The notes under the pieces: model-generated | What the model was told of the DNA's origin: nothing | What the model saw: only the letters and a program-made list of their open reading frames with translations | Databases searched by the model: none | Source: Bacteroidota bacterium | GTDB lineage: Bacteria; Bacteroidota; Bacteroidia; Chitinophagales; Chitinophagaceae | Direction: 5' to 3' | DNA: 64,000 nucleotides | Assembly: GCA_947456625.1 (NCBI GenBank) | Contig: CANGQJ010000002.1 | Location: forward strand, 62,001-126,000 | Program-made: the position numbers and the translations under genes | Shown: positions 1 to 64,000 of the stretch, in pieces | How positions within the stretch are numbered: the first letter of the stretch is position 1 | Layout: each line of letters opens with the position of its first letter

Positions 1-582
1 AATGAAAAGGACTATCCTCAATTGGCAACCATAATTACAAGTTTAAAAAACTGGGATCATGCAGCTGTTGCAAATAGTAACGGTGCCGCGTTATATAATT
101 TGGCATATTATATGGTGCCAAAAATAATGAAAAGTGGGAGCAATGATAAACTAGCGCGTAAAGTTGATAAGCTCACTTTAAATGAAGCAGTAATTGTTTA
201 TGAAAAAATATATGAGTACTTAATTAAGAATTTTGGAAGAACCGATATTGTATTAGGTGATTTACAAAAATTAGTAAGAGGCGATGAAAGTTGGCCACAA
301 GGCGGTATGCCCGATGTATTAGCAGCAGTAATGTCAGAGCCTTATATTAATGGTACCCGAAAAATGAATAGTGGTGATGCCTATATTAATATTGTAAAAT
401 TTCCAAAGGACGGAAGTTTACCTCATATAGAAACCGTAAATACATTTGGTGCTAGTATGCATGAGGAAAGTCCACATTTTGCAGACCAAAGAGCATTGTA
501 TCAAGCACAAACTTTAAAGCCAATGACACTAGATAAGAATGAGGTTTTAAAAAATGCGGAAAAAATTTATCACCCTTTTTAA
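1..582 (+). CDS. Penicillin acylase family (S45) hydrolase, C-terminal part only
   Basis: The reading frame is open from the first base, so the gene begins upstream of the window. The TTG start in the ORF track at 22 is an artefact of the edge. About 193 residues are visible. They resemble the C-terminal beta-chain of S45 N-terminal-nucleophile hydrolases (penicillin, cephalosporin and acyl-homoserine-lactone acylases), including GDLQKLVRGDESWPQGG and the block FGASMHEESPHFADQ near the end. The family cleaves amide bonds in the periplasm. The catalytic serine lies outside the window, so activity and substrate cannot be judged. A second, complete S45 enzyme lies at 28873-31308. The gene converges on a nucleotide-sugar dehydrogenase and shares a terminator hairpin with it. 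Confidence 0.8.
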   Translation, partial: NEKDYPQLATIITSLKNWDHAAVANSNGAALYNLAYYMVPKIMKSGSNDKLARKVDKLTLNEAVIVYEKIYEYLIKNFGRTDIVLGDLQKLVRGDESWPQGGMPDVLAAVMSEPYINGTRKMNSGDAYINIVKFPKDGSLPHIETVNTFGASMHEESPHFADQRALYQAQTLKPMTLDKNEVLKNAEKIYHPF

Positions 583-600
583 AAATGTAAAGTTACTTTT

Positions 601-634
601 AAATAGTTACAGCCTAGCTGTAACTATTTTTTTG
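601..634. terminator. Bidirectional intrinsic terminator
   Basis: A perfect 12-bp stem (AAATAGTTACAG / CTGTAACTATTT) with a 5-nt loop is followed by a T run on the plus strand. It separates the convergent S45 gene and the dehydrogenase gene. The stop codon and last few codons of the minus-strand gene lie inside the stem. Confidence 0.85.
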
Positions 635-1878
635 TCTAGTATAGACTTCGTATCAAATAGTACACTATCCTTTGTGCGCATTAATTTACCATAGTCAAGC
701 GTTTTGAAAAAGTCATGCGCTACTGTTAATACAATACCATCGTATTGTTCAATGCTTGTGATAAGGGCAATGCCGTGTTTAGCAAACACTTCGGATGCAT
801 TTGCAAATGGATCAAATACATGTACCTCAAATCCCATTTGAGAAAGTATATTGTAAATATCAAAAACTTTTGAATTTCTTATATCTGGACAGTTTTCTTT
901 AAATGTAACGCCTAATAAAATTATTTTAGTGCCTTTAATGGGCAGCCCCTTTTCATTTATTAATCTTGCAAGTTTATTTGAAATAAATGCACTCATGTTG
1001 TCATTTACTGCTCTTCCTGATAATATTACTTGCGGGTTGTGTCCAAGTTGCTTTGCTTTATATGCAAGGTAGTAAGGATCAACGCCAATACAGTGTCCGC
1101 CAACAAGTCCTGGCTTAAAAGGTAAAAAATTCCATTTTGTAGCAGCCGCATCTAATACTTCCTGCGTATCAATATTCATTTTATCAAATATTAATGCAAG
1201 TTCATTTACAAAAGAAATATTAATATCTCTTTGGGCATTTTCAATGGACTTAGAAGCCTCTGCTACTTTAATACTAGACGCTTTATGTGTGCCTGCAGTA
1301 ATAATACTTGCATACAAATCATCCACCTCCTGGGCTACTTGTGGCGTGGAACCCGAAGTTACTTTTTTAATTTTTGTAATTGTATTTACTTTATCTCCAG
1401 GATTAATTCGTTCAGGGGAATAGCCGCAATAAAAATCTGTATTAAAAATTAAGCCGCTTGATTTTTCTAATACTGGAACACAATCCTCTTCGGTGCAACC
1501 AGGATAAACCGTGCTCTCATAAATAACAATATCTCCTTTTTTCAAAATAGTGCCTATCATTGCGCTCGCATCCAGTAATGGTTTTAAATCAGGAAGTTTA
1601 TTTTGATCAACAGGAGTTGGAACTGTAATTATAAATACGTTGCAATGTTTAATGGAATGTATCGCATCACTTATTTTAAGCCCTTTTGAATTACTAATTT
1701 CGGCTGGCGTAGTTTGCAAAGTATCATCTTGTCCATTTTGAATAGCAATTACCCTTTTGGAATTTATATCAAACCCAACTACCTGATATTTTTTTCCAAA
1801 TTCAATAGCCAAAGGAAGGCCCACATAGCCAAGCCCAATGATAGCAATGGAATAATTTGAATTAAGGGAATGATTCAT
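607..1878 (-). CDS. UDP-sugar 6-dehydrogenase of the TviB/WbpO/VipA type
   Basis: This cytoplasmic NAD-dependent enzyme of 423 residues oxidises C6 of a UDP-hexosamine to the uronic acid, most likely UDP-GalNAc or UDP-GlcNAc, for polysaccharide synthesis. The N-terminal Rossmann motif GLGYVGLP (about 15-22) and the catalytic block GGHCIGVDPYY, with the nucleophile at Cys263, are both present. So is the C-terminal domain with LGVTFKENCPDIRNS. The length is normal for the family. The choice of TviB/WbpO type over UDP-glucose dehydrogenase rests on PERINPGD and the GHCIGVDPYYL form. No glycosyltransferase or epimerase is nearby, so it is an orphan. It follows the DUF1684 gene by 22 bp and is probably cotranscribed with it. 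Confidence 0.88.
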   Translation of the reverse strand: MNHSLNSNYSIAIIGLGYVGLPLAIEFGKKYQVVGFDINSKRVIAIQNGQDDTLQTTPAEISNSKGLKISDAIHSIKHCNVFIITVPTPVDQNKLPDLKPLLDASAMIGTILKKGDIVIYESTVYPGCTEEDCVPVLEKSSGLIFNTDFYCGYSPERINPGDKVNTITKIKKVTSGSTPQVAQEVDDLYASIITAGTHKASSIKVAEASKSIENAQRDINISFVNELALIFDKMNIDTQEVLDAAATKWNFLPFKPGLVGGHCIGVDPYYLAYKAKQLGHNPQVILSGRAVNDNMSAFISNKLARLINEKGLPIKGTKIILLGVTFKENCPDIRNSKVFDIYNILSQMGFEVHVFDPFANASEVFAKHGIALITSIEQYDGIVLTVAHDFFKTLDYGKLMRTKDSVLFDTKSILDKKIVTARL

Positions 1879-1900
1879 TCAGCCAAAGTTAATGGACTGA

Positions 1901-2791
1901 TTAATGATGTCCATAATTTTTTTCTCCAGCCTCAATATTTAGTGCTAAACGGTTTTGTTTAGGGGGCAAAGGACAGGTAGCATAAGCTGTAAAAGCGCAA
2001 GGTGGATTATACGCTTTATTAAAGTCAATAACTGTATTCCCCTCCTTGTCAGGCTTTGGAATATCTAAAAACCTTCCAGCACCATAAGTAGTTACACCAG
2101 AACTTTGATCCGCAAAAACTAAAAATAAATTAGAACCGCCTTCATCTATTACATCCAAAGTATAGGTTTGACCATTTTTCTGAAATTCTAATTTACCCGC
2201 ATTTTTAGTGGGCGTAGTTTGACCAAGTACGTTTGTAATCATTAAATAATCCTGTGCTGGCTGAACTAGTTTAGCATTCACTTTCCAATTTTCAGTTATT
2301 GGGAATCTTTCAATTCCTTTAAATTCTAATAAAGTTTTAGCTTTTAAATTTCTAAATCTAACACCCACTTTATCTTCTCTTTTGATTATAACCCAGGAAA
2401 ATGGACCATAATCCATTACCGCCTCTTTGGTATTGGGTCCAAAAACAGCATATTTACTATTTTGTTGGGTGACTTTTTTATTTATAGTAATATTAAAGTT
2501 TTTATTATTTTCCCATAATACCGAATCCCCTTTAAAATCAAATCTACCAAGGGTATCAGGAAATTTAGTATTGGCATAATGACAATCCAAATTATTTGCA
2601 CTTCCAAAATAGTTCACTCCTGTATGTAACCAAAATAAGCCTTCTAAATTTAACCAACCATTGTCTTGCTTTAAACTTTGTATTCTTTTAGCATGCCATT
2701 GATTAATACTATCCGCATATTTTAAATTTTGGGAAAAAAGGGGACTAAAAAATGCAGTTAATAATAAACTTAATAAGATTGTTTTTTTCAT
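1901..2791 (-). CDS. Exported DUF1684 domain protein
   Basis: The protein has 296 residues with a Sec signal peptide (MKKTILLSLLLTAFFSPLFSQ). The mature part carries the DUF1684 pattern: an N-terminal WHAKRIQSLKQDNGWLNLEG and a C-terminal FNKAYNPPCAFTAYATCPLPP near residue 270. The family is widespread in Bacteroidota and its biochemical function is not known to me. The conserved CAFTAYATCPLPP segment suggests a binding or catalytic site. The gene has a textbook Bacteroidota promoter at 2821-2851 and is the first gene of a probable two-gene operon with the dehydrogenase. Confidence 0.85.
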   Translation of the reverse strand: MKKTILLSLLLTAFFSPLFSQNLKYADSINQWHAKRIQSLKQDNGWLNLEGLFWLHTGVNYFGSANNLDCHYANTKFPDTLGRFDFKGDSVLWENNKNFNITINKKVTQQNSKYAVFGPNTKEAVMDYGPFSWVIIKREDKVGVRFRNLKAKTLLEFKGIERFPITENWKVNAKLVQPAQDYLMITNVLGQTTPTKNAGKLEFQKNGQTYTLDVIDEGGSNLFLVFADQSSGVTTYGAGRFLDIPKPDKEGNTVIDFNKAYNPPCAFTAYATCPLPPKQNRLALNIEAGEKNYGHH

Positions 2792-2798
2792 GTTGCGC

Positions 2799-2826
2799 TA
2801 TTTGTGCATATAAGATAGCACAAATA
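2799..2826. promoter_or_regulatory. Inverted repeat overlapping the DUF1684 promoter
   Basis: Nine-base arms TATTTGTGC and GCACAAATA are perfect complements separated by 10 nt. One arm covers the -7 element and the other lies in the leader, so a dimeric repressor bound here would block transcription. No regulator gene is adjacent. The arms partly reflect the promoter sequence itself, so coincidence is possible. Confidence 0.4.
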
Positions 2827-2851
2827 TAAGTATTTCTTTTTGTCTACCAAA
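2821..2851 (-). promoter_or_regulatory. Bacteroidota sigma-type promoter (-33 TTTG, -7 TATATTTG)
   Basis: On the minus strand TTTG (2851-2848) is followed after exactly 19 nt by TATATTTG (2828-2821). This matches the Bacteroidota consensus TTTG-N19-TAnnTTTG. Transcription should start near 2815, giving a leader of about 25 nt for the DUF1684 gene. It is the best complete promoter match in the window. Confidence 0.8.
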
Positions 2852-2912
2852 TTAGTAGGCTTCTAATTATTTGTGTTATAATTTGTATCTTAGAACTACC
2901 AAAAAATTAAAA

Positions 2913-3362
2913 ATGAAAATTGCTTGTCTCATTACTTTTTTAAGCCTTGGGACTTTGGTCTCAGCACAAAAAACCAATTCAAAAGTTCATATCAACCATA
3001 CTGCTATATTTGTAATGAATCTGGCAGAAACAGGAAAATTTTACAGCAATGTAATTGGGCTGGATACCGTTCCAGAACCATTTCATGATGGTAGACATAT
3101 ATGGTACAAAACCGGTGAGCATACTATGCTTCATGTAATTCAAGGTGCCAATCAAAAAAAGGAGTATTATAAAAATCAGCATACTTGTTTTACGGTTTCT
3201 AATTTTAATGAGTTCACAAATAAATTAACGACGCTTAATTGGCCCTATGAGGACGTAGCGGGTAATAAAAATAAAGTTACTACACGCGTGGATGGCATAC
3301 ATCAAATTTGGGTTCAAGACCCAGATGGTTATTGGATTGAAATTAACGACGATACATTTTAA
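2913..3362 (+). CDS. Exported VOC (glyoxalase/bleomycin-resistance) family protein
   Basis: The ORF track starts at 2871, but the ATG at 2913 gives a clean signal peptide (MKIACLITFLSLGTLVSAQ). The mature protein is one vicinal-oxygen-chelate domain of about 130 residues. INHTAIFVMNL opens the first beta-alpha-beta module and HQIWVQDPDGYWIEIND closes the last, with the family metal ligands likely His and Glu at those ends. VOC proteins bind a divalent metal and act as lyases, dioxygenases or binding proteins; the substrate is not evident. It is six bases upstream of an asparaginase-domain gene and probably heads an operon with it and the DoxX gene. Confidence 0.8.
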   Translation: MKIACLITFLSLGTLVSAQKTNSKVHINHTAIFVMNLAETGKFYSNVIGLDTVPEPFHDGRHIWYKTGEHTMLHVIQGANQKKEYYKNQHTCFTVSNFNEFTNKLTTLNWPYEDVAGNKNKVTTRVDGIHQIWVQDPDGYWIEINDDTF

Positions 3363-3367
3363 TTAAG

Positions 3368-3859
3368 ATGCATACAGGAATTAAAGTATTTATTACAGGT
3401 GGTACTTTTGATAAAGAATATAACGAACTTAATGGTAGTTTATATTTTAAAGAAACACATTTGTTTGAAATGTTGGAATTAGGACGAAGTAAGCTTAACT
3501 TATCCATTCATACCTTAATGATGAAGGATAGTCTTGAATTTGAACAAAAGGATAGAGACACTATTGCCCATGCTTGTAACAATTCAACAGAAAATAAAAT
3601 TCTCATTACACATGGTACCGACACCATGACCGTCACTGCCGAATATTTATTAGCACAATGCCCCAATAAAACCATTGTACTTACTGGTGCCATGGTACCT
3701 TATAAATTTGGAAGTAGCGACGGATTATTTAATTTAGGAAGTGCGCTTGCTTTTGTACAAGTTTTAAAACCAGGAGTGTATATTGCTATGAATGGAAAAG
3801 TATTTGAAGCAGGTAAGGTTAAAAAAAATACCACTAAAGGCGAATTTGAATCTTTTTAA
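3368..3859 (+). CDS. Short single-domain asparaginase
   Basis: At 163 residues the protein is about half the length of classical L-asparaginases and covers only the N-terminal catalytic domain. It has both threonine motifs, TGGTFD near residue 10 and HGTDTMT near residue 80, plus TGAMVPYKFGSSDGLFNLGSALAF. It probably hydrolyses asparagine or a related amide in the cytoplasm, as no signal peptide is seen. The stop at 3859 is followed directly by the DoxX gene, and no lost C-terminal domain is visible downstream in any frame. It therefore looks like a member of the known short asparaginase family and not a truncation. Confidence 0.75.
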   Translation: MHTGIKVFITGGTFDKEYNELNGSLYFKETHLFEMLELGRSKLNLSIHTLMMKDSLEFEQKDRDTIAHACNNSTENKILITHGTDTMTVTAEYLLAQCPNKTIVLTGAMVPYKFGSSDGLFNLGSALAFVQVLKPGVYIAMNGKVFEAGKVKKNTTKGEFESF

Positions 3860-3878
3860 TTTTTTAAAAATAAAACAC

Positions 3879-4247
3879 ATGAAATCAACAAAAATTATTT
3901 ATTGGATTAGTACAGGTATTATTTCTTTATTTGCATTAAGTGCAATTCAAATGAATTCTCAAGCAGCCATTGACGGTGCAAAACACTTATCTATTCCAAG
4001 GTATTTGGGACTTGAAGTAAGTATAGGACAATTAGTTGGGGCTGTTTTATTAGCCGTTCCAGCTGTGCCTGCTCGTTTTAAAGAGTGGGCCTATGTTGGC
4101 TTTGGTATTATGTATTTAACCGCTTTAAATGCGCATATAGCCGTTGGCGATTCCTTTATTCCATTTGGGATGATGGCAGTTATATTTTTTGCATTATTAT
4201 TAACTTCCTACCTTAGCTTTCATAAATTACAAAATGCAAAATCATAG
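3879..4247 (+). CDS. DoxX-like small integral membrane protein
   Basis: The track places the start at 3792, inside the asparaginase gene. The ATG at 3879 is preferred because it gives a 122-residue protein with four membrane helices and leaves a 19-nt spacer. The helices are at about 7-25, 45-65, 72-90 and 95-113, and the first pair contains the SIGQLVGAVLLAVPAVPARFKEWAYVG block of DoxX-type proteins. DoxX relatives are often linked to redox or thiosulfate metabolism, but the function here is unknown. Confidence 0.75.
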   Translation: MKSTKIIYWISTGIISLFALSAIQMNSQAAIDGAKHLSIPRYLGLEVSIGQLVGAVLLAVPAVPARFKEWAYVGFGIMYLTALNAHIAVGDSFIPFGMMAVIFFALLLTSYLSFHKLQNAKS

Positions 4248-4270
4248 CATTCATAAAATATGAGTTAATA

Positions 4271-4303
4271 AAAAAGGCTTCCAAAATTTTGGAAGCCTTT
4301 TTT
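4271..4303. terminator. Bidirectional intrinsic terminator
   Basis: GGCTTCC / GGAAGCC arms around AAAATTTT, flanked by A5 on the left and T7 on the right, form a perfect symmetrical hairpin. It serves the VOC/asparaginase/DoxX operon and the converging serine hydrolase gene. Confidence 0.92.
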
Positions 4304-4319
4304 ATTTTCAAGAAATTAA

Positions 4320-5534
4320 TTACTTGGTTGGCAATGCGCTCAATAAAATTTTTAAGAAGCCATCTATTTGCTTGTCTTCAATCCATCTTAGTACTACTAC
4401 CATATCATTTTCAGGATCTACATAAATTGCATTGGTACCATTTCCAATATGCGCATACGCTGTTGCTGGCGCCGATGGATACATTTTTTTATCCGTGTTT
4501 AAAAAATAGTTCATAAAGCCATAACCTGTATTAGCTTTTGTTGGGGTGCGAGATTTGTTTATCCAATCCTCCGAGATAATTTGTTTACCATTCCAATTTC
4601 CTTTTCTTAATGTTAATAATCCAAACCTAGCCATATCATAGGTATTAATATATAAGCCCCCGCCAAAATGGCCACCACCACTAACCGACTGTACCATTTT
4701 TCCATCTAAAACTATCCAAGCATTGTGATACCCTGTCCAAGCCCATGTATTTGAAGCACCAATTGGGTTCATCACTTCCTCTCTTAATACCTGAGGAAGT
4801 GGCTTGCGCCAAACAGTAGTAGCCGCTAAAGCTAGCGCGTTTACTCTTGTATCATTGTATTTGTAAACTGTACCGGGTTCAAATCTTTTACGAGTAGTCC
4901 ATTCATCCGATTTTTCAGATGGACGGTCGGCCCAATCTGGTTTACCCCACAATACGCCTTCCCAGTCGCTGGTTTGTCTTAATAAGTGATCCCAATTAAT
5001 TTTTCTATTATGTTCGGTTTCAAAAGGATAAATAAAAGATGTTTTTGCAATTGGATTTTGATCTGCAGTAATGCCTTCCCCATTTACAATTTCTATAGGG
5101 GGTAAATAAGTATAAACTGGCTCTTGTATATTTTTTATTAAACCTTTATCAACCGCTAAACCAACTACAGTTGACACCATGCTTTTTGTAACACTATTCA
5201 CCGATTCTACCGAAGTTGGATTTCCCCAACTTGCAATAATATACCCTTTGAAAATAATAATGCCTGCTGCAGGACCCCTTGTGGCCATGGGTCCTATAGG
5301 ATCCGAAAAAGGTTCCTTGCCATATTGCATTGCCTGTGAAAGCCATAAATTTTTGGGTAATTTAGTTTCGTTTTCCTTTGCAAATTCAATGGCTTGATTT
5401 ATTTTATTACTGTCTATGTTAAAAAAAGCCGGCAACTTGGTTTCCCAATTATTTTGACTAGGAAAATATAATTTGCTTTGAGCATTTGTTATGATTGTAA
5501 CAAATAAAAATAAACTTAGTAATGATTTATACAT
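4320..5534 (-). CDS. Exported serine hydrolase of the class C beta-lactamase family
   Basis: The protein has 404 residues with a signal peptide ending TNAQ. The SxxK motif is SVTK with Ser114. The tyrosine motif appears as YKYND near residue 225 and the third motif as HIGNGTN near residue 370. These match penicillin-binding-protein-like esterases and amidases more than true beta-lactamases. A likely role is periplasmic hydrolysis of peptides or esters. It lies 18 bp downstream of the M28 peptidase gene on the same strand, so the two are probably cotranscribed. It is one of three members of this superfamily in the window. Confidence 0.85.
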   Translation of the reverse strand: MYKSLLSLFLFVTIITNAQSKLYFPSQNNWETKLPAFFNIDSNKINQAIEFAKENETKLPKNLWLSQAMQYGKEPFSDPIGPMATRGPAAGIIIFKGYIIASWGNPTSVESVNSVTKSMVSTVVGLAVDKGLIKNIQEPVYTYLPPIEIVNGEGITADQNPIAKTSFIYPFETEHNRKINWDHLLRQTSDWEGVLWGKPDWADRPSEKSDEWTTRKRFEPGTVYKYNDTRVNALALAATTVWRKPLPQVLREEVMNPIGASNTWAWTGYHNAWIVLDGKMVQSVSGGGHFGGGLYINTYDMARFGLLTLRKGNWNGKQIISEDWINKSRTPTKANTGYGFMNYFLNTDKKMYPSAPATAYAHIGNGTNAIYVDPENDMVVVLRWIEDKQIDGFLKILLSALPTK

Positions 5535-5552
5535 TGTAGTTTTTTATTTAAT

Positions 5553-6848
5553 TTATTTTAATTGAGAAGCGTCTACTCTAGTAGGGGTTTCTTTACCGGA
5601 AACAATGGTTCTTGAACTTAATGCAATTGCCTTTATAATTTCATTCATATTATCCATGTCCAGGGTTTGAAATTCATCACTTGGTTTGTGGTAGTTTGGT
5701 TCATTATCCATTTTTGAAGTTGAAATGGTATGCGCTGGAACGCCCAGTCTTGCAAGTGTTGCATTATCAGATCTATAAAATAAATTTTGATCGGTATATG
5801 GATCTGGATAAAACTTAAATGCAGAGCCTTCTAAATTTCTTTGCAAAATTTCACCCATATTTGTTTTTTCATAACCAGTAATATAGGCACTGTTTTTCCC
5901 CCATTTACTTTCGGTCCCAATCATTTCTAAGTTAAACATTGCTTTTACAGTAATTGGATCAAATTGTTTTGAAAAATATTGTGCTCCAAATCCGCCCATT
6001 TCCTCGGCTGTAAATGCAACGAATATTAATGTTCTTTCATTATTATTTAATTTTTTAAAATACTTTGAAAGCATAATCATAGCAGTAGTTCCAGCAGCAT
6101 CGTCGTTAGCACCATTATACACCGAATCTCCGTTTACTGCTTTTGCACTATTCATCCCTAAGTGATCATAATGTCCAGAAAAAATAACGTATTCATTGGC
6201 AAGTGACTTACCTGGTATGACACCTACTACATTAGCTAAATTTAAAGTTTCTATTTTATGTGTTGCTTGAATATTAAATTTTACAGGAGTAGTATTGGTT
6301 AATATAAAAATGATGCTTTTTTGCTTTTCTGTAATATTTGACTTTAATGAAATAAGTCTGTTAAAGCTTGCAGCAAAACTTTCATCTACTAAAACAATTT
6401 GATTTTTGTTAGCAGTCAAAATTTTACGTGCAGCAAGTCCCATGTTGTCTTCTTTGTTAATTTTAACTAGTTCATAGCCACTGGCTTCGGTTACGGTTAA
6501 GTTTGTTTCTGCAGTAACAACAATTATATTTTTGCTATCCATGGTATTGCCATCTAAACTTGCAGATGCATTTATAAACTTGGCACTTAATCTTGAAAAT
6601 TTTTGCAAATAAGAACCACTATTATTAAATGTAGCTAAACCAGTTTGATTGAATTCGTTTGCTATAAAATCGGCAGCTTTGTCTATAGATTTTGTAAAGG
6701 TTCTACGGCCTTCAAGTTCATCAGAAGACAAATACTTCTCAATACGCTCGGTCTCGGATTTATTAATAAGATTTGTGCTTTGTTGGGCATTTGCATTAAA
6801 GCAAATAATAGCAATAAAAAAACCAGAAATTAATGTGCTCTTTTTCAT
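5553..6848 (-). CDS. Exported M28 family zinc aminopeptidase
   Basis: The protein has 431 residues with a signal peptide ending NANAQ. The di-zinc site is readable in order: His226 in SGHYDHLG, bridging Asp249 in GANDDAAG, catalytic Glu282-Glu283 in FTAEEMGG, Glu308 in NLEMIG, and a final His in NYHKPSDE near residue 388. A PA-domain-like insertion lies between residues 95 and 205. The family removes N-terminal residues from peptides in the periplasm or at the cell surface. It is divergent from the ECF sigma operon, with an 8-bp inverted repeat between them. Confidence 0.92.
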   Translation of the reverse strand: MKKSTLISGFFIAIICFNANAQQSTNLINKSETERIEKYLSSDELEGRRTFTKSIDKAADFIANEFNQTGLATFNNSGSYLQKFSRLSAKFINASASLDGNTMDSKNIIVVTAETNLTVTEASGYELVKINKEDNMGLAARKILTANKNQIVLVDESFAASFNRLISLKSNITEKQKSIIFILTNTTPVKFNIQATHKIETLNLANVVGVIPGKSLANEYVIFSGHYDHLGMNSAKAVNGDSVYNGANDDAAGTTAMIMLSKYFKKLNNNERTLIFVAFTAEEMGGFGAQYFSKQFDPITVKAMFNLEMIGTESKWGKNSAYITGYEKTNMGEILQRNLEGSAFKFYPDPYTDQNLFYRSDNATLARLGVPAHTISTSKMDNEPNYHKPSDEFQTLDMDNMNEIIKAIALSSRTIVSGKETPTRVDASQLK

Positions 6849-6888
6849 TTTACTATGATTTATAAATAGATATTAAAGATAAAGCATT

Positions 6889-6909
6889 AAACCTTTAAAG
6901 GAAAGGTTT
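6889..6909. promoter_or_regulatory. Inverted repeat in the M28 / ECF sigma divergent promoter region
   Basis: AAACCTTT and AAAGGTTT are perfect 8-bp complementary arms with a 5-nt spacer. The repeat ends four bases before the -7 element of the sigma gene, where a -33 box would be expected. It could be an operator or activator site. The -33 box itself is missing. Confidence 0.45.
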
Positions 6910-6912
6910 GTC

Positions 6913-6920
6913 TAAATTTG
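6913..6920 (+). promoter_or_regulatory. -7 promoter element TAAATTTG of the ECF sigma gene
   Basis: This is an exact match to TAnnTTTG ending only five bases before the ATG at 6926. The predicted transcription start therefore falls on or just before the start codon, which implies a leaderless message. No TTTG is found 17-20 nt upstream. Confidence 0.55.
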
Positions 6921-6925
6921 TATAT

Positions 6926-7468
6926 ATGCAAAATGATCAAAACTTAATTATTCAAATCCAGCACAGCAATAATAAGGATGCTGCTTTTACTGAATTGGTT
7001 AAAAGGCATCAGCAAAAAATGTATTATCAAATAAAACGAATGGTAAATGAGCATGCCGACGCCGACGATATTTCGCAACAGGTATGGATTAAGGTTTGGA
7101 ATAAATTAGATGGATTTAAAATGGAGAGTGAATTTAGTACCTGGCTTTTTAGAGTGGCCTATAACGAAACAATTAATTTTTTAAAAAAACAAAAAAGGGA
7201 TTTAAACCATAATCAAAGCGAAGCATTTTTGGACTATGAAAATGCCTCCTCCTCAAGTAACGGGCCTAAATCAACACAAATTCAGATTGCATTGGAACAA
7301 GCCATTAAGCAACTCCCTGAAAAACAACAATTTGTATTTATGCTTAGGTATTACGAGGAGTTAAATTATGAAAAAATAGCTAAAATTACAGGCACTACCA
7401 TAGGAGGCGCTAAGGCTAATTTTCACCAAGCATTAAAAAAAATGGAAGAAATTTTAAAAAACACTTAA
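6926..7468 (+). CDS. ECF-subfamily RNA polymerase sigma factor
   Basis: The track start at 6908 is a TTG. The ATG at 6926 gives the usual ECF N-terminus followed by LIIQIQHSNNKDAAFTELVKRHQQ. Region 2 (about 20-90) includes DADDISQQVWIKVW and the -10-binding helix STWLFRVAYNETINFLKK. Region 4 (about 120-175) has LPEKQQFVFMLRYYEELNYEKIAKITGTTIG, the helix-turn-helix that reads the -35. The 180-residue length is standard. It is the first gene of an operon with a single-pass membrane protein (probable anti-sigma) and a Spy/CpxP-like protein, an arrangement that suggests an envelope-stress response. The target promoters are unknown. Confidence 0.93.
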   Translation: MQNDQNLIIQIQHSNNKDAAFTELVKRHQQKMYYQIKRMVNEHADADDISQQVWIKVWNKLDGFKMESEFSTWLFRVAYNETINFLKKQKRDLNHNQSEAFLDYENASSSSNGPKSTQIQIALEQAIKQLPEKQQFVFMLRYYEELNYEKIAKITGTTIGGAKANFHQALKKMEEILKNT

Positions 7469-7501
7469 ACCATTAACACCATTTCAAGTCAAACAATAAC
7501 A

Positions 7502-7954
7502 ATGAGCACAAATAACAATAATAACATTTTTGAAGATAAGCAGTTAGTGCATTCTTTATTTTCTAGCGAGGCCTTAAAGCAAATTGCAGAAAAAAATAAT
7601 GAGGTGCCAGTTGGCTATTTTGAAAATTACGAGTCTAAACTATTAGCCCAAATAAAAAGCACTCAAAACAAACCTAAGCGTTTTGTATACTCAAAATGGG
7701 GACAAATGGCAATTGCGGCCTGTTTTTTTTCTGTTATAACTGGAACTTATTTATTCATTGAAAATCGCATTAACAACAACCTTATTACCGCCAATGTAAG
7801 ATTACAAGAAATAACTACATCTGAAATAAACGCATATGTAAACGCCAACGAGGAATTAGCAGAAATAGACTGGCAGTCCGAAATTACTAAAGAGGCAAGT
7901 AGCCTAGAGTTAATTAACACGCATTTAATGAAGGATACTAATAACGCACAATAA
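7502..7954 (+). CDS. Probable anti-sigma factor, single-pass membrane protein
   Basis: The protein has 150 residues, with a cytoplasmic N-terminal part of about 65 residues, one transmembrane helix (about 70-90, MAIAACFFSVITGTYLFI) and a periplasmic tail of about 60 residues. VPVGYFENYESKLLAQI near residue 37 is typical of the small membrane proteins found next to ECF sigma genes in Bacteroidota. No zinc-binding HxxxCxxC motif is present, so it is not a classical ZAS-type anti-sigma. The role is inferred from position and topology. It begins 33 bp after the sigma gene. Confidence 0.65.
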   Translation: MSTNNNNNIFEDKQLVHSLFSSEALKQIAEKNNEVPVGYFENYESKLLAQIKSTQNKPKRFVYSKWGQMAIAACFFSVITGTYLFIENRINNNLITANVRLQEITTSEINAYVNANEELAEIDWQSEITKEASSLELINTHLMKDTNNAQ

Positions 7955-7971
7955 AATTTAAAATAGCAATT

Positions 7972-8430
7972 ATGAAAAAGTATTATTTAGTAGCAAGCTT
8001 ACTTATTTTAACATCAGTAACATTTGCACAACAAAATCCACCGCCACCACCAAGACCCAACATGGGTGAAGGTCCTAGAGGAGGTCGATTTTTTGAGAGA
8101 GGCCCTAAAGGTGGTCCTAACAGAGAAAAAATTGAACTATTTAAAGTTCAATTTATAACCGAAAAGTTGGGTTTAACCACGTCGGAAGCCGAACTATTTT
8201 GGCCAGTTTATGAAAGTCATAAAAAAGCAATGAAGGAAATTATTGAAAATAAAACCAATGACGAAATTCAAATGCAAGAAGCAATGCTAATTGCCAGAAA
8301 AAAATATAAGGCCGAATTAAAACCAGTCCTGAAATCGGAAGAAAGGGTAAACGAGGCTTTAAAAATTGATAGAGAATTTTTACAAAAAGTGAGAAATGAA
8401 TTAATGCGAAGAAAAGGTTTTCAATCATAA
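7972..8430 (+). CDS. Periplasmic Spy/CpxP-like protein with a proline- and glycine-rich N-terminus
   Basis: The protein has 152 residues with a signal peptide ending TFAQ, followed by NPPPPPRPNMGEGPRGGRFF, a low-complexity Pro/Gly/Arg stretch. The remaining 100 residues are predicted to be helical and highly charged (KVQFITEKLGLTTSEAELFWPVYESHKKAMKEI), as in Spy, CpxP and CnrX-type periplasmic proteins that sense or chaperone unfolded protein or metals. It is third in the sigma/anti-sigma operon, 17 bp downstream, and may be the stress sensor or an output gene. The LxxxEAxxFWPxY motif is common in Bacteroidota members. Confidence 0.7.
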   Translation: MKKYYLVASLLILTSVTFAQQNPPPPPRPNMGEGPRGGRFFERGPKGGPNREKIELFKVQFITEKLGLTTSEAELFWPVYESHKKAMKEIIENKTNDEIQMQEAMLIARKKYKAELKPVLKSEERVNEALKIDREFLQKVRNELMRRKGFQS

Positions 8431-8444
8431 AATAGGCTAGGTTT

Positions 8445-8475
8445 AAAACGCCCCCAAGCAATTGGGGGCGTTTTT
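8445..8475 (+). terminator. Intrinsic terminator of the ECF sigma operon
   Basis: A 13-bp GC-rich stem (AAAACGCCCCCAA / TTGGGGGCGTTTT) with a GCAA loop is followed by T5. It is a strong terminator 14 bp after the Spy-like gene. Confidence 0.93.
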
Positions 8476-8519
8476 ATTTGTGGTAACCCTTTCGTATCTT
8501 ACAGTACAAATAATTTTAA

Positions 8520-9959
8520 ATGAAAAATATTTTAAAGGTTCTAGCAGTTATAATTGCAGCTATTATGATAGTTGTTATAGTAAAAACAATGAATAACAAG
8601 CCGGTAAATAATCAAAAAGAGGTTGTACTGGAGGCAATTCCTCAAAATGCATTGGAGCATATGAGTGCGGCTATAAAAATTAAAACCGAAACACCTAATG
8701 ACGATTATCAATTTGATACTGCAACATTTATGAGTTATCGTAAATTTTTAGAAAACAGTTACCCATTAATTCATAAAAATTTACCAAGAACTATTATTGA
8801 TAGTTTTAATTATATCTATGAATGGAAGGGTTCCGATACTTCCATACTTCCAATGGTACTTATGGCGCATTATGATGTAGTACCCGTGGAGCAATCTGCA
8901 GTTAAACTTTGGCATGCAGCACCATATGGCGGTGAAATAAAGGAAAATTATATTTGGGGAAGGGGCGTACTAGATGATAAATCTAGTATGATTAGTATTT
9001 TAGAAGCTGCCGAAGCGCAACTTGCAAAAGGTTTCCAACCTAAACAAACTATTTTATTATGTTTTGGTGCCGATGAAGAATCAAGCGGCAAAGGTGCAAC
9101 TGCAATGGTTAAATATTTTGCTAGTCAAAATAAAAAATTTGATTTAGTAGTGGATGAAGGTGGGGAAATTTCAACAGAAAATAATAAATCGGTTAAAGCG
9201 CCAATTGCCTCTATTGGTGTAGGTGAAAAAGGATATGTTACCCTAGTGCTTACTGCACAAAAAGCAGGTGGTCACTCCTCTATACCGGCTTCACATACTG
9301 CTATTGATATCCTTAGTACAGCAATTGCTAAAGTAAGTGAAAATCCAATGCCTACTAAATTAACGCCTCCTATTGAAGCGTATCTTAAAAGCGTAAGTGC
9401 CTATAACGAAAATTTTATAGACAAAATGGTACTTTCTAATTTATGGTTATTTAAAAGTAATGTAATAAATAAAATGGCCGAAGAACCAACTAGTAATGCT
9501 TTAATTCGTACCACACTAGTGCCTACTGTCTTTAATAGTGGTGTAAGGGATAATGTAATTCCAACCTTTGCAACTGCATATATTAATAGTAGAATATTAC
9601 CAGGCGAAACAACAAAAGATGTTTATGATTATGTAACAAAAATTGTAAATGATACTAATATCAAAATTACTTATTATAAAAACTACATGACCGAAGCATC
9701 GCCAACAACAAATGTAGAAAGCAAGTATTACAAGCGTGTAGAAAAAATTATTAGATCTGTTGTAAAAGACGTGGTTGTGGCGCCCATGTTAATGGTGGGT
9801 GCTACCGATTCTAGGAACTATAGAACCTTAAGTGAAGGGGTGGTAAACTTTACACCTTTAACCAACGCAAAGGGTTATCATGGTATTGACGAAAGAATGC
9901 AAATTTCGGATTTCCAAAAATGCGTAAATTTTTATACCTTATTAATTAAAGGCGAATAA
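8520..9959 (+). CDS. Membrane-anchored M20 family peptidase (CPS1/PM20D1-like)
   Basis: The protein has 479 residues. Its uncleaved-looking N-terminal helix (about 4-23) anchors it in the membrane with the catalytic domain outside. The di-zinc residues are visible: His in VLMAHYDVVPV, the bridging Asp in GRGVLDDKSS, the general base pair in GADEESSG, Asp in VVDEGGE, and the last His in GYHGIDERM. The lid domain AGGHSSIPASHTA lies in the middle. This long variant resembles yeast carboxypeptidase S and mammalian PM20D1, which cleave C-terminal residues or N-acyl amino acids. The amidohydrolase follows 20 bp downstream and is likely in the same operon. Confidence 0.88.
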   Translation: MKNILKVLAVIIAAIMIVVIVKTMNNKPVNNQKEVVLEAIPQNALEHMSAAIKIKTETPNDDYQFDTATFMSYRKFLENSYPLIHKNLPRTIIDSFNYIYEWKGSDTSILPMVLMAHYDVVPVEQSAVKLWHAAPYGGEIKENYIWGRGVLDDKSSMISILEAAEAQLAKGFQPKQTILLCFGADEESSGKGATAMVKYFASQNKKFDLVVDEGGEISTENNKSVKAPIASIGVGEKGYVTLVLTAQKAGGHSSIPASHTAIDILSTAIAKVSENPMPTKLTPPIEAYLKSVSAYNENFIDKMVLSNLWLFKSNVINKMAEEPTSNALIRTTLVPTVFNSGVRDNVIPTFATAYINSRILPGETTKDVYDYVTKIVNDTNIKITYYKNYMTEASPTTNVESKYYKRVEKIIRSVVKDVVVAPMLMVGATDSRNYRTLSEGVVNFTPLTNAKGYHGIDERMQISDFQKCVNFYTLLIKGE

Positions 9960-9979
9960 ACCAATCAAAAAATATATTT

Positions 9980-11251
9980 ATGAAAAACATATTACTTATA
10001 CTTAGCATTTTTTTAATTCATTTTTCGTATGCACAAAAATCAACTTTAATAAAATGCGGTAAATTATTAGATACCAAAGAGGGTAAGGTTTTAGAGAATC
10101 AATATATATTACTAAGTGGCAACACCATTGTATCGGTATCTAATACTGCTAGTAAAGCCGATACTACTATTGACTTAAGTAACTATTTTGTAATGCCCGG
10201 CATGATTGATGCGCATACGCATGTGTTATTACAGGGGGATATTACTTCTGAGGATTATGACGTACAAATATTAAAAGAATCTATCCCATACAGAACATTA
10301 AGGGCAAGTAAAAGTGCAGAAAAAAGTATTTTAAATGGATTTACTACTATTCGTGATTTAGGAACCGAAGGTGCTGGCTATGCCGATGTTGATATTAAAA
10401 AAGCAATTAATAAAGGAGTAATAACGGGTCCAAGAATGCAAATTGCAACGCTTGCCATGAATACTACAGGCCATTATCCAATTAAAGCTTCGGACTATGC
10501 TTGGGAAATAAAATTACCAAAAGGAGTTATTGAAATTACTGGCGCCGACGAGGCGCGTAGAGCGGTGCGTACTCAAATTGAGCAAGGCGCCGACTGGATT
10601 AAAATATATGCAGACCGTGGTTATTACCGTTTAGCCGATGGCTCTTTTAGAGCACTTCCAAACTTTACAACCGAAGAAATAAATGCAATTGGGGATGAAA
10701 CCTTAAGAAGCAGGAAAAAATTAGCAGCACATGCCATGACAAGAGATGGAATTTTAGCCGCAATTAATGCAGGTGCTATTAGCATTGAGCATGGTTCAGG
10801 CATGGATGAAGCTTGTATGAAATTAATGGCTGAAAAAGGAGTGTATTGGTGTCCAACTTTATTTGTAAATGAATTTGTTGCCGAGGGAAGAGCAAAAATG
10901 GGTAGCCCAATTAATTTATACTTTCAACAATCTATAGAAGCTACATTTAAAAAGGCAATTAAAATGGGCGTAAAACTAACCTATGGTACCGATATAGGTG
11001 GGTATGACTGGAATCTAGCACAGGCCAAGGACTTCACTTATTTTGTAAAATGGGGATTAACGCCAATTCAGGCAATACAAACAGCCACTACCACAGCTGC
11101 CGAATTATTAGGCATGCAAGATAAAATAGGTGAAATTAAAGCAGGTGCCTTTGCTGACATTATTGCAATAAAAAAAGATCCTATTAAAGATATTAGTGTA
11201 TTACAAAATATTGACTGGGTAATGAAGGATGGTAAAATTTATAAAAATTAA
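9980..11251 (+). CDS. Exported amidohydrolase (imidazolonepropionase / Xaa-Pro dipeptidase-like)
   Basis: The protein has 423 residues with a signal peptide ending SYAQ. The metal site of the amidohydrolase superfamily is complete: HxH in MIDAHTHV (about residue 75), a lysine in WIKIYADRG, His in LAAHAMTRDG, His in ISIEHGSG and Asp in YGTDIGG. C-terminal TTTAAELLGMQDKIGEIKAGAFADIIAI is characteristic. Members of this exported group hydrolyse dipeptides or cyclic amides. It follows the M20 peptidase and fits a peptide-degradation operon. Its stop codon overlaps that of the converging sugar permease gene by three bases. Confidence 0.87.
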   Translation: MKNILLILSIFLIHFSYAQKSTLIKCGKLLDTKEGKVLENQYILLSGNTIVSVSNTASKADTTIDLSNYFVMPGMIDAHTHVLLQGDITSEDYDVQILKESIPYRTLRASKSAEKSILNGFTTIRDLGTEGAGYADVDIKKAINKGVITGPRMQIATLAMNTTGHYPIKASDYAWEIKLPKGVIEITGADEARRAVRTQIEQGADWIKIYADRGYYRLADGSFRALPNFTTEEINAIGDETLRSRKKLAAHAMTRDGILAAINAGAISIEHGSGMDEACMKLMAEKGVYWCPTLFVNEFVAEGRAKMGSPINLYFQQSIEATFKKAIKMGVKLTYGTDIGGYDWNLAQAKDFTYFVKWGLTPIQAIQTATTTAAELLGMQDKIGEIKAGAFADIIAIKKDPIKDISVLQNIDWVMKDGKIYKN

Positions 11252-12489
11252 TTGCTGTTTTTTATAACCGATCCTTTGTATCCAAAATAGGCAACTACTA
11301 CAAAACAAAATAAAGGAACAAAATATCCTAATTGAATATTTCCTGTAGCATCGCTAATTAAACCAAATACCCTTGGAAGAACAGCGCCGCCTACAATTGC
11401 CATTACTATTAAACTACTTGCCATTTCGGTATCAGGTCCCAGGTCCTTTATGCCCAATGAAAAAATGGTTGGAAACATAATAGACATAAAAAAGCAAATT
11501 CCAATTAAGGCATATACTGTAAGCATTCCAGCGCCAAATATGGCAACTAAACAAAGAAAAATGCAGGCTAAGGAATAGGCAGTCAATAAAATATTAGGGG
11601 CAATTTTTTTCATTAAAGCAGTTCCCAAAAATCGTCCAATTAAAAATGCGAGTCCTGCGATACCTAAATATCCTGCAGCTGCTACTTCTGAAATTTGAGC
11701 AACTGGTTTTGCAAATAAAATAAATAAACTAAACACACATACTTGAGCACCTACATAAAAAAATTGTGCAGCCACTGCCCAACTTAAATGTTTATGTCTA
11801 AATGTATTCAATAGGCCTTTATTATTTCCTGCTTCGGTGTTACGTATGTCTGGAATTTTTATAAAATAAAATAATACTGCAATTGCAAGTAAAACAAACC
11901 CTAAAATAGTATAAGGTGTTTTTACACTATACGCTTCTGTTGCAAGTGCAACCTTTCTTACACTATCACTCATCTGTGCCAATTGTGCATCGGTATATCC
12001 TTTTGTTAAAATAACACGCGCGCCTATAACGGGTGCTAATGCAACTGCTAAACCATTAAAGGACTGTGCTAGGTTTAGCCTTTGGGTAGCGGTATTTGGA
12101 TCACCCAATGCTGTAGCAAAGGGGTTTGCAGCAGTTTCCAAAATGGTTAAGCCACAGGCAATCACAAATAAAGCAATTAAAAAATAATTATAGGATTGAT
12201 GATTGGCTGCAGGAACAAATAAAAATGCACCAAAGGAAAATAAAAGTAAGCCAGTAATAATACCCATTTTGTACCCCCAATGTTTCATAATAATACCTGC
12301 TGGAATGGCCATAAAAAAATATGCAATAAAAACAGCCGAGTCTACCAGTGTAGCCTGTGTTGTAGTTAAAGTAAAGGACTTTTTAAGGTGTGGAATTAAT
12401 ATGGGATCTAAATTATGAGCAAAGCCCCATAAGAAAAATAAACAAGTAAGTAATATGAATGGAACTAAGCCAGTATCAGTTTTTTGCAT
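11248..12489 (-). CDS. FucP-type sugar:H+ symporter (MFS)
   Basis: The protein has 413 residues and 12 predicted membrane helices. FFLWGFAHNLDPILIPHLKKSF at the N-terminus and GLTILETAANPFATALGDP near residue 125 are hallmarks of the fucose/glucose/galactose symporter family. The substrate could be L-fucose, another deoxysugar or a hexose. A mutarotase and a Gfo/Idh/MocA oxidoreductase that might act on similar sugars lie about 22 kb away, but no kinase or isomerase adjoins this gene. It is a monocistronic, convergent neighbour of the amidohydrolase gene. Confidence 0.85.
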   Translation of the reverse strand: MQKTDTGLVPFILLTCLFFLWGFAHNLDPILIPHLKKSFTLTTTQATLVDSAVFIAYFFMAIPAGIIMKHWGYKMGIITGLLLFSFGAFLFVPAANHQSYNYFLIALFVIACGLTILETAANPFATALGDPNTATQRLNLAQSFNGLAVALAPVIGARVILTKGYTDAQLAQMSDSVRKVALATEAYSVKTPYTILGFVLLAIAVLFYFIKIPDIRNTEAGNNKGLLNTFRHKHLSWAVAAQFFYVGAQVCVFSLFILFAKPVAQISEVAAAGYLGIAGLAFLIGRFLGTALMKKIAPNILLTAYSLACIFLCLVAIFGAGMLTVYALIGICFFMSIMFPTIFSLGIKDLGPDTEMASSLIVMAIVGGAVLPRVFGLISDATGNIQLGYFVPLFCFVVVAYFGYKGSVIKNSN

Positions 12490-12548
12490 ATAAATAATAT
12501 TATGAATACTTAAATATAATAAATAATTAGTTTAGGCTATATAATCCC

Positions 12549-12556
12549 TACATTTG
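12549..12556 (+). promoter_or_regulatory. -7 promoter element TACATTTG of the NIPSNAP gene
   Basis: This exact TAnnTTTG lies 20 bp before the ATG at 12577. The upstream -33 region has only TTTAGG at a short spacing, so the promoter is partial. Confidence 0.55.
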
Positions 12557-12576
12557 GTATCTAAAATAACTAAGAA

Positions 12577-13365
12577 ATGAAAAAAAAGTTTTTCCCCTAT
12601 GTAGCACTATTTCTTTTTACAATTGTATTTTCTTTAAATGCAAAGGCAAGTCCAACGCCGCGTGAATTTTATTTGATTCAAATTTATCATTGTAGTACCA
12701 ATGCACAAGTTAATGGAGTAGATACATACCTAAAAGACGTTTATTTACCATATATGCATAAAGCGGGTATTCAAAAAATTGGCGTGTTTGCACCTGTTGT
12801 AAATGACACGGCAGCTGATAAAAAAGTTTATGTTTGGTTACCTATGAAATCATTGGAGGTGTTAGACCAATTAGATCAAGCAATTGAAAAATTAGACCCA
12901 ATGGGTAAAAATGCAATTGTAGATTTAGAAAATGCAGATAGCAGTTTACCTTATACTAGACTAGAAAAAATAGTGAGTAAATCTTTTAAGTTGCAGGGCC
13001 AATATGAAAAAAAATCCGGTTTGATAAAATCTCCAAATAGAATATATGAATTCAGAAGCTATGAGAGCCCAACCGAGAATGCACATTTAAGGAAAGTACA
13101 TATGTTTAACGAAGGGGGTGAAATTGATTTATTTAAGCGCCTTAACTTTAACGCTGTATTTTATTCAAAGGTGATTATTGGTAGTCGTGTACCCAATTTG
13201 ATTTATATGACCAGCTTTAATGATATGGCCGACCGTGATGCACATTGGAAAGCATTTAGCAGTTCCCCAGAATGGAAAGACATTTCCACTATGCCTAAAT
13301 ATTTAAAAGCTATAAACAGAAATGAAACAGTATTAATGACTGCAAGAGATTACGCTGATTTTTAA
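12577..13365 (+). CDS. Exported NIPSNAP family protein
   Basis: The protein has 262 residues with a signal peptide ending NAKAS. Two ferredoxin-like NIPSNAP domains are visible. The first (about 28-125) begins REFYLIQIYHCSTNAQVNGVDTYLKDVYLPYMHKAG, and the second (about 150-262) contains YEFRSYESPTENAHLRKVHMF and HWKAFSSSPEWKDIS. NIPSNAP proteins are stress-responsive dimeric alpha-beta barrels of poorly defined function; exported versions are common in Bacteroidota. It stands alone with its own -7 element and converges on the TolC gene of the efflux operon. Confidence 0.87.
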   Translation: MKKKFFPYVALFLFTIVFSLNAKASPTPREFYLIQIYHCSTNAQVNGVDTYLKDVYLPYMHKAGIQKIGVFAPVVNDTAADKKVYVWLPMKSLEVLDQLDQAIEKLDPMGKNAIVDLENADSSLPYTRLEKIVSKSFKLQGQYEKKSGLIKSPNRIYEFRSYESPTENAHLRKVHMFNEGGEIDLFKRLNFNAVFYSKVIIGSRVPNLIYMTSFNDMADRDAHWKAFSSSPEWKDISTMPKYLKAINRNETVLMTARDYADF

Positions 13366-13373
13366 AAAGCTAA

Positions 13374-14666
13374 TTAATTGACAAGTTCAATACCCATTAT
13401 CTTAAGCAATTCAATTTGCGCATTACATAACTGGAATTGATACTGTAATTGATTTAAAAGTGCTTTTTGATAATCCGCATTGGTACTGGTAATTTCTAAT
13501 GGAGTAGTGGTTCCATTCTTTAACTTAGTTGCGCTTAACTTTTGCGCTAATGCAGCTTGCTCAATTTGAGTGGCTGCATTTTTTATTCTGTTTTGACTAC
13601 TATTAATATCAATGAGTGCAGCTTGAATGTCTTTTTCGGTTTCGTGTACTAAGGAAGCAACATTAATTTCACTTAATTCAAGTCCCTTTTCTTGAATTTT
13701 AACCAATTGCTTTATTTTTCCTCCATTAAATAAAGGAATAGATAAACCAATACCTGCATTGTAATTAAATTTAGGATCGTTAATTGTAGGTAAATAGCCA
13801 TTTTTAGAACCCATTGAAGCTTTAGCACCAATAAATGGCTTGTCTGCTAATTTACTAATAGCTACATCGGATTTTGCAATGCTAGTTTTGTCTCTTGCTA
13901 TTGCTAAAGAAGGGTTATGATCAATTGCAAATTGCAAAGCTTCATCGTAAGTGTAATTTTTAATATTCAAAACCAGGTCACCTTGCTTTACCGTTTCAAC
14001 ACCTGTAGCATATTTTAATAAATTTAATAGTTTTTTCAAATTGGTTTCTAAATCAATTTTACGATTGTTTTCATTGTCAATTTTAGATTGCATGGTTAAT
14101 GCATCCAATTGAATTGCACTGCCGTTAGCCAATTGCGCATCAACTACTTTTTTGTTTTCATTTAATAAGCCAATAATTTGATCTTGAATTTGTATGGCTT
14201 TTTGAGCATAAATAATTTGAAAATACAGCTGACTAATTTGCGTAAACAAAGTGTTCTGTAATTGAGCAGCAACATGATGTGCCGACTGAAGCTCTAATTT
14301 TGATTTTTCAATACTTGCTTTTAATCTGCCAAAATCAATTAAAGCATAGGTTCCGTTTACTGCGCCAGAAACATTGTGAATAGGCGCAAATTGAAAAGTG
14401 TTTTCACCAAATGGAACCTCTATTTTTGGTCGCACATATGCGTAACTAGCATCAATAGTAAAGTCGGGGTATTTATTTAACTCTGTTAATTTTAGTTTAT
14501 TCTCTGCTAGCTGTACCGAAGCTTCAACTTCTTTTACTTTAGGAAAATAAGTTAAAGATTTTTCAAGTAAGCCTTTAAGTTCACCATTTACAATAGTTTG
14601 AGCGTTTGTTATTAAGCTAACACACAAAATTAAAAAGGTTGTTGTAAATATTTTTTTCATTTTCAT
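13374..14666 (-). CDS. TolC family outer-membrane efflux channel
   Basis: The protein has 430 residues with a signal peptide ending ITNAQ. Long helical stretches with repeated OEP domains (about 30-215 and 235-425) are typical of TolC. YAYVRPKIEVPFGENTFQF and NAGIGLSIPLFNGGKIKQLVKIQEKGLE form the beta-barrel hairpins. It should form the outer-membrane trimer for the DHA2 pump encoded directly upstream. It is the last gene of an HlyD/DHA2/TolC operon with only 7 bp between it and the pump gene. Confidence 0.9.
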   Translation of the reverse strand: MKMKKIFTTTFLILCVSLITNAQTIVNGELKGLLEKSLTYFPKVKEVEASVQLAENKLKLTELNKYPDFTIDASYAYVRPKIEVPFGENTFQFAPIHNVSGAVNGTYALIDFGRLKASIEKSKLELQSAHHVAAQLQNTLFTQISQLYFQIIYAQKAIQIQDQIIGLLNENKKVVDAQLANGSAIQLDALTMQSKIDNENNRKIDLETNLKKLLNLLKYATGVETVKQGDLVLNIKNYTYDEALQFAIDHNPSLAIARDKTSIAKSDVAISKLADKPFIGAKASMGSKNGYLPTINDPKFNYNAGIGLSIPLFNGGKIKQLVKIQEKGLELSEINVASLVHETEKDIQAALIDINSSQNRIKNAATQIEQAALAQKLSATKLKNGTTTPLEITSTNADYQKALLNQLQYQFQLCNAQIELLKIMGIELVN

Positions 14667-14673
14667 ATTTATT

Positions 14674-16248
14674 TTAATGCGCTTCGGCCGCAGCCTCCAT
14701 CGCAGCTTTATCTAATTTTTTTCTAGTTCTTAAAAAGAAAACTAAGGGTATTACTACTAAAAAGAAAATACCAACTAATCTGAAAGTATCTAAATAAGAA
14801 AGATAGTAAGCCTGTCTGTCCACAGACAAATCAACCAATTTATATGCACGCTGAGTGGCACCATGGAAATCACCGGTTTTACTTACAATACCTTGCGATA
14901 CAGCACCTACTCGTTCTTGCCACTGTGCTCCATCGGATGGAAGATTTGCAATTAAATTGGTACGATGTTTAAAATATTGTTGAGCTACATAGTTATTAGC
15001 AATGGCAATTCCAAAAGCCCCACCTAATTGACGTATCATATTATTTAATGAAATGCCTGAAGCATAATCTTTGGATTCAAGACCCACTACAGCCTGATTA
15101 ATTAACGGCAACTGGCTCATTGAAATACCAAAAGCCCTTATTAACAGTGGCCAGAAAAAATCCCATTTCCCAGCATCTGGTGGCATTGTAGCACTATAAA
15201 ATGCATACACCGAAAACAAAGTGAACCCTACAATTACAAATGGAATAGGTGTAACCCCTTTACTCATTAACTTGCCAATGATAGGCATCATAATAACTCC
15301 TGCAAGTGTGGGAGGTAATAAGGAAATTCCGGTTTCAAATGCCGTAAATCCCATTACTCTTTGTGCAAGCACAGGATATACAAATACCGAAGTAAATAAA
15401 CCAAAGCCTGCTACAAATGTAAAAATAGTAGTAAATGCAAGGTTTCGATTGCCAAGCACTCTTAGGTTTACGGCAGGTTGTTTAATGCTTAATTCATACC
15501 AAATAAATAAGCCCAAACCTACCACTGCAATGGTAGAACAGTATCGGATGGTTTCACTAGAAAACCACTCTTCCGATTCGCCACGCTCTAATACATATTG
15601 TAGACAACCAATTCCAACTGCCAGTAGCATAATACCGGTGTAGTCAATTTTAATATCTTTTTTGGTTTTGCCTTCACCCGGTTTTTTATCTATAAAAGTG
15701 AATGCTAAAAAGGTAGCAATAATACCTATAGGAATATTAATCATGAAAATAAGGGGCCAACTATTATGCTCAATAATCCAACCTCCTAAAGTAGGGCCCA
15801 ATGTGGGACCTAATACAATGCCCATTCCAAATAAACCTGCCGCCATTGGCCTTTCCTTGGGCTCAAAAGCATCAAATAAAATAGCCTGTGAGGTGGAAAG
15901 TAAGGCACCGCCCCCAACTCCTTGAACAAATCTCCAAATAATAAGCTCAATTAAACTATCCGACTGCCCACACAAATAGGAAGCGGCCGTAAAAATAATC
16001 ATGGAGACGATGTAATAATTTTTTCGTCCAAAGTATTCGGCTAAAAAACCAGTTAATGGTATGATAATTACATTGGCAATGGCATAGGAAGTAATTACCC
16101 AACTAATATCCTCAATGCTTACGCCTAGGCTACCAGAAATATCTGTTAGTGCCACGTTTACAATTGAGGTATCTATCAACTCCATAATGGCAGCTGATAC
16201 CGTTGTAATTACAATAATTGCTTTTGCTATTCCTTTTGGCGTTGCCAT
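14674..16248 (-). CDS. DHA2 family (EmrB-like) multidrug MFS exporter
   Basis: The track start at 16278 overlaps the HlyD gene. The ATG at 16248 (MATPKGIAKAI) lies four bases after the HlyD stop and is preferred. The 524-residue protein has 14 predicted membrane helices. Motifs include MELIDTSIVNVALTDISGSLG in helix 1, typical of DHA2 pumps, the motif-A-like GFLAEYFGRKNYY, and the motif-C-like GMGIVLGPTLGPTLGGWI. It exports drugs or amphipathic compounds using proton-motive force, with the adjacent membrane-fusion protein and TolC forming a tripartite pump. Confidence 0.9.
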   Translation of the reverse strand: MATPKGIAKAIIVITTVSAAIMELIDTSIVNVALTDISGSLGVSIEDISWVITSYAIANVIIIPLTGFLAEYFGRKNYYIVSMIIFTAASYLCGQSDSLIELIIWRFVQGVGGGALLSTSQAILFDAFEPKERPMAAGLFGMGIVLGPTLGPTLGGWIIEHNSWPLIFMINIPIGIIATFLAFTFIDKKPGEGKTKKDIKIDYTGIMLLAVGIGCLQYVLERGESEEWFSSETIRYCSTIAVVGLGLFIWYELSIKQPAVNLRVLGNRNLAFTTIFTFVAGFGLFTSVFVYPVLAQRVMGFTAFETGISLLPPTLAGVIMMPIIGKLMSKGVTPIPFVIVGFTLFSVYAFYSATMPPDAGKWDFFWPLLIRAFGISMSQLPLINQAVVGLESKDYASGISLNNMIRQLGGAFGIAIANNYVAQQYFKHRTNLIANLPSDGAQWQERVGAVSQGIVSKTGDFHGATQRAYKLVDLSVDRQAYYLSYLDTFRLVGIFFLVVIPLVFFLRTRKKLDKAAMEAAAEAH

Positions 16249-16252
16249 TAAA

Positions 16253-17290
16253 CTATTTGTCAACGGTGATAAATACACTCATACCCGCTCTTAAAGAACC
16301 TTTAAAAGCTGCCTGATTGTCTATAGAAATTTTTACTGGAATTCTTTGTGTTACTTTAATAAAGTTACCGCTAGAATTGTCTGGAGGAAGTAATGAAAAT
16401 TTAGCACCAGTTGCATCACTTAAACTTAAAATTGTTCCTTGAACATTTAAATCCGGGTAAGCATCTATGCGAATGTTTACTTTTTTTCCTTCATGCAATG
16501 ACTCTAATTGGCTTTCTTTAAAATTGGCTACAATCCAATATGAGCTGTCGTTTACAATGGAGAACAAAGGGGTTCCGGCTTGTACAAACTGCCCAATATT
16601 AATATTTTTCTTTCCAATTTTTCCTGTACTAGGTGTAGTTACTTTGGTGTAGGAAAGTTTCAATTCGGTTTCTTTTATCTTAGCTTGCTTCATTTGAATT
16701 AAGGCATTTGCTTTATTCAAACTTTCTCTTAAAATTGATATTCTATTATTGGCAATTGTAAATTCGGTTTGTGCATTACTTGCTTCTTGATTAGCGGCAG
16801 CTAATTGATAATCACTTTCGTCTAATTGCTTTTTTGTGATGGCTTGTTCCTTATATAAGTTTTGGTCTCTTACTAAATCGTTAGCAGCCTTTTTTTGACG
16901 TATTGTTTTTAATTCAATAGCACCTTTATTATTTTTTAAAGAAAGGATAGCGTTTTCAAGTTGTGCTTTTGCGTTTGAAACGTCGGCTGTGGATTGTAAT
17001 AAATCGGCTTTTTGTTCCTCTAAAATTGCTTGTAATTCTGCATCATCTAACTCCACTACTAATTGGCTTTGTTTTACAGAATCGTAATCCTTAATAGCAA
17101 TTGTTTTTACATACCCCGACGTTCTAGCAAGCACTGGTACTATAGAAGTCTCAATTTGTGCATTGTCGGTAGTTTCGTGTGTTAATGAAAAAGCTACTTT
17201 TTTAACCCCAAAGTAAAGTGCAACGGCTAGTAATAAACCTATAACTACTTTACGAATTTTAGCCTGTTTTTCCTTTTTTTGCTGCTCCAT
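16253..17290 (-). CDS. HlyD/EmrA family membrane-fusion protein
   Basis: The protein has 345 residues with one N-terminal membrane helix (about 13-30) and no lipobox. A split lipoyl domain (TSGYVKTIAIKDYDSVKQSQLVVELDD and TPSTGKIGKKNINIGQFVQAGTPLFSIV) brackets a long coiled-coil hairpin (about 75-205). The C-terminal beta-barrel has IRIDAYPDLNVQGTILSLSDATGAKFSLLPPDNSSGNF, the exact EmrA-type signature. It links the DHA2 pump to TolC across the periplasm and is the first gene of the operon. An exact -7 promoter element lies upstream. Confidence 0.92.
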   Translation of the reverse strand: MEQQKKEKQAKIRKVVIGLLLAVALYFGVKKVAFSLTHETTDNAQIETSIVPVLARTSGYVKTIAIKDYDSVKQSQLVVELDDAELQAILEEQKADLLQSTADVSNAKAQLENAILSLKNNKGAIELKTIRQKKAANDLVRDQNLYKEQAITKKQLDESDYQLAAANQEASNAQTEFTIANNRISILRESLNKANALIQMKQAKIKETELKLSYTKVTTPSTGKIGKKNINIGQFVQAGTPLFSIVNDSSYWIVANFKESQLESLHEGKKVNIRIDAYPDLNVQGTILSLSDATGAKFSLLPPDNSSGNFIKVTQRIPVKISIDNQAAFKGSLRAGMSVFITVDK

Positions 17291-17330
17291 GATATTATTT
17301 ATAATGATGGTATTAATTAGATTTGATTTG

Positions 17331-17338
17331 CAAATTTA
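17331..17338 (-). promoter_or_regulatory. -7 promoter element TAAATTTG of the EmrAB-TolC-like operon
   Basis: This exact TAnnTTTG on the minus strand lies about 40 bp upstream of the HlyD start at 17290. No TTTG is present at the expected -33 distance. Confidence 0.55.
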
Positions 17339-17383
17339 TATAATAATAACAGAAGGAAAGTAGAAATGGTTTAATAAGTAGTA

Positions 17384-18745
17384 CTAAATAGGAAAACTTA
17401 ACATAAACTCGTTTAAATTGCCCTGAATGGCAGTGTATTGAATTGTGGCCTTGTGCAAGTGTAATATGCGTTCCACAATTCGTAATCCCAAACCAAATCC
17501 TGAAATTCCAGATGCATTTTCGCCTCGCATAAATGGCTCAAATAACCTTTTTTGATCCAATTCCGAGATAGTTTTGCCACTATTTAGCACCTGGCATTGT
17601 AATTCATGCTTTTTTTGTAAAATTTTGATATGCACTTCCTTGTTATCGCTATAACTGTATGCATTTTTTAAGAGGTTAATAAACACAATTTCCAAAAGCG
17701 TTCTGGTTCCCCTTAATTCAAAAATTTCATCATATTCGTTTTCAATTTCAATATCAAAATAAACTTTGCAATCGGGATAAATGGAATTTATTTTTTCAAT
17801 GCAATCATAAATTATTTCATCCAAACGATTTGACTCCTCTTTAGCTGAAATTGTTTTATCGTTTTTAGATAAGATAAGTAAGGAATGAATAAGTTCAGAA
17901 ATTTGACTTGCGTCAGAAACTAATTTTTGTAAAAAAAATTTATCCGAATTATGAACTGTAGGATCATTTATTTTATTTTCCAATTGTGCAATAATGCGTG
18001 CAATAGGTGTTCTAAGTTCATGTGATGCATTGGCTGTGAATTCCGATTGATGCTTTAAGGAATCGTCAATACGCTTTAGCATTAAATTAAACTCTTGTGC
18101 TAAAATAATAATTTCGGTATTACTGGATTTTACCTCTACTTTTTCACCTAAATTATTTTCGTTAATTGATTTTATTTTTAATAAAAAATGGTCAAGGGGC
18201 TTTAACAATCTTGCTACCGTAGTTCTTGTTAAAAACCAAGCAAGTAACGTGAAAAATAAAAAGGAAAAAGACAAAATGTATATTAAGTAATTTAATTTTC
18301 TAAAACCAGAAATGTCTTTAGCAGAAACTAAAATAAAAAAATCTTCGTTTTTGTAATTATACTTGATGCCAAAGGTTTCCAGCTCACCAGTGCGTTTAAA
18401 AAATTCTTTTTTATTTTGTAAACTAATTAAGGATTGTCTATCCTTTTCAATTACAGTATCATACAGGCTGGTATACAATAAATTAAAATCTTTATTGTAA
18501 ACAAGCGTTTTTTCATCTATTAAATTATCAGCCTTTTGTTTATCAATATTTTTTATGATATCTTGATTTGCTTGTTTTATTTCAATTAAAAGCTCTAATG
18601 TAGATATGGCTTTTTGCCTTAACCTATCTTGAAATTCTTCTGATCTAAATTCTGAAAATAAAAACACCACAGAACCTGCCACAATTAAGTACAATACCAA
18701 AAATAAAGTGGTAACAAAAATGGAGATTCTGGATTTTAATGTCAT
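17384..18745 (-). CDS. Sensor histidine kinase
   Basis: The protein has 453 residues, with two membrane helices (about 10-30 and 150-170) enclosing a periplasmic sensor region of about 115 residues that has no recognisable fold. A HAMP-like linker follows, then the HisKA box FTANASHELRTPIARI with the phospho-acceptor His near 240. The ATPase domain has the N box FINLLKNAYSYSDN and G box GISGFGLGLRIVERI. It should phosphorylate the response regulator gene just upstream, whose stop overlaps this start by four bases (ATGA). The signal is unknown. Confidence 0.94.
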   Translation of the reverse strand: MTLKSRISIFVTTLFLVLYLIVAGSVVFLFSEFRSEEFQDRLRQKAISTLELLIEIKQANQDIIKNIDKQKADNLIDEKTLVYNKDFNLLYTSLYDTVIEKDRQSLISLQNKKEFFKRTGELETFGIKYNYKNEDFFILVSAKDISGFRKLNYLIYILSFSFLFFTLLAWFLTRTTVARLLKPLDHFLLKIKSINENNLGEKVEVKSSNTEIIILAQEFNLMLKRIDDSLKHQSEFTANASHELRTPIARIIAQLENKINDPTVHNSDKFFLQKLVSDASQISELIHSLLILSKNDKTISAKEESNRLDEIIYDCIEKINSIYPDCKVYFDIEIENEYDEIFELRGTRTLLEIVFINLLKNAYSYSDNKEVHIKILQKKHELQCQVLNSGKTISELDQKRLFEPFMRGENASGISGFGLGLRIVERILHLHKATIQYTAIQGNLNEFMLSFPI

Positions 18746-19419
18746 TTATCTGCTTTTAAAAAATAGCCATAGCCTACTTTAGTGTGTATTAACTTAACCT
18801 CACTATTTTTATCTATTTTTTTCCTAAGAGAATTAATATAAACCTCTATTGTATTTTGATTGGTTATTATTTGATAGTCCCAAAGCTTTTCGCTAATTGT
18901 ATTTTTAGATACTATGCGCCCATTTGCTATTGCTAAAATAGACAAAAGCTTAAATTCTTTTGGAGTTAATATTACTTCTTTGTTGGCTCTAAAAACCTTC
19001 ATTTCGGTATTAGATATTACTAAATCAGCCACTACAATATCTGCTTCAACAGTTTCAGGATGTTTTCTTTTTAACAACGCGTTTACCCTAGCATTTAATT
19101 CTTCAAAATGAAACGGTTTTATTAAATAATCATCTGCCCCTTTATTAAACGCAGAAAGTTTGTCGGTAATTTCACCAAATGCAGTTAGCATTAGTATAGG
19201 TATATTTTGGTCTATTGTTCTTATTGCCTCACAAACCTCAACCCCCTTTTTGCCTGGCACATTAATATCTAAAATGACCAAATCATATAAATCTTTTTTA
19301 TAATTTTTTTCTGCAGTATCGCCATCATGTACACAATGACAATTTATATTTTTAGAATTAAAATATTTTTCAATTTCAACAGACAGGGTAGCATCATCCT
19401 CTAATAAAAGTATTTTCAT
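18742..19419 (-). CDS. OmpR/PhoB family response regulator
   Basis: The protein has 225 residues. The receiver domain (1-115) has the acidic pair EDD at 7-9, the phospho-acceptor Asp51 in VILDINVPG, Thr in MLTAFGE, and the lysine in YLIKPFHFEEL. The winged-helix domain (about 128-225) has the PhoB-type ILTPKEFKLLSILA and VEVYINSLRKKID-like recognition segment. The pattern is of the QseB/CopR kind. It is coupled by ATGA overlaps to the UbiA-like gene upstream and the kinase gene downstream. Confidence 0.95.
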   Translation of the reverse strand: MKILLLEDDATLSVEIEKYFNSKNINCHCVHDGDTAEKNYKKDLYDLVILDINVPGKKGVEVCEAIRTIDQNIPILMLTAFGEITDKLSAFNKGADDYLIKPFHFEELNARVNALLKRKHPETVEADIVVADLVISNTEMKVFRANKEVILTPKEFKLLSILAIANGRIVSKNTISEKLWDYQIITNQNTIEVYINSLRKKIDKNSEVKLIHTKVGYGYFLKADK

Positions 19420-20342
19420 GTTTTAACTGTTGGCACAAAGTTACAAATAATGAAACAGCAAATACTTAAAATTGCCTTAAGAACTATTAATCCGTCTATA
19501 AGAATAATATTGGCATGTATTGATTTTATATGCACTACAACCCTAGAAACAATATATGTTAACACTAAAACTATTAATTCTGAAAGTACATAAAGGACGC
19601 TAAGCTTTGAAATACAAAATAGCGATAAAACAAGAATAGCATTAATTATTAATAAGGGTACAATAATGCGATTTATAGTTTTTAGAATACCAAGTTTTAC
19701 AACAAGGGTATTTACATTTTCATTACTGTCTTTATAAATGTCTTTAATATCAAATAATATGGCTAAAACTAGTATAAATAAAAAAACTTGTGCACTATAA
19801 ATTAAAAGGATATCTGAGATAAATAAGCTGCCTTTTTTTGTTTCTGTACTAAACCAAACTGGTATAAAACATGTTGTTATGGTCCAAACCCAAGCAATTG
19901 AAAAACTTTTAAATATGCCATTGTTCCTTAATAGGTTTGGTATTTTTTGATTCAAAGTTGGTAAATAATACACAAAAGAAAGTAGCAGTGTAATTATTAA
20001 ATAAATTTTGAATTCAAGCCTTGTGCTGTAGACTACTTTTAAAATGTTTAATTTAAATACCCCAATATATATACATAAAAAAGTAAAGGCCAACTGCCTA
20101 TAACGCAAATAAATTTTATGTTTTTGATACCAAACACTTCTATCATTATAAATTCCCTCCTTGAATTCAACTAAGTAAGCATGGGTATAATAAAGTACAG
20201 TTGTTAAATGAATAAAAAGCAGTATAAAAATATCAGGTACAGTATGAAGCACTAATAAATTAGAAGCTAACGCTAACAATACAGCACATATTCCGTAGCA
20301 CTGGTTGCTCCACAATAAAATACCTTTCCAATCAATGTTCAC
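19416..20342 (-). CDS. UbiA-like integral membrane protein lacking the first Asp-rich motif
   Basis: The protein has 308 residues and eight or nine predicted membrane helices. The segment AILFDIKDIYKDSNENVNTLVVKLG near residue 215 matches the second aspartate-rich motif of UbiA prenyltransferases. The first motif (NDxxDxxxD), expected around residues 60-75, is not seen; only YLVEFKEGIYND lies there. Without it prenyl-diphosphate binding would be impaired, so a lipid-binding or sensory role with the two-component system is possible. Its stop overlaps the response regulator start by four bases, so the three genes are translationally coupled. The assignment rests on a single motif and topology. 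Confidence 0.6.
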   Translation of the reverse strand: MNIDWKGILLWSNQCYGICAVLLALASNLLVLHTVPDIFILLFIHLTTVLYYTHAYLVEFKEGIYNDRSVWYQKHKIYLRYRQLAFTFLCIYIGVFKLNILKVVYSTRLEFKIYLIITLLLSFVYYLPTLNQKIPNLLRNNGIFKSFSIAWVWTITTCFIPVWFSTETKKGSLFISDILLIYSAQVFLFILVLAILFDIKDIYKDSNENVNTLVVKLGILKTINRIIVPLLIINAILVLSLFCISKLSVLYVLSELIVLVLTYIVSRVVVHIKSIHANIILIDGLIVLKAILSICCFIICNFVPTVKT

Positions 20343-20393
20343 TTAGTAATGGATACTTTTAATTATTAGAAGATGGATTATAAAAATAACTTC

Positions 20394-21911
20394 TTATTCT
20401 TTAGTTAAATGATATTCTTGTATTAAAGCAGGATTTTCGGGCGACAAAGTAAATGACATATTTAAATTTCCCTTTTCACATTCCAATATACAATACCCCC
20501 TTAATTGATTTTCTGCAATCATGGTATTTACTTTTTTAATTTTCCCAACACTACTGAATAATGTTAAAGATTCTTTTTTAAGCATGTCAATAGGGTAATC
20601 ATCAAAAAAGTTTTCAGCAAAAACGGGTTGTATATTTTCCCATTTTTCAATCATTGCAACAAGCGCCATTTGACGTTTAGCAAGTATGGGGGAAACACTT
20701 GTCTGCCTTGGTTTTAATTGAGCCATTTGTACTAAGGTATCCAACACAACGGTATTAATATAGGCTGTTGGTGCGTAGGTAACATTTGCAAATAAAATTA
20801 CGCCAACTCCATAATCTGGCAAGAACTGCCAGTTACTTCCAAATCCGGGCAGGCCGCCTGTATGTCCAATATTTTTTTTATGCTCCGCATCGATCATCCA
20901 TCTTAAACCAAAATTATATGCACTAGAGACTGCTAGTTTTTTACCATTAGGAAATGTATAATTAGGATTTAAAGCAACAAAACGTGCGGGTTGATGCATT
21001 TCTCTAAGGGTAGCTCTTTTAATGGGCAGTGTCTCGGGATTGTTACGTTCTGGCCAAGCAGCTTCATGCATAGCTACGTATTTTCCAAACATATCAATAG
21101 AGGTTATCATACCACCCATGGCTCCATAAATACCATCTTTTAAAGGTTGCTCCCTACGCCACTTATCATTAATATACCTGTATCCAAAAGCAAATTTATC
21201 CTTAGGTATTTGAGTATACTCATAAGTAGTACTATTCATTCCAAGTGGGTCTAAAATATTTTTTTTAATATACACGTCATAAGTCAGGCCCGAAACTTTA
21301 TGAATAATATATCCAAGCATTGCAAAACCTAGGTTACTATATTCATACTCCACCCCCGATACATTTGAAAATGAAAGTTTTCCTTTTATTAAATCCAGTA
21401 AGTCCTTTTCTGTGTCGGCTAACTGCCTATCGCCCCAGGGGTTATCCTCCGGAAATCCAGCACTATGGCTCATTAACTGTCTAATAGTAATAGGAGCTGC
21501 GTCCTTGGTTAAACCCTGGCCCCTTAATTGTGGAATATACATTGCTACAGGATCATCTAATTTTAATTTACCTGCATCTCGTAATTTTAATATCGCCAAG
21601 GAGGTGAAACTTTTTGACATGGACGCTATGCGAAACATGGAACTAGTAGTAGCAGGAATTTTTTCCTCTAAGTTGGCATAACCACTTGCCCCTTTATACA
21701 GTAATTGACCATCTACTACAATGCCATAGGCATAACCAGGAAAATGATTTTCAAGTGCATATTGCGCATATATTTTTTCAATTACAGGAATTGCTTTTTT
21801 TATGCGTTCTAGACGTGTATTGTCGTTAAAAGCAGCTGGCGTAAAACTTCTTGGGTTTTGAGCATGCGCAAAAAATGGAAGCGCTAATACTACCATTATT
21901 ATTTTTCTCAT
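20394..21911 (-). CDS. Exported serine hydrolase of the class C beta-lactamase family, with C-terminal extension
   Basis: The protein has 505 residues with a signal peptide ending FAHAQ. The SxxK motif is SMSK with Ser97, the tyrosine motif is YEYSNLGFAMLG near 190, and the third motif is GHTGGLPGFGSNW near 345. A C-terminal domain of about 110 residues (from about 395) contains FDDYPIDMLKKESLTLF and a beta-rich tail, as in many Bacteroidota peptidase-like members. Its start overlaps the stop of the S9 peptidase gene (ATGA), so the two are translated together and probably act on the same peptides in the periplasm. Confidence 0.87.
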   Translation of the reverse strand: MRKIIMVVLALPFFAHAQNPRSFTPAAFNDNTRLERIKKAIPVIEKIYAQYALENHFPGYAYGIVVDGQLLYKGASGYANLEEKIPATTSSMFRIASMSKSFTSLAILKLRDAGKLKLDDPVAMYIPQLRGQGLTKDAAPITIRQLMSHSAGFPEDNPWGDRQLADTEKDLLDLIKGKLSFSNVSGVEYEYSNLGFAMLGYIIHKVSGLTYDVYIKKNILDPLGMNSTTYEYTQIPKDKFAFGYRYINDKWRREQPLKDGIYGAMGGMITSIDMFGKYVAMHEAAWPERNNPETLPIKRATLREMHQPARFVALNPNYTFPNGKKLAVSSAYNFGLRWMIDAEHKKNIGHTGGLPGFGSNWQFLPDYGVGVILFANVTYAPTAYINTVVLDTLVQMAQLKPRQTSVSPILAKRQMALVAMIEKWENIQPVFAENFFDDYPIDMLKKESLTLFSSVGKIKKVNTMIAENQLRGYCILECEKGNLNMSFTLSPENPALIQEYHLTKE

Positions 21912-23974
21912 TTTTTAAATTTTCTATTGATAAATTCAAAAGTATGCTCGTCTACCATTAACCAACTTTTGTACATTAAAAATCCATGGATTTCGTCGGG
22001 TAATATTTTTTCTTCTACTTCCACACCTTGTTTTCTTAATTGATGTATCATGTGAATGGTTTCTGTAAAAGGTACATTTCGGTCATCGTCACCATGAATA
22101 AACAAGGTAGGATTTTTCCAATTTTTTGCATAATACACCGGAGAGGATTTGTAAGCCCTTTGTGCATATGCGGTAACCAATAAGCTATCATACCAAGGAG
22201 TGAAAGTAGGTTCTTCATCGTTCCAATTATGTACCCCATGAATGTCCACGCCCGTTGCAAACAAATCTCCTCTTTGTGCTAATCCGTGTGCAGTAAGGTA
22301 TCCGCCATAACTGCCACCCCATAAACCAATACGCTTAGCGTCTACATCTTTTCTGGATTTTAAATATTCACCAGCACCAATAAGATCTCTTACCTCGGAT
22401 GCACCAGTCATACCATAGTTTTTAGCTTCTCTAAAATCAAGTCCATACCCAATACCACTTCGGTAGTTTAATGCCATTACAATATACCCTTGACTAGCAA
22501 AATATTCGTTTAATGCATAGGCATTGGAGTAATAAGAACTGTAATTAAAGCCCTCTAACATTTGACGACGACTACCTCCATGTAAAAATATTACTGCTGG
22601 ATATTTTTTTGTTGGGTCGTAATTATTAGGTAAAAATAATTGAGCCGGCGCTAAATTGCCGTCGGTAGCTTTAACCATAATGGTTTTAGGCGTTACTAAA
22701 TTGGAAGGGAAATTTTTTGGAAATAAATCAGCACCCAACACAACAGTTTCTGTTCCATTTGTAAAGCTAGGCCAAGAAGGCTTGGTGGCGGATGCACTTA
22801 AATAAGCAACTCCAGTTTTTAAGCTTGCAGGGTTGTAATCAATATGAGCACCTGGAGTAACTAAAACTGGACTACCACCATTTGAATTTACAGTCCAAAT
22901 ATGGCGTCTGTTAATGTCTGAAATATTAGTCACATAAATAATGGTTTCTTTATCCTGTTGCAATTGCATTGTTTCTACTTCCCCGTTGCCTGGTGTAAGT
23001 TCTTTCACTTTTTTATTATCTAACTCAATGCTATATAAATGCACCCAACCTGTTTTTTCCCAAGGAAAAACAATTGTATTATTTTTGGTCCATGCTATTT
23101 TATTACCCCCTGCTGGTAAATCATTTACCCATACCGATCCTTTTCCTAAGTCGGCTGTAAATAAGTTAGTTGCTTTTCCGGAAGCCACATCTACCACCAT
23201 TAATTGCCAAGGCTGTTGGCTACTAGGCTTAGGATCAAACAAAACTTCATGTCTAATGTTTGGACGTCTTATAAAAGCAATTTGCGTGCCTTGTGTATTC
23301 CATACTGGGTCTGAATCTACATAGGTCGAAGGGTCTAGATATTTTACCGTATTGGATTCTAAATTATAAACTCCAATAAAGCTATGCTCTTCACGAGCAG
23401 ATACAAATGAAATATAATTTCCATTGCTATTAAAATGTAGTCCACTCACTGCTCCCCTTGCTAAAAATAGAGGCTCCGCATTCAATGGCTCTTTGGTTAA
23501 ATTCACCTTCCAAGCTTTACCGCCCTGGGTAAACACCAATAATTTTCCGTCAGGGCTTATAGCAAATCCACTTCCCTTTGTTATTTTTTTAACTTCTTTG
23601 GTTGCGATAGTTAGAACATAAATATTTTGCTCTGTAGTAGTTTGTAATTGTGCAGGATTAGCGGGTTCCCCTTTGGTATTAACCGTATTGCCTTTTACAA
23701 AAAATAGTTGTTCGTTATTGGGTGAAAATTGTAAACTATTAATTTCAACGCCATCGTCCATTGTAAAATTAGTTAGCACTTGCACTGCTTTTTCCTGAGG
23801 CACACTATAATATATGTTACGTATTCCTTTTTCATTAAACACCCAAGCAACAGCATTTCCAGCATGGTTAGCTACTAAGTCCGAAGGGAATGCGGGTGCT
23901 AAATAGTCTTGAATTTTTTGTGCATTAACATGAATGCAGGCAATCATAAACAATAAGGCAAATAATTTTTTCAT
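21908..23974 (-). CDS. S9 family prolyl oligopeptidase (DPP4-like)
   Basis: The ATG at 23974 is chosen over 24022 because it gives a signal peptide (MKKLFALLFMIACIHVNAQ). The 688-residue protein has a beta-propeller (about 30-430) with TolB/DPP-IV-like repeats such as ISPDGKLLVFTQGG, then an alpha/beta hydrolase domain. The nucleophile lies in GLWGGSYGGYLTAHG, the acid in FIHGDDDRNVPF and the histidine in DEIHGF. It cleaves short peptides, probably dipeptides after proline, in the periplasm. It lies downstream of SusCD and a terminator, and upstream of the overlapping serine hydrolase. Confidence 0.92.
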   Translation of the reverse strand: MKKLFALLFMIACIHVNAQKIQDYLAPAFPSDLVANHAGNAVAWVFNEKGIRNIYYSVPQEKAVQVLTNFTMDDGVEINSLQFSPNNEQLFFVKGNTVNTKGEPANPAQLQTTTEQNIYVLTIATKEVKKITKGSGFAISPDGKLLVFTQGGKAWKVNLTKEPLNAEPLFLARGAVSGLHFNSNGNYISFVSAREEHSFIGVYNLESNTVKYLDPSTYVDSDPVWNTQGTQIAFIRRPNIRHEVLFDPKPSSQQPWQLMVVDVASGKATNLFTADLGKGSVWVNDLPAGGNKIAWTKNNTIVFPWEKTGWVHLYSIELDNKKVKELTPGNGEVETMQLQQDKETIIYVTNISDINRRHIWTVNSNGGSPVLVTPGAHIDYNPASLKTGVAYLSASATKPSWPSFTNGTETVVLGADLFPKNFPSNLVTPKTIMVKATDGNLAPAQLFLPNNYDPTKKYPAVIFLHGGSRRQMLEGFNYSSYYSNAYALNEYFASQGYIVMALNYRSGIGYGLDFREAKNYGMTGASEVRDLIGAGEYLKSRKDVDAKRIGLWGGSYGGYLTAHGLAQRGDLFATGVDIHGVHNWNDEEPTFTPWYDSLLVTAYAQRAYKSSPVYYAKNWKNPTLFIHGDDDRNVPFTETIHMIHQLRKQGVEVEEKILPDEIHGFLMYKSWLMVDEHTFEFINRKFKK

Positions 23975-24072
23975 GGCAATAATTATAAAGTAAGTGTAGA
24001 ATTGTACTTCTAATTTAATCAAATTTTAAGCAAGAACTTATTATTTTAAACTCATTATTAAGTTTAGAAAAT

Positions 24073-24103
24073 AAAAATGGCCTCCAAATTGGAGGCCATT
24101 TTT
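24073..24103 (-). terminator. Intrinsic terminator after susD
   Basis: The 13-bp stem AAAAATGGCCTCC / GGAGGCCATTTTT with a 5-nt loop and flanking A and T runs works in both directions. It lies 22 bp downstream of the SusD gene and separates SusCD from the S9 peptidase unit. Confidence 0.92.
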
Positions 24104-24125
24104 GTAAATATGCTAATTTAAAATA

Positions 24126-25613
24126 TTAGTATCCAGGATTTTGAGCAATGTTTGGATTTACTAAGATTTCATCGTTAGGAATTGGGAAAATTCTGTTGAT
24201 GTTACCTGGAGCAACTGCAGTATAAGTGTAGTTGTTACTTGCATCCTGAGTTTGAGGCTTATTAAACGTTAAGTTTAAACGCATTAAATCCCAAAAACGG
24301 TAACCTTCAAAAGCAAACTCTTTTGCACGCTCATTTAAGATATCAGTTAACACTTGAGTACCAGTGCTAGCGTACACAACGTTTGGATCTCTTTTAGTAG
24401 CAAAAGTATTTAATGTAGCATTTGCACCTGCAATATCACCTAAGTTGTATTGCGCTTCAGCTAAAATTAAATAAGCTTCAGAGAAACGTAAAATTTTCAC
24501 GTCATCGTAGTTAATAACATCTATAGGATATTTAATTACATAATTAGCAGTTCCAGCTTGACCAGAACGAGTGCTTGGTGTAATTAAACCTTTTCTTGTA
24601 TCTGTTGCAGTGAAAGAATCATAGAAACCTTTAGTGGCTAAAATGTCGCCATAAGAACCGCCATTGGTTTTTGGAACATATAAGTTAGCTAAAGTACCAT
24701 CACCAACACTGTTGTTTGCGTCAGAAGTAACTTCAAACATAGTTTCAGTTTTGCTTACCAACGGAGAAGCACCAATCCAATAAGACATTACGCCTGAAGC
24801 ACTCACTAATGAGAAACCGCTATTAGCAATTACATCAGTTGCAGTAGCTTTAGCATTTGCCCAATCACCTTTGTTTTGATAAACTCTTGCAGTTAATAAT
24901 TTAATTGCGAATTTGCTCATGAATGATGAGTTTACCGCTCTTGTTTTATTAGTTGCAGCAAAGGTCATTGTTTCACCTTGATTGTATTTAGCTAAAGAAG
25001 TTGCTTTTGCTAAATCTGATAATACTTGCGTATAAACAGCAGCTACGGAAGCTCTTGAAGGCTTAATAGTAGCGTCAAAGCTATTTACAATAGGCACACC
25101 TGGGTTTGAATTTGGATCACCTACAGTATATGGTAAACCATAGTTACGTACTAAGTCAAAGTAAATCATACCTCTAATAGCATATGCTTCAGAAAGTAAT
25201 TGGCTTACGTTAGCACTTTTTGCAGGATCTAAACCAGCATTGATTACTAAGTTCGCATTTTTAATAGCAGAATAGGCATTAATCCATACTGCAGAAGCGT
25301 AACCATCAGTTTTAGTTAAATTGTAGTTGTTAAAGCTTAAATATCTACCAGAGTTTTGGTTAGATAAGAAAACGTTGTCCGCCATTAAATCGCCTTTAAC
25401 CGCATAAGTACGACCATAAAAATCGGTAGCTCTTAACGAAGCGTATAAACCGTTTACAGCAGTGTTCATATCGTCTTCGCTATTAATAGCTTGGGCTAAT
25501 ACTACTGAACTGTAAGGTTTTGCATCCAAAAACGACTTTGAGCAACCGAACATAATAACTGCGGCTCCGACTGCTAAGAACATTTTTGAAATGTTGTTGA
25601 AATTATTTTTCAT
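24126..25613 (-). CDS. RagB/SusD family surface lipoprotein
   Basis: The protein has 495 residues with a lipoprotein signal peptide (AAVIMFGCSKSFLD, lipidated Cys24). The N-terminal SusD-like region has INSEDDMNTAVNGLYASLRATDFYGR and the TPR-like AYAIRGMIYFDLVRNYGLPY. The C-terminal RagB region has YDDVKILRFSEAYLILAEAQYNLGD and NERAKEFAFEGYRFWDLMRL, followed by NRIFPIPNDEI. It forms the lid over the SusC transporter and binds the nutrient at the cell surface. It follows SusC by 29 bp. No glycoside hydrolase is nearby, and the enzymes around it are peptidases and an acylase, which suggests a peptide or amide substrate. Confidence 0.95.
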   Translation of the reverse strand: MKNNFNNISKMFLAVGAAVIMFGCSKSFLDAKPYSSVVLAQAINSEDDMNTAVNGLYASLRATDFYGRTYAVKGDLMADNVFLSNQNSGRYLSFNNYNLTKTDGYASAVWINAYSAIKNANLVINAGLDPAKSANVSQLLSEAYAIRGMIYFDLVRNYGLPYTVGDPNSNPGVPIVNSFDATIKPSRASVAAVYTQVLSDLAKATSLAKYNQGETMTFAATNKTRAVNSSFMSKFAIKLLTARVYQNKGDWANAKATATDVIANSGFSLVSASGVMSYWIGASPLVSKTETMFEVTSDANNSVGDGTLANLYVPKTNGGSYGDILATKGFYDSFTATDTRKGLITPSTRSGQAGTANYVIKYPIDVINYDDVKILRFSEAYLILAEAQYNLGDIAGANATLNTFATKRDPNVVYASTGTQVLTDILNERAKEFAFEGYRFWDLMRLNLTFNKPQTQDASNNYTYTAVAPGNINRIFPIPNDEILVNPNIAQNPGY

Positions 25614-25642
25614 ATAAAAATATTATAAGTAGTGATGAATAA

Positions 25643-28600
25643 TTAGAAAGTAACATTCAATCCAAACGTAAATGATTTAGAAGCAAATACTTGTTGGTTG
25701 TTTATACCAGTAATACCTTGCTCAGGATCACTTAACAAATTATCATCAAATGTTTTTGTCCATAAATTGGTACCTCTAGCATAAATATTCACACCATTAA
25801 CGTGGAATTTATCAAGTACTTTTTTATCGTTGTATTTATAAGATAATTGTACGTTTCTTAAACGGATATAATCACCTTTTGACAATAAACGATCAGAACC
25901 TGAAGCAGATACTACCGATGAACTTGCTACGTATTTAGGCACATTGGTAATGTCGCCTGGCTTTTGCCAACGTAATAAGTTAATTGCGTATTTACCACGA
26001 GTAGAGTAAGTACCGTCTAAGAAATACTGTGCGTAAGCTTCTTGGATGTAGTTACCAAAGTTGTAGTAAAAGTCAAAGTTTAATGAGAATCCTTTGTAAG
26101 TAAATGTGTTACCCAAATTACCATAATACTTAGGATCTGCTTGCTTGCCTACTAAGAATAAAGGAGCAGCTGTTCTGTTAGTAGTAGTGTTTGTTCTTGT
26201 ACTATCAGTATAGTAAAGTGCAGCACCATTAGCAGGATCAACACCAGCCCAACCTCTGTTATAGAAGCTATAGAATGGTTGTCCAACTCTTAATAAATAA
26301 GAACCGTTTAATTGATCCCCTGTTGGTAAGCTAGTTACTTTATTTTGGTTATGTGTATAGCTCATATTTACTTCCCATTGGAAATCTTTCATTCTAATTG
26401 GAACTAAATTTAATGTAAGTTCAATACCCTCGTTTTGTAAGCTACCTACGTTATTAATATAACCAGTGAAACCTGTTGTACGAGATAAGTTTTGGTTTAA
26501 CAATGAACCTTCGGTTTTACGAATGTAATAATCCACTGTTGCATTAATTCTGCTATCTAAGAAACCAATGTTAGTACCAATGTCAAATTGGTTGTTCTTT
26601 TCCCAAGTTAATGCAGTGTTACCAATGTTGCTAAATGTACCACCCGCAACACCGTTGTAGTTTGCACCAAATGAGTAAGAAGGTCTCCATGTGTAGTTAC
26701 CAATTTCGGCGTTACCGTTGGTACCATAACTAGAGTGTAATTTAAATGCAGACAATGCTTTCACATCTTTAAATGCTGCCTCAGAAAGTAAATTCCAAGA
26801 AGCACCTACTGACCAGAAATTACCATAAGGATTTTCAATACCAAAACGAGAAGATCCATCACGACGGAAAGATCCGTATAATGTATACTTATCTAATAAT
26901 GATAAAGTTGTATTTGCGAAGTAACCTTCAAAAGTATAATCGTTCGCGTAAACCTTACCGTTGGTAGAAGTTGCCGCGTTAGAGTTAATGTATAAATCAG
27001 AACGTGGAGGGAAACCAGTCACGTCACCAATTTGTTGGAATTGTTGGCTCTTAATAGCCTCTTGACCCACTTTCATATCGGCATAAAAACGCTTAACCTT
27101 ATTGATATCTAAGTGATAGTCTAATTGGTTAATGATGTCATATAAGAAAGTACGCGTAATAATAGAGATACCTTCACCATTTGCACCAGAACCATCACCA
27201 TGGAATGGGTTGTTGAATTGATACTCTTCGTTATTTGTATATTGTAAGTTAACAGTAGTTGAATACTTTAAACCTGGAGCTAATTTGTACTCTACGTTTT
27301 GGTTCATGATACCGTTTAAACTTTTTATCCATCTTTTATCGTTAGCCGCTACATACAAAGGATTATAGTGTGCAGGGAAACCTAAGTTATCACCAGCAAT
27401 ATTATAAGAACCATCTGGACGGAAAGGATTTTGTGTTGGTCTTAATACTAAAGACACATACGCTGGGTTACCAAAATAACCACCACCACCTGAAGGACCT
27501 GAAGAAGCTAATGCAGAATTTTGAACTACACTACCCGCAGATACTTTAGTTGTAAATGATAATTTATCTGTAGCGTTATGGGTAACTTTTACGTTACCAG
27601 TCACTCTTGTTAAGTCAGTACCAATAGTAGTACCCTCTTGCTTAAAGTAACCGCCCGATGCAAAGAATTTAGTTTTTGCATCACCACCACTCACGCTTAA
27701 GTTATATTGTTTTTGCTCACCTGGTCTTGTGATTAAACCAAACCAGTCAACGTCTACACCATTACCAAAACCATAACCATTAACAGTAGATGCAATGGTT
27801 GCTGCAGAAGAACCGTTATTGGCTAAACCTTCTTTTAATAATTCCATCCAGTCGTTTGTTCTTAAAGGACGACCCGCTGGAGGAGGTAAAATAACATTAT
27901 TTTGACCTACTTCAGTATCAAAACGGAATTGAGTTTTTCCTGTTCTACCACTTTTAGTAGTAATTACAATTACACCATTCGCACCACGAGAACCGTAGAT
28001 AGAAGTTGCTGCCGCATCTTTTAATACAGTTACGTTTTCGATATCATCAGAGTTAATTGTAGATAATACGTTTGTAGAAGGGTTGATGTTAAATCCACCA
28101 CCGTTACCGTTTGAAAGGTCACCGTCGTTAATTTGAGCACCATCCACAATGTACAAAGGACGCGCACCAGAGTAAGAGAATGAACCCACACCTCTAATAC
28201 GTATTGGAGTCACCGCACCAGGTTGACCTGTTGAAGATGTTGCCTGTAAACCAGGAGCAGCACCTTGTAACATTTGATCTAATGATGCAAAAGGTTTGTT
28301 TTCAATCTTACTTGCATCAATTTTAGAAATAGAAGCAGTTACGTTTGATCTCTTTTGAGTACCGTAACCTACTACCACAACTTCTTCTAATTGAGAAGAG
28401 GTAGCTTCTAATTTAATTGTAAAATTTGTGTTATTACCGATTGTCACCTGTGCCTCTTCAAAGTTAATTGACTTAACTACAAGGGCTTTAGCTGTTGCTG
28501 GAACTGCTAATTTAAAAGATCCGTCTTCACTTGTATTAGCACCAATTTTTGTGCCTTTTACAATCACTGAAGCATTTGCTACAGGGACGCCTTTTTGATC

Positions 28601-28690
28601 GGTTACTCTACCAGTTAACTGACGTGTTTGTGCAAAAACTGACACAACAGTTAGTAAACTTAGAGTCAACATCAACATAAGTTTTCTCAT
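25643..28690 (-). CDS. SusC/RagA family TonB-dependent outer-membrane transporter
   Basis: The protein has 1015 residues. In order it has a signal peptide ending FAQ, a carboxypeptidase-like regulatory beta-sandwich (about 25-105), the SusC marker region with VVVGYGTQKRSNVTAS, a plug domain (RIRGVGSFSYSGARPLYIVDG, then TVLKDAAATSIYGSRGANGVIVITTKSG), and a 22-strand barrel ending KSFTFGLNVTF. No STN domain precedes it, so it is unlikely to signal to an anti-sigma factor. Import through it is driven by TonB. Codons in SusC and SusD look richer in C-ending forms than neighbouring genes, consistent with high expression; this was not computed. Confidence 0.96.
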   Translation of the reverse strand: MRKLMLMLTLSLLTVVSVFAQTRQLTGRVTDQKGVPVANASVIVKGTKIGANTSEDGSFKLAVPATAKALVVKSINFEEAQVTIGNNTNFTIKLEATSSQLEEVVVVGYGTQKRSNVTASISKIDASKIENKPFASLDQMLQGAAPGLQATSSTGQPGAVTPIRIRGVGSFSYSGARPLYIVDGAQINDGDLSNGNGGGFNINPSTNVLSTINSDDIENVTVLKDAAATSIYGSRGANGVIVITTKSGRTGKTQFRFDTEVGQNNVILPPPAGRPLRTNDWMELLKEGLANNGSSAATIASTVNGYGFGNGVDVDWFGLITRPGEQKQYNLSVSGGDAKTKFFASGGYFKQEGTTIGTDLTRVTGNVKVTHNATDKLSFTTKVSAGSVVQNSALASSGPSGGGGYFGNPAYVSLVLRPTQNPFRPDGSYNIAGDNLGFPAHYNPLYVAANDKRWIKSLNGIMNQNVEYKLAPGLKYSTTVNLQYTNNEEYQFNNPFHGDGSGANGEGISIITRTFLYDIINQLDYHLDINKVKRFYADMKVGQEAIKSQQFQQIGDVTGFPPRSDLYINSNAATSTNGKVYANDYTFEGYFANTTLSLLDKYTLYGSFRRDGSSRFGIENPYGNFWSVGASWNLLSEAAFKDVKALSAFKLHSSYGTNGNAEIGNYTWRPSYSFGANYNGVAGGTFSNIGNTALTWEKNNQFDIGTNIGFLDSRINATVDYYIRKTEGSLLNQNLSRTTGFTGYINNVGSLQNEGIELTLNLVPIRMKDFQWEVNMSYTHNQNKVTSLPTGDQLNGSYLLRVGQPFYSFYNRGWAGVDPANGAALYYTDSTRTNTTTNRTAAPLFLVGKQADPKYYGNLGNTFTYKGFSLNFDFYYNFGNYIQEAYAQYFLDGTYSTRGKYAINLLRWQKPGDITNVPKYVASSSVVSASGSDRLLSKGDYIRLRNVQLSYKYNDKKVLDKFHVNGVNIYARGTNLWTKTFDDNLLSDPEQGITGINNQQVFASKSFTFGLNVTF

Positions 28691-28707
28691 ATAAAAAATT
28701 TAGAAAG

Positions 28708-28715
28708 CAAATTTA
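28708..28715 (-). promoter_or_regulatory. -7 promoter element TAAATTTG of the susCD operon
   Basis: This exact TAnnTTTG lies 18 bp before the SusC start, giving a very short AT-rich leader without a Shine-Dalgarno sequence. The -33 box is not recognisable. Confidence 0.55.
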
Positions 28716-28872
28716 ACAATTATTAGCAGATATTAATGAAATGTTAAAGTTATTCTAAGTAAATTTTCAAATGATTAAGCATTGTTTCTAAGTATTTGTT
28801 AAACAGTGACTTAAACAATAAATATTTATTTTATAATAAATATTACTTATGTATAATATATTGTATTATAAT

Positions 28873-31308
28873 CTATTTTGAAATAATCGTTTGCTCAACT
28901 GCCACAGTTTTAATTTTTCTTTTTGTGAAATATACGGGGAAGTAGCTGTCATTTGCCCATAATTTTAGCAAATTTCCATAGAAAGGGCTCTGAGGATTGC
29001 CCGACTGTCCAGGTGTATTAATCATTAATGTTTGATCCCAGTCCTTGGTATCCATTAAAACTCTAAAGCTTGCTCCACTTTGTTGATTTTCGGCACTACC
29101 TGTTGAACCTACCGTATACCCATTCCCACCTCTTGGATAAGTTGGTAGATTTAATTTTTGTTGATTTTGGGCATTGGTTAATTTGGAAAGTGGGTGTTCA
29201 AATAAAATATGTTTGTAATTGTCTTGGCCATATACCCATTTTGAAAAATCAATTTCACTTGCATTGGTTTGTTTAAACTTGGTTTGCATTTTTGAAAAAG
29301 CTTGCTCAAAACATTTTTTTAAAAATAAATCTCTTTGTTCCTTATATGGTGATGCAAATTGTGCAGTTGGATTTTGAATTTGTTCAATTACTTTTTTTAA
29401 TTGCATGCTTACTAGCCCTTTTATATTTTCTGGAATAAAAATTTTATTTGCTTCATTTAAAATTTCTTTTTCCCACATCACATAAAAACCAGCTGCAATA
29501 CTTTGTTTTGTTAATTTAAAATCCCAATTCAATAAATAATTTTTTATAAAATTGTTTATTGCACTATCAGTGAAATTTATTTTTTGTACATAAGGAATTA
29601 ATTCACTTGCTGGTACCGAAAAATAATCGGTTTGTAATGCAGCCATGTCACTTAAAGTAATATTATTTTTTGCATCTAAAACTGAATTTATTCTTTCTGC
29701 TCTAAACGGATCTGCCCAAGTATATCCCACTGCATCCCAGTGGGAGTAATCGTTTGGTGTAACATTGTTATTTGCAGTTGCAAAAAAACCTTTGCTTGGA
29801 TTTATTAAATGTGGTCTTTCTTTAATAGGTAAATAACCACTCCACTCATACCTGCCGTCGCCAGGGACAGGAACATATCCACTAAAGTTTTTTCTAATAG
29901 GAATAATACCAACAGCTTGCCATCCTATATTGCCTTTTTTATCGGCCCAAATCATATTTTCACCAGGGATGTGACTATAACTACAAGCGTTTCTAAAGTC
30001 TTCCCAATTTTTTGATTGGTCAATTCTAAGCGAAGCTAAATAAGGTGCGCCACCTGGTTCCATCCATGCACACTTCATGGCATATGCTTTGTGATATATA
30101 CTATCAATGTACATCACAGGACCATGCACCGAATATTGTAAATTTACAGTTTGTGCTTTTTTATTTTTTATAGCAATGGTTTCCTTGATACTTTGAAAAT
30201 TTTTCCAAGCACCTTTGTACCAATATTCGTTGTGGTTTTTAGGATTTAAATTATAAACAAAAATATCCTCCCCATCGGTCTCAAAAATAGTTAAGCCCCA
30301 AGCACCATATTGGTTGTGACCAATGGAAACGCCCGGTATAGTTGGCTCTCCACCCCCTATGACATTCCAACCCGGTGCATTTAAGTGTACTATATACCTA
30401 AGGGATGGAAGTGCAATTTTGCGATGCGGGTCATTGGCTAGTAAAGGAAAACCGCTTTGAGATTTTTTTCCACTCACAATCCAATTATTACTACCCTCCG
30501 TTTCTTGATCTGACAAATAAGGTTCTAAAATTTTTCTTTTATTTTTTATGGGTAACGCGTTAGCATCGTCTTCGTCGTGTTCTGTCAAATCACTTTTTGA
30601 AAACTCAAACTCATTTCTGTAAGCATTATATAGTTCTAAAATATTTGCATTTAATAATTTACCATCAATAGCTGTATCCAATTTTATATTTGGATCCTTT
30701 GGATGAAACCACATAATGTCTTTTACTTTTTTATCACCCGCAAGTGCAACAGCTCTTCCTAAATTTAATTCCTGTGTACTATTCCCAAGTAGTCCTTGGT
30801 GACGAGATATAACAACACTTGTAGTCCACTGCTGTGGTTTAATATTTAATAATTTAAATTCAATAGGTAATTCACTTGGGTTTGAATTCACTTCCTTAAT
30901 GTATGCATTTACGCCATTTACATAAGACTGTATAATAGAAGCGCCACGTGGATGATAATGATTCAATTCCTTTTGCATATCCCCCCTGAACATAAAAAGT
31001 CGCGTACCAATATCTCTTTTAAGTTCTCTTGGACCTAAAATTTCAGCAAGGGTACCTGTTGCTTGTCTACGCCAAACTTCAAATTGAAAAAGTCTGTCCT
31101 TGGCCGCTAAATAGCCTTGTGCAAAAAATAAATCCCCTTCGTTATTTGCATATATGTGATTTACACCCCACTGGTCCCTAATAACCTCTAAACTACTTAT
31201 AACCCCTTTAATTTTTAAATTTACACTTTTAGTATTTAATTGCGCATTTGTTTTTTGATACACCAATAAGCATAAAATGATGCTTAAAAAAAGGGTTGCT
31301 TTTTTCAT
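28873..31308 (-). CDS. Penicillin acylase family (S45) amidase, complete
   Basis: The protein has 811 residues with a signal peptide ending KTNAQ. The alpha-chain region (about 30-250) has VIRDQWGVNHIYANNEGDLFFAQGYLAAKDRLFQ. Autocatalytic cleavage is expected before Ser273 in EGSNNWIVSG, which becomes the N-terminal nucleophile of the beta-chain. NDPHRKIALPSLRYIVHL and GVSIGHNQYGAWGLT follow in the usual places. The enzyme hydrolyses acyl-amide bonds in the periplasm; candidates are N-acyl amino acids, homoserine lactones or beta-lactams. It starts 19 bp after the persulfide dioxygenase/rhodanese gene and ends 183 bp before SusC, on the same strand. Confidence 0.93.
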   Translation of the reverse strand: MKKATLFLSIILCLLVYQKTNAQLNTKSVNLKIKGVISSLEVIRDQWGVNHIYANNEGDLFFAQGYLAAKDRLFQFEVWRRQATGTLAEILGPRELKRDIGTRLFMFRGDMQKELNHYHPRGASIIQSYVNGVNAYIKEVNSNPSELPIEFKLLNIKPQQWTTSVVISRHQGLLGNSTQELNLGRAVALAGDKKVKDIMWFHPKDPNIKLDTAIDGKLLNANILELYNAYRNEFEFSKSDLTEHDEDDANALPIKNKRKILEPYLSDQETEGSNNWIVSGKKSQSGFPLLANDPHRKIALPSLRYIVHLNAPGWNVIGGGEPTIPGVSIGHNQYGAWGLTIFETDGEDIFVYNLNPKNHNEYWYKGAWKNFQSIKETIAIKNKKAQTVNLQYSVHGPVMYIDSIYHKAYAMKCAWMEPGGAPYLASLRIDQSKNWEDFRNACSYSHIPGENMIWADKKGNIGWQAVGIIPIRKNFSGYVPVPGDGRYEWSGYLPIKERPHLINPSKGFFATANNNVTPNDYSHWDAVGYTWADPFRAERINSVLDAKNNITLSDMAALQTDYFSVPASELIPYVQKINFTDSAINNFIKNYLLNWDFKLTKQSIAAGFYVMWEKEILNEANKIFIPENIKGLVSMQLKKVIEQIQNPTAQFASPYKEQRDLFLKKCFEQAFSKMQTKFKQTNASEIDFSKWVYGQDNYKHILFEHPLSKLTNAQNQQKLNLPTYPRGGNGYTVGSTGSAENQQSGASFRVLMDTKDWDQTLMINTPGQSGNPQSPFYGNLLKLWANDSYFPVYFTKRKIKTVAVEQTIISK

Positions 31309-31327
31309 TTACAAAAATTTAATAACA

Positions 31328-32758
31328 TTACAATAATAATGTCGTGGGTGATTTATATGCGGTTGTATTAAATTTACCAGTTTCCTTAATAGAGGTAAAT
31401 CCTCCTTTAACATCAATTAATTTTTCAAAACCCCTTGCTTTTAAAATAGAAATAAAAATCATACTTCGGTAACCACCAGCACAATGCACAAAATAATTTT
31501 TTTGTTTATCAATGCTTGCCATACTATCATTTATAAAATCCAGTGGTGCATTTAATGCACCTTTAATATGTTCACTGTTAAATTCAGAAGCTTTTCTTAC
31601 GTCTAATATTAAAGTATCAGGGTTGTTATTTTTTTGATCCAACAACTGCTCGGCAGTAATAGATGTAATAGTATCTATTTCCTTGCCCGCATTTTTCCAA
31701 GCATCAAATCCGCCTTGTAAAAAACCAATAGTAAAATCATAACCCACCCTTGCAAGTCTTGTAATAACTTCGGACTCAAGGCCCTCATCACAAACCAATA
31801 AAATTTGTTGCTTAATATCGGGTATCATGGCGCCTACCCAGGGTGCAAAGCTTCCGTCAATACCTATATTTATTGAGTTTGGTATAAACCCTTGGCAAAA
31901 TGCTTGTGCATTTCTGGTATCCAATATAAGTGCATTTGCTTCGCTTGCTACTGCTTCAAATTCACCAGGTGTAAATGCATGTTGACCTCTCTGCATTACT
32001 TCATCAATACTTTCATAACCCTGAATATTCATTAAAACATTTAAAGGAAAATATCCCGGAGGCGGAACTAAGCCATCCAATACCGCTTCAATAAATTCTT
32101 GTTTATTCATATCTGGCGCTAATGCATAATTGGTTGCCTTTTGATGTCCCAAAGTATCTTGTGTTTCTTTGCTCATTTTTTTACCACAAGCACTTCCAGC
32201 ACCATGTGCTGGATAAATAATAATATCATCAGACAAAGTCATTATTTTATTACGTAGCGAATCATATAAATGACCTGCTAATATTTCTTGAGTTAGTTCT
32301 GCTTTTACTTTTTGTGCTAGGTCTGGTCTACCCACATCTCCAATAAACAAAGTATCTCCACTAAAAAGTGCCACTTCCTTATTTTGTTCATTCATTAATA
32401 AGTAACAAGTACTTTCCATGGTATGACCTGGTGTATGGATTACTTTAATTTTAGCTTTTCCAACATTTAAAATCTCGCCATCCTTTGCACTATAAAAATC
32501 AAAATTGGGTGTAGCAGTTGGGCCATACACAATTTTAGCACCTGTTTTTTTTGCAAGATCTAGGTGACCGGAAACAAAGTCGGCATGAAAATGAGTTTCC
32601 AATACAAATTTAATTTTTGATTTATCGGCATTGGCTCTTTGTATATAAGCATCTACTTCTCTTAATGGATCAATAATAGCAACCTCGCCCTCGCTCATAA
32701 TATAATATGCGCCTTGCGCTAAGCATCCTGTATAAATTTGTTCAACTTTCATAGACAA
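31328..32758 (-). CDS. MBL-fold persulfide dioxygenase fused to two rhodanese domains
   Basis: The protein has 476 residues. The metallo-beta-lactamase part (1-240) is ETHE1-like, with the metal motif THFHADFVSGH, TPGHTMEST, SGDTLFIGDVGRPDL and a late HGAGS. Two rhodanese domains follow (about 260-355 and 370-465). The first has VCDEGLES in its active loop, where the usual arginine is replaced, so it may be inactive. The second has the canonical HCAGGYRS. The enzyme should oxidise persulfides to sulfite and transfer sulfane sulfur in the cytoplasm. It is divergent from a TauE/SafE exporter, which fits sulfide detoxification with sulfite export. Confidence 0.92.
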   Translation of the reverse strand: MSMKVEQIYTGCLAQGAYYIMSEGEVAIIDPLREVDAYIQRANADKSKIKFVLETHFHADFVSGHLDLAKKTGAKIVYGPTATPNFDFYSAKDGEILNVGKAKIKVIHTPGHTMESTCYLLMNEQNKEVALFSGDTLFIGDVGRPDLAQKVKAELTQEILAGHLYDSLRNKIMTLSDDIIIYPAHGAGSACGKKMSKETQDTLGHQKATNYALAPDMNKQEFIEAVLDGLVPPPGYFPLNVLMNIQGYESIDEVMQRGQHAFTPGEFEAVASEANALILDTRNAQAFCQGFIPNSINIGIDGSFAPWVGAMIPDIKQQILLVCDEGLESEVITRLARVGYDFTIGFLQGGFDAWKNAGKEIDTITSITAEQLLDQKNNNPDTLILDVRKASEFNSEHIKGALNAPLDFINDSMASIDKQKNYFVHCAGGYRSMIFISILKARGFEKLIDVKGGFTSIKETGKFNTTAYKSPTTLLL

Positions 32759-32804
32759 TTCATTTTATTTCCTTCACAAGTTCTTTATTAAAATTAGCTT
32801 TTAT

Positions 32805-32820
32805 AGTGACAAAAATCACT
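32805..32820. promoter_or_regulatory. Crp/Fnr-type palindrome between the persulfide dioxygenase and TauE genes
   Basis: AGTGA-N6-TCACT is a perfect palindrome of the Crp/Fnr form GTGA-N6-TCAC. A second half site (AGTGACAAAT) follows at 32842. It lies just downstream of the -7 element of the minus-strand gene and about 90 bp upstream of the plus-strand gene. A Crp/Fnr-family regulator could control both genes; none is encoded in the window. Confidence 0.6.
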
Positions 32821-32826
32821 TTAAAA

Positions 32827-32834
32827 CAAATTTA
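32827..32834 (-). promoter_or_regulatory. -7 promoter element TAAATTTG of the persulfide dioxygenase gene
   Basis: This is an exact TAnnTTTG on the minus strand. A TTTG lies 12 nt upstream, shorter than the usual spacing. The Crp/Fnr-like palindrome overlaps the expected transcription start. Confidence 0.5.
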
Positions 32835-32901
32835 TTAATTAAGTGACAAATAGTACATAAATTGTAAACCATTAACAGGATGTTTGCAAAAAATTTAGCG
32901 C

Positions 32902-33690
32902 ATGGAATGGTTAGGATATGTGGCTTCGGTTTTAATAGGAATTTCACTAGGATTAATAGGCAGTGGAGGCTCCATATTAACAGTACCTGTGCTGGTATAT
33001 CTTTTTCATATTGATCCTATTTTGGCGACCTCTTATTCCTTATGCATTGTAGGGGTAAGTAGTATTGCAGGTGTTATCTCCAGGTTAAAGCAAAAGCTGC
33101 TTGACATTAAAGTAATAATGGTTTTTGGTGGGCCTTCCATTTTAGGTGTTTTTATTGCACGTAAATTTATTTTACATGCCATCCCTGCTCAGTTTAATAT
33201 TTTACCTAATACCCTTATAAGTAAAAGCAGTTTTATAATGTTGTTTTTTGCAACACTAATGCTAGCATCTGCGCTGTCCATGATACTTGGAAAAAATAAA
33301 AAAGAGCTGGAAACACAAAAACCGGTTTATGGTGCAAGTTTAATGATAGTGGGGCTACTAGAGGGTTTGGTTACGGGTATTGTAGGCGCGGGCGGGGGGT
33401 TTTTAATTATTCCTGCATTGGTTTTACTAGGAAAACTACCCATGAAAAAAGCAATTGCCTCCTCCTTATTTATTATTACTATAAAATCATTGGTAGGATT
33501 TAGTGGCGATTTAATGCATGTAACAGTTAACTGGAAGTTTTTACTAATTATTATTGCACTTGCAACAAGCGGTATTATTACTGGTAATTATTTAAATAAA
33601 ACCATGGATGGCGCCAAACTTAAAAAAGGTTTTGGTTGGTTTGTGTTGCTCATGTCCCTATTTATTTTGTTTGAGCAATTTTTTGCCTAA
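32902..33690 (+). CDS. TauE/SafE family sulfite/organosulfur exporter
   Basis: The protein has 262 residues and seven or eight membrane helices. The two family repeats are seen as LIGISLGLIGSGGSILTVPVLVYLFHIDP near residue 12 and LVTGIVGAGGGFLIIPALVLLGKLPMKKAIASSLFI near residue 155. Members export sulfite, sulfonates or related anions. It is divergent from an ETHE1-rhodanese fusion whose product is sulfite, so sulfite export is the likely job. The Crp/Fnr-like palindrome and a half site lie in its upstream region. Confidence 0.9.
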   Translation: MEWLGYVASVLIGISLGLIGSGGSILTVPVLVYLFHIDPILATSYSLCIVGVSSIAGVISRLKQKLLDIKVIMVFGGPSILGVFIARKFILHAIPAQFNILPNTLISKSSFIMLFFATLMLASALSMILGKNKKELETQKPVYGASLMIVGLLEGLVTGIVGAGGGFLIIPALVLLGKLPMKKAIASSLFIITIKSLVGFSGDLMHVTVNWKFLLIIIALATSGIITGNYLNKTMDGAKLKKGFGWFVLLMSLFILFEQFFA

Positions 33691-33698
33691 GTATAAGA

Positions 33699-34049
33699 TT
33701 ATAGAGAAAATATTTTTTGCATCAACACCCATTTTTCACCCGGTTTTGCAATAGGTAATGCCTGTTGATATTCCCACATGGTTTTTTCCCATTGTTGTAC
33801 AATTTCGTTACTAGCATCCATTTTTGCCTTTAGTTCAAAGGTGAAATCCATATCGGATTCAATAATCATAAATAACCTATTAGCAACTCTGTAAATTTCA
33901 AGTTCCTTAATTCCGGAAGATTTAATAGAATCAATTATTTCGGGCCACACGGAACGGTGGTATTCATCATAAGCTGCAATAAGTTGGTCATCATCTTTAA
34001 GGTCAAGTGCTAAACAATAACGCGGCATAATTTTAATTTTATTTTCCAT
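33699..34049 (-). CDS. rhaM: L-rhamnose mutarotase family protein
   Basis: At 116 residues this is a single ferredoxin-like domain of the L-rhamnose mutarotase family (DUF718). RYCLALDLKDDDQLIAAYDEYHRSVWPEIIDSIKSSGI holds the conserved His and the tyrosine-rich face, and LFMIIESDMDF and the final WVLMQKIFSL complete the fold. The family interconverts alpha and beta anomers of 6-deoxyhexoses, either rhamnose or fucose. Its start overlaps the stop of the Gfo/Idh/MocA gene by 11 bases. The rest of a rhamnose pathway is not in the window, so the symbol is tentative. Confidence 0.8.
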   Translation of the reverse strand: MENKIKIMPRYCLALDLKDDDQLIAAYDEYHRSVWPEIIDSIKSSGIKELEIYRVANRLFMIIESDMDFTFELKAKMDASNEIVQQWEKTMWEYQQALPIAKPGEKWVLMQKIFSL

Positions 34050-35013
34050 TTACAAATGCTTCCATTACGCGCATGGACTTTAAGGCTTCGCTGGCATCGC
34101 AAGGATTTTCGGTATTTCCTAAAAAGTAATTTACCGTTTTTTCTATAAAAGGCTGTTGTATATGCGCTGGAGGTTCAATAGTTATTATTTGTGTTTGATT
34201 ATTTTTATCAATTTTAATTTCATTTCCAAAAACAGCAAAAGAAATTTCTCCTTCGGTGCCTTTAATTAAAAACAAATCCTGCTCATTGGATTGTTCGTCA
34301 ATTACAAAACACCAATTGCCTGTAAAGTTTATATTATTTTCCATTTGCATCTCACCATACACAGTATCTTCTACTAAATAAAGCCCTCCACTGTTTTTTG
34401 AAAATCCTTTGTAGGAAATAGCATTGCCAAAAAAATAAACAACCAAGTCCAGTTGGTGTGGTGCTAAATCATAAAACAAACCTCCACCCGCAGCCTCCTT
34501 ATTAACACGCCAATTATTTTCATAAAAAGCCTTAGGTGCAGCTTTTTTATGCATGATAATTTTTACATCAGTAATGGCACCAACATGATTTTGTGCAAGC
34601 AACATTTTTACTTTTAAAAACATAGGTAATTGCCTACGATAATGTGCAATGACTAATTTTCCATCTAATTCGTTGGCAACTTTTTGCATATTTAAACATG
34701 CTGCAACAGTTGTGGCCATTGGCTTTTCTACATACACAAATTTATTGGCCCTCAATGCCTCAATAGCATATTGTTCATGAACGTTTGGTGGTGTTGCAAT
34801 ATATACAGCATCCACTTCGGGATGTTGAATTAAATCAGCGGCATTATTAAAAGTATAAGGCACATTATGTCTTAATGCATAATCTTTTAGTAATACTTCG
34901 TCTCTTCGCATTACGGCCACTAGTCTGGAATTGGGCACTTTATTAAAGGCTGGTCCGCTTTTAATTTCGGTAACATTTCCACATCCAATTATACCCCATT
35001 TAATTTCATTCAT
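34039..35013 (-). CDS. Gfo/Idh/MocA family oxidoreductase
   Basis: The protein has 324 residues and a Rossmann N-terminal half with GIIGCGNVTEIKSGPAF. VYVEKPMATTVAACLNM carries the conserved EKP motif near residue 96, and the substrate-side domain has GGGLFYDLAPHQLDLVVYFFG with the catalytic His near 190. Such enzymes oxidise or reduce sugar hydroxyls with NAD(P). Coupling to a deoxyhexose mutarotase points to an L-fucose- or L-rhamnose-like substrate. It begins 10 bp after the S9 peptidase gene on the same strand. Confidence 0.9.
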   Translation of the reverse strand: MNEIKWGIIGCGNVTEIKSGPAFNKVPNSRLVAVMRRDEVLLKDYALRHNVPYTFNNAADLIQHPEVDAVYIATPPNVHEQYAIEALRANKFVYVEKPMATTVAACLNMQKVANELDGKLVIAHYRRQLPMFLKVKMLLAQNHVGAITDVKIIMHKKAAPKAFYENNWRVNKEAAGGGLFYDLAPHQLDLVVYFFGNAISYKGFSKNSGGLYLVEDTVYGEMQMENNINFTGNWCFVIDEQSNEQDLFLIKGTEGEISFAVFGNEIKIDKNNQTQIITIEPPAHIQQPFIEKTVNYFLGNTENPCDASEALKSMRVMEAFVNGK

Positions 35014-35023
35014 ATCCTATCAA

Positions 35024-37009
35024 TTAGTTTAAATATTTTTTAAACCAATCCAAATGGCTATTGTATCTATGAACTAAATAACTTGGAACACGAATTCCAT
35101 GGTTTTGATTGGGATAAATGATGAGTTGAGTAGGGATACCCACCGATTTAAAAGCTTGATACATTTGTTCAGCACCCACAACTGGTACATTAAAGTCGGC
35201 TTGACTTGCCATAAATAAGGTAGGTGTTTTAATTTCTTTTACTTTAAAGAAAGGATAAGAAACATCTAACCATTTTTGTATGTTTTCCCAAGGTTTGCCC
35301 AATTCTGGTTCATACTGACTAATGTATTGATCCGTTCCATAAAAAGAAAGCATTAATGAACTACCTGCTCCACTTACTGCAGCTTTAAAGCGCTTATCTG
35401 TTGCAATGGTATAGTTTGTCAAAATTCCTCCATAACTCCATCCAGCAATTGCCATTTTATTTGCATCTGCAATGCCTGAGCCAATTAAGTAATCGGCCAC
35501 GCCAATAATATCTTTTACTTCCTTGTTACCCCAATCTCCATAAATGCATTTTGTATAAATGGCACCTCGACCACTGCTTCCTCTATAATTTACTGCCGCA
35601 ACAGCATAACCAGCAGCCGCATAAATTTGTCTTGTTAAATCAAATGAATATTCATCTTGTGCAACTGGTCCTCCATGAATAAATAAAATCAGTGGTAAAT
35701 TTTTAGCATTACTATCTGGTAAATATAAAATTCCATTTACCTTATTATTATCACTTGCAATAGCTGTAAATCCTTTTACAAAAACTTTCTGGGTACTACT
35801 CACAAAATCATCTTGCACATGCGTCAATTTTTTAAATCCAACACCTTCATTTAAATATATTTCAAATGGATTATTAGGAGTGCTAAACAAAGCAGCTATT
35901 TTTCCTTTACCATTTATATTTAAATTACTATAAACACCCATCTCGTTAGTAAGTAATTTTACTTCTCCATTTATTGCATTTACTTGAATTATATTTTGTT
36001 TTCTATCGTCCTCCGCTGTTGCCATTATTGACTTTCCATCGATTGACCATGTAATATTATCAATAGAAAGGTCATATTTTTTAGTGATTACATTGTCAGT
36101 GTTTGACTTAATTTCTATGATTCCTAATTGTTGAATATCATACATGCCATAGGGATCCTCAGAACTACTTCTTAAAAAAGCAATCTTGGTGTTGTCTGGA
36201 CTAAATATAGGATGACGATCCGATCCTTTATATTTAGTTAATTGGACAGGCTTTGCATTTTTTTCATTTGTAATAATAAAAATATCGGTATTGTCATTTT
36301 GATCAAAGTTGCTTGTTACATTACTTGTATATGTAATAAATTTTCCATCACTACTTACCGAAGCATCTGTTTCATTATTATTACCACTTGTTAAAGTGTC
36401 TAATTTTTTTTGCTTTATATCAAATAGGTAAAGATGTGTTTTTCGATTATCTAAATAGCCTTCATAATCTGCTTTAAAATGATACCGATCAATTTCATAG
36501 GGTTGTCGAATTTTAGTTTTAGCCGTATCTGCAAAATTGGGATCCTTTATTTCAAACAGAATTTTACTAGCATCTTTAAACCATTGATAGCTTGAAATTT
36601 CCCCTTTGATATGTGTAATTTGAATAGGTTCTCCGCCTCGACGATCCATTAAATACAATTGATTGTCTTCTTCAAGCTCTTTTCCTGCCGATAAATAGGA
36701 AATATATTTTCCGTCAGGACTCCAATTATAATTTGAAACACCCTTGGTTTGTTCTGTTAATGTAAGCGTCTCCGTCCCTTCTTTATTAATCATATATAAT
36801 TTAGCAACCTGCTTATCTTTTTTAGCATCGGCTTTAGCCACAGAAAATAATACCCAGTCACCCTCTGGTGAAACAATTGGACTGCTAAATGTGCTTATAT
36901 CATAAACTGATAGTGGACTTAATTTCTGTTTTGCCTTAACAATAGATTGTGCATTCAAATTAAAACTTACCAAAAAAGAAAGCAGGAGCATTTTTGAGAA
37001 TATGCGCAT
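35024..37009 (-). CDS. S9 family peptidase (acylaminoacyl-peptidase-like)
   Basis: The track extends to 37132, across a terminator and into the DUF3570 gene. The ATG at 37009 gives a signal peptide (MRIFSKMLLLSFLVSFNLNAQ) and a 661-residue protein. A TolB-like seven-bladed propeller (about 40-390) is followed by an alpha/beta hydrolase domain with IHGGPVAQDEYSF, the nucleophile elbow AGWSYGGILTNY, Asp in MASQADFNVPV and His in NQNHGIR. It cleaves oligopeptides or N-acylated peptides in the periplasm. It is the first gene of a possible operon with the sugar oxidoreductase and mutarotase, although the functions differ. Confidence 0.9.
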   Translation of the reverse strand: MRIFSKMLLLSFLVSFNLNAQSIVKAKQKLSPLSVYDISTFSSPIVSPEGDWVLFSVAKADAKKDKQVAKLYMINKEGTETLTLTEQTKGVSNYNWSPDGKYISYLSAGKELEEDNQLYLMDRRGGEPIQITHIKGEISSYQWFKDASKILFEIKDPNFADTAKTKIRQPYEIDRYHFKADYEGYLDNRKTHLYLFDIKQKKLDTLTSGNNNETDASVSSDGKFITYTSNVTSNFDQNDNTDIFIITNEKNAKPVQLTKYKGSDRHPIFSPDNTKIAFLRSSSEDPYGMYDIQQLGIIEIKSNTDNVITKKYDLSIDNITWSIDGKSIMATAEDDRKQNIIQVNAINGEVKLLTNEMGVYSNLNINGKGKIAALFSTPNNPFEIYLNEGVGFKKLTHVQDDFVSSTQKVFVKGFTAIASDNNKVNGILYLPDSNAKNLPLILFIHGGPVAQDEYSFDLTRQIYAAAGYAVAAVNYRGSSGRGAIYTKCIYGDWGNKEVKDIIGVADYLIGSGIADANKMAIAGWSYGGILTNYTIATDKRFKAAVSGAGSSLMLSFYGTDQYISQYEPELGKPWENIQKWLDVSYPFFKVKEIKTPTLFMASQADFNVPVVGAEQMYQAFKSVGIPTQLIIYPNQNHGIRVPSYLVHRYNSHLDWFKKYLN

Positions 37010-37046
37010 AGAATTTATTTTATTAAATGTACGAACATATTTAAAA

Positions 37047-37083
37047 CAAAAAGGCGAACTAGTCAATACTAATTCGCCTTTTG
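37047..37083 (-). terminator. Intrinsic terminator after the DUF3570 gene
   Basis: A stem built from AAAAGGCGAA and TTCGCCTTTT, extended by TAGT/ACTA after one mismatch, with a CAAT loop. On the minus strand it ends in a T run. It closes the thioredoxin/ApbE/DUF4266/DUF3570 operon. Confidence 0.88.
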
Positions 37084-37100
37084 CTAAATTATAAATTCGA

Positions 37101-38444
37101 TTATTTAAAAGTAAAATGCAAGGAAATAACATTTGAATTTAAATCTGTGGATTGAACATAATGACCAAACCTTAATTCAAGCGAAGCTAAATAAGTGTTA
37201 TTAATTCCACCAGGAGGCGCTGTTCTAATACCTACACCAACATAATTGCTGTTAAAAGCTGCTGAAGCGTAGTTACTGGTAAAATATTTTTCTTTTGGAT
37301 TGCCTACCGCATCTACAGTATGTCCATATAATGGTGCGAAATACTTGGTAGCAGTTTGGGTGTAATATCTATAAAAAGGTGACACTGAAAAGAATGGAGT
37401 TATTTTATATGGAATTTCAATGCTTGCTGTGTGCGAAGTAAGTCCCCAGTCGTCGGTGTAATATCTGTAATAGGACCTAATAATAACATCATCCCCTATA
37501 AAATAATTAACCCTAAGACCAATTGGTAGCTTGGTTCTAGAAGAAGGTAATTTTTCTATACGCTCTAAATGGTTGCTAAAAATAACACGGTGAAAGGGTA
37601 ATCCTAAATAACCTTCCTGTTTTACCGCATCAAATAAAATAGCCATTTGCAAACTTTTATTAATTACCTGACTATAGGTAAATGAACCCGTAAATGTATT
37701 TCTGGAAGCGGTAGGAATAGAGGATGCCTTTTCGCTTTCACCATAATAAGCAACCCCGCCACCACTTGACCTACTCGCATTGGTGGTGATCACCAATTGA
37801 TCCAATGGAGTTGTTATGGCATTGGTTCCTGTTTTATATTTAGTAGAATCGTCGGCTGGATAAATCATAGATACTTGATCAAAATATGCAGAGAATTTAG
37901 CGCCAAACTCACCACCCGTTTTATTTTTAAAGCCAACATGTCCATCTAATGCAATAGAGGAGTAATTGTACTCATGAGAATAATAAGTCCCCAATCCAAA
38001 TTCGGTTCCCTTGTTTGTATTTTCAACAGTCCAATTTAAAGAAGGATAAACCCTTGTTCCTTCTGGACTAGAAGCACCAGTTGGTGAAATGTATTTTTGA
38101 GATGCTGCGGTGTGATGATCCACTCCAAGTCCTGCTAAAATAGTATGCTTATTGCCAGTCTCTCCATATCCAACAAGTTTCAATTCCAACATATTTGCAA
38201 AATCGGTTAGCTTTTCCGAACCTGGCAAAGTAACTCTGTTGCTACCAACACCAAGTACCGCTGTGCCACCGCCCGTTACTGCAGAATGAGTTCCATCCTG
38301 TGTATAATAACTGGTTACTAAGTTTATTTCTTCAATCTTTAATGGTCTGGATTGAAATATGTCCTGATACTGTTTTGCAATTTGTGAATACCCATGTAAA
38401 AACAATAAATACAAACCAATTAAGGTAAGTGATAATTTTTTCAT
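37101..38444 (-). CDS. DUF3570 predicted outer-membrane beta-barrel protein
   Basis: The protein has 447 residues with a signal peptide ending GYSQ. The alternating hydrophobic pattern, many Tyr/Asn/Gly turns and a final strand ending in Phe-Thr-Phe-Lys (VISLHFTFK) indicate a beta-barrel of about 16 strands. Family markers include SYYTQDGTHSAVTGG near residue 45 and the glycine-rich ATNASRSSGGGVAYYGE-like loop near 230. DUF3570 has no established function. It is regularly found with DUF4266 and ApbE genes, as here: it is the last gene of a four-gene operon, 26 bp after DUF4266. Confidence 0.85.
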   Translation of the reverse strand: MKKLSLTLIGLYLLFLHGYSQIAKQYQDIFQSRPLKIEEINLVTSYYTQDGTHSAVTGGGTAVLGVGSNRVTLPGSEKLTDFANMLELKLVGYGETGNKHTILAGLGVDHHTAASQKYISPTGASSPEGTRVYPSLNWTVENTNKGTEFGLGTYYSHEYNYSSIALDGHVGFKNKTGGEFGAKFSAYFDQVSMIYPADDSTKYKTGTNAITTPLDQLVITTNASRSSGGGVAYYGESEKASSIPTASRNTFTGSFTYSQVINKSLQMAILFDAVKQEGYLGLPFHRVIFSNHLERIEKLPSSRTKLPIGLRVNYFIGDDVIIRSYYRYYTDDWGLTSHTASIEIPYKITPFFSVSPFYRYYTQTATKYFAPLYGHTVDAVGNPKEKYFTSNYASAAFNSNYVGVGIRTAPPGGINNTYLASLELRFGHYVQSTDLNSNVISLHFTFK

Positions 38445-38470
38445 CTATAGCTTATAAGTAATAATTAAAT

Positions 38471-38686
38471 TTAGTTACAACCACAACCTCCGCCTGTTTT
38501 TCCACCATTGGCACCCGAAGCACCTTCCTTATAAGACATAAAATTCATTTCGTTTTTTTCAACTTTTCTAGAACTTAGTGCCATCTCGGCATCGTTAAGT
38601 CTGTTTTTTTGATACTCTTTCACCGTTTCACATGAACTGGTAAAAGCTAAAATTAAAATCAAGCTGCAGCCTGTTATTTTTTTCAT
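38471..38686 (-). CDS. DUF4266 small lipoprotein with C-terminal GGGCGCN
   Basis: The protein has 71 residues. The lipobox FTSSC places the lipidated cysteine near residue 19, leaving about 52 mature residues. The tail KEGASGANGGKTGGGCGCN has the family's invariant Gly/Cys end with two cysteines. EGASGAN resembles the ApbE flavinylation signature (D-x-x-[ST]-G-A-[ST]), but Asn stands at the usual acceptor position, so the match is imperfect. Its constant pairing with ApbE and DUF3570 suggests that it is a modified redox carrier or a matured peptide. Function is unknown. Confidence 0.85.
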   Translation of the reverse strand: MKKITGCSLILILAFTSSCETVKEYQKNRLNDAEMALSSRKVEKNEMNFMSYKEGASGANGGKTGGGCGCN

Positions 38687-38698
38687 AGCTATAAATTA

Positions 38699-39634
38699 TT
38701 AGGGGGTAAGTTTTATATTTTTTGTTGTGTACAAAGTATTGTTATCGTCTATCACTATTGCTTCTATATCGTTTATTTGATTAATCATATTAAGTCCTGC
38801 TTCAATGCCCATTATCATTACGGGTGTGGCCATGGCATCTGCTACTTCGGCATTGGTGGAAACAATAGTTACACTTTTTATACCAGTAACCGGTAAACCT
38901 GTTTTTGGATTAATGGTATGAGAATATTTTTTTCCATCAACCACAATAAATTTTTCATAGTTGCCAGATGTTGCCACCGAAAGGCCACTTACATTCATGT
39001 AAGAAAAAATACTGGAAGCTAGTTCGGGATGTACAATTCCAATGGTCCATTTTTTACCGTCGGGCATAAGGCCCCATGTAGTTAAATCACCGGATGCATT
39101 TACAACTCCACTTTGCACTCCTGCGTTTTGCATCATTAATTTTGCACGCTCAGCAGCATATCCTTTGCCAATACCACCAAAACCAATTCGCATTCCTTTT
39201 TGTTTTAAAAAAACAGTAGCATTGGCTTTATCAATAATTATATTTTTATAATTTATTAAACGCACACTTTGTTTAGCCACCTCTGAAGTAGGTAAACTAG
39301 TCATTGAGGTATCAAAATTCCAAAGTGATTTGTCAACCGATCCGTAACTTAAATCAAACGCACCCTGCGTTACAGATGATATTTTTAATGCACGCTCAAT
39401 TAATAATATAATTTCTTCTGAAACTTTTACTGGAGCAATTCCAGCATTATCATTTATTAAATTGGTTTCACTATTAGAAGCAAAGGTGGTTAAAAGTTTT
39501 TCAATCCTCTGAATTTCTTTAACGCCAATTTCAATTTTTTCATTTGCCCAGTCTTCATTTTCAGCCACAACAGTGATTTCAAAATGGTTGCCCATTAACT
39601 TCATCGACTTTTTATGTAATGATAATGCAGGCAT
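38699..39634 (-). CDS. apbE: FAD:protein FMN transferase (ApbE family)
   Basis: The track start at 39709 lies inside the thioredoxin gene. The ATG at 39634 overlaps the thioredoxin stop as TAATG, giving 311 residues and likely translational coupling. Family motifs are clear: GGIGKGYAAE near 150, VVNASGDLTTWG near 180, HTINPKTGLPV near 235 and AEVADAMATPVMIMG near 265. ApbE attaches FMN from FAD to Thr or Ser of target proteins, usually in the periplasm. No signal peptide or lipobox is visible with this start, which is unusual for a Gram-negative ApbE. DUF4266 directly downstream is the obvious candidate target. Confidence 0.92.
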   Translation of the reverse strand: MPALSLHKKSMKLMGNHFEITVVAENEDWANEKIEIGVKEIQRIEKLLTTFASNSETNLINDNAGIAPVKVSEEIILLIERALKISSVTQGAFDLSYGSVDKSLWNFDTSMTSLPTSEVAKQSVRLINYKNIIIDKANATVFLKQKGMRIGFGGIGKGYAAERAKLMMQNAGVQSGVVNASGDLTTWGLMPDGKKWTIGIVHPELASSIFSYMNVSGLSVATSGNYEKFIVVDGKKYSHTINPKTGLPVTGIKSVTIVSTNAEVADAMATPVMIMGIEAGLNMINQINDIEAIVIDDNNTLYTTKNIKLTP

Positions 39635-40086
39635 TATTTTGAGTGGTCTTGAATGGTTTGTTGAATATCGTTTATAAATGCAGTTGTAGATGCTGGAAAA
39701 CCTTCCCAATGTTTTATTTCATTTCCGTCTTCATCTAATAAAACGGTTAATGGAAAAAAACCTTTAGAATTATATTTTTCAGCCAACTCGTCATTTATTT
39801 TTTGTTGCGCTGCAGGTAATTGATTTTTTTTATACCTCGGAAAATCTGCATTTAATAATACCAACTTATTGTTTGCCACATTCATAAAATCGTCCATCAC
39901 AAAAACCTCCTTATGTAATTTTATACAAGGTCCGCACCAATCAGAACCCGAAAAATTTAATAAAATAAATTTATGGTCTCGCTTTGCAGTGCTAATTGCG
40001 TCTTTAAAGTTATGACCCCAGTCTTTTTCTGCAATGGTAAAAGAACTTAAAACTAAAAATAACAGAGCAGCAATATATTTTATCAT
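39634..40086 (-). CDS. Periplasmic thioredoxin-like protein with WCGPC
   Basis: The ATG at 40086 is preferred over 40137 because it gives a signal peptide (MIKYIAALLFLVLSSFTIA). The 150-residue protein is a single thioredoxin domain of the DUF255/thioredoxin_7 kind, with SGSDWCGPCIKLHKEVF and the redox-active cysteines at about 51 and 54. The cis-proline region is GFFPLTVLLDEDGNEI. A periplasmic WCGPC protein usually reduces disulfides of partner proteins, here possibly the two C-terminal cysteines of DUF4266. It is the first gene of the four-gene operon, and an 18-bp palindrome lies 37 bp upstream. Confidence 0.9.
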   Translation of the reverse strand: MIKYIAALLFLVLSSFTIAEKDWGHNFKDAISTAKRDHKFILLNFSGSDWCGPCIKLHKEVFVMDDFMNVANNKLVLLNADFPRYKKNQLPAAQQKINDELAEKYNSKGFFPLTVLLDEDGNEIKHWEGFPASTTAFINDIQQTIQDHSK

Positions 40087-40122
40087 ACAGTAATATAAAT
40101 AATTACCTAAATATCGTTTAAA

Positions 40123-40140
40123 TGCATGTTTAAACATGCA
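40123..40140. promoter_or_regulatory. Perfect 18-bp palindrome upstream of the thioredoxin/ApbE operon
   Basis: TGCATGTTTAAACATGCA reads the same on both strands with no spacer. It lies 37 bp upstream of the thioredoxin start, in a region expected to hold the promoter. It is a strong candidate for an operator bound by a dimeric regulator. No T run follows on either side, so it is not a terminator. Confidence 0.6.
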
Positions 40141-40194
40141 CTATTTTAATGTTTTAACCTTTTTATAAATGATTTAAGTAAATTTTAAGGTATA

Positions 40195-40231
40195 AGTATA
40201 ATAATAAAAGGGCAGTATAGAAATACCGCCC
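40195..40231 (-). terminator. Intrinsic terminator of the tRNA unit
   Basis: On the minus strand GGGCGGTAT and ATACTGCCC form a 9-bp stem including one G-T pair, with a TTCT loop followed by TTTTATTATTAT. It lies 33 nt after the tRNA CCA end. Confidence 0.8.
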
Positions 40232-40263
40232 GACTTAACGATTGCTTGCCTATATATATGATC

Positions 40264-40337
40264 TGGCTGTCATAGATGGGATCGAACCATCGTTAAGGGT
40301 TTTGCTGACCCTTGCCTCTCCACTCGGCCACATGACA
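40264..40337 (-). tRNA. Atypical tRNA with GCA (Cys) anticodon and A33
   Basis: The 74-nt cloverleaf includes an encoded CCA. It has acceptor TGTCATG/TATGACA (seven pairs with one G-T), D arm GCC/GGC with the GAGTGG loop, anticodon stem AGGGT/ACCCT with loop CAGCAAA, a 4-nt variable region, and T arm GATGG/CCATC with loop TTCGATC. The anticodon reads GCA (Cys). Three features are abnormal: position 33 is A instead of the near-universal U, the discriminator is G instead of the U expected for Cys, and the D arm looks like that of Ser or Leu tRNAs although the variable arm is short. It may be a non-translating tRNA, a decayed copy, or a Cys tRNA variant. Confidence 0.75.
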
Positions 40338-40344
40338 ATATCTG

Positions 40345-40360
40345 GCTAAGTTTCCTTAGC
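40345..40360 (-). other. GAAA-tetraloop hairpin just upstream of the tRNA
   Basis: GCTAAG-GAAA-CTTAGC is a perfect 6-bp stem capped by a GNRA tetraloop, followed by CCAGATA and then the tRNA 5' end seven nucleotides later. It may guide 5' processing or stabilise the transcript. Confidence 0.55.
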
Positions 40361-40417
40361 GTTAATTAGTTTTATTTGAATTTGGATAATTAAATGCATC
40401 TTTTCTTTTTTTTGACT

Positions 40418-40490
40418 TTGTCCGCATCGTTTTACCACCGCGGAGTAAGCCGCTCTCGGTTGGCACCCATTCAAGGATTCTTGATGACAA
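40418..40490 (-). ncRNA. Structured leader RNA upstream of the tRNA
   Basis: On the minus strand, right after a -7 box, TTGTC (40490-40486) can pair with GACAA (40422-40418) to close a domain. Inside it are a 5-bp hairpin (TCAAG-AATC-CTTGA) and a hairpin GCGG-CTTACT-CCGC extended by ACC/GGT across a GAGA bulge. I do not recognise it as a known riboswitch, ribozyme, 6S, SRP, RNase P or tmRNA. Between 40361 and 40417 is an A-rich linker with no visible structure. The leader and the tRNA appear to form one transcript of about 290 nt. Confidence 0.5.
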
Positions 40491-40492
40491 CA

Positions 40493-40500
40493 CAAATATA
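40493..40500 (-). promoter_or_regulatory. -7 promoter element TATATTTG of the tRNA unit
   Basis: This exact TAnnTTTG on the minus strand places the transcription start near 40488, at the first base of the structured leader. No TTTG is seen at -33. Confidence 0.6.
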
Positions 40501-40701
40501 GTATTTTATTTCATATTGTCTACCATTTTTATAGACTTATTAATTAATTATTTCAGATTGAATATATAATATTGTATATCAATACTTTACATATTAAACA
40601 AATGTGCTTTTATTTGAAAAAAATTTTTAAACATACTAGCTTATCTTATAAAACGTTATAAGCTTGGCCAGCCCAGTTACATTATATTGTATATAGAAAT
40701 C
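40501..40701. other. AT-rich intergenic region upstream of the DUF481 gene
   Basis: This part of the 564-bp gene-free stretch between the thioredoxin gene and the DUF481 gene holds no coding frame that I can support. The only structure is the inverted repeat at 40645-40662. The remainder of the gene-free stretch is the tRNA unit and the 18-bp palindrome. Confidence 0.6.
40645..40662. promoter_or_regulatory. Inverted repeat upstream of the DUF481 gene
   Basis: CTTATAA-AACG-TTATAAG has 7-bp perfect arms and lies 40 bp upstream of the DUF481 start, where an operator would be placed. No T run follows. Confidence 0.4.
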
Positions 40702-41511
40702 ATGTTTCAATTCTCAAAAAACTTATTTAAAATAACTGCTTTCATTATTGCACAATTTTGCATAATAAATAGCAATGCACAAGTACTCAACACAGATAAA
40801 ACCTCTGCCTTAGATTCTAACAAAAAAATTCAAAGTCAAATTTCTCTTGCCATTGCAACCGATCAACAAAAGAAAAGTTTAGTTGACTTATATTATGCAG
40901 GTGATTTTACTTTTGTTGGTAAGGAAAATGCTACTACCTTATATACCAAAGTTGATAAAGTGAGTAATGGTGGCGTTTCCATTCAAGATTTAGGCACTTT
41001 TCAATTAAAAAATAATAGAAAAATTAGCAACAAGTTTTATGTGGAGTCGTTTGTGCAATATCAATGGGATGGAGGATTAGGTTTAGAATCAAGGGCATTA
41101 ATAGGAATGAACTTAGTACACTATTTAAAAAATACACAAAAAGAGGATTTCTTTTTTGGAGGTGGTATTTTTTTAGAAAAAGAAAAATGGAATTTTTCAC
41201 AAGTAAACGATTTGAGTTTAGTGAACAATGCCCCTATTTTAATATTGCATCCTAAATTAAATTTAACAGCAAAATACTCAATCATTAATCCAAATAATAA
41301 TTTTGAATTAATTATTCGCGCATTTAATCAATCTGGATGGAATAATAAATTACTCACCAATAGAACCTCTGTTTTTACCACTTTACAATTCCCAATTAGT
41401 AAAAAGTTTACAACCTCATTTAACATAGACTTTTTATATGATACTGCACCGATAGTACCTATAGACCATTTTCATTATAACTATGCACAGTCTCTCTCAT
41501 TTAGTTTTTAA
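40702..41511 (+). CDS. DUF481 family outer-membrane protein
   Basis: The track begins at 40687, but the ATG at 40702 gives a standard signal peptide (MFQFSKNLFKITAFIIAQFCIINSNAQ). The 269-residue protein has the alternating pattern of a small beta-barrel and the DUF481 core: FYVESFVQYQWDGGLGLESRALIGMNLVHYL and FGGGIFLEKEKW, ending LSFSF. DUF481 proteins are outer-membrane barrels of unclear role, some linked to acid or salt stress. It is followed 49 bp downstream by a cation exchanger, possibly in the same operon. Confidence 0.75.
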   Translation: MFQFSKNLFKITAFIIAQFCIINSNAQVLNTDKTSALDSNKKIQSQISLAIATDQQKKSLVDLYYAGDFTFVGKENATTLYTKVDKVSNGGVSIQDLGTFQLKNNRKISNKFYVESFVQYQWDGGLGLESRALIGMNLVHYLKNTQKEDFFFGGGIFLEKEKWNFSQVNDLSLVNNAPILILHPKLNLTAKYSIINPNNNFELIIRAFNQSGWNNKLLTNRTSVFTTLQFPISKKFTTSFNIDFLYDTAPIVPIDHFHYNYAQSLSFSF

Positions 41512-41560
41512 TCTTATCTCTAATAATAGTCTAACTTTAGTCTAGCAATTAAAAAATAAA

Positions 41561-42601
41561 ATGAATTTTAATTCACTTTCAAGTGTCATATTATTAACGG
41601 TTTTTATACTAGCCACCATAGCCATTTGGATTAGTGGGTTTAAACTCACAAAAGCAATTGATGCCATTACGGAACATTTTAATTTAGGGGAAGCATTTGG
41701 TGGTATGGTATTTTTAGCGGTGGTCACTAATTTACCGGAGATTGCAATTACAGCAGTGGCTGCTTATCATAGGGATTATGATATTGCTATTAGTAATATT
41801 TTAGGAGGCATTGCTATTCAAACAGTGGTATTAGTACTTATAGATGTTTTTGGAGTAGGCCGTTCGGCACCACTCACGGAAAAAGGACATTCTAAAATTT
41901 TAATTATTGAGGGAGCGGCACTCATTTTTATTTTGAGTCTTGTTATTATGGCAAGTGTTTTTCCAAACGATTTATATTTTGCAAGAAGTACTCCATTTGA
42001 ATGGATCATTTTAGCAATTTGGTTGGGTACAATTTATTTAGCAACCAAGTTTATGCGTAAAAAAATATCGCCGCTTAAAAAACAGCAAGAGATTAATCAT
42101 ACTTTAAAATTGCCAAAAACAAAATTTAAAGGAAGTATCAATGCTGCTTTTTTTGTTTTAATTATTGGTGCTATCATTACTTTATTTGCAGGTTGGAGTT
42201 TAGAAGTTACCGGCGAACAGCTTGCCAATAGATGGGGAATGAGTGGTATTTTATTTGGTGGAACTATTTTAGCGCTTTGTACAGCACTACCTGAAATTTC
42301 TACAGGTATTGCTTCGGCAAAAATTAGAGATTATAATATGGCCGTGAGTGATATATTTGGTGGAAATGCATTTTTACCTGTATTGTTTTTAATGGCATCC
42401 TTAATTGGCGGAGATGCCATACTACCTAATCTAAAACCTTCTGATATTTATTTGACAGTACTGGGTATTTTACTTACCGGCATTTATATGATTGGTATGG
42501 TGCTGCATTCCAAAAAACAAATATTAAGAATGGGTGTAGACTCTTTTATAGTAGTTATTGTTTATTTATTGGGGCTATGGGGTTTACTAAAATTGGTTTA
42601 G
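41561..42601 (+). CDS. CaCA-type sodium/calcium exchanger family protein
   Basis: The protein has 346 residues and ten or eleven membrane helices. The two alpha repeats face each other: AVVTNLPEIAITAVAAYHRDYDIAISNILGGIAIQ near residue 58, and ALCTALPEISTGIASAKIRDYNMAVSDIFGGNAF near residue 250. Each carries the conserved [NT]xPE and [SN]xxGG ion-binding residues. It exchanges calcium or another cation for sodium or protons across the inner membrane. The assignment to the YfkE/ChaA-like branch is uncertain. Confidence 0.85.
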   Translation: MNFNSLSSVILLTVFILATIAIWISGFKLTKAIDAITEHFNLGEAFGGMVFLAVVTNLPEIAITAVAAYHRDYDIAISNILGGIAIQTVVLVLIDVFGVGRSAPLTEKGHSKILIIEGAALIFILSLVIMASVFPNDLYFARSTPFEWIILAIWLGTIYLATKFMRKKISPLKKQQEINHTLKLPKTKFKGSINAAFFVLIIGAIITLFAGWSLEVTGEQLANRWGMSGILFGGTILALCTALPEISTGIASAKIRDYNMAVSDIFGGNAFLPVLFLMASLIGGDAILPNLKPSDIYLTVLGILLTGIYMIGMVLHSKKQILRMGVDSFIVVIVYLLGLWGLLKLV

Positions 42602-42621
42602 ACATTTCGCCTAAACCAATT
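42591..42621 (+). terminator. Possible terminator hairpin at the end of the exchanger gene
   Basis: AATTGGTTTAG and CTAAACCAATT are 11-bp perfect arms with a 9-nt loop, overlapping the stop codon. No T run follows, so it may act as an mRNA 3' end stabiliser more than as an intrinsic terminator. Confidence 0.45.
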
Positions 42622-42660
42622 CAGAATAGCTGCTAAAAGCAATGTATTTATCAGTAATGC

Positions 42661-43674
42661 TTACTTATTACCTAACACTAGAATTTGAAATGTACCAGGA
42701 ATCATGCTAGGTCTTTTTTCCCCTGCTTTCAAAGCATCTAGGTCTGCTGTTGGTAAATAAACTAGATGAGTTGTTTCATCATTACCAATTGTTCTCGCCC
42801 CTTTTTTAGTCTTTATTGTATCAATTACTTTAAAATCATTTGCACTATTTTCTTTTACAATTGTCATGGTGCCTTCCCCATTTGAAGTATAAATATATTT
42901 TAAAGTATTATCAAATGCAACTCCATCACATCCTTCGCCAATTGGTAAATTGGCAACTACCTTACCACTTTTTGCATCTACAACGATTAATTTTTTATCT
43001 GTGCCTGCAAAAAGTCTATTTGTTTTAATATCAATAGCTAAGCCAGTAGGTTCTTCCCCTGGTGCAATGGACCAATGAGCAATTACTTTATTATTGGCTA
43101 TATCTATTTTAACAATTTCATTTTTATCTTCTACATTCACATATACATTGCCAGCATTATCACTTACTGCTGTTTCTGGCTTTCCTCCTACTGGAATTGT
43201 AGCAATAACCTTATTTGTAGAAGGATCAATGATACTTAAGTCTTTACTTTTTCCATTACATGTAATAATTTTTTTAGAAAATTCTTCATAAAAAATAGCA
43301 TCAGGATTTTCGCCTGTAGTAATTTTTGTTATCACTGCATTTGTATTTAGATCAAAAACAGTTACATCATTTGTTCTACCGTTACTAGTATACCCTTTTT
43401 GCAAATCATTTATAAAAGCAATGCCATGAACGCCATTCGTATTAGTAATAATTCCTAATGAATCGCCTGTAATTTTATCTAAAATATTTACTTGCGTGCC
43501 GTGAGACATGTATAATTTATTAGAAGATGGGTTAATTGTAATATAATCCCAACCTCCAGTGCTAGCAATGTGAAATGTTTTTTCTAACTTATAATGACTT
43601 GCTTGGGCATTTAGTTGACTAAAAGCCATAGATAATGTGACCATAGCAAAACATCCAAGGATTACTTTTTTCAT
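42661..43674 (-). CDS. Exported YncE-type beta-propeller protein
   Basis: The protein has 337 residues with a signal peptide ending SQLNAQ. Seven YVTN-type propeller repeats are visible, for example VFDLNTNAVITKITTGENPDAIFY and IIDPSTNKVIATIPVGGKPETAVSD. Such propellers bind proteins, DNA or small ligands in the periplasm, and no catalytic motif is seen. It lies 35 bp downstream of the RND pump gene on the same strand and is probably the last gene of the efflux operon. The N-terminal half of the fusion at 57285 is of the same type. Confidence 0.87.
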   Translation of the reverse strand: MKKVILGCFAMVTLSMAFSQLNAQASHYKLEKTFHIASTGGWDYITINPSSNKLYMSHGTQVNILDKITGDSLGIITNTNGVHGIAFINDLQKGYTSNGRTNDVTVFDLNTNAVITKITTGENPDAIFYEEFSKKIITCNGKSKDLSIIDPSTNKVIATIPVGGKPETAVSDNAGNVYVNVEDKNEIVKIDIANNKVIAHWSIAPGEEPTGLAIDIKTNRLFAGTDKKLIVVDAKSGKVVANLPIGEGCDGVAFDNTLKYIYTSNGEGTMTIVKENSANDFKVIDTIKTKKGARTIGNDETTHLVYLPTADLDALKAGEKRPSMIPGTFQILVLGNK

Positions 43675-43709
43675 AAATATGTTGTTTAATAATTGAAGTT
43701 AGTAATATA

Positions 43710-46700
43710 TTATTTTGTTTTATATGCCATTCGTATAAAACTTGGTAAAACCACCAATAATAATGGTAAGGCAATAATAAAACCGCCTATCACTGCAATC
43801 GCCAAGGGTTGATGTAACTGTGCGCCTGTTCCTATTCCCAATGCTATTGGCATTAATGCAATAATGGCACCCAACGCAGTCATTAATTTTGGTCTTAACC
43901 TTGTTGAAATAGAATAAATAATGGCGTCATCAACATTATTAGTAATTTGATAGGATTCTTTAAACTGCAAGAAAGTGAAAATAGCATTTTCTCCAATAAT
44001 ACCAACAATCATAATTAACCCAGTATAACTTCCCACATTTAATGGAGTACCTGTCATAAATAGGCCCAAGTAGCTTCCACTAATTCCCAAGACCGCAACT
44101 AGTAGTATAATAACTGCAATTTTAAAGTCTTTAAATAAGAAAAGAATTACACCAAAAACCAATAAACTTGCAGCTATTAAAATTAATAGAAGTTCACTAA
44201 AGGATTGTTGTTGATCGGCATAAGAGCCACCATAAACAATAGCATAACCCTGTGGAAGTTGTATATTTTTTTGAATGGTAGATTGTATTTCCTTCATAAC
44301 AGTTCCTAAGTCTCTACCCTCCAATCTTGCTGTTACTACACCCATTGATTGTAAATTCTCTCTTTGAATTTCAGCATCCCCATTATTAATTTGAACATTT
44401 GCCAATTGATTGATAGGCTTTAAATTTCCGTTAGGTAAAAAGATAAGTGTTTTGTGAATTCCCTTTACACTTAAATTTCGGCTACCTGGATAAACCATTC
44501 TAATATTTGTAAATTGTTCTTTATCATAAACAGCACCTACTACATTGCCTTCTAAACTTGATTGCATTTGAAATTGTAAATTAGCCGGGGTAATTCCATA
44601 TTGAGCTAGTGTAGATGACTTTGGTTGAATATCAATAGAAGGACCTGCAATGACTATGCCATCAAAAACATCGGCTGTACCTTCCACTTTCTCAATCACA
44701 GCAGCAACATCATGAGATAAAGCTTTTAACTTATTTTGATCGGTTCCAAAAATTTTTACTTCAATAGGTTGAACGGAAGTCATTAAATCACCCAACATAT
44801 CTCCAATCACTTGCCCAAAATCAATTCTTAATGCAGGCTGCGTGGATTCAACTTTTTTTCGAATATCACTAATGACTTCCTCAGTTGTTTTAGATCGATC
44901 CTTTTTTAATTGAATAAGATAATCTCCTCTATTTGGTTCGGTAATAAAAAAGCCCATTTGTGTTCCTGTTCTACGACTATATGCTTTTATTTCAGGAATT
45001 TGAACAAAGGTTTTTTCTACTTCACGAAGCATCCTGTCCGTTTCTTCCAATGAAGTTCCAGGAGGGGAACTATAATCAAATACAATACTACCCTCATCCA
45101 TTTCAGGTAAAAATCCAGTTTCCAATTTTGGGAAAATATAAATAATTGAAAATACTAAAGCAACAATAAATGCAATACTAATAATAGGTTTTTTAATAAA
45201 GTAACCAACCCATTTTTGAGTTTTTACTTTATGCTCTTTTGATTTATTTTTATTAAAACTATTTGAATCTGCATTTTTAGTTAATAATAAATAAATTATT
45301 GGCAATATAATCCAGGTAACAAAAAAGGAACATACCAATGCAATGATCATGGTATTTGTTAATACTTTAAAATAAGCACCAGCTACGCCACTCATTAATT
45401 CAAAGGGCAAGAAAATGACAATGGTACTTAAAGATGATCCAATCATTGCAGGAAGTAAATAGCGAATTGCTTTTACAACTAAGGATGCAGTTGGTTCTTC
45501 AGGATGCTCTTCATGTGTTCTATGAATTTGTTCTACTACTACTATGGCATCATCTATAATTAATCCTATAGCAGCAGCCAAAGCGCCCAATGTCATTATA
45601 TTAAAAGTCTGTCCAAACGCATATAATAAAATTAGCGTCAAGCCCAATATAATAGGAATAGTAATTAAAATGACAGTACTTGATTTTAAAGAACGTAAAA
45701 ATAAAATGGCAACAAATATGGCTAATCCCAACCCAATCCATAAACTATCCGTAACACTTTTAATGGAATCTTGTACAAATTCAGCTTGAACATAAAATGG
45801 TTTAATAGTAACATCTTTAGGAATAAGTTTTTTAACTTCTTCTAATTTTATATTTAACTTATCTGTTAAACTAACTAAATTACTATTGGGTTGTTTTATT
45901 ACAGCCAGAAGTAATCCATCTTTACCATTTGCATTTATCTTTACATATTCTTTTGCTTCTTGAATTTGAACATCAGCAATATCTTTAAGTAACACAATTC
46001 TTTTACCATCATTACTTAATACCACATTTTCCAATTGTGTTTTGGATGAAACAGCAGCATCCGTTGTAGTCAAATACAATAATCTATAATCTGCTAAATA
46101 ACCATTTGACTTAATAAAATTAGTTTGAGACAATGCAGTATTAATAGCATCAGGCGTTATTCCAAGACTACTCATTTTTTGAGGATTCAAAGTAGCCCAA
46201 TATTCTTTGGATTTGCCTCCAATAACACGAATTTCAGCAACACCTTCCACTTGAGATAAAAATGGCTTGATGGTATATAAGGCAAGCATTTTCATTTCAA
46301 TAGGAGATCTAGTAGCGCTTTCTAATGAAAAACCTGCAATTGGCAATATTGAAGGATTCATACGTTCTACCGTTATATTTGTCTCCGGCGGAAGTGTATT
46401 TCGAATTTCATTTATTTTTGACTCAATTCTTTGTTGACTTATATCAATATTTGCATTCCAATCCATGAATGCAGAAATTTCACAACTACCCCTGCTAGTA
46501 GTGCTCCGAATTGTTTTTAAATCGGGAACTTGTTTTACTGCGTTTTCTAATTGACGAGTTACAGTTACCATCATTTTTTTTACAGGTAACTGACCTGCGT
46601 CTGCAATAATCTTAATTTTCGGAAAAGTGATTTCTGGAAATAAAGATGTTTGAAATTTACTATAAGCATAAAAGCCGCCTAACAAAATAAAGACGGCAAC

Positions 46701-46742
46701 TACAGTTATAGGATTTTTATAAGAAGAGAAAAATTTTCTCAT
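43710..46742 (-). CDS. RND family efflux permease
   Basis: The protein has 1010 residues in the AcrB/CzcA superfamily: helix 1 at the N-terminus, a large periplasmic loop (about 35-325), helices 2-6, a second loop (about 560-850) and helices 8-12. The proton relay motif in helix 4 reads AAIGLIIDDAIVVVEQIHR, with the double Asp of drug (HAE-like) pumps and not the heavy-metal DE pattern. TRLRPKLMTALGAIIALMPIALGIGTGAQLHQPLAIAVIGG closes the protein. It expels drugs, bile-like or lipid compounds by proton antiport with the neighbouring adaptor and TolC. Confidence 0.93.
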   Translation of the reverse strand: MRKFFSSYKNPITVVAVFILLGGFYAYSKFQTSLFPEITFPKIKIIADAGQLPVKKMMVTVTRQLENAVKQVPDLKTIRSTTSRGSCEISAFMDWNANIDISQQRIESKINEIRNTLPPETNITVERMNPSILPIAGFSLESATRSPIEMKMLALYTIKPFLSQVEGVAEIRVIGGKSKEYWATLNPQKMSSLGITPDAINTALSQTNFIKSNGYLADYRLLYLTTTDAAVSSKTQLENVVLSNDGKRIVLLKDIADVQIQEAKEYVKINANGKDGLLLAVIKQPNSNLVSLTDKLNIKLEEVKKLIPKDVTIKPFYVQAEFVQDSIKSVTDSLWIGLGLAIFVAILFLRSLKSSTVILITIPIILGLTLILLYAFGQTFNIMTLGALAAAIGLIIDDAIVVVEQIHRTHEEHPEEPTASLVVKAIRYLLPAMIGSSLSTIVIFLPFELMSGVAGAYFKVLTNTMIIALVCSFFVTWIILPIIYLLLTKNADSNSFNKNKSKEHKVKTQKWVGYFIKKPIISIAFIVALVFSIIYIFPKLETGFLPEMDEGSIVFDYSSPPGTSLEETDRMLREVEKTFVQIPEIKAYSRRTGTQMGFFITEPNRGDYLIQLKKDRSKTTEEVISDIRKKVESTQPALRIDFGQVIGDMLGDLMTSVQPIEVKIFGTDQNKLKALSHDVAAVIEKVEGTADVFDGIVIAGPSIDIQPKSSTLAQYGITPANLQFQMQSSLEGNVVGAVYDKEQFTNIRMVYPGSRNLSVKGIHKTLIFLPNGNLKPINQLANVQINNGDAEIQRENLQSMGVVTARLEGRDLGTVMKEIQSTIQKNIQLPQGYAIVYGGSYADQQQSFSELLLILIAASLLVFGVILFLFKDFKIAVIILLVAVLGISGSYLGLFMTGTPLNVGSYTGLIMIVGIIGENAIFTFLQFKESYQITNNVDDAIIYSISTRLRPKLMTALGAIIALMPIALGIGTGAQLHQPLAIAVIGGFIIALPLLLVVLPSFIRMAYKTK

Positions 46743-46752
46743 AATTGCTCAA

Positions 46753-47676
46753 TTATTTTATAATAACAACTTTTGCAGTATCGCTTAAACCATAATGTCC
46801 AGTTAGCACAATTTTATCATTCACTGATAATTTTGGCTCCAACACTTCAACACTATTATTGTTTTCAATTCCTTTTTTTATGTCTACCCTAACTGCAGTA
46901 TTACTATCTAATAATTTCATGATCCAAAATTCGGTTTGTATTTCATTAGATAAAACTGCTTCTTTGGCAACTGATACAATGTTTGATTTTGCTTGTTTTA
47001 CTAAATTCACTTTTGCGATTAAATTTTCAGGAATGTTTTGATTATTATTAACCCTAATAATATATCGTTGAGTTTGAGATACTGCGTCAACTGTTGGTAA
47101 TGGGGATTCGATAATTCCATTCAAAATACTTGCATCTGGTAATTTTAGTTGGATTTGTTTATTACTTAAAAGGAATGGTTTTAACTCATAAGGCAGGTCT
47201 AATAAAAAAACAAAACTTTTTGTATCAGTGATGGTAGCAATCACTTCCCCATCTTGTACATAATCACCTGCTTGATAATTAATTTGAGTGATATAACCAG
47301 TTCCAGGAGCTTTAACATGAATTACACCATTAAAATGAAGTGAGCTATCCATATTATGATTGCTATTTTCCAAAACACTTGCTTCCTTAGTTTTGATTAC
47401 AAACAAATCATCCCCCTTGTGAACCAATTTACCTAAACTAGCATTTACCAATTGTAAATATCCATTTGTATTTGACTTTACATTTGTTTTAAGTAAAAAA
47501 GCAGATACTGCATTTAGCTCCACTTCTTCTCTCATATTCCCCATTAAAGGAGATGTTAAAGTAACGGGAGTGCCTATGACAGCTGCTACTTCAGCGGTAT
47601 CTTCCTTGACATTATTTTTACAAGCCATAATGCTACTTAAAGCAATTGAAGCAAATATTATTTTGTAATGATTCAT
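46753..47676 (-). CDS. RND periplasmic adaptor lipoprotein
   Basis: The protein has 307 residues with a lipobox (SSIMAC, Cys19). The lipoyl half-motifs GYLQLVNASLGKLVHKGDDLFVI and APGTGYITQINYQAGDYVQDGEVIATI flank only about 25 residues, so the usual coiled-coil hairpin is nearly absent. This makes it shorter than the typical 350-400 residue adaptor. The barrel and membrane-proximal domains follow. It bridges the pump and the TolC channel. It lies 10 bp before the permease gene and 8 bp after the TolC gene. Confidence 0.88.
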   Translation of the reverse strand: MNHYKIIFASIALSSIMACKNNVKEDTAEVAAVIGTPVTLTSPLMGNMREEVELNAVSAFLLKTNVKSNTNGYLQLVNASLGKLVHKGDDLFVIKTKEASVLENSNHNMDSSLHFNGVIHVKAPGTGYITQINYQAGDYVQDGEVIATITDTKSFVFLLDLPYELKPFLLSNKQIQLKLPDASILNGIIESPLPTVDAVSQTQRYIIRVNNNQNIPENLIAKVNLVKQAKSNIVSVAKEAVLSNEIQTEFWIMKLLDSNTAVRVDIKKGIENNNSVEVLEPKLSVNDKIVLTGHYGLSDTAKVVIIK

Positions 47677-47684
47677 TTTACTTT

Positions 47685-48923
47685 TTATTTTTTATTCCAA
47701 TAATTAATCTGATTTATAATCTGAAATTTATTTATAGCATTTTGAGTAACCGTATTTTTTGCAAAAAGATAGTTATTGATCGACAAAATATAATCTGTAA
47801 TTCGTGCATCACCAGATTCAACTAATTTTTTTTGTGCCTCCATCAACATTTCAGCATAACCAATTTGTTTTTCAGAAACCGCTATAATTTTATCGGTTGC
47901 ATTTAATTGTTGTACTAATTGTAAAATTTGTTGGTCATATTGTTTTTTAAAAAAGTCTCGATAGTCTTGACGTGTTTGCTCTGCTATTTTAATACGATCG
48001 GTTTGCATCTTTCTTTGATTGCCATCATAAATGGGTACTGTTATAGAAACGCCTGCACTAGCACCAAAATTTTTATAAGCATTTTCTGCAAAAGTGCTTA
48101 AATAGCCTCCATCTGCATATAAATTTACCTTCGGTTTATAGTTATACTTTATTTGCTCATTTGCGTTTTTTAACTTGAAACTATCTACAGTAAATTGTTG
48201 GTAATACACTGTATTTTCAACCATGGCAATTGGTTCAATTTTGATAGTTGGATTAGAGAGTTGAACTTGATTGGTATCTTTAATGCCACACAAATAATTT
48301 AGTGCTGCTACTTCATTTTGAAATTGAGCTTTTAACTGTTCAATTACTATCGCCTGTTGCTGAGATGCAACTAATATGTTTAAATAATCTGCTTGTTTAT
48401 AAATTCCTTTTTCAGTAAAATTCTTTAATAAAGTTTGTTGTTTTAAAAGTAAGTCGTTGATGTTATTATTAAAACTAATTTGTTGGTAAACACCATAAGC
48501 AGTTATGTATTGAGCATTTATTGTTTTTATTAAATCCTGTGTCGAAATTTTACCTGCAATATTTAGGGATTCATTTAATAATTTAATAGCCTCGTGTTGA
48601 TTATTGAGGTTTTCTTTACTAACTAATTTTTTAGTAGCTACTATTTGTTGTGCAAAATTGGTTCCATTGGTAACTGCATAATCATAGCCCCAACCATTTA
48701 AAGAAGGTGCATAATTATTGGTACTAACCCCATTTATTTGGGTTTTATAACCAGCTAAAATTTTTAAACTATCAATTAAATTAACAAGATGTTGATTTTT
48801 TAAATCTTTTAAAAGTGGACTATTTTCAAGACCTACTTGGATATAATCATCTACCTTTTTTTGCTGTGCAAAGCAAATATTAGTCAAAAGACAGACAATT
48901 ACAATCGAAATAACATATTTCAT
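47685..48923 (-). CDS. TolC family outer-membrane efflux channel (RND operon)
   Basis: The protein has 412 residues with a signal peptide ending CFAQ. It shows helical hairpins rich in Gln/Asn/Leu (IVIEQLKAQFQNEVAALNYLCGI) and the barrel segment FGASAGVSITVPIYDGNQRKMQTDRIKIAEQTRQDY. It is the first gene of the TolC/adaptor/pump/YncE operon. Its partners differ from those of the other TolC gene at 13374, so the two channels probably serve separate pumps. Confidence 0.88.
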   Translation of the reverse strand: MKYVISIVIVCLLTNICFAQQKKVDDYIQVGLENSPLLKDLKNQHLVNLIDSLKILAGYKTQINGVSTNNYAPSLNGWGYDYAVTNGTNFAQQIVATKKLVSKENLNNQHEAIKLLNESLNIAGKISTQDLIKTINAQYITAYGVYQQISFNNNINDLLLKQQTLLKNFTEKGIYKQADYLNILVASQQQAIVIEQLKAQFQNEVAALNYLCGIKDTNQVQLSNPTIKIEPIAMVENTVYYQQFTVDSFKLKNANEQIKYNYKPKVNLYADGGYLSTFAENAYKNFGASAGVSITVPIYDGNQRKMQTDRIKIAEQTRQDYRDFFKKQYDQQILQLVQQLNATDKIIAVSEKQIGYAEMLMEAQKKLVESGDARITDYILSINNYLFAKNTVTQNAINKFQIINQINYWNKK

Positions 48924-49044
48924 TTCACAATTATTTTGTTGAAATTATAAAATCTGCTACCTAAATACTTAATTCAAGGGTAAAATAAACAATTAACTTG
49001 TTCATTATAAATATGGCAGAACTTCATTATTTATAACGTTTTTT

Positions 49045-49067
49045 AAGTTAATATATTTTGTTAACTT
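49045..49067. promoter_or_regulatory. Inverted repeat upstream of the class V aminotransferase gene
   Basis: AAGTTAA-N9-TTAACTT has 7-bp perfect arms, 19 bp before the ATG at 49086. The spacer holds TATATTTTG, one base longer than a -7 element. It may be an operator over a weak promoter. Confidence 0.4.
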
Positions 49068-49085
49068 AGGTTTATAATTAATTCT

Positions 49086-50378
49086 ATGGCAAATCGTCGC
49101 AATTTTGTAAAGCAAATTGGCTTGTTGGCTGGTGCTTTTTCTGCTGAAAGCTTATTTAATCAAGCACATGCTGCTGAGTTTGAACACCAAAACCTCCTAA
49201 AAAATGGCCTATCCGCCAAAGAGTTAGCTATGGATGAGGACTATTGGTCCATCATTCAACAAAGTTATACTACTAGTCCAGCACTCATTAATTTAAACAA
49301 TGGAGGGGTAAGCCCAAGTCCAAGAATTGTACAAGAGGCGGTGGAGCGATTTAATAAAATGACCAACGAAGGGCCTTCGTATTATATGTGGCGCATATTG
49401 GATCAAGGCAGGGAACCACTTAGATATAAATTGGCACAATTAGCAGGTGCGGAACCCGACGAAATTGCTATCAATAGAAATGCCACAGAGGCTTTAAACA
49501 CAGTCATATTTGGACTTAACTTAAAAGCTGGAGATGAGGTTATAGGTACCAAGCAAGACTATCCTAACATGATAAATGCCTGGAAACAAAGACAACAAAG
49601 AGAGGGCATAGTATACAAGCAAATTAGTTTTCAATTCCCTATAGAAAACGATGATGAAATAGTGTCAGGTTTTGAAAAAGCAATCACTACGAAAACAAAA
49701 ATTATTCATATCACCCATATCATTAATTGGATTGGTCAAATATTACCAGTTAAAAAAATAACTGCCATGGCTAAAAAACATGGTATTGAAACCATTGTAG
49801 ACGGTGCACATAGTTTTGGTTTACTAGATTATAAAGTACCTGAACTAGGTTGCGATTACTATGGAACCTCGCTTCATAAATTTTTATCTGCTCCTATTGG
49901 AAGTGGTATGTTATGGATTAAAAAAGAAAATATAGAAAAAATATGGCCGCTAGTTTGCAATGACAAGCCAAATAGTAGTGATATTAGAAAGTTTGAAACC
50001 ATTGGTACACGTAGCTTTCCCATTGAACAAGGTATTGGCGAGGCAGTTAATTTTCAAAATGGAATAGGAAGTAAACGAAAGGAGGAGCGTATTAGATATT
50101 TAAAAAATTATTGGGCAACACGCGTACAAAATATTCCAAAAGTAAAAATACATACTTCATTTAAAGACGAATATGCTTGCGCAATATGTGGTGTAAGTAT
50201 TAATGGAATGACACCTGGTGAATTAGATAGTGCTTTATTTAGTAATTATAAAATACACACAGTGGGTATTGTATGGGAAAATATTAGTTGTGTGCGTATT
50301 ACCCCACATGTATATACCCGAATTCAAGATTTAGATAAATTGGTTATGGCCATTGAAACCATTGCTAAAAAAGCATAA
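49086..50378 (+). CDS. Exported class V aminotransferase (isopenicillin N epimerase-like)
   Basis: The protein has 430 residues. A twin-arginine-like signal (NRRNFVKQIGLLAGAF) suggests that it folds with its cofactor in the cytoplasm and is then exported. PLP motifs are INRNATEALNTVIFGL near 130, ETIVDGAHSFG with the pyridine-N aspartate at 239, and the Schiff-base lysine at 265 in YGTSLHKFLSAP. Related enzymes are isopenicillin N epimerases and cysteine desulfurase-like proteins; the substrate is unknown. It stands alone between divergent and downstream genes, with an inverted repeat at its promoter. Confidence 0.88.
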   Translation: MANRRNFVKQIGLLAGAFSAESLFNQAHAAEFEHQNLLKNGLSAKELAMDEDYWSIIQQSYTTSPALINLNNGGVSPSPRIVQEAVERFNKMTNEGPSYYMWRILDQGREPLRYKLAQLAGAEPDEIAINRNATEALNTVIFGLNLKAGDEVIGTKQDYPNMINAWKQRQQREGIVYKQISFQFPIENDDEIVSGFEKAITTKTKIIHITHIINWIGQILPVKKITAMAKKHGIETIVDGAHSFGLLDYKVPELGCDYYGTSLHKFLSAPIGSGMLWIKKENIEKIWPLVCNDKPNSSDIRKFETIGTRSFPIEQGIGEAVNFQNGIGSKRKEERIRYLKNYWATRVQNIPKVKIHTSFKDEYACAICGVSINGMTPGELDSALFSNYKIHTVGIVWENISCVRITPHVYTRIQDLDKLVMAIETIAKKA

Positions 50379-50430
50379 TAAAATAAGCTAAGAAAGCTTT
50401 CCATTCGGAATTTACTTTTTTTGATACCCA

Positions 50431-50438
50431 TACTTTTG
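50431..50438 (+). promoter_or_regulatory. -7 promoter element TACTTTTG upstream of the T9SS-like gene
   Basis: This exact TAnnTTTG lies 20 bp before the ATG at 50459. The -33 region has only TTTA at a 16-nt spacing. Confidence 0.5.
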
Positions 50439-50458
50439 AATGAATCAAGTTTAATTGT

Positions 50459-51004
50459 ATGGGTATTTTATTTTCAAATAATCATAAACAATTATGTGTT
50501 TTACTACTAATGGGCGTTGCTCAAAACCAGTATGCGCAGGATTATCCTCATTTATGTGATACCTATGCTATAAACGTAGCAGGGAAAAATGTTGTTGTTA
50601 AAAACATGCATTATGACTGGAGTGTAGGTGAACTAGCGGTACACACACTTACGCGTATACCACATATTATCATTAGCTGTGGCTATTTACAAAGCGCCTA
50701 TTACCCCCTATTGCAATATCACAATACAGACAGTTTTGCTATTAAAATTAAAATAGGGCCTAATCCGTTTTCAAATTATGTGGTTATACAATGTGAACAA
50801 GATCAATTAAACATTAATGCCATTCAGCTACTAGATTTTCAAGGTAAAATTTTATACCAATTAAACGGCAACTATTCGGGGCATCAATTTTACTATAAAA
50901 TGCCTGTTCAAAAATTAATAAACCCTGTTTGTTTTTTAAACATTAGCTACTCAATTGCCGATCGTATTTATAAATCAAAGTTTTTTAAACTCTTACAAAA
51001 TTAA
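50459..51004 (+). CDS. Small exported protein with a T9SS type A-like C-terminal domain
   Basis: The protein has 181 residues with a signal peptide ending NQYAQ. Residues 25-85 contain NMHYDWSVGELAVHTL, a short segment common in Bacteroidota surface proteins. From about 95 the sequence IKIKIGPNPFSNYVVIQCE...AIQLLDFQGKILYQL follows the por-secretion (type A) sorting domain pattern. The GPNPF start is intact, but the ending is unusual: SKFFKLLQN replaces the common GxxxxKKLI finish. There is little room for a functional cargo, so it may act as a surface anchor partner for the next gene, four bases downstream. Confidence 0.65.
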   Translation: MGILFSNNHKQLCVLLLMGVAQNQYAQDYPHLCDTYAINVAGKNVVVKNMHYDWSVGELAVHTLTRIPHIIISCGYLQSAYYPLLQYHNTDSFAIKIKIGPNPFSNYVVIQCEQDQLNINAIQLLDFQGKILYQLNGNYSGHQFYYKMPVQKLINPVCFLNISYSIADRIYKSKFFKLLQN

Positions 51005-51007
51005 AAC

Positions 51008-52204
51008 ATGAATAAAGTTGGAACCCTTCTTATAATTTTTATTTCATTTACGCAAGTAGCATTAGCACAAGTCACTAAAGGTATTCATTTACAAGCTATT
51101 GCAAGAAATGAAAAGGGTATTATTATGGCGGACAAACAAGTTGCGCTAAGAATTACAATTTTAAAAGATTCTGCATTGGGAGCAATAGTATATCAGGAAA
51201 TTATTTCGGTGACAACCAATGTTCTTGGTTTGTTTTTTGTAGACATTGGCGCTAATGAAAAAAATAAAATTATAACCACTGGTGACTTTGAAAATATAAA
51301 ATGGAGTACTAGTAATTATTATTTGCAATTTGAAATTGACCCAAATAATTCACTGCTATTTGTGACGGCGGGTATTGAAAAAATGAATTATGTGCCCCTT
51401 GCATTATATGCCGAAAAAGCCAATACTATAACAAGTCAAATTCCCATAGAATTAGGCGGGACCGGCGTTACAAGCACTTCTTCGCTTTTAAAATTACTAA
51501 ATATGGATAAAGTAAATAATACCCCAGACACATTAAAGCCCATTAGCAATGCAGTAAATATTGCCTTAAATGAAAAATTAAAAAAAGTCGATACCCTTAG
51601 TTTAAGCAACCGTATTAATCAAAAACTAAATGCTACAGATACCTTAAGGCTTTCTAATCGCATAAATCAAAAATTAAATTTTTTAGATACGCTAAGCTTG
51701 TCAAATCGGATTAATGCTTTAAACATAGTTCCTATTAAAAAAAGTTATGCCTTACTTTTTGATACTAGTAAACAAACTACAAGTATTGCAACAGCCACTG
51801 CTATAAAATTTAATTTTGTACAAGCTGCTAATAAAGTGACCATTATAAATAATACAGCAGGAAACCCTACAAAAATAACAGTTACCGATACAGGCCTATA
51901 CCAGGTAAATTTTAATTTACAATTTATAAAGCCCGACATCAATTCCGATGAAGTAAATGTTTGGATTCGAAAAAACAATGGCGGCTATTTAAATACAACG
52001 CTTACTTACCAAATACAGGGCAGTAGTATTAAGAATAATATTAATGGTGTATATTTTTTAGAATTAAACGCTAGCGATTATATTGAATTATTTTACAGTA
52101 TTAAAAATAGCAATAGCAATTTAACTGGAAGTTTGCCGTCCACAACAACGCCTTCAAAGCCTGCAACACCATCGGCCATGCTTAGTATTCAAGCAATAAA
52201 TTAA
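51008..52204 (+). CDS. Exported adhesin-like protein with a repeated stalk and C1q/TNF-like C-terminus
   Basis: The protein has 398 residues with a signal peptide ending ALAQ. Residues 20-145 form a beta-sandwich seen at the start of many Bacteroidota surface proteins (HLQAIARNEKGIIMADKQVALRITIL). Next is a glycine stretch (IELGGTGVTSTSS), then three near-identical 16-residue repeats of the form DTLSLSNRINQKLN. The C-terminal 150 residues (ALLFDTSKQTTSIATATAIKFNF...TGLYQVNFNLQF) look like a jelly-roll of the C1q/TNF type. The layout resembles tail-fibre-like or trimeric stalk adhesins. It is cotranscribed with the T9SS-like gene. Confidence 0.7.
   Translation: MNKVGTLLIIFISFTQVALAQVTKGIHLQAIARNEKGIIMADKQVALRITILKDSALGAIVYQEIISVTTNVLGLFFVDIGANEKNKIITTGDFENIKWSTSNYYLQFEIDPNNSLLFVTAGIEKMNYVPLALYAEKANTITSQIPIELGGTGVTSTSSLLKLLNMDKVNNTPDTLKPISNAVNIALNEKLKKVDTLSLSNRINQKLNATDTLRLSNRINQKLNFLDTLSLSNRINALNIVPIKKSYALLFDTSKQTTSIATATAIKFNFVQAANKVTIINNTAGNPTKITVTDTGLYQVNFNLQFIKPDINSDEVNVWIRKNNGGYLNTTLTYQIQGSSIKNNINGVYFLELNASDYIELFYSIKNSNSNLTGSLPSTTTPSKPATPSAMLSIQAIN
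51576..51723 (+). repeat. Three tandem copies of a 48-bp coding repeat
   Basis: Within the adhesin-like gene a 16-codon unit, DTL(S/R)LSNRINQKLN plus two variable residues, occurs three times; the last copy is truncated after RIN. The nucleotide copies differ at many third positions, so the duplication is not very recent. Confidence 0.75.
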
Positions 52205-52207
52205 TGA

Positions 52208-53503
52208 CTAGCCAAATGGCTGTTCTATTGAAATACTTTGCTTGGTAAAAAAATGTGGGCCATCATTGGAGATATATAAACAATCCTCTAGCCTAATTCC
52301 AAATTCTCCTGGAATAGAAATAGTAGGTTCATTGCTAAAACACATGCCTACACTGATAGGCGTTTTATTGCCTTTTACAAAATTGGTCCATTCATGTCCA
52401 TCTAATCCAATGCCATGGCCTGTTCTGTGTGGCAAACCAGGTAACTGATAATTTTTATGAAAACCTGCTTTTTCAATTACAGCCCTTGCTGCAGCATCTA
52501 CTACTTCGCAAGGAGCTCCAATTTTAATTGCAGCAAAAGCTGCGTCCTGTGCTTGTTTTTCTACATTCCAGACATCAATTTGTCTTTGTGTTGATTTCCC
52601 TAAACAAATGGTTCTTGAAATATCGGATTCATACCCTTCACAGGTCGTACCTCCGTCTATTAAAACAATATCACCTTCTTGAATGGTTTGTGGAGCAATG
52701 CTTCCATGTGGCAATGCCGAATACTTTCCTACAATTACCATTGCACCTCCAGAAAAACCTAATTTTCTAAAGGCACTAGCAATATTAGCACTTACCTCGG
52801 TTTGAGACATACCAGCTTTTATACTTGGAAAAGCCATTTTGTAAGCTTCAATGGTTACATCGTTAGCAATTTGTAATAAATCAATTTCAGCTTTTGATTT
52901 ATACATTCGGCAACCTGCTGTTATAGGAGTAGCATCTACTATTTCAAATGTAGGAGCAACTTTTTTTACACCATTGGCGATGAAAAAACGTACACGTTCT
53001 TCCATTCCAATTTTATTATGTTTTACGCCTCGGTCTTTTACTGCATTTGCAATTAAAGCATATGGGCTTTCATGTTCTTCCCAACAACGAACTTCATCAC
53101 CAAATTCAGGTTTGATTAATTCCTTAGCTCTGTCCTCTTCAAATTTTGGACAGATGTATACTATTGCTCCTTTTGCGGGAATCACAACGCCAAATGTTCG
53201 CTCACTTTGTCCCCAACGCATGCCTGTAAAGTAATAGCAGGATGTAGTGCCTTCTAAAAAAATAGCATCTATTTTTGCTATAGCCATTAATTCTTGTGCT
53301 TTTGCAATTCTTTGTTTTCGCTCTGCAACTGTTATTGGCATAATTTTTTCCTTATAATTGGTAGTAGTGTTTTGAAAATTTTTAGACATTCCAAAAGCAT
53401 AATTACCTAATGGAATGGCTGCAGCACTAAGCGCCGAAAGGCTTAAAAATTTTCTGCGATTTAATGAACTATCATTTTGAGGCATAAGCGTTAATTTTGT
53501 CAC
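52208..53503 (-). CDS. M24 family Xaa-Pro aminopeptidase with Tat-like signal
   Basis: The protein has 431 residues, or 425 if it starts at the second Met. NRRKFLSLSALSAAAIPLG is a twin-arginine-type signal. The creatinase-N domain spans about 60-195. The pita-bread catalytic domain has all metal ligands: two Asp in VLIDGGTTCEGYESDISRT, His in HRTGHGIGLDGHEW, Glu in SNEPTISIPG and Glu in GIRLEDCLYI. It removes N-terminal residues before proline, outside the cytoplasm. It converges on the adhesin-like gene with only three bases between the two stops. Confidence 0.92.
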   Translation of the reverse strand: MTKLTLMPQNDSSLNRRKFLSLSALSAAAIPLGNYAFGMSKNFQNTTTNYKEKIMPITVAERKQRIAKAQELMAIAKIDAIFLEGTTSCYYFTGMRWGQSERTFGVVIPAKGAIVYICPKFEEDRAKELIKPEFGDEVRCWEEHESPYALIANAVKDRGVKHNKIGMEERVRFFIANGVKKVAPTFEIVDATPITAGCRMYKSKAEIDLLQIANDVTIEAYKMAFPSIKAGMSQTEVSANIASAFRKLGFSGGAMVIVGKYSALPHGSIAPQTIQEGDIVLIDGGTTCEGYESDISRTICLGKSTQRQIDVWNVEKQAQDAAFAAIKIGAPCEVVDAAARAVIEKAGFHKNYQLPGLPHRTGHGIGLDGHEWTNFVKGNKTPISVGMCFSNEPTISIPGEFGIRLEDCLYISNDGPHFFTKQSISIEQPFG

Positions 53504-53575
53504 TTAAAGATATTACTATTTTATATAGAATTTATTAGCCATAATAGTTTAAATTTATAAAAAGTATATTTTAAT

Positions 53576-54646
53576 ATGAATAAATTTTGGAGCATATTAT
53601 TATTGGTTTTTATTTGTCAATTTTCACAAGCACAATCCAAAAAAATTAAAGCGGCGCAGGCAATTGATGCTATTATGGCTAATTATGACCATGCAAATGA
53701 ACCAGGCGCAAGTGTACTGGTTTTAAAAAATAATAAAGTAGTTTTTAAAAAAGGATACGGCGTTAGTAATACCAATACAATGGAGCCAGTTAAACCAATT
53801 ACTAATTTTAGATTGGCATCTGTGACCAAGCAGTTTACTGCAATGTCTATTTTATTATTAGAGAAAAAACATAAACTTTCACTAGAGGACCCTATTTCAA
53901 AATATTTTTCAATCCTACCTGGTTATATATCTAAAATAAAAATTAAAGATTTGCTCACGCATAGTTCTGGCTTAATTGACTACGAGGACTTAATGCCTGC
54001 AACTCAAACAACACAATTACATGATACCAATTGTTTGCAATTAATGTTTATGGCGGACTCACTTTATTTTCCAATGGGAACAGAATATAAATACAGTAAT
54101 ACGGGATACGCAATACTGGCGTTAATAGTAGAACAAGTAAGTGGAAAGCCATTTGCACTTTTTATAAAAGAAAATATTTTTAAAACACTTGGTATGAAAA
54201 CCACGGTTGCATTTGAACAAGGTAAATCACAAGTGGCTAACCGCGCATATGGTAATAGTTTTGAAAACGGAAATTGGATACAAACCGATCAAAGTTTAAC
54301 CAGTGCTGTATTAGGAGATGGTGGCATTTACACCAATGTGCAAGAATACACTAAATGGATTAAAGCATTGTGGAATTATAAATTAATTCCCGAACAAACA
54401 CAACTTAGGGCTTGGTCTAGAACCACTCTAGACAATGGTAAAACCATTGATTACGGCTTTGGATGGCATGTTGAGGATTTTTTAAATATTACTCATCCTT
54501 TTCACGATGGCAGTTCCATAGGATTTAGAAACAGCGTTGGTCTTTTTCCTGAACAAAAATTAATGGTCATTGTCTTAACCAATAGAAATGAACATGACCC
54601 CATTGAGGAAGTGCATAAAATTGCATCGCTCTATCTTTTACCATAA
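53576..54646 (+). CDS. Exported serine hydrolase of the class C beta-lactamase family
   Basis: The protein has 356 residues with a signal peptide ending SQAQ. The SxxK motif is SVTK with Ser82, the tyrosine motif is YKYSNTGYAILALI near 180, and the third motif is HDGSSIGFRNSV near 305. It looks like a D-aminopeptidase or esterase EstB-like member without an extra C-terminal domain. Its 3' end overlaps the end of the M20 amidohydrolase gene on the other strand by 16 bases. Confidence 0.88.
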   Translation: MNKFWSILLLVFICQFSQAQSKKIKAAQAIDAIMANYDHANEPGASVLVLKNNKVVFKKGYGVSNTNTMEPVKPITNFRLASVTKQFTAMSILLLEKKHKLSLEDPISKYFSILPGYISKIKIKDLLTHSSGLIDYEDLMPATQTTQLHDTNCLQLMFMADSLYFPMGTEYKYSNTGYAILALIVEQVSGKPFALFIKENIFKTLGMKTTVAFEQGKSQVANRAYGNSFENGNWIQTDQSLTSAVLGDGGIYTNVQEYTKWIKALWNYKLIPEQTQLRAWSRTTLDNGKTIDYGFGWHVEDFLNITHPFHDGSSIGFRNSVGLFPEQKLMVIVLTNRNEHDPIEEVHKIASLYLLP

Positions 54647-55931
54647 TTGTTATTGCCATAGTCTATTACCAAATGGCAAAATGCTTTAACGCCATTTGTA
54701 AACCCCGACTCGTCTAAATAAAAATCAGGTGTGTGGTGTCCTCCAACTTCATTTGGTTTTTTATCTTTTGGAAGCCCACCTAAACTAAAAAAGAAAGTTG
54801 GTGCTTTTTCACCGTAAAACGAAAAATCCTCAGCGGCAGTAGTCCAGGTTGACTCATATACATTTTCAGGTCCCGCTACTTTTACTAACGAAAGGATTGC
54901 TTTTTTTGCTAAAACTGGATCATTATAATTCACCAAAGTTTGTGTTTTAATTTCAACGTCGGCAGTAGCACCCGATGCGGCTGCAATGTTGTTTACAGTA
55001 TTTCGTATTTTCTCATGTGTTTCTTTTCGCATAGTTGCATCTAGAGATCTAATGGTTCCTTCCATTACGGCTGTTTCGGGTATAATATTTGCGCGCACAC
55101 CAGTATGTAGTGATCCAACCGAAATAACTAAAGGCGCTTTTGTTAAATCGGATTGTCTACTTACAATATGTTGCAACCCCTCAACAATTTGTGCAGACAC
55201 CACAATTGGATCTACACTTCCCCATGGCATGGCACCATGACTTCCTTTTCCATGCACTGTAATTTTAAATAAATCGGAAGATGCTTGTGCTGCACCCAAT
55301 TTAAAACCAAACATGCCTACTGGTAATTGCGCTGCCATATGTAAACCAAATACCACTTCTAATTTTGGATTGTCCATCGCACCTTCTTTTATCATCAATG
55401 GAGCACCCCCCTCTTCATTGTTAGGTGCCCCTTCTTCCGCTGGTTGAAATAAGAATACAATATTACCTGCTATTTCTTTTGCATAGCTTTTAGCGCTTTT
55501 GCGGTAGCCATTAAAATAGCCGTATGAGCATCATGACCACATGCGTGCATCACATTAACTTGTTGCCCATTGTATTCCGCTTTTACTTTAGAGGCAAAGG
55601 AAACAGGGGTTCTTTCTAATACAGGAAGTGCATCAATATCGGCCCTTAAACCTATATTGGGACCGGGTTTTCCGCCTTTTAATATAGCCAATACGCCCGT
55701 TTTTGCAATAGGATATTTTACTTCTAATCCTAAGGAATTTAAATAATCGGCAATGTATTTTCCGGTATTATATTCTCTATTGGAAAGTTCAGGAAATTCA
55801 TGAAAATGACGACGCCAATTAATAAGTTCAGTTTGTGTTTTATTAGAAACATCGTTGATACTTTTTGAAAGGTCTTGTGCTTGAATGTTTTGACAAAAAA
55901 TAATTCCTAGTATAACATATATTTTTTTCAT
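54631..55931 (-). pseudogene. M20D amidohydrolase (hippurate/IAA-amino acid hydrolase-like) broken by a frameshift
   Basis: Two ORFs in different frames make one protein. The first (55931-55470) has a signal peptide ending QNIQAQ, WRRHFHEFPELSNRE, IGLRADIDALPV and HACGHDAHTAIL, then stops at TAG. The second (from 55398) continues with MIKEGAMDNPKLEVVFGLH, HGAMPWGSVDPI and the final GGHHTPDF. Reading the gap in the second frame gives EIAGNIVFLFQPAEEGAPNNEEGG, the exact missing family segment. One A lost from the run before GAAATAG near 55474-55480 explains the shift. It is either a recent inactivating mutation or a sequencing error. If intact, the product would be an exported amidase of about 432 residues. 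Confidence 0.85.
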
Positions 55932-56009
55932 GTTGCAAATAATTAATTGAATATATAAAATAAATAAAACATAAATTGCTTTCTATAAATGTAATTATAA
56001 AAAGGGTAA

Positions 56010-57269
56010 ATGAAAAAACGTTATCAAGTACTATTGGTTTTATCGCTGCTTTCCATGATTACTTTTTTGGATCGTGTTGCACTTAGTTCTGCAAGTAGTA
56101 ATATTATGGACAGCTTGCATATTAGTACTGTGCAATGGGGCTGGATACTTGGCATGTTTACTTTAGCTTATGCAAGTTTTGAAATTCCAACTGGATGGCT
56201 AGGCGACAAGTTTGGTGGTAAAAGAATTTTAATAAGAGTGGTGTTGTGGTGGTCATTGTTTACCATATTAACAGGACTGGCTTCGGGTTTTATAATGCTT
56301 TTAGTAGTGCGTTTTTTATTTGGCGTGGGTGAAGCAGGTGCCTATCCCAACACTTCTATTATATTATCAAAGTGGTTTCCAGTATTGGAGCGTGGGCGCG
56401 CACAAGCAACCATATGGGGTGCAAGTCGCATTGGCGCTGCATTAACACCATTTATAGTACTTCCCATTCAACAAAATTATAGTTGGCATGTTTCATTTTA
56501 TACCTTAGGTTTTGTTGGACTGGTTTGGGTTTTGTTTTTTATTTTTTGGCAAAAAGAGGATCCTACACAAAGCAAAAACATAAGTCAAGCAGAATTAAAT
56601 TATATTTTAGAAAACAGGGATTTACCTACGCATCAAACAAATGAAAAAACTTTGTTTTGGTCAGGATTTAAAAATAAAAATTTAGGTTTTTTATTACTCA
56701 TGTATATCTGTTATGCAGTGGGTGCTTATTTTTTTCAGTCATGGTTCCATACCTATTTACAAAAGGGAAGGCATATTGCTGCACAGCAACTCATATGGGC
56801 TTCATCGGTTCCATATTTATTAGCAGCCCTTGGTTGTTTTACGGGTGGTTGGTTAAGTGATAAAGCATGTTTGCGATTTGGAAAAAAATGGGGTAGAAGA
56901 ATAGTACCAATGATAGGCCTTTTTGTTTCAGGAATTTGTATAGTATGCGCCTCACTTGTTAATGATAATTTAACATGCATTGTTTTATTGGGTATTGGCA
57001 TGGCATTTATGGATTTAACAGCACCGGTTGCTTGGGCTGTGGCCATGGATATGGGGGGTACCAAAAGTGGAACCGTTTCTGGGGCTATGAACTCGGCAGG
57101 TTTGCTGGGCGCGTATTTGAGCACAGTGGTTTTTGGATATGTAGCATCAACTTATGGGTATTATTTACCAGTTTTATTAATAGGTGTGCTTGTTTTTTGT
57201 GGCACATTTGTTTGGTTAAAAATTGACGCAACTCAGAAAATTGAGTTCCGAAAAATAAGTACCTTGTAG
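56010..57269 (+). CDS. MFS permease of the anion:cation symporter (ACS) family
   Basis: The protein has 419 residues and 12 membrane helices. FLDRVALSSASSNIMDSL in helix 1 and GWLGDKFGGKRILI fit the family, as does RFLFGVGEAGAYPNTSIILSKWFPVLERGRAQA, the ACS hallmark near residue 108. Substrates in this family are sugar acids such as glucarate or galactonate, tartrate, or phosphate-type anions. The next gene follows within 15 bp, separated by a 19-bp palindrome, so the two are probably an operon. Confidence 0.88.
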   Translation: MKKRYQVLLVLSLLSMITFLDRVALSSASSNIMDSLHISTVQWGWILGMFTLAYASFEIPTGWLGDKFGGKRILIRVVLWWSLFTILTGLASGFIMLLVVRFLFGVGEAGAYPNTSIILSKWFPVLERGRAQATIWGASRIGAALTPFIVLPIQQNYSWHVSFYTLGFVGLVWVLFFIFWQKEDPTQSKNISQAELNYILENRDLPTHQTNEKTLFWSGFKNKNLGFLLLMYICYAVGAYFFQSWFHTYLQKGRHIAAQQLIWASSVPYLLAALGCFTGGWLSDKACLRFGKKWGRRIVPMIGLFVSGICIVCASLVNDNLTCIVLLGIGMAFMDLTAPVAWAVAMDMGGTKSGTVSGAMNSAGLLGAYLSTVVFGYVASTYGYYLPVLLIGVLVFCGTFVWLKIDATQKIEFRKISTL

Positions 57270-57285
57270 CAACAAATTGTTGCTA
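57267..57285. promoter_or_regulatory. 19-bp palindrome filling the gap between the permease and phosphoesterase genes
   Basis: TAGCAACAA-A-TTGTTGCTA starts with the stop codon of the permease gene and ends on the first base of the next ATG. As RNA it can fold into a 7-bp hairpin with a 5-nt loop that would cover the ribosome binding region. This suggests translational control or coupling between the two genes. Confidence 0.5.
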
Positions 57286-59714
57286 TGAAAAAATCTTTTC
57301 TTTTAGTATGCGTTTTAGTTCAAACGCTATTTGCAATTGCACAAGTAAATACCACCGTAAATAACAAAGTTCAACTACCTAATGGTTGGAAATTAAGTCC
57401 GGCTGGTACCAGTTTACCATTAGGTGATTTGCCTTTAAATATGGCTGTTTCCAAATCAAAAAAATTAATGGTAGTGACTAATAATGGGCAAAGTAAACAG
57501 TCGTTACAATTAGTTGATTTAGTAAATGATAAAATTGCAGATACCATTACCATTGATAAGTCATGGTTAGGAATTGCTTTTAGCGCAGATGAAAAATATA
57601 TTTATGCTTCCGGTGGCAACGATAATTGGATTTTACAATACGCTATTGCAAATAATAAATTCAAGCTTATTGATTCCATAAAATTAGGAGCAAAATGGCC
57701 AAATAAAATTTCTCCGGCAGGTTTGTGTTTAGACGATGCTAATAAAAAATTATACGTTGTTACTAAAGACGATAGCGCTTTGTACACCATTAATTTAGTA
57801 ACCAAAAAAGTGATTCAAAAAACATATTTAGCTGCAGAAGGTTACACTTGTAATTTATCTCCAAACAAAAACGAATTGTATATAAGTTGTTGGGGGGCAA
57901 AAAAACTTTTAGTATTTAGCACTGCTGCCAATCAAATCACAAAAGAAATTTCAGTTGGTGTTCATCCCAATGATTTTTGTATCACTAAAAATGGGAAAAC
58001 CGTATTTGTTGCCAATGGCGAAGACAACAGTGTTTCAGTTGTGGACTTAAGCACCTACAAGGAGGTAGAAGTTTTAAACACAGCCCTGTACCCCAATGCA
58101 CCAGCTGGTTCCAGCACTAATGGAGTAGCTTTAAGTGAGGATGAAAAAACTTTGTATGTTGCAAATGCAGATAATAATTATTTAGCCGTATTTGATGTAA
58201 GTAAAAAATTAGAAAGTCGTTCTAAAGGATTTATTCCTGTAGGCTGGTATCCAACTGCAGTTAAATTTATTCATGGAAAAATATATGTAACCAACGGAAA
58301 AGGGTTTAGCTCTTTTCCAAATCCATTAGGACCAGATCCATATAAACGAGGCGCTCAAATGGCGTATCAACAAGGATTATTAAAATCCTTAGAAGATGCA
58401 CAATACATTGGTGGCTTAATGAAAGGAACTTTAAGTATCATTAACACGCCTTCCGAAAAACAATTGGGATTATACTCGGCTGCTGTTTATGAAAACACAC
58501 CATATACCAAACAAAAGGAGCAGTTATCAAATGCAGAAAATGGTTCGGTGATTCCACAAAAAATTGGTCAGCCTTCGGCCATTAAACATGTATTTTATAT
58601 TGTAAAGGAAAACCGAACCTATGATCAGATTTTAGGTGATATTCCACAAGGAAATGGAGATACCACATTAACATTGTTTGGAGAAAAAATAACACCCAAT
58701 CAACATGCATTAGCTAAAGAATTTGTTTTGCTTGATAATTTTTATGTGAATGGCGAAGTGAGCGCCGATGGACATAACTGGACATTGGGAGGTTATGCAA
58801 ATGATTATTTAGAAAAAAATTGGGTAACCAGCTATGGTGGAAGAGGTGGTAATTATGACGCAGAGGGCACGCGTGAAATAGCCAGTAATAAAAATGGCTT
58901 TATTTGGGATTTTGCCAAGCGAGCAGGCGTTAGCTACCGAACCTATGGTGAATTTGCCGATGATTATAAGCCCAATATACCTGTTTTAAAAAATCATTTT
59001 TGTACCTACTTTACCAGCTGGGATCAAAAAGTAAGAGATACCACTAGAGTGGGTCAATGGAAAAGAGATTTTGACTCCTTGCTTGCAATTAATGCAGTTC
59101 CTCAGCTTAATACCATGCGCTTAATAAACGATCATACCGAGGGTATGCGATTAGGAAGGCCTTCTCCTTATGCGCATGTTGCCGACAACGATTTAGCCGT
59201 AGGTATGTTTGTAGACTATTTGAGTAAGAGTCCTATTTGGAACGAATCGGTGGTATTTATTTTAGAGGATGATGCGCAAAACGGACCCGATCACGTTGAC
59301 GCACACCGAAGCCCAGTATACATTGCAGGAGGATTTGTAAAAACCGGATTTGTTGATCACTCCATGTATTCCACCTCTTCTGTGTTAAAAACAATTGAAC
59401 TTATTTTGGGTATGCAACCCATGAGTCAATACGATGCAGCTGCAACTACTTTATGGAAATGCTTTGATAAAACACCAACACATAAAGGATTTACCACAAG
59501 AGCAAATAGCTGGGATTTAAACGAAATAAATACAGCACGAAATATCATGCAACAAAAAAGCGAAACCTTTAATTTCAAAAAAGAGGATAGCATTAACGAT
59601 CATGATTTTAATGAAGTACTATGGAAAGGCTTAAAAGGAGAGATGGCTATTTTACCTGCACCAAAAAGAGCCGCTTTTTTACAAGTAAAGCAAACTAAAG
59701 ACAAGGATGATTAA
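57285..59714 (+). CDS. YncE beta-propeller fused to a phosphoesterase (PF04185-like) domain
   Basis: The protein has 809 residues with a signal peptide ending AIAQ. Residues 35-390 are a seven-bladed YVTN propeller (VSVVDLSTYKEVEVLNT, LYVANADNNYLAVFDVSKK). Residues 430-770 are an alkaline-phosphatase-fold domain with VKENRTYDQILGDIPQGNGD, NFYVNGEVSADGHNWTLGGYANDY, and FILEDDAQNGPDHVDAHRSPVYI, which carry its metal ligands. Relatives are phospholipase C or acid phosphatases. It probably hydrolyses a phosphoester in the periplasm, with the propeller as a binding platform. It follows the ACS permease. Confidence 0.9.
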   Translation: MKKSFLLVCVLVQTLFAIAQVNTTVNNKVQLPNGWKLSPAGTSLPLGDLPLNMAVSKSKKLMVVTNNGQSKQSLQLVDLVNDKIADTITIDKSWLGIAFSADEKYIYASGGNDNWILQYAIANNKFKLIDSIKLGAKWPNKISPAGLCLDDANKKLYVVTKDDSALYTINLVTKKVIQKTYLAAEGYTCNLSPNKNELYISCWGAKKLLVFSTAANQITKEISVGVHPNDFCITKNGKTVFVANGEDNSVSVVDLSTYKEVEVLNTALYPNAPAGSSTNGVALSEDEKTLYVANADNNYLAVFDVSKKLESRSKGFIPVGWYPTAVKFIHGKIYVTNGKGFSSFPNPLGPDPYKRGAQMAYQQGLLKSLEDAQYIGGLMKGTLSIINTPSEKQLGLYSAAVYENTPYTKQKEQLSNAENGSVIPQKIGQPSAIKHVFYIVKENRTYDQILGDIPQGNGDTTLTLFGEKITPNQHALAKEFVLLDNFYVNGEVSADGHNWTLGGYANDYLEKNWVTSYGGRGGNYDAEGTREIASNKNGFIWDFAKRAGVSYRTYGEFADDYKPNIPVLKNHFCTYFTSWDQKVRDTTRVGQWKRDFDSLLAINAVPQLNTMRLINDHTEGMRLGRPSPYAHVADNDLAVGMFVDYLSKSPIWNESVVFILEDDAQNGPDHVDAHRSPVYIAGGFVKTGFVDHSMYSTSSVLKTIELILGMQPMSQYDAAATTLWKCFDKTPTHKGFTTRANSWDLNEINTARNIMQQKSETFNFKKEDSINDHDFNEVLWKGLKGEMAILPAPKRAAFLQVKQTKDKDD

Positions 59715-59723
59715 TGAATTGAT

Positions 59724-59731
59724 TAATTTTG
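59724..59731 (+). promoter_or_regulatory. -7 promoter element TAATTTTG upstream of the MacAB-like operon
   Basis: This exact TAnnTTTG lies 21 bp before the ATG at 59753. The upstream box is not recognisable. Confidence 0.5.
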
Positions 59732-59752
59732 TAATTAAGTAATAAAATTATT

Positions 59753-60850
59753 ATGCGCATAGCTCCTATTTCATTCAAAAACCTATATTTTATTGGATTC
59801 ACTTTTTTAATGGCTTGTGGTAAAAAACAAGAAACCATTCATCCAATTTCGGAAGCCATTACTGCTTCGGTTTATGCATCTGGCACCGTAAAAAGCGTTG
59901 GACAGTATGAGGTATATGCAAAAGTAAACGGAATTGTACAAAATGTTTTAGTTAGCGAAGGTAGTGACGTTAAAAAGGGTCAGGCTATTATAGCGCTGTC
60001 CAATAAAGCGCAGGAACTTGGCTATGAAAATGCAAAACTATTAGCCAACTATTCCTCGGCCGAAACTAATTTAGAAAAATTAAATCAAGCACAGAACGAA
60101 TTGGATGTAGCTAAATTAAAAATGGATAACGACGGCTCCTTATTAGATCGTCAAAAAAAATTATGGGGTAATGATATTGGAACTAAAAACGATTTAGATC
60201 AAAGAGAAATTGCTTATAAAAATAGTACAGCATTATATAATGCTAGTAAACTAAAATACAATGATTTAAAAAAGCAAATTGATTTTCAATCCAAGCAAAC
60301 CAATAAAACAGCTGCAATTTCTTCTACCACTTTAAATGATTTTTTGGTAAAATCAGAAATAAATGGAAAAGTGTTTAGCATTAATAAAGAAGTAGGTGAA
60401 ATGGTTACTACACAAATGCCTGTTGCCGTTATTGGTGATGCTCAAAAGTTTTATGTGGAACTTCAGGTAGACGAATATGATATTTCAAAAATTAAGAAAG
60501 GTCAAAAAACAATGATATCAATGGATAGCTATAAAGGACAAGCATTTGAAGCGGTTGTTGAAAAAATTTATCCAATAATGAATCCAAAATCAAAGTCATT
60601 TAAAGTAGACGCTGTATTTACTTTACAGCCTAATAATTTGTTTCCTAATTTAAGTGCTCAAGCAAATATAATTATTGAAGTAAAGGAAAAGGCCTTAACC
60701 ATTCCTCGCGCATTTTTAATAGACAATGAATATGTTTATTTAGAAAACAAAGAAAAAAGAAAAGTAAAATTGGGACTAATGGATTACGAAAAAGTGGAAA
60801 TACTTTCTGGTATTACAATAAACGATGCGTTGGTAAAAACCATTCAATGA
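59753..60850 (+). CDS. MacA/HlyD-like periplasmic adaptor lipoprotein
   Basis: The protein has 365 residues with a lipobox (TFLMAC, Cys22). A lipoyl domain is split as NGIVQNVLVSEGSDVKKGQAIIAL and INGKVFSINKEVGEMVTTQMPVAVI, with an alpha-helical hairpin between (about 85-190). It continues into the barrel domain VDEYDISKIKKGQKTMISMDSYKGQAFEAVVEKIYP. It should connect the ABC transporter encoded by the next two genes to an outer-membrane channel. No TolC gene is in this operon; one of the two others in the window may serve. Its stop overlaps the permease start by four bases. Confidence 0.9.
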   Translation: MRIAPISFKNLYFIGFTFLMACGKKQETIHPISEAITASVYASGTVKSVGQYEVYAKVNGIVQNVLVSEGSDVKKGQAIIALSNKAQELGYENAKLLANYSSAETNLEKLNQAQNELDVAKLKMDNDGSLLDRQKKLWGNDIGTKNDLDQREIAYKNSTALYNASKLKYNDLKKQIDFQSKQTNKTAAISSTTLNDFLVKSEINGKVFSINKEVGEMVTTQMPVAVIGDAQKFYVELQVDEYDISKIKKGQKTMISMDSYKGQAFEAVVEKIYPIMNPKSKSFKVDAVFTLQPNNLFPNLSAQANIIIEVKEKALTIPRAFLIDNEYVYLENKEKRKVKLGLMDYEKVEILSGITINDALVKTIQ

Positions 60851-62106
60851 GAAAAGGATTACTATTAAATATTGCTAAATCACTCCTACTTGCTAGGTGG
60901 AGGCAAACCCTGGTTGCAGCTGTGGGCGTAACTTTTAGCATTACCATGTTTATTACGCTTTTAAGTTTTATGTCGGGGCTTAACGACTTACTAGATGGAC
61001 TTATACTTAACAGAACGCCACATGTAAGAATTTACAACGACATTAAACCCAACGCAGACCAGCCCATTAATAAAAGTGCTACCTATTCAAAAGCACATAA
61101 TTTTATAGGCTCTGTAAAGTCTGATGCAAACAGACAAGCCATTTATAATAGTGAAGCTATTATGAAATCCATTTTAAACGACCCGCGTGTATTGGGTCTT
61201 TCACCAAAAGTTACCGCGCAAGTTTTTTTTAATGACGGTAGTGTTGATATCACAGGAAGCATTTTTGGCATCAATTCCACCCAAGAAAGTAAGTTGTACC
61301 ATTTTGATGAATATATTACAACTGGAAATTCAGCCGATTTAACCAAGATAAATAATAGTATCATTTTAGGAAAAGGTTTGGCAGATAAATTATTAGTACA
61401 AATTGGAGATGCAGTTCAGGTTACCACATCTAAAGGTGATTTATTTCAACTTAAGGTAGTGGGTACTTTTCAATCTGGTATTAAGGATTTTGATAACGTT
61501 CAGAGTTATGCTTCCATTAATACAGTTCAAAAAATATTATCTGTTCCCAATGATTATATTACCAGCATTCAAGTAAAACTAAAAGATATTACACAAGCAC
61601 CAGCAGTTGCAAAAGAGTACCAAAAATTGTATCAAGCCGATGCAGAGGATATTCAAACTGCCAATTCCCAATTTGAAACTGGAAGTTCCATTCGAACCTT
61701 AATTTCTTATTCGGTAGGTATTACCCTTTTAATTGTAGCTGGATTTGGTATTTACAATATCTTAAACATGATGATATTTGAAAAAATGGATTCTATTGCC
61801 ATATTAAAAGCAACAGGTTTTTCAGGCACCGACGTAAAAAATATATTTATTTATATCGCAGTAACCATTGGAATTTTTGGAGGACTCATGGGTTTATTAT
61901 TTGGATTTGGTTTGTCTGCTGTAATTGATCAAATTCCATTTAATACTGCTTCACTACCTACCATAAAAACATATCCTATTGTTTATAACCCTAGGTTTTA
62001 TATCATTGGAATTATATTTTCATTTATCACTACTTATTTTGCCGGTTGGTTTCCTGCAAGAAAAGCAAGTAAAATAGATCCGGTAGTGATCATAAGAGGA
62101 AAATAA
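60847..62106 (+). CDS. FtsX/MacB-like ABC transporter permease
   Basis: The protein has 419 residues: one N-terminal helix (about 22-45), a periplasmic MacB-type domain of about 230 residues (LGLSPKVTAQVFFNDGSVDITGSIFGINSTQES), then three helices. The C-terminal FtsX region has ILNMMIFEKMDSIAILKATGFSGTDVKNIFIYIAVTIGIFGGLMG and ends FAGWFPARKASKIDPVVIIRG, the classical MacB/LolC ending. It forms the membrane half of a mechanotransmission exporter of peptides, lipids or drugs. Confidence 0.92.
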   Translation: MRKGLLLNIAKSLLLARWRQTLVAAVGVTFSITMFITLLSFMSGLNDLLDGLILNRTPHVRIYNDIKPNADQPINKSATYSKAHNFIGSVKSDANRQAIYNSEAIMKSILNDPRVLGLSPKVTAQVFFNDGSVDITGSIFGINSTQESKLYHFDEYITTGNSADLTKINNSIILGKGLADKLLVQIGDAVQVTTSKGDLFQLKVVGTFQSGIKDFDNVQSYASINTVQKILSVPNDYITSIQVKLKDITQAPAVAKEYQKLYQADAEDIQTANSQFETGSSIRTLISYSVGITLLIVAGFGIYNILNMMIFEKMDSIAILKATGFSGTDVKNIFIYIAVTIGIFGGLMGLLFGFGLSAVIDQIPFNTASLPTIKTYPIVYNPRFYIIGIIFSFITTYFAGWFPARKASKIDPVVIIRGK

Positions 62107-62107
62107 A

Positions 62108-62782
62108 ATGAGCAAGATACTAGAAGCAAAAAATATTAATAAATTCTTTCATGATCCTGTAGACATACAGGTATTAGAAAATGTAAGTTTTAGTATCAAT
62201 AAAGGAGAATTTGTTTCCCTCACAGGAAAATCGGGTTGCGGAAAGTCAACCCTGTTATATGTTTTGTCCACTATGGATACCGATTATGATGGAACCCTAC
62301 TTATTGATGGCGTAGAAATGCCTAAAAAGAATGAGTCATTTTTAGCAAAAATTAGAAATGAAAAAATTGGTTTTGTATTTCAATTTCACTACTTATTAAA
62401 TGAGTTTAATGTGCTAGAAAATGTGATGCTTCCTGGCTTAAAGCTTGCAAAATATAGTAGGGACCAAGTAGAGTACCGTGCCATGGAGAAATTAAAAATT
62501 TTGGGCATTGATCATTTGGCTTTAAAAAAATCAAACCATGTTTCAGGGGGTGAAAAACAAAGGGTTGCTATTGCACGTGCTTTAATAAATGATCCACATA
62601 TTATCATGGGTGACGAGCCAACTGGAAACTTAGATAAAAAAAATAGTGACCTGGTTTTTGATATTTTTAATAAACTAGCCGACGAATTTAAACAAACCCT
62701 GCTTATTGTAACGCATGATCCTAGTTTTGCGGAGCGTACCCATCGCATTATAAAAATGGAGGACGGTAAAATAATTTCCTAA
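62108..62782 (+). CDS. MacB/LolD-like ABC transporter ATP-binding protein
   Basis: The protein has 224 residues. The nucleotide-binding motifs are all intact: Walker A GKSGCGKST near residue 39, Q loop FQFHYLLNEFNVLENVMLP, signature VSGGEKQRVAIARAL near 140, Walker B IIMGDEPTGNLD and the switch His in IVTHDPSF. It belongs to the LolD/MacB/FtsE group and energises the FtsX-type permease, whose gene ends one base upstream. The adaptor, permease and ATPase make a complete inner-membrane exporter. Confidence 0.95.
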   Translation: MSKILEAKNINKFFHDPVDIQVLENVSFSINKGEFVSLTGKSGCGKSTLLYVLSTMDTDYDGTLLIDGVEMPKKNESFLAKIRNEKIGFVFQFHYLLNEFNVLENVMLPGLKLAKYSRDQVEYRAMEKLKILGIDHLALKKSNHVSGGEKQRVAIARALINDPHIIMGDEPTGNLDKKNSDLVFDIFNKLADEFKQTLLIVTHDPSFAERTHRIIKMEDGKIIS

Positions 62783-62852
62783 AAACTTTTGGTTTTAGCA
62801 ATAGTCTTTTTTTAATAAATGCTTATATTCAAGTAGTAAAAATACCATTGCT

Positions 62853-63863
62853 ATGCATAAAGATCAACAACAAAGTATGGTGCCTACTATGGTTCCAACT
62901 ATGACGCCTACAATGGCAACACCTAATAGTGCTGCGCATAAGGATATTCCTGGAAATCCATCCACTGCGAAAAGTAGTGCTTCAAAATTAAACGACCGTT
63001 CTAACGGAAAACCACTACGCGTATTAAGTGAAGCGGATTGGAATTTTTGGATTCATAACGGATACATTGTTATAAAAAACGCTGTACCGCGTGAACAAGC
63101 TTTAGCTACGGCAAAATTTTTGTGGGAGTTTGAACAAAAAGATCCAAACAATAAAGAAACCTGGTACACGGCACCAAGGGCCGAAATGAAAATGAAAGAA
63201 TTAGCAGGTACCGGAATGGTGGAGTGTTATAATAATCAACATCAATGGAATAATAGACAAATGCAAAGAGTGTATAACGCTTTTGTAGACATTTGGGGTA
63301 CCGAAAAATTATGGGTAACCATTGACCGTGCCAATTTAAATTTTCCCATTAGACCAGGTCATGAATACAAAGCATTCATACATTGGGATTACGATCCGGA
63401 AACAAAACCAGTAAATGTACAAGGCGTATTGGCGCTTGCCGATCAAACCGATGAAAATATGGGAGGCTTCCAATGTATTCCAGAATTATTTAGAACTTAT
63501 GATACTTGGAAATTAACGCAACCCGAGGATAGAGACCGCTACAAACCAGATACAACAGGCTTTACACCCACTAAAGTAAAACTAGAAGCAGGTGACTTAT
63601 TAATATTTAATAGCCTGGAACCTCATGGTATCAGGGCCAACAATAGCGAAGATAAAGTACGTATTGCGCAATATATTTCCATGATGCCAGCCGAGGAGGA
63701 TAACGAAGCACTAAAAGAGTGGAGGGTAAATTCTTGGAAAAACAGAATAGCACCCGAAGGATACGCTTTCCCGGGCGATCCAAGAAATTGGGAACAAACA
63801 AAATATGACACTGCAGTATTAAATGATTTAGGAAAAAAATTATTAGGATTGGAAAAATGGTAA
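62853..63863 (+). CDS. Phytanoyl-CoA dioxygenase family protein with a VPTM repeat N-terminus
   Basis: The protein has 336 residues. The first 50 residues are low-complexity, with a short repeat (MVPTMVPTMTPTMATP) and no signal peptide. The double-stranded beta-helix domain (about 60-310) carries the iron ligands His177 and Asp179 in FIHWDYDPET and His258 in LEPHGIRANN, with an oxoglutarate-binding Arg shortly after. It should be an Fe(II)/2-oxoglutarate oxygenase that hydroxylates a small molecule or lipid. It is 70 bp downstream of the ABC genes, and its relation to them is unclear. Confidence 0.85.
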   Translation: MHKDQQQSMVPTMVPTMTPTMATPNSAAHKDIPGNPSTAKSSASKLNDRSNGKPLRVLSEADWNFWIHNGYIVIKNAVPREQALATAKFLWEFEQKDPNNKETWYTAPRAEMKMKELAGTGMVECYNNQHQWNNRQMQRVYNAFVDIWGTEKLWVTIDRANLNFPIRPGHEYKAFIHWDYDPETKPVNVQGVLALADQTDENMGGFQCIPELFRTYDTWKLTQPEDRDRYKPDTTGFTPTKVKLEAGDLLIFNSLEPHGIRANNSEDKVRIAQYISMMPAEEDNEALKEWRVNSWKNRIAPEGYAFPGDPRNWEQTKYDTAVLNDLGKKLLGLEKW

Positions 63864-63923
63864 ATTTAGTAGTCAAAAATATTATTAAAACAACTAGGTT
63901 GTAGCTCCCAATAAAAAATTATA

Positions 63924-64000
63924 ATGAAAATACTTAAGTATTCTTTTATCACTATTGCTAGTATTTTAATTATACTAGTTTCCTTGTTTGCACAAAAGGA
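63924..64000 (+). CDS. Exported protein, N-terminal fragment cut by the window end
   Basis: The ATG at 63924 opens a frame that runs off the window after about 25 codons. The visible residues, MKILKYSFITIASILIILVSLFAQK, form a signal peptide or membrane anchor. It is too short for the ORF track. The function cannot be judged. Confidence 0.6.
   Translation, partial: MKILKYSFITIASILIILVSLFAQK

Follow-up and report, generated by a model that had tools for sequence, protein, structure and literature searches.

The tRNA gene at positions 40337 to 40264 of the minus strand of the window (the whole 64,000-nucleotide stretch of Bacteroidota DNA analysed here) was found to belong to a family of additional, second tRNA-Cys genes, termed tRNA-Cys2, which extends across many genera of the Chitinophagaceae. 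The association of this family with a sulfur regulon is well supported, and the family, its regulon and its conservation pattern were all established by computation. On balance, we favour the reading that tRNA-Cys2 is a duplicated tRNA-Cys recruited into a regulon of sulfur or cysteine limitation, where it acts as a tRNA-shaped RNA outside elongation. The gene and its surrounding elements are listed below.

40518..40537, minus strand: palindromic operator/promoter site AGTCTATAAAAATGGTAGAC, which fits the pattern without a mismatch and overlaps the expected -33 region
40493..40500, minus strand: Bacteroidetes-type -7 box TATATTTG (TAnnTTTG), from reading of the sequence
40398..40492, minus strand: SAM-I/IV riboswitch aptamer (RF01725), 45.6 bits against a gathering score of 41.1, E 5.1e-06
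40338..40397, minus strand: leader linker of 60 nt from riboswitch to tRNA, not conserved among relatives
40267..40337, minus strand: tRNA-Cys2 cloverleaf, with GCA at 40303-40305, A33 at 40306, U1-A72, and G73 at 40267; the fold is backed by compensatory changes in the family
40264..40266, minus strand: encoded CCA, of which the first C alone is kept among relatives
40239..40250, minus strand: trailer motif GGCAAGCAATCG, conserved in tRNA-Cys2 trailers
40203..40231, minus strand: intrinsic terminator GGGCGGTATTTCTATACTGCCC followed by TTTTATT, from reading of the sequence; its hairpin (helix 5) covaries across the family

The GCA anticodon, A33 and G73 reported by the first-pass annotation were confirmed by direct reading, and both ARAGORN and Rfam RF00005 (48.6 bits, E 3.8e-09) place a tRNA at 40337..40264/40267. 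Its acceptor stem is TGTCATG/TATGACA, its D stem GCC/GGC, its anticodon arm AGGGT-CAGCAAA-ACCCT (C32 A33 G34 C35 A36 A37 A38) and its T arm GATGG-TTCGATC-CCATC; the geometry is 7/5 with a variable region of 4 nt. The molecule has the GCA cloverleaf of an elongator tRNA-Cys and lacks both U33 and U73; it is a conserved RNA of tRNA shape whose features do not fit normal translation, as would be expected of a pseudo-tRNA of the tRNA-Other type. In its genome (an assembly of 2.24 Mb, 89.6% complete) it has the lowest RF00005 score among the 30 tRNAs at gathering level. Whether a normal tRNA-Cys is also encoded had been singled out as the key question: a canonical gene with U33 and U73 was found at C1:111532-111602, so that the lack of one is ruled out. 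This canonical tRNA also carries the GTGGCCGAGTGG..AGGC D arm which had been described as Ser/Leu-like, and that arm is therefore not Ser/Leu-specific. The downstream neighbour of the window tRNA is a gene for a thioredoxin-like protein, and the upstream neighbour is divergent. A MicX match to Rfam in the window lay under the cut-off and is due to chance, and a plasmid search yielded nothing beyond short matches at chance level.

The same tRNA was present in seven clade copies (the window, L121, L122 and L282-L285), with an identity of 90-99% (mean 94.7%) in the tRNA and of approximately 60% in the 150 nt upstream. All seven carry A33, which rules out a sequencing error at base 33 and removes the two refutations earlier envisaged, a base error and an absence of homologues in relatives. 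Position 73 is G in these copies except for A73 in L285. The three bases that follow read CCA, CTC, CAG, CTG, CTT, CTC and CTT, and the encoded CCA, to which meaning had been attached, is thus not kept beyond C74. These data also bear on the notion of a functionless, decaying tRNA-Cys duplicate. Although the loss of U33 and U73, the lowest RF00005 score in the genome and one family member with a deleted anticodon (L146) would fit decay, the tRNA is near-identical in seven genomes with diverged flanks, compensatory changes occur in all helices, operator and terminator are conserved, and GCA is invariant. We consider decay extremely improbable, and together with base error it is excluded for practical purposes.

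The extent of the family was determined by a DNA search in 150 genomes of the bacterial family followed by a covariance model (R1) in 399; in the 76 stretches fetched, 66 tRNA-Cys2 matches and 6 canonical ones were classified. Outside the bacterial family, the best R1 score in 395 sampled genomes of the class was 92.3 bits, within the ordinary tRNA-Cys range; as no outside genome exceeded it, strong-scoring tRNA-Cys2 is known here from this family only, and low-scoring members elsewhere could escape the R1 search. No published description of the tRNA-Cys2 family was found in the open-access literature. Every helix of the cloverleaf and terminator covaries, with 96.7% of cells paired and a score of 0.459 vs 0.171 for shuffled alignments. 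One copy (L146:1667-1788) has a deleted anticodon loop and keeps operator and trailer, and three loci (L132, L140 and L171) have an operon with two tRNA-Cys2 genes, one close to its start and the other last.

The 65 distinct, well-parsed tRNA-Cys2 sequences fall into 24 with U73 and 41 without. In the former, U33 is found in 23/24 and the 1-72 pair is often A.G; some (L123, L173, L127, L130 and L160) are fully canonical. Since members with U73 could be ordinary tRNAs, a single function for the whole family is not required. In the 41 copies devoid of U73, base 33 is distributed uniformly (G12/C11/U9/A9; chi-square p 0.88), A, C and G having taken the place of U33 in several genera, while GCA, G2-C71 and C74 are each present in 41/41; base 73 is G in 35/41, position 1 is A in 34/41, and most copies have A-U or U-A at 1-72. 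The association of U33 with U73 is strong (Fisher p 2.5e-9), a value that is overstated because the sequences share ancestry and the counts are not independent events. The determinants of bacterial CysRS are U73, G2-C71, C3-G70 and GCA (PMC9976931), and an A1:U72 pair is reported to escape recognition by ordinary CysRS (PMC7609411). A base 33 that is free beside an invariant GCA when U73 is missing, and kept as U when U73 is present, suggests that the U73-less class, which includes the window gene, probably does not decode. Set against the known Cys determinants, the same alignment pattern leads us to infer that the requirements of a GCA-reading protein were kept in this class and those of charging and of the ribosome were lost. 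An earlier suggestion that the molecule might be poorly or differently charged and serve outside translation would agree with the loss of U73 and G1-C72, the free base 33 and the invariant GCA; that of unusual codon reading found no support.

Two explanations that retain a role in translation were weighed against this pattern. In one, tRNA-Cys2 is a low-efficiency tRNA-Cys reading UGY, made only under sulfur limitation, which slows or tunes the translation of Cys codons. The retention of GCA and A37, the usable appearance of members with U73 and U33, and an expression apparently tied to the sulfur regulon are all in its favour, but base 33 is spread over four bases in the U73-less copies, 16/73 aligned matches lack pairing at 31-39, on the edge of the loop, and U73 and G1-C72 are gone; we judge it rather unlikely. 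The other is a regulated mis-acylation, in which a different synthetase charges the tRNA by means of G73 and A1-U72, and under cysteine scarcity a non-Cys residue is inserted at Cys codons. The prevalence of G73 (35/41) and of A-U or U-A at 1-72 is indeed more in line with a consistent new acceptor end than with random drift. The loss of U33, however, argues against efficient decoding, and a motif scan of the fetched loci detected no CysRS-like synthetase gene beside tRNA-Cys2; its single KMSKS match was not CysRS-like in appearance. Mis-acylation is accordingly given little credence here.

A link to sulfur metabolism emerged from the upstream regions. tRNA-Cys2 genes sit behind the palindrome AGTCTATNAATTTGGTAGACT or end operons that start with AGTCTATNAATTTGGTAGACT. 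The window operator scores 26.3 of 32.5, lies 200 nt 5' of the tRNA and recurs in related loci; 0.1 matches would be expected in the window at up to 3 mismatches. It is followed by the TAnnTTTG motif, which is the consensus of the Bacteroidetes -7 box. With at most 1 mismatch, the pattern was found at 14 sites in 61 genomes, and its reversed control at none. An upstream operator scoring at least 15 was present in 55/66 tRNA-Cys2 loci vs 0/6 canonical tRNA-Cys loci, and in 49/60 after removal of six loci picked by the operator itself. The matrix was trained on some of the tRNA-Cys2 sites and on none of the CysD/CysH loci. Across 23 CysD/CysH loci, 16 operator sites were found, vs a permuted mean of 0.2 and a maximum of 2. 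At L120 the operator lies between siroheme-synthase/TauE and sulfite-reductase genes. The operator is thus shared with sulfate-assimilation genes, as in a sulfur (Rrf2/CymR-like) regulon. In operons behind it, a final tRNA-Cys2 follows a CarboxypepD_reg protein and an FA_hydroxylase (L110), a TonB receptor (L113) or PhyH and an SDR (L114), and at L116 the order is operator, tRNA-Cys2 and an FGE-sulfatase-like gene. A candidate regulator, a CymR-like Rrf2 gene, was present in 29/29 genomes searched and adjoins tRNA-Cys2 operons in G078 and G175; its product may be the protein that acts at the operator.

CysD/CysH (PF01507) was not found in the window genome (G000), G375 or G266, in which respect the other 23 genomes tested differ. 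The clade may therefore depend on reduced sulfur, and the data suggest that sulfate assimilation was lost from these three small genomes with the riboswitch-tRNA arrangement. A second sulfur-type operator with 2 mismatches and a -7 box occurs at 2842-2861 of the window (minus strand), preceding an ORF for a 296-aa secreted protein (1901..2791, minus strand).

Between promoter and tRNA, the window and three relatives carry an RNA element. The window aptamer is above the gathering score of RF01725; an orthologue in L080/L121 scores 48.7 bits, and the core pattern is present in G375, G266 and L283. The riboswitch and the same tRNA thus occur together in two genomes of the genus, G375 (L121) and G266 (L122), as well as in the public record L283. 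In L282, L284 and L285 the tRNA and the operator are present; L282 and L284 retain apparent riboswitch remnants only and L285 has none, so that the riboswitch is not essential. The aptamer is a member of RF01725, a family listed as a cis-regulatory riboswitch (PMC2864571); here its downstream gene is a tRNA. A tRNA downstream of a SAM-I/IV riboswitch was not found in the literature searched. We know of no precedent for such an arrangement.

No conserved expression platform was found among the clade leaders, and a small hairpin in the linker (GCTAAGgaaaCTTAGC) occurs in the window and not in the relatives. Pairing between the 5' strand of the aptamer and the 3' acceptor strand of the tRNA was predicted at ~66% in the window, 32% in L122 and 1% in L121. 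One hypothesis, based on folding predictions, is that SAM could control the folding or maturation of the tRNA. Elsewhere in the genus, similar aptamers are located upstream of protein genes, among them (L246, L247 and L251) ORFs of 87-208 aa that are not obvious methionine genes, and one in another genus (L057) precedes metK; a fast first-look search of whole genomes for RF01725 overlooked even the window copy, and its negative outcome carries no weight. In L094 and L095, from two same-genus genomes, the leader from operator to tRNA-Cys2 contains a terminator-like hairpin with T's after it, which may be an attenuator. The operator and the SAM-I/IV riboswitch lend strength to the regulatory role that the first-pass annotation had mentioned among its possibilities.

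Most tRNA-Cys2 copies end in GGCAAGCAATCG and a terminator. As a signature specific to tRNA-Cys2 the trailer was ruled out: most of 20 genomes carry several copies of GGCAAGCAATCG with a GTTTCTAC-loop terminator (reversed pattern, 0), and this family-wide 3' module, for which no Rfam family was found, also stands at the end of small-protein mRNAs and of stand-alone RNA-like genes. Since it is a shared module, a trailer RNA may be a further product of tRNA-Cys2. An alternative is that the tRNA part is mainly a processing and 3'-end tag, and that cleavage by RNase P/RNase Z parts the operon mRNA from the trailer, which with its terminator would be the functional small RNA. The wide use of the module, the position of many tRNA-Cys2 genes at operon ends, the retention of C74, fold and processing signals, and the copy without an anticodon that keeps operator and trailer (L146) are all compatible with it. 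A tag needs no GCA, however, which is present in 41/41 of the U73-less copies while neighbouring loop bases drift, and L113, L114, L179 and L181-L184 have no trailer; we therefore hold this alternative to be unlikely, if worth keeping in view.

Several further observations concern the trailer. Across the bacterial family, many transcripts end in TTTTCATATGGCAAGCAATCGTTAGAGG with a GTTTCTAC-loop terminator, those of stand-alone genes with AGCAATCGAAGAGG repeats inside among them (module loci L186, L191-L193, L195, L196, L199, L202, L203, L205-L208, L210, L211, L214 and L215); the TTTTCATATGGCAAGCAATCGTTAGAGG module is possibly an sRNA family or an RNA-chaperone site. Two to three successive trailer/terminator units follow the tRNA in L110, L112, L135, L136, L139, L141, L142, L145, L147 and L152, and in most of these the first unit carries TTGCATCGGTTCAA. 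A 9-nt complementarity between trailer and tRNA (ATCGTTAAG/CTTAACGAT) is not conserved in relatives and was attributed to chance.

Known systems resemble tRNA-Cys2 in part. Staphylococcus aureus has non-translational tRNA-Gly, duplicate isoacceptors for cell-wall synthesis which are charged and feed Fem ligases. The proposed tRNA-Cys2 would likewise be a duplicate isoacceptor outside translation; unlike the case of tRNA-Gly, the tRNA-Cys2 operons examined yielded no ligase that uses aminoacyl-tRNA. Biosynthesis dependent on aminoacylation, another role considered earlier, is unlikely in the window clade in the form of a peptide aminoacyl-tRNA ligase (PEARL), as PF04738 (LanB-type ligase) had 0 matches in G000, G375 and G266, three of those that bear the riboswitch; it is present in 6/20 tRNA-Cys2 genomes. 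The selC* tRNA-Cys (Mukai et al. 2017), as far as its review describes it, is also a second, divergent tRNA-Cys, with A1:U72 in some, but it keeps U73 and has an 8/4 acceptor branch and a long variable arm, and some carry UCA with a dedicated CysRS* (PMC7609411). The window tRNA has neither the 8/4 branch nor the long arm; in tRNA-Cys2 the geometry is a normal 7/5, the variable region is 4 nt long, and the fetched loci show no adjacent CysRS. The nearest precedent is the Bacillus cereus pseudo-tRNA tRNA-Other, which, in the part of the report drawn on here, keeps its Trp anticodon, is poorly charged, stays off polysomes and has a regulatory or stress phenotype (PMC3399842). By analogy, tRNA-Cys2 resembles it in kind, as a tRNA-shaped molecule that keeps its own anticodon, and not in regulon, anticodon or context: tRNA-Other belongs to a different amino-acid family and organism and flanks a genomic island, and that part of the report makes no mention of a sulfur operator, a SAM riboswitch or a conserved trailer (PMC3399842).

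Our favoured reading, a recruited tRNA-Cys acting outside elongation, can be phrased as a mechanism. In the window clade, tRNA-Cys2 would be transcribed from a promoter overlapped by the regulon palindrome; the transcript would pass the SAM-I/IV riboswitch in the window and three relatives, and end in the shared trailer and terminator. The product would be a matured tRNA-shaped RNA that most likely takes no part in protein elongation, having lost U73 (the main CysRS discriminator), the strong G1-C72 and U33, and kept the GCA anticodon, the elements of the L-shape and C74. It would be made when sulfur or SAM is low, and may bind a protein that reads the GCA loop, with CysRS the obvious candidate, without being efficiently charged. 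Formation of Cys-tRNA would then be lowered and cysteine spared, or tRNA-Cys2 may be a related regulatory ligand. The specific version of this, a tRNA-Cys-derived decoy induced by sulfur starvation that competes for CysRS and rations cysteine, gated by a SAM riboswitch in one clade, is put forward tentatively; the conservation of G73 and A1-U72 could instead point to another synthetase and not to a decoy that cannot be charged.

If correct, this would be a tRNA gene whose control is specific to a nutrient and comes from the regulon for the same amino acid that its anticodon names, and in one clade a tRNA-like gene controlled by a riboswitch. The natural alignment sets apart, in many sequences, the retained recognition of the anticodon from the lost U-turn and discriminator, and thereby offers a ready-made experiment on what non-translational tRNAs still need. 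tRNA-Cys2 also provides a specific candidate, open to experimental test, for a sulfur-sparing RNA in Bacteroidota.
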